8,226 nucleotides of DNA from Actinomycetales bacterium (GTDB lineage: Bacteria > Actinomycetota > Actinomycetes > Actinomycetales > Dermabacteraceae). The stretch is from positions 1-8,226 of the forward strand of contig JAAZLF010000048.1 in assembly GCA_012799425.1 (NCBI GenBank). Direction: 5' to 3'. Position 1 is the first letter of the stretch; the number at the start of each line of letters is the position of its first letter. The notes under the pieces were generated by a model. That model was not told the DNA's origin. It did not search any database and saw only the letters and a list, made by a program, of their open reading frames with translations. Below are positions 1 through 8,226 of the stretch, one piece after another. The translations under genes and the position numbers were made by a program.

Positions 1-483
1 CTGCGGATCTGGTCGCTGTACGTGCCCAACGGCCGCGAGCTCGCGCACCCTCACTACGAGTACAAGCTCCGCTGGTACGAGGCGCTGCGGGACGAGGGTG
101 CCAGGGAGCTCGCCGCGGACCCTTCGGCCCGCGCCGTGCTGGTGGGCGACTTCAACGTGGCGCCCTTCGACGAGGACGTGTGGGACATGGAGTTCTTCGA
201 GGACAAGACCCACGTCACCGCTCCGGAGCGTGCGGCGTTCCAGTCGGTGGTCGATGCCGGCTACGCCGATGTGGTGCGTGCCGACCATCCCGGCCCGGGC
301 GTCTACACCTACTGGGACTACCAGGCTCTGCGCTTCCCGAAGAAGGAGGGGATGCGCATCGACTTCGTGCTCGGCTCCCCCGCCGTGCAGGCCGCGGTGA
401 CCGGCTCGTTCATCGATCGTGAGGAGCGCAAGGGCAAGGGGGCCTCGGATCACGCGCCCGTGGTGGTCGACATCGAGTTCTGA
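1..483 (+). CDS. xthA: Exodeoxyribonuclease III / AP endonuclease, 3' part (partial)
   Basis: The frame is open from the first base, so the start lies before the window; 160 codons plus a TGA stop are visible. The protein belongs to the exonuclease III (Xth/APE1-like EEP) family, a cytoplasmic enzyme of base-excision repair that cuts at abasic sites and trims 3' ends. Family landmarks are in order: the GDFN motif (145-156; catalytic Asp and Asn), then YTYWDYQALRF and GMRIDFVLGSP in the substrate-binding part, and the terminal SDHAPVVVDIEF block (SDH at 445-453; catalytic Asp-His). The C-terminus ends where the family normally ends, so only the N-terminal part is missing. Two strong hairpins follow within about 105 bases of the stop, so this gene is probably the last of its transcript and not part of the pilus operon. 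Family assignment is secure; the gene symbol is by homology. Confidence 0.93.
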   Translation: MRIWSLYVPNGRELAHPHYEYKLRWYEALRDEGARELAADPSARAVLVGDFNVAPFDEDVWDMEFFEDKTHVTAPERAAFQSVVDAGYADVVRADHPGPGVYTYWDYQALRFPKKEGMRIDFVLGSPAVQAAVTGSFIDREERKGKGASDHAPVVVDIEF

Positions 484-490
484 GACGGCG

Positions 491-512
491 CCCGGGGCCC
501 CTGGGCCCCGGG
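491..512. terminator. Perfect GC hairpin just after the exonuclease III stop
   Basis: CCCGGGGCCC (491-500) and GGGCCCCGGG (503-512) are perfect reverse complements separated by CT, giving a stem of about 9-10 bp starting 7 bases after the TGA. There is no T-run behind it, as is common for intrinsic terminators of high-GC actinobacteria. A terminator or 3'-stabilising hairpin for the exonuclease III transcript is inferred from position and stem strength. Confidence 0.6.
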
Positions 513-553
513 TCGCTCCCATGCACGCCCGTGCCCGCAGAGCGCAGACAGGA

Positions 554-587
554 GGAGCGGCGCCGCGATCTCTCGCGACGCCGCTCC
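554..587. terminator. Second, longer hairpin after exonuclease III (14 bp, one mismatch)
   Basis: GGAGCGGCG (554-562) pairs with CGCCGCTCC (579-587). After one C/A mismatch (563/578), CGCGA (564-568) pairs with TCGCG (573-577) around a TCTC loop (569-572). The stem therefore has 14 pairs and one mismatch with a tetraloop. It sits between the exonuclease III stop and the candidate promoter of the tad operon, fitting a second or backup terminator that insulates the two units. No T-run follows. Confidence 0.6.
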
Positions 588-603
588 GGACGAGCCATCT
601 GCA

Positions 604-631
604 TTGGGATCAGGCGTACACGCGGTATAGC
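604..631 (+). promoter_or_regulatory. Candidate sigma-70-type promoter for the tad operon
   Basis: TTGGGA (604-609) resembles the -35 TTGACA at four of six positions and TATAGC (626-631) the -10 TATAAT at four of six, with a 16-base spacer. It lies just after the exonuclease III hairpins, in the least GC-rich part of the window. Transcription from here would leave an untranslated leader of roughly 220 bases before ssd. This is pattern matching only; another promoter closer to 860 cannot be excluded. Confidence 0.35.
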
Positions 632-811
632 TGCGGTGGCGCTTTCGACGCCTCACAGCCGGTCCGTTGCGTGGACCACTCGTACGTGGGTTCCGATGCC
701 GGTATTCGTCGTTGTGCAGATCACACTACGCGCCCGTTCAGCGGGGCGCAAGGGTCCCGACGACACTGACGGCACAGACCTCTCCTCCCCATCCCGGGCC
801 CGTCCACCGCC

Positions 812-817
812 AGGAGG
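812..817 (+). promoter_or_regulatory. Orphan Shine-Dalgarno-like AGGAGG upstream of ssd
   Basis: A full AGGAGG lies 42 bases before the assigned ssd ATG at 860, while that ATG itself has no clear SD. The only start-like codon at proper spacing is CTG at 823, which runs only five codons before a TGA at 838. The motif GGAGG (813-817) can also pair with CCTCC (784-788). It may be chance, a leader element, or a sign that ssd translation is controlled in an unusual way. Confidence 0.25.
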
Positions 818-859
818 GCGCCCTGTCCCTGTCCCGCTGAGCGCGGCCAGCATGGCCGC

Positions 860-2020
860 ATGACCAGCACCAGCACTGTCCCCTCCGCCCATGAGATCCC
901 CGTGCCGGGTCTACGGGACGCGATGGTCCCCACCGAACCCGAGCGGTCGTCCCCGGCGCGTCCCCGCCGGCGCCGGTCACGCTTCCCCGGCCCGGCCGCG
1001 CACGGGCCCGCGCACGCACCGCAGGGCAGTCCTCAGGTGGCCTGGATCGGCCCCGGCGGCCCATTGCAGGACCTCGTGAAGGACCATGCGACGGCGGTCG
1101 GTGCCGAGCTGCGCGAGGCCGCCACCGCGGATGCGGCCCACTGCGCGGTGGTCGACGCGTCCGTCCTGGCGGAGCGAGCCCCGACCCTCGGCGGCGACCA
1201 TCGGCCGCTGCTGGTGGTGACCGGGGGCGGAGCGATCCCCGCCGCGCTCTGGTCGCTCGCGCTCGATGTGGGCGCACGCGCCGTGCTCCCCCTCCCCGAC
1301 CGCTCCGAGGAGCTGCTCTCACGGCTCGCGGATCTCGCGCGCCCGCGCACCGCCACCGTGATGATCGGCGTGGCTGGAGGCACCGGGGGTGCCGGCGCCT
1401 CCAGCTTCGCCGCACGCCTAGCAGCTGCGGGACGCCTGCACGGGCCGGTCACGCTGATCGATGCGGACCCGCTGGGCGGGGGCCTCGATCTGCTGGTCGA
1501 GGCGCCGGCGAGAGAGGGGATCGGCTGGGCCGAGGCCGCCGGACTGGGGCCCGACGACGGCGACGCCCTGCGCGACGGCCTGCCCCGGGTGGACGAGGTG
1601 CGGCTGCTGGTCGCACGGGAGGAGCCGGCCCCCGCTCCGGCGGCGCTGGCCGGCACGCTGGCCTCGCTCTCCCCGCTGGGCGGCATCGTGATCGCGGATC
1701 TCGGCGCCGAGATGGTCCCCGTCGCGGCCGAGCACCTGGATCATCTGCTGCTGGTGGTGCCCGCCACCGATCATGCGGTGCGCTCCGCGGCCCGGCGGCT
1801 GCGCTCGTGGCGGCTGCCCGCGGGCCTCGCACAGCTGGTGGTGCGCCGCGGCGGCCCGCTCGGGGTCCGGGACGTCGGCGAGGACCTCTCGCTCTCGCCG
1901 GCCGCCTCCTTCCGCGACAGCCCGCGGGGCACCGTCCCCCTGCTGGACGTGCGCAGGGGGCGCGCAGACCGTGCCGCTCGGACGCTGATGGCCTCCCTCT
2001 GCGAGGAGGCGCGCTCATGA
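860..2020 (+). CDS. ssd: CpaE/MinD-like septum-site-determining protein (Ssd, Rv3660c family)
   Basis: This 386-residue protein matches the actinobacterial 'helicase/secretion neighborhood CpaE-like' family, relatives of ParA/MinD ATPases that accompany Tad pilus genes. M. tuberculosis Rv3660c has been linked to septum-site regulation. The N-terminus (about 1-60) is Pro/Arg-rich and low in complexity. Residues ~60-165 look like a receiver-like pseudo-domain (hydrophobic strands such as PLLVVTGGG and GARAVLPLP). The MinD-like domain starts at VMIGVAGGTGGAGASS (~167-182), continues with TLIDADPLGGGLD (~198-210) and IVIADLG (~276-282), and ends near the C-terminus. In the P-loop both expected lysines are absent (TGGAGAS in place of KGGxGKT). 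The ATG at 860 was chosen because the low-complexity start follows it directly, but its SD is weak; ATG 923 (residue 22) is an alternative. The stop overlaps the tadA start (ATGA). It is the first gene of the operon and probably acts in localisation or regulation of the Tad machine or of division; this is inference from the family. Confidence 0.85.
   Translation: MTSTSTVPSAHEIPVPGLRDAMVPTEPERSSPARPRRRRSRFPGPAAHGPAHAPQGSPQVAWIGPGGPLQDLVKDHATAVGAELREAATADAAHCAVVDASVLAERAPTLGGDHRPLLVVTGGGAIPAALWSLALDVGARAVLPLPDRSEELLSRLADLARPRTATVMIGVAGGTGGAGASSFAARLAAAGRLHGPVTLIDADPLGGGLDLLVEAPAREGIGWAEAAGLGPDDGDALRDGLPRVDEVRLLVAREEPAPAPAALAGTLASLSPLGGIVIADLGAEMVPVAAEHLDHLLLVVPATDHAVRSAARRLRSWRLPAGLAQLVVRRGGPLGVRDVGEDLSLSPAASFRDSPRGTVPLLDVRRGRADRAARTLMASLCEEARS
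2003..2009 (+). promoter_or_regulatory. Ribosome binding site of tadA
   Basis: GAGGAGG lies inside the 3' end of ssd, 7 bases before ATG 2017. This supports the start at 2017 rather than the longer open frame reaching back to 1807, and it indicates coupled translation with ssd. Confidence 0.75.
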
Positions 2021-3261
2021 GCGTCCGGCCCCTTGCTGCCGAGACGGACCTCGCGCCGCTGCTGGAGCTGGTGCGGGAGGACCTGGTGCGCGTGCCCGGC
2101 ACGGTGGACGTCCCCCGTGTCGTGCGCGTGCTGCGCCGTCAGGGGCGGGTGCTGGGAGCGGCCGCGACGCTCGAGCTCACCTCCCGCATCCGCGACCACG
2201 TCGACGGGCTCGGACCGCTGCAGGCCCTGATCGCACCGGGCGTGACCGATGTGCTGGTCAACGACGACGGAACCGTCTGGGTCGATGAGGCGTCGGGGAT
2301 GCGGTGCACCGAGGTGAGGCTGGCAGCAGACGAGGCCAGGGACCTCGCGGTCCGTCTCGCGACCTCCGGCGGGCGCCGGCTCGACGACGCCGTGCCCTGG
2401 GCCGACGCCCACCTCCCCTCAGGCATCCGCTTCCACGCCGTGCTCCCCCCGCTGTCCCCCGGCGGGGCGATCCTCTCGCTGCGCCTGCCCTCGGCCGAGC
2501 GTCTGCAGCTGGATGATCTCGAACGTCTCGGCGCGCTCGATACCGACTGCCGCCACGTGCTGCGGGCGATCATCGCCGCACGGGTCCCGTTCCTGGTCAC
2601 CGGCGGCACGGGCACGGGGAAGTCGACGCTGCTCGCGGCCATGCTGGGTGAGGTGCCCCGCGACGAGAGGATCGTGATCGTCGAGGACGTGCTCGAGCTC
2701 TGCGTCGATCACCCCCATGTGGTGCATCTGCAGTCCCGCCACGCCAACAGCGAGGGCGCCGGCTCGGTGGACCTGACCGAGCTGGTGCGGCAGAGCCTGC
2801 GCATGCGCCCCGACCGGGTGGTCCTCGGGGAGTGCCGCGGTGGCGAGATCCGCGAGCTGCTGCAGGCGCTGAACACCGGACACGAGGGCGGATGCGGCAC
2901 GGTCCATGCGAACACCGCCGCCGACGTGCCCGCCCGGCTGGAGGCGCTCGGAGCTCTCGGCGGGCTCAGCCGCGGGGCACTCGCCGCCCAGGTCGCCAGC
3001 GCTCTGGAGGTGGTGGTCCACCTGGCCCGTCGGGACGGGGTGAGGACGCTCGAGGAGATCGCCTTGCTGCGCCGGGACGACGACGGCATGCTGCGCAGCT
3101 CCACAGCGCTGCGCCGGCGCGCCGGTGGTCTCGAGGAGGGACCCGCGGCGCAGGCCCTCGCCTCCCGGATCGGCGGAGCCTCCCACCGCTCCCCCGATTC
3201 CGAGAGCTCTTCTCGTGTGCCGGCCGCGCGACGCCAGGCAGCGCGCGAGGGGGCGGCATGA
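2017..3261 (+). CDS. tadA: TadA/CpaF-type secretion ATPase
   Basis: A 414-residue hexameric-type motor ATPase of the type II/IV secretion superfamily (PulE/VirB11-like, CpaF branch), which works at the cytoplasmic face of the membrane and energises Flp/Tad pilus assembly or secretion. The N-terminal domain contains GPLQALIAPGVTDVLVNDDG (~65-84). Walker A is GGTGTGKST (196-204), the Asp box IVIVEDVLEL (219-228), Walker B MRPDRVVLGECRGGE (263-277) and the His box TGHEGGCGTVHANT (287-300), all intact. After ~370 there is an Arg/Ser/Ala-rich tail of about 45 residues without recognisable fold, longer than the core family needs. The start at 2017 has a strong SD and an ATGA overlap with ssd; the stop overlaps the next ATG (3258) in the same way. 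It corresponds to Rv3659c and to the 'helicase/secretion neighborhood ATPase' family. It should act with the TadB-TadC platform encoded next. Confidence 0.95.
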   Translation: MSVRPLAAETDLAPLLELVREDLVRVPGTVDVPRVVRVLRRQGRVLGAAATLELTSRIRDHVDGLGPLQALIAPGVTDVLVNDDGTVWVDEASGMRCTEVRLAADEARDLAVRLATSGGRRLDDAVPWADAHLPSGIRFHAVLPPLSPGGAILSLRLPSAERLQLDDLERLGALDTDCRHVLRAIIAARVPFLVTGGTGTGKSTLLAAMLGEVPRDERIVIVEDVLELCVDHPHVVHLQSRHANSEGAGSVDLTELVRQSLRMRPDRVVLGECRGGEIRELLQALNTGHEGGCGTVHANTAADVPARLEALGALGGLSRGALAAQVASALEVVVHLARRDGVRTLEEIALLRRDDDGMLRSSTALRRRAGGLEEGPAAQALASRIGGASHRSPDSESSSRVPAARRQAAREGAA

Positions 3262-4340
3262 TCGCCGCGCTCCTCGTGCTCTCCCCGGCGCTGCTGTGGG
3301 TGCTCGCCCCTCCCCCGCCGGAGGTCGTCGCGGGACCCGCGCCCCGGCGTGCACGTCGTCATGCGGCGGGGCCGCTGGAGATGGCACGACTGGTGGAGCA
3401 GCTGGCCACGGTCATCAGCTCGGGCTCCAGCATCCGCCAGGCCTGGTCCGCGCTGGCCCGTTCCCTCCCTTCCGGGGACCTGCAGGACCTCGCCAAAGGA
3501 GCGGCCGCAGGCGCCGACCTGCGCCGCACCGCCGGTGCACAGCTGCAGCGCTCCGAGATGGTCAGCTCCCTCGGTGCGGCGCTGACGGTGTGCGCGCGCA
3601 CCGGCGCACCGACGGCCGGGATGCTGCAGAGCCTCGCCGACGCGCTGCGCGACCTGCACGACGCCGCCCAGGCCCGCCGCACCGCCTTCGCGGGCCCCCG
3701 CTCGACCGCCCGGATCCTGCTGGTCCTGCCGCTGGCCGGCCTCGGCCTGGGGATGCTGCTGGGCGGGGAGCCGCTGCGCCTGCTGCTGACCTCCCCGGGC
3801 GGGAACCTGCTGGGGCTGACCGGGGCCGCGCTCACGGTGGCCGGCTGGTGGTGGATGCACCGGCTGATCAGACAGGCGGACCCTCCCCGCGAGCATCGGG
3901 TGGACCCCTCGGTGGTCCTCGAGCTGATCGCCGGGGCCCTCGAGTCCGGGCTGCCCCTGGCCCGCTCCGTCGCCGCAGTGGCCGAGTCCCTCGCACCGGG
4001 CCCCGACGCGACCGTCCTGTCCCGTCTGGCCACCGCGCTCACCGCCGGGGTCCCCGCGGCGGAGGCCGCCCGAGCGCTGCCACCGACGTGGGAGGTGCTC
4101 GGCCGCTCCGCGGTCCTCGCGGAGGGCTCCGGCGCGGACCTGGCACGGGTGCTGCGCTCCGCAGCCCGGGACGCCCGCCGGGGCCGTGCCCGCGATGCCG
4201 AGGTGCTGGCGGCCCGGCTCGCCGTCCGCCTGGTGCTCCCCACGGGCCTGACCCTCCTGCCCGCCTTCGTGGCACTCGGCATCATCCCCACGGTGGTGTC
4301 CCTGCTCGGAGGCACGTTCACCCTCACCGCAGGCGGGTAG
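3258..4340 (+). CDS. tadB: TadB-TadC fused inner-membrane platform protein (two T2SSF-like halves)
   Basis: This 360-residue protein of the GspF/T2SSF class is the inner-membrane platform on which the TadA motor acts. It shows two halves. The first has an N-terminal membrane segment (~2-17), a helical cytoplasmic domain (~40-150, with LVEQLATVISSGSSIRQAW and VCARTGAPTAGMLQSLADAL), then two membrane segments (~152-169 and ~183-200 ending GWWWMHRLIR), as in TadB. The second has another helical domain (~217-320, ELIAGALESGLPLARS and LAEGSGADLARVLRSA) and a C-terminal membrane hairpin (AVRLVLPTGLTLLPAF, GIIPTVVSLL, ~322-350), as at the end of TadC. In M. tuberculosis these halves are separate genes (Rv3658c, Rv3657c). 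The start at 3258 overlaps the tadA stop (ATGA) and has GAGGGGG (3247-3253) upstream; the open frame extends back to 2832, but that part is antisense-free shadow within tadA. A 160-base gap with hairpins follows the stop. Confidence 0.88.
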   Translation: MIAALLVLSPALLWVLAPPPPEVVAGPAPRRARRHAAGPLEMARLVEQLATVISSGSSIRQAWSALARSLPSGDLQDLAKGAAAGADLRRTAGAQLQRSEMVSSLGAALTVCARTGAPTAGMLQSLADALRDLHDAAQARRTAFAGPRSTARILLVLPLAGLGLGMLLGGEPLRLLLTSPGGNLLGLTGAALTVAGWWWMHRLIRQADPPREHRVDPSVVLELIAGALESGLPLARSVAAVAESLAPGPDATVLSRLATALTAGVPAAEAARALPPTWEVLGRSAVLAEGSGADLARVLRSAARDARRGRARDAEVLAARLAVRLVLPTGLTLLPAFVALGIIPTVVSLLGGTFTLTAGG

Positions 4341-4352
4341 TGACCTCATGAC

Positions 4353-4481
4353 CACCGGGAAGGACCCGGTGCATCGGCCCTTCCCGGGCCGATGACGGGC
4401 GGCCGGACCGCCCGCCCGGGACGAGGACCCTCGTCCCGGCCCCGGCGGCCCCGGCCGCCCCGGGACGGCGAGCGCCGTCCC
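4353..4481 (+). repeat. Array of six consecutive perfect inverted repeats (hairpins) before the pilin gene
   Basis: The gap between tadBC and the pilin is almost wholly made of head-to-tail hairpins. H1: CACCGGG 4353-4359 with 4365-4371, loop AAGGA. H2: CATCGGCCC 4372-4380 with 4386-4394, loop TTCCC. H3: CGGGCGG 4396-4402 with 4408-4414, loop CCGGA. H4: CCGGGACGAGG 4416-4426 with 4429-4439, nominal loop AC. H5: GGCGGCC 4444-4450 with 4453-4459, nominal loop CC. H6: GGGACGGCG 4462-4470 with 4473-4481, nominal loop AG. All arms are perfect reverse complements. Stems with a 2-base loop would open one pair, leaving 6-10 bp. Spacers are 0, 1, 1, 4 and 2 bases. The array begins 12 bases after the tadBC stop and ends 7 bases before the pilin SD. 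A role as terminator/attenuator, RNase-processing site or mRNA stabiliser is inferred. Confidence 0.8.
4355..4387 (+). promoter_or_regulatory. Alternative 9-bp pairing that excludes hairpins H1 and H2
   Basis: CCGGGAAGG (4355-4363) is the exact reverse complement of CCTTCCCGG (4379-4387). It uses the 5' arm and loop of H1 and the loop and 3' arm of H2, so it cannot coexist with those two hairpins; the loops alone could also kiss (AAGG with CCTT). Mutually exclusive folds are a hallmark of attenuators and switches, but GC-rich complementarity can arise by chance. H1 plus H2 should be the more stable state. Confidence 0.4.
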
Positions 4482-4486
4482 CGCAC

Positions 4487-4495
4487 AGAAGGAGA
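4487..4495 (+). promoter_or_regulatory. Strong ribosome binding site of the pilin gene
   Basis: AGAAGGAGA, with GGAG at 4491-4494, ends 5-6 bases before ATG 4501. It is the best SD of the operon and lies in a short unstructured A-rich stretch directly after hairpin H6. It supports high, independent translation of the pilin. Confidence 0.8.
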
Positions 4496-4500
4496 AGAAC

Positions 4501-4701
4501 ATGTCCCTCACGAAAGAGCGGCTGCGCCGCACCCTCGACCGCGTGATGCGGGACGAGCGCGGCGCCTCGACCGCCGAGTACGCGATCACGGTGCTCGCCG
4601 CCTGCGGCTTCGCCGCTGTCCTGGTCGCCCTGCTGGCCTCCGGGGAGGTGCGCGAGCTGCTGATGGGCATCATCACCTCGGCACTGTCGAAGGGGTCGTG
4701 A
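4501..4701 (+). CDS. Flp-type pilin / DUF4244-like small pilin subunit
   Basis: A 66-residue protein with a charged N-terminal leader (to R20), a prepilin-peptidase site DERG^ASTAEYAI (cleavage expected between G21 and A22, Glu at +5 and Tyr at +6 of the mature protein), and one hydrophobic segment (~29-48). The mature form would have 45 residues, typical of Flp pilins and the actinobacterial DUF4244 proteins in this neighbourhood. It is probably the major subunit of the pilus or pseudopilus assembled by TadA and TadBC. It is the only gene of the operon not coupled to the one before it: a 160-base hairpin-filled leader and a strong SD precede it. Its TGA overlaps the tadE ATG by one base (TGATG), and a 13-bp hairpin follows inside tadE. 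No prepilin peptidase gene is present in the window. The class is sure; that it is the major pilin is inference. Confidence 0.9.
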   Translation: MSLTKERLRRTLDRVMRDERGASTAEYAITVLAACGFAAVLVALLASGEVRELLMGIITSALSKGS

Positions 4702-5096
4702 TGCCGCGGTCCTCCCGGTCGTCCCGTCTGCGGGACGACCGGGGGTCCGCCACCGCGGAGACCGCGATCGTGCTGCCCGTGGTGGTGGTCATGGTGATGG
4801 TCGTGCTCCTGACCGGAGCCGGCCTCGGCACCCAGCTGCGTCTCGAATCCGCGGCGCGCGGCGCCGCCCGGGAGATGGCCCGCGGGGAGGATCCCTCCGC
4901 CGCGACAGCCGTCGCGCAGCGCATCGGGGGCGAGGGCACGGCGGTCGAGATCACCACGGCGGGCGACTGGGCGCGGGTCGAGGTCACCCGCACCCTGCGG
5001 GCCCCGGCCGGGGCGCTGTCCGGGGCGAGCTGGGACCTCTCCGCAGACGCCAAGGCACGGCTCGAACCGCACCTTCTCACCGGTGACGGGCCATGA
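4701..5096 (+). CDS. tadE: TadE-family minor pilin
   Basis: A 131-residue membrane-anchored protein of the TadE family, pseudopilin-like components of Tad machines. The basic leader ends in DDRG^SATAETAIVLPVV (G15/S16, Glu20 at +5), the same class of prepilin-peptidase site as in the upstream pilin, and runs into one membrane segment (~21-41). The remainder (~45-131) is the external domain, with the typical QLRLESAARGAAREMARGE helix followed by beta-rich sequence (AVEITTAGDWARVEVTRTL). The ATG at 4701 has AAGGGG (4690-4695) five bases upstream; GTG 4698 is in frame and is an alternative. The frame is open back to 4392, but that part overlaps the hairpins and the pilin and is not coding. The first codons lie in a 13-bp hairpin. 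The stop overlaps the next start (ATGA). Confidence 0.88.
   Translation: MPRSSRSSRLRDDRGSATAETAIVLPVVVVMVMVVLLTGAGLGTQLRLESAARGAAREMARGEDPSAATAVAQRIGGEGTAVEITTAGDWARVEVTRTLRAPAGALSGASWDLSADAKARLEPHLLTGDGP
4712..4745 (+). promoter_or_regulatory. 13-bp perfect hairpin straddling the start of tadE, just after the pilin stop
   Basis: CCCGGTCGTCCCG (4714-4726) and CGGGACGACCGGG (4731-4743) are perfect reverse complements around a TCTG loop; a T/G wobble (4713/4744) and a C/G pair (4712/4745) extend it to 15. It begins 11 bases after the pilin stop. It is the longest perfect stem noticed in the window. It lies in codons 4-15 of tadE, where the protein is low in complexity (SSRSSRLRDDRG). Likely effects are 3' protection of the pilin message, partial termination, or reduced tadE translation; all are inference. 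Confidence 0.7.
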
Positions 5097-5425
5097 GCAG
5101 CGGTGCCGCATCGGTCCTGGCCTGGACCGGGGCCGCCACCGCCGTGATCGGCGGATTGTCCCTGCTCGGGGTCGGGACCCTCGCTCAGTCCCGGGCCGCG
5201 ACGGCCGCGGACCTCGCCTCCCTCGCCGGCGCCGATGCACTCGCCGCCGCGCACGCCCAGCCCTGTGCGGTCGCCCGCGAGGCCGCCGCCCGCAACGGCG
5301 CCGTGCTGCGGCACTGCGAACTGCGCGACTGGGACGTGCTGGTCGAGGTCCAGGTCGATGCCTCCCCGCTGCCGTCGGCGACCGCTCGCTCCCGAGCCGG
5401 CCCCGGCCCGGCAGATCTGCCATGA
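5093..5425 (+). CDS. Second TadE-like protein (Rv3654c / 'helicase/secretion neighborhood TadE-like' family)
   Basis: A 110-residue protein with one N-terminal membrane segment (~8-30), followed by AQSRAATAADLASLAGADAL (~31-50), the family's characteristic 'RA.AAADLA.LA' stretch. Two cysteines (C58 in QPCAVAREAAARNG and C75 in LRHCE) have the spacing usual in this family and may form a disulfide outside the membrane. A short strand-rich end (WDVLVEVQVDA) and a Pro/Ala tail follow. Unlike the pilin and TadE it lacks an RG^xxTAE processing site; the N-terminus reads MSSGAASVLAW, so it may stay unprocessed. The start overlaps the tadE stop (ATGA) with only GGTGACGGG as a weak SD, indicating coupled translation. 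It is the last gene of the operon. The exact role is unknown; a minor pilin or export-associated component is inferred from neighbours. Confidence 0.82.
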   Translation: MSSGAASVLAWTGAATAVIGGLSLLGVGTLAQSRAATAADLASLAGADALAAAHAQPCAVAREAAARNGAVLRHCELRDWDVLVEVQVDASPLPSATARSRAGPGPADLP

Positions 5426-5466
5426 GCTACCCGCCGATCCGTCCGCCGCCAGCCCTCCGCCGCTCG

Positions 5467-5490
5467 GTCCCCTGCCCGGCGGCGCAGGAC
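5467..5490. terminator. Weak hairpin in the convergent gap between the tad operon and the helicase
   Basis: The 69-base gap between two converging genes has CCTGC (5471-5475) pairing with GCAGG (5484-5488), or alternatively GTCC (5467-5470) plus TGC (5473-5475) with GCA plus GGAC (5484-5490) and a two-base bulge. It is weaker than the other hairpins here and has no T-run. A bidirectional terminator is expected at this place, but the structural support is modest. Confidence 0.3.
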
Positions 5491-5494
5491 GGGC

Positions 5495-7951
5495 TCAGGG
5501 CCTCAGCAGCTCCAGCAGCCGCACCGCCTCCCGCTTCGACAGGGGTTCGTTGCCGTTGCCGCACTTCGGGGACACCACGCAGGCGGGACAGCCCGACTCA
5601 CAGCCGCACTCGCCGATCATGTCGGCGGTGGCACGCAGCCAGGCGTCGGCGTCGTCGGCGCCGCGCTCGGCGAAGCCGGCCCCGCCCGGTGCCCCGTCGT
5701 ACACGAAGATCGTGGGCTCGCCGGTGTCCTCGTGCAGCGCTGCGGACAGCCCTCCGATGTCCCAGCGGTCGCAGGTCGCCAGCAGAGGGAGCATCGAGAT
5801 CGCGGCGTGCTCGGCCGCGTGCAGCGCCCCGGGCAGCTCCTCGCCGGGGATCTCGGCGGCGTCGGTCCGCTCGCGCGGGATCACCCACCACACCGCCTTG
5901 GTGGTCAGGGTGCGCGGCGGCAGGTCCAGCGGATGCTGCGCGAGCACGGCCTGGGTGAACACGTCACGCATCTGATATCCGGTGACCTGATCGGTGACGT
6001 CCACCGTGCCGAAGCACAGCTGCACCCCGCCGGCCCACTCGACCTCACGATCGATCTGCCGGATCCGCAGGGTCGAGGACGACTGCGGATGGGTGGTGTG
6101 CAGCGGATCCTCCCGGTGCACGAACGCCGCCGCCTGCTCGACATCCAGATGATCGACCACATAGCTGCGGCCCTGATGGAGGTAGACGGCGCCGTCATGC
6201 ACCTGGGTGTGCGCGCTCGCGGCATCCACCGTGCCCAGCAGCACCCCGCTGGCCTGCTCGACGATCCGCACCGGCTCCCCGCCGCTGCCGCGCAGATCGG
6301 TGAGGCCGTGCGCGGACTCGCTCATCGTCCAGTACCATCCCGTGCTCCGCGAACGCAGCACTCCGCGAGCGGCGAGGGTGGTCAGCAGGTCGCGGGCGGT
6401 GGGTCCGAAGATCCCCTCCTCGCCGTCGCGGATCGCGAGCTCGGAGGCGGCGGCGCACAGGTGCGGGGTCATCACATACGGGTTCCCGGGGTCGAAGACC
6501 GATGCCTCCACCTCGGCACCGAAGATCGTCTCGGGGTGATGGACCACGTAGGTGTCCAGCGGGTCCTCCCGGGCGACGAACACGGCGAGCGCTCCCCCGT
6601 CGGCGTCCTGCCTGCGCCCGGCGCGGCCGAACTGCTGCCACAGCGAGGCACGGGTGCCCGGCCAGCCGGCGACCACCACCGCATCCAGGCCGGCGATATC
6701 GATGCCCAGCTCGAGCGCGTTGGTCGAAGCCAGCGCCTTCAACGTGCCCGAGCGCAGATCGTCCTCCAGGGTGCGCCGCTCGCGGGCGAGATACCCGCCG
6801 CGGTAGGCGGCCACGCGCGAGGCGCGGTCCAGCAGCCCGGGAGCCCCGGTCTGCTCGCCCTTCTGGGTGAGCAGCCGCTGGGCACCGCTGGACACCAGCT
6901 CCGCCCCGCGCCGGGAGCGGGCGAAGACGAGGGTCTGCACGTCCCGCTCGACGAGGTCGGCCAGAATCGTGGCGGCCTCGCTGGTCGCGGAGCGGCGCAG
7001 CGGGTCCTCGGCCCGTCTCGTGTCGTCGTCGGCACCGTGCTCGTCGTCCTCGGGCCCGGCCCCGTGCACCGCGTCGTCTGCGCCGCAGTCCGTCCAGCGC
7101 GCCGGGTCCCCGCGCCCGTCGACGCGCGTGCGGGTCCCCGGCTCCCACAGCCCGATGGTGAGCCCCGCCCGCGGCGAGCCGTCCTCGGTGACCGCCTCGA
7201 CGTCCCGCCCGATCAGGCGCGAGGCGGACAGCTCGGGATTCGCGGTGGTGGCCGAGGCGAGGATGAACGTGGGATCCGCGCGATAGTGGGCGGCGATCCG
7301 GCGCAGGCGCCGCATCACCATCGACACATGGCTGCCGAACACCCCGCGGTAGCTGTGGCACTCGTCGATCACCACGTAGCGCAGCGCCCGGAAGAAGTGC
7401 GCCCACTGCTCGTGCCCGGGCAGGATCCCAAAGTGCAGCATGTCGGGGTTGGTCAGCACCACGGTGCCATGGCGGCGCACCCAGCGACGCTGCTCGGCGG
7501 GGGTGTCGCCGTCGTAGACCGCGACGCGGGCATCGCGGATCCCGGCGCCGTCGGCCATCGCGGTGATGTTGGTGAGCTGGTCCGCGGCGAGCGCCTTGGT
7601 GGGCGAGAGGTACAGGGTGGTGGCACGCGGCGCCAGGTAGTCGTGCTCGCGGGCACCGATCGCGGTGAGCACCGGCAGCAGATAGGCCAGCGACTTGCCG
7701 GAGGCGGTGGCGGTGGCGAGCACCACGTCCTGACCGTCATGGGCACGCTGTGCGGCCTGTTCCTGATGGATCCACGGGGCGGTGATGCCGCGCTCGCCCA
7801 GATGCTGGACCAGGCGCGGGTCGACCCATCCCGGGAAGCTGCCGCGGCGCCCGGCGCGGGCGGGCCTGCGCTCGACGTGGGTGAGACAGGTGCGGCGGGT
7901 CAGCGGCGCCGTCAGGTCGGCCAGGAGATCCTCGGCTGCACCTGCCCGCAT
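5495..7951 (-). CDS. DECH-box helicase with C-terminal four-Cys MrfA/DUF1998-type domain (Rv3649 family)
   Basis: An 818-residue superfamily 2 DNA helicase, the 'helicase/secretion neighborhood DEAH-box' family, related to B. subtilis MrfA (YprA), which acts in repair of mitomycin-type damage. From ATG 7951: HQEQA (62-66), motif I ATATASGKS (79-87), Ia PTKALAADQ (117-125), LTNPDMLH (166-173), motif II VIDECHSY (194-201; DECH in place of DEAH), motif III LASATTANP (231-239), motif IV TLVFARSRRGAEL (340-352), motif V STNALELGIDIAG (409-421) and motif VI QQFGRAGRRQ (439-448). The C-terminal domain ends with C784-x3-C788-x2-C791-x5-C797, the family's proposed zinc cluster, then PLSKREAVRLLELL. 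An acidic insert (~282-315) joins the two RecA lobes. ATG 7951 has GGGGAG and GAGGAG upstream and leaves 22 residues before the conserved LTHV, usual for the family; GTG 7999 (with GGAG at 8007-8010) and TTG 8038 are in-frame alternatives. It converges on the tad operon and diverges from the gene at 8047. Confidence 0.93.
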   Translation of the reverse strand: MRAGAAEDLLADLTAPLTRRTCLTHVERRPARAGRRGSFPGWVDPRLVQHLGERGITAPWIHQEQAAQRAHDGQDVVLATATASGKSLAYLLPVLTAIGAREHDYLAPRATTLYLSPTKALAADQLTNITAMADGAGIRDARVAVYDGDTPAEQRRWVRRHGTVVLTNPDMLHFGILPGHEQWAHFFRALRYVVIDECHSYRGVFGSHVSMVMRRLRRIAAHYRADPTFILASATTANPELSASRLIGRDVEAVTEDGSPRAGLTIGLWEPGTRTRVDGRGDPARWTDCGADDAVHGAGPEDDEHGADDDTRRAEDPLRRSATSEAATILADLVERDVQTLVFARSRRGAELVSSGAQRLLTQKGEQTGAPGLLDRASRVAAYRGGYLARERRTLEDDLRSGTLKALASTNALELGIDIAGLDAVVVAGWPGTRASLWQQFGRAGRRQDADGGALAVFVAREDPLDTYVVHHPETIFGAEVEASVFDPGNPYVMTPHLCAAASELAIRDGEEGIFGPTARDLLTTLAARGVLRSRSTGWYWTMSESAHGLTDLRGSGGEPVRIVEQASGVLLGTVDAASAHTQVHDGAVYLHQGRSYVVDHLDVEQAAAFVHREDPLHTTHPQSSSTLRIRQIDREVEWAGGVQLCFGTVDVTDQVTGYQMRDVFTQAVLAQHPLDLPPRTLTTKAVWWVIPRERTDAAEIPGEELPGALHAAEHAAISMLPLLATCDRWDIGGLSAALHEDTGEPTIFVYDGAPGGAGFAERGADDADAWLRATADMIGECGCESGCPACVVSPKCGNGNEPLSKREAVRLLELLRP

Positions 7952-8037
7952 CCGCTCCTCGCTCCCCGCGCGTCCCCACAGGACCTGCGCATCTCTCACA
8001 CCTGATCTCCGATCCGGCCCCAGGTGGCTGATGCACA

Positions 8038-8043
8038 ATCGTA
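8038..8043 (-). promoter_or_regulatory. Candidate -10 element for the helicase gene
   Basis: On the minus strand the sequence is TACGAT, matching the actinobacterial -10 pattern TAnnnT. It would place the transcript start near 8031, upstream of both GTG 7999 and ATG 7951 and excluding the TTG 8038 start. No good -35 is seen. On the plus strand the overlapping CACAAT (8034-8039) ends 7 bases before ATG 8047, which would fit a leaderless start for the divergent gene, since that ATG has no SD. Both readings are weak. Confidence 0.3.
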
Positions 8044-8046
8044 GCC

Positions 8047-8226
8047 ATGTCGACCGACTCCCCGACCCCGCCCCCTCGCCTGCAGACCGCGCATATCGGG
8101 TCGCTGCATGAGGATCTCGCCGCCGCGCGATACACGAGCGCTCGGATCGAGACGCTGCTGGGGCCGGTCGCCTCGGCGGCGCTGCGCCGCGAGAACCCGG
8201 TCCCGGCCCGTCGGGTGCTCGAGCCC
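8047..8226 (+). CDS. Methyltransferase with DUF7059-like N-terminal domain (partial, 5' end)
   Basis: Sixty codons from ATG 8047 remain open at the window end. After a Pro/Thr-rich start the sequence LHEDLAAARYTSARIETLLGP (20-40) and VASAALRRENPVP (41-53) resembles the N-terminal helical domain (DUF7059) of actinobacterial class I SAM-dependent methyltransferases of the HemK/RsmC-like type. The methyltransferase domain itself would lie beyond the window, so activity cannot be judged here. No Shine-Dalgarno is visible before the ATG, which suggests leaderless translation or a start further in. It diverges from the helicase, with 95 bases between the two preferred starts, so the promoters must overlap. 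Assignment rests on remembered family resemblance and is moderate. Confidence 0.65.
   Translation, partial: MSTDSPTPPPRLQTAHIGSLHEDLAAARYTSARIETLLGPVASAALRRENPVPARRVLEP

Follow-up and report, generated by a model that had tools for sequence, protein, structure and literature searches.

Six perfect hairpins stand back to back in front of a predicted pilin gene, and the question raised by this locus is what maintains them and what they might do there. The DNA analysed here is a stretch of 8,226 nucleotides (the window), contig C307 of a fragmented source assembly (752 contigs, 88.7% complete, 6.0% contamination). It carries a Brachybacterium tad operon in which the hairpin-filled gap sits between tadC and a gene of the DUF4244 family (Pfam), and when named genomes were scanned with the TadC protein, nine loci were confirmed, all of them in Brachybacterium. 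The genes and signals around the gap are the following.

2017–3261, secretion ATPase of the TadA kind (Pfam)
3258–4340, + strand, tadC-like gene with a T2SSF domain of the TadB/C kind, upstream of the array (Pfam PF00482, E = 1.1e-25)
4488–4494, + strand, Shine-Dalgarno sequence of the pilin gene, GAAGGAG, outside the hairpins (sequence)
4501–4701, + strand, DUF4244 gene, predicted Tad/Flp pilin (Pfam PF14029, E = 1.8e-21)
4701–5096, + strand, tadE-like gene with its start overlapping the pilin stop (Pfam PF07811, E = 3.1e-8; sequence)

Pfam returned no match for the protein at 860–2020, which occupies the place of TadZ, or for the protein at 5093–5425. The DUF4244 protein is probably the pilin, judging from its place and its family.

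The original prediction described six perfect inverted repeats in this gap and held that their tiling is difficult to ascribe to base composition. All six are present at 4353–4481, filling 129 bases ahead of the predicted pilin gene with spacers of 0–4 nt.

4353–4371, + strand, hairpin 1: 7 bp, loop of 5
4372–4394, + strand, hairpin 2: 9 bp, loop of 5; 5 of 9 pairs changed on both sides among nine aligned leaders (see below)
4396–4414, + strand, hairpin 3: 7 bp, loop of 5; alternative long-range pairing with hairpin 5
4416–4439, + strand, hairpin 4: 11 bp, loop of 2 (as RNA, 10 bp, loop of 4); 4 of 10 pairs changed on both sides
4444–4459, + strand, hairpin 5: 7 bp, loop of 2 (as RNA, 6 bp, loop of 4); five inner pairs invariant in the nine leaders
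4462–4481, + strand, hairpin 6: 9 bp, loop of 2 (as RNA, 8 bp, loop of 4); ends 19 nt 5′ of the pilin ATG

The claim about composition holds as well. The stretch 4352–4486 is 84% GC, and at most three disjoint perfect hairpins of at least 7 bp arose in any of its 5000 dinucleotide shuffles, against the six observed; the predicted RNA fold of 4341–4510 has z = −6.3 relative to 200 shuffles, none of which folds as well. The 15 best-tiled 135-nt stretches of the window all overlap the array, and the 39,760 130-nt segments taken from a 400-kb sample of a near relative all stayed below 40 paired positions (best 38; the window's array has 47). No Rfam family matched the window above its gathering threshold. 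A search for a second copy in the genome returned only the locus itself over the full length, and the six further best-matching places (L003–L008) hold no such array; a dispersed repeat of the REP/BIME type was rejected because the array is not present in many copies. Origin by tandem duplication had weak backing (5/29 arrays at P ≤ 0.05 against a pair-preserving shuffle) and UNCG tetraloops make up 10 of 95 four-base loops, so neither is claimed.

The predicted fold of the window also contains a competing arrangement. A perfect 10-bp long-range helix between 4397–4406 and 4451–4460, joining parts of hairpins 3 and 5, rivals the local hairpins, and the window's leader could on this modelling adopt two conformations. 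Between 5 and 10 of the 10 pairs of this helix form across the nine leaders, and folds vary among species.

Arrays of this kind recur in most of the genus. TadC was found in 37 of 38 Brachybacterium genomes, the window's own counted, and in all 37 loci the pilin start lies 81–291 nt downstream of tadC. When stems of at least 6 bp with one G·U allowed per stem are counted, these gaps hold one to seven hairpins each. The count is above chance (reached by at most 10 of 200 shuffles) in 30/37 gaps, the window among them, and was reached by no shuffle in 15; the number of paired bases is above chance by the same threshold in 33/37, with 0/200 in 25. Seven gaps do not stand out by hairpin count (L025, L027, L033, L041, L042, L043 and L044). 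Inspection by eye shows that L023, L025 and L027 keep the last stem with imperfect pairs or a bulge, outside the search criteria.

Matched mutations preserve the array's pairing in related Brachybacterium, and this check, like the shuffles, did not refute the original prediction. In a sequence-only alignment of nine leaders, picked for similar length and layout in a way that favours alignment, 17 of the 47 pairs of the window's structure (the window being itself one of the nine) changed on both sides and still pair, against a shuffle mean of 8.9 and no value as high in 500 shuffles; slid-partner controls gave one to six covarying pairs. Pairing holds in 88.6% of alignment cells, compared with 34–50% when partners are slid by 1–3 columns, and in 71% of cells of hairpin 6, which is partly misaligned. 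RNAalifold, run on the same alignment, recovered hairpins 1–5, missed hairpin 6 and added two long-range pairs. Stems also change more slowly than the bases around them: over six pairs of close leaders (two of which share leader L010, with two further pairs shown and excluded from the sum), 24/406 stem positions differ, against 55/354 unpaired positions within the array (P = 1.5e-5). Between the window and its nearest relative five base pairs have changed and none is broken; other leader pairs have zero to four broken pairs.

Imperfect stems carry information about the strand on which selection acts, since RNA accepts G·U and not A·C, and an A·C on one strand is a G·U on the other. Among stems that reach 7 bp or more and contain a single imperfect pair, a set in which some stems span hairpins and the species are related, G·T occurs 27 times against 4.8 in shuffles and A·C 8 times against 9.8. 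C·T (14 against 6.2) and A·G (12 against 6.8) are also raised about twofold, so part of the excess of imperfect stems is not G·U; C·C and G·G are not raised. With duplicate stems removed, 25 G·T and 8 A·C remain, compared with 459 and 485 in the background (P = 0.002). This bias points to selection on the sense RNA, the transcript in the pilin direction. Together with covariation and the slower change of stems, it supports the structured RNA leader or intercistronic element that had been proposed.

Position assigns the element to one of its two neighbours. The last hairpin ends 16–21 nt before the pilin start codon in 29/37 gaps, whereas the first hairpin begins anywhere from 0 to 106 nt past the stop of tadC; a fixed distance to the pilin and a variable one to tadC indicate that the element belongs to the pilin leader. 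In the window, the paired stretch starts 12 nt past tadC, stops 19 nt short of the ATG and takes up most of the gap. A promoter inside the gap was rejected, as TANNNT, the promoter element searched for, is absent from all 37 gaps and from the last 50 nt of tadC. A consensus promoter scan of window positions 500–5500 returned no site anywhere and is therefore a weak guide.

Stabilising the pilin mRNA or directing RNase cleavage, two of the roles named in the original prediction, is the best reading of what the array would do. In the form that we put forward, and whose chances we regard as evenly balanced, the array would act as RNA, as a 5′ shield that prolongs the life of the pilin message beyond that of the remaining tad transcript. 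The most economical account would be differential decay, as described for papBA and cip-cel (see below): one long transcript would be cut before the array and leave a stem-capped pilin–tadE message. We infer each of the four parts of this scheme: transcript, cut, protection and stoichiometry. RNA polymerase would read through from an upstream promoter, given a gap without TANNNT, and an endonuclease is predicted to cleave the less structured RNA 5′ of the array. The upstream tad part would then decay and the pilin–tadE part would begin with stacked GC-rich stems, which would block nucleases that attack from 5′ ends, such as those of the RNase J and RNase E kinds. Going by the extent of the ribosome footprint, the last hairpin ends roughly where an initiating ribosome would begin its cover, which would leave little naked RNA before the coding region. 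Pilin would then outnumber the assembly machinery. A Tad pilus would presumably need its pilin in excess, an unequal demand for subunits that follows from what a pilin does. In the 37 leaders the Shine-Dalgarno region has a mean predicted unpaired probability of 0.51, against 0.33 in the gap upstream; the window's own region is predicted at 0.36, which counts against the shield reading.

As a conserved RNA element the array is real; its kind is known, its multi-hairpin form is unusual, and its putative function can be weighed against systems described in the literature. It shares with elements of selective RNA processing and stabilisation a U-tract-less stem-loop in an operon gap, where the subunits are presumably needed unequally, and a pairing conserved at the RNA level. 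In papBA of E. coli, too, a hairpin separates a gene for regulation or assembly from the gene for the major pilus subunit within a single operon; experiments showed that RNase E cuts 5′ of this RNA hairpin, and the downstream pilin message is the stable one (PMC5927463). The present case differs in having up to seven hairpins, a cut that is predicted, and an unrelated pilus and phylum. The cip-cel operon, which encodes a complex of unequal subunits, also has U-tract-less stem-loops in its intergenic gaps, and a stem-loop added upstream lifted a reporter's half-life from 5.3 to 45.3 min (PMC4423207, PMC10311766 for the operon; PMC10311766 for the reporter). In these papers, cip-cel has one or two stem-loops per gap, with measured cuts and half-lives and mostly 3′ protection, whereas the array is multi-hairpin and keeps a fixed distance to the downstream start codon.

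The esxB leader of M. smegmatis speaks against a shield. It resembles the array as an actinobacterial intergenic hairpin leader ahead of a downstream message of higher abundance and stability, and differs in having two hairpins, its own promoter and a mapped cut; its double hairpin failed to stabilise a reporter, whose level rose when both hairpins were deleted (PMC11728522). The same paper reports mRNA half-life across the M. smegmatis transcriptome to be unlinked to structure near 5′ ends. Control of subunit excess has been worked out in E. coli and clostridia, and one direct actinobacterial test, esxB, was negative (PMC11728522). The 37 leaders, with varied hairpin number, near-fixed distance to the start codon and strong covariation, are ready-made constructs for studying the protection of mRNA in these GC-rich bacteria, and if stacked 5′ hairpins do protect mRNA they would be a compact part for setting gene ratios. 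A search of the open-licence literature found no paper that brings together Brachybacterium, tad and pilus, and the unreported status of the array rests on that scope.

The same stems could instead guard the message on their other side. As a 3′ shield of the upstream tad message, the array would follow a cut near the pilin start and block 3′-to-5′ exonucleases, as in malE and cip-cel. Protective stem-loops are indeed commoner at 3′ ends, with 27/33 processing stem-loops of C. cellulolyticum protecting 3′ ends in PMC4423207 (see also PMC5927463), a count that weighs against a 5′ shield, and in the window the first hairpin begins just past the tadC stop. We nevertheless consider this role rather unlikely, since the array's position is tied to the pilin start and not to the tadC stop, and since the subunit expected in excess is the pilin and not TadC.

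Termination or attenuation, another role in the original prediction, is disfavoured, and we think it improbable that the array passes only part of the transcripts on to the pilin gene. The case for it comes from RNA-seq of 13 genomes, in which U-tract-less hairpin clusters close after stop codons were proposed as terminators (PMC8355165). In such clusters the several hairpins are spaced by less than 15 nt and lie within about 80 nt of a stop codon; the array has that layout, with 0–4 nt between hairpins and 12 nt to tadC. The published clusters, however, separate operons (PMC8355165). Here pilin and tadE belong to the operon that contains the array and continue on its strand, TANNNT is missing between array and pilin, and the array keeps its distance to the gene downstream of it, all of which speaks against a terminator of this class. 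An intrinsic, Rho-independent terminator was rejected for want of a U tract, as TTTT is absent from all 37 gaps and window positions 500–5500 contain no terminator-like site on the + strand. Termination would also reduce the subunit most needed.

Another alternative, to which we likewise give little credence, is that the hairpins mask an untranslated, C-rich stretch against Rho or R-loops and thereby let transcription continue into the pilin gene. The 37 gaps are C-rich (2527 C, 1947 G) and pairing spans most of the gap in the window. A short gap would serve this purpose, however, and in other genera of the family the gaps measure 56–143 nt; masking also leaves the fixed distance to the start codon unexplained. 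It is very improbable that the palindromes are tandem DNA sites for a protein, a purely DNA-level role raised in the original prediction, for although they are perfect, have short loops and occupy the region where order-level relatives carry paired YCCACAGG motifs, the bias for G·T over A·C is unexpected for double-stranded DNA, where no strand preference should appear, and loop and stem sequences vary between hairpins.

Comparison with relatives outside the genus bears on the age of the 5′ shield candidate. Gaps in other genera of the family hold zero to two hairpins (8/9 loci readable). A single hairpin whose stem has at least 7 bp and whose end falls 13–28 nt before the start codon occurs in 24/37 genus loci (2.9 expected), 1/8 in the family (0.2), 9/34 in the order (2.2) and 4/15 in the class (0.7). 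For this count start codons were chosen by script, and each outside group lost one locus whose start was not clear. One possible history is that a lone hairpin came first, ahead of the pilin ribosome site, and that Brachybacterium later expanded it into an array.

Order-level loci have a distinct motif upstream of the pilin gene. TCCACA occurs 38 times in the 260-nt pilin-upstream stretches of 34 order loci, compared with 0.035 per stretch elsewhere in the examined loci, and once in reverse orientation. Two YCCACA boxes in the same direction lie 26–31 bp apart in 16/35 order loci, exactly 28 bp in 9 (loci with boxes include L150, L153, L154, L158, L162 and L171). Upstream boxes are absent from the 8 family and 15 class loci and present in 1/37 in the genus. 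The TCCACA/YCCACA motif resembles the actinobacterial DnaA box, TTGTCCACA. A bolder idea, which we hold to be doubtful, is that the array is an evolvable RNA rheostat: hairpin number, from one to seven, would set the lifetime of the pilin message and hence the ratio of subunit to machine, and RNA control would have replaced the DNA-level YCCACAGG boxes kept by many order relatives.

In five genus genomes (pilin loci L012, L018, L022, L027 and L038) an insert splits the pilin gene near codon ~33. The insert loci are L110 in genome G008, L111/L112 in G009, L113/L114 in G026, L115/L116 in G011 and L117/L118 in G028, and four inserts with both ends on one contig measure about 18.7, 27.0, 21.8 and 27.3 kb. 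Near one end, each of the four has a large serine recombinase with Resolvase and Recombinase domains. The G008 and G011 inserts contain a MobA/VirD2 relaxase; G008 also carries a C5 DNA methylase, G011 type I restriction proteins, and G009 TniQ and a Mu-type transposase. Such features suggest an integrative mobilisable element with the pilin gene as its target. Proteins of about 1000 aa are encoded in three inserts (L110:3266-6247, L113:9746-12826 and L115:2370-5327); that of G008 has a weak PHROG match to a DNA polymerase (4.6e-5), and those of L113 and L115 have no Pfam match. In G015, a sixth genome, the junction coincides with the end of one contig, and another contig has an uninterrupted pilin gene (L119, L026). 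An order-level scan gave weak best DUF4244 matches in G295, G302, G348 and G369. The last three have two DUF4244 matches each, like the split genes of the genus, and insertion into the pilin gene may recur in other families.
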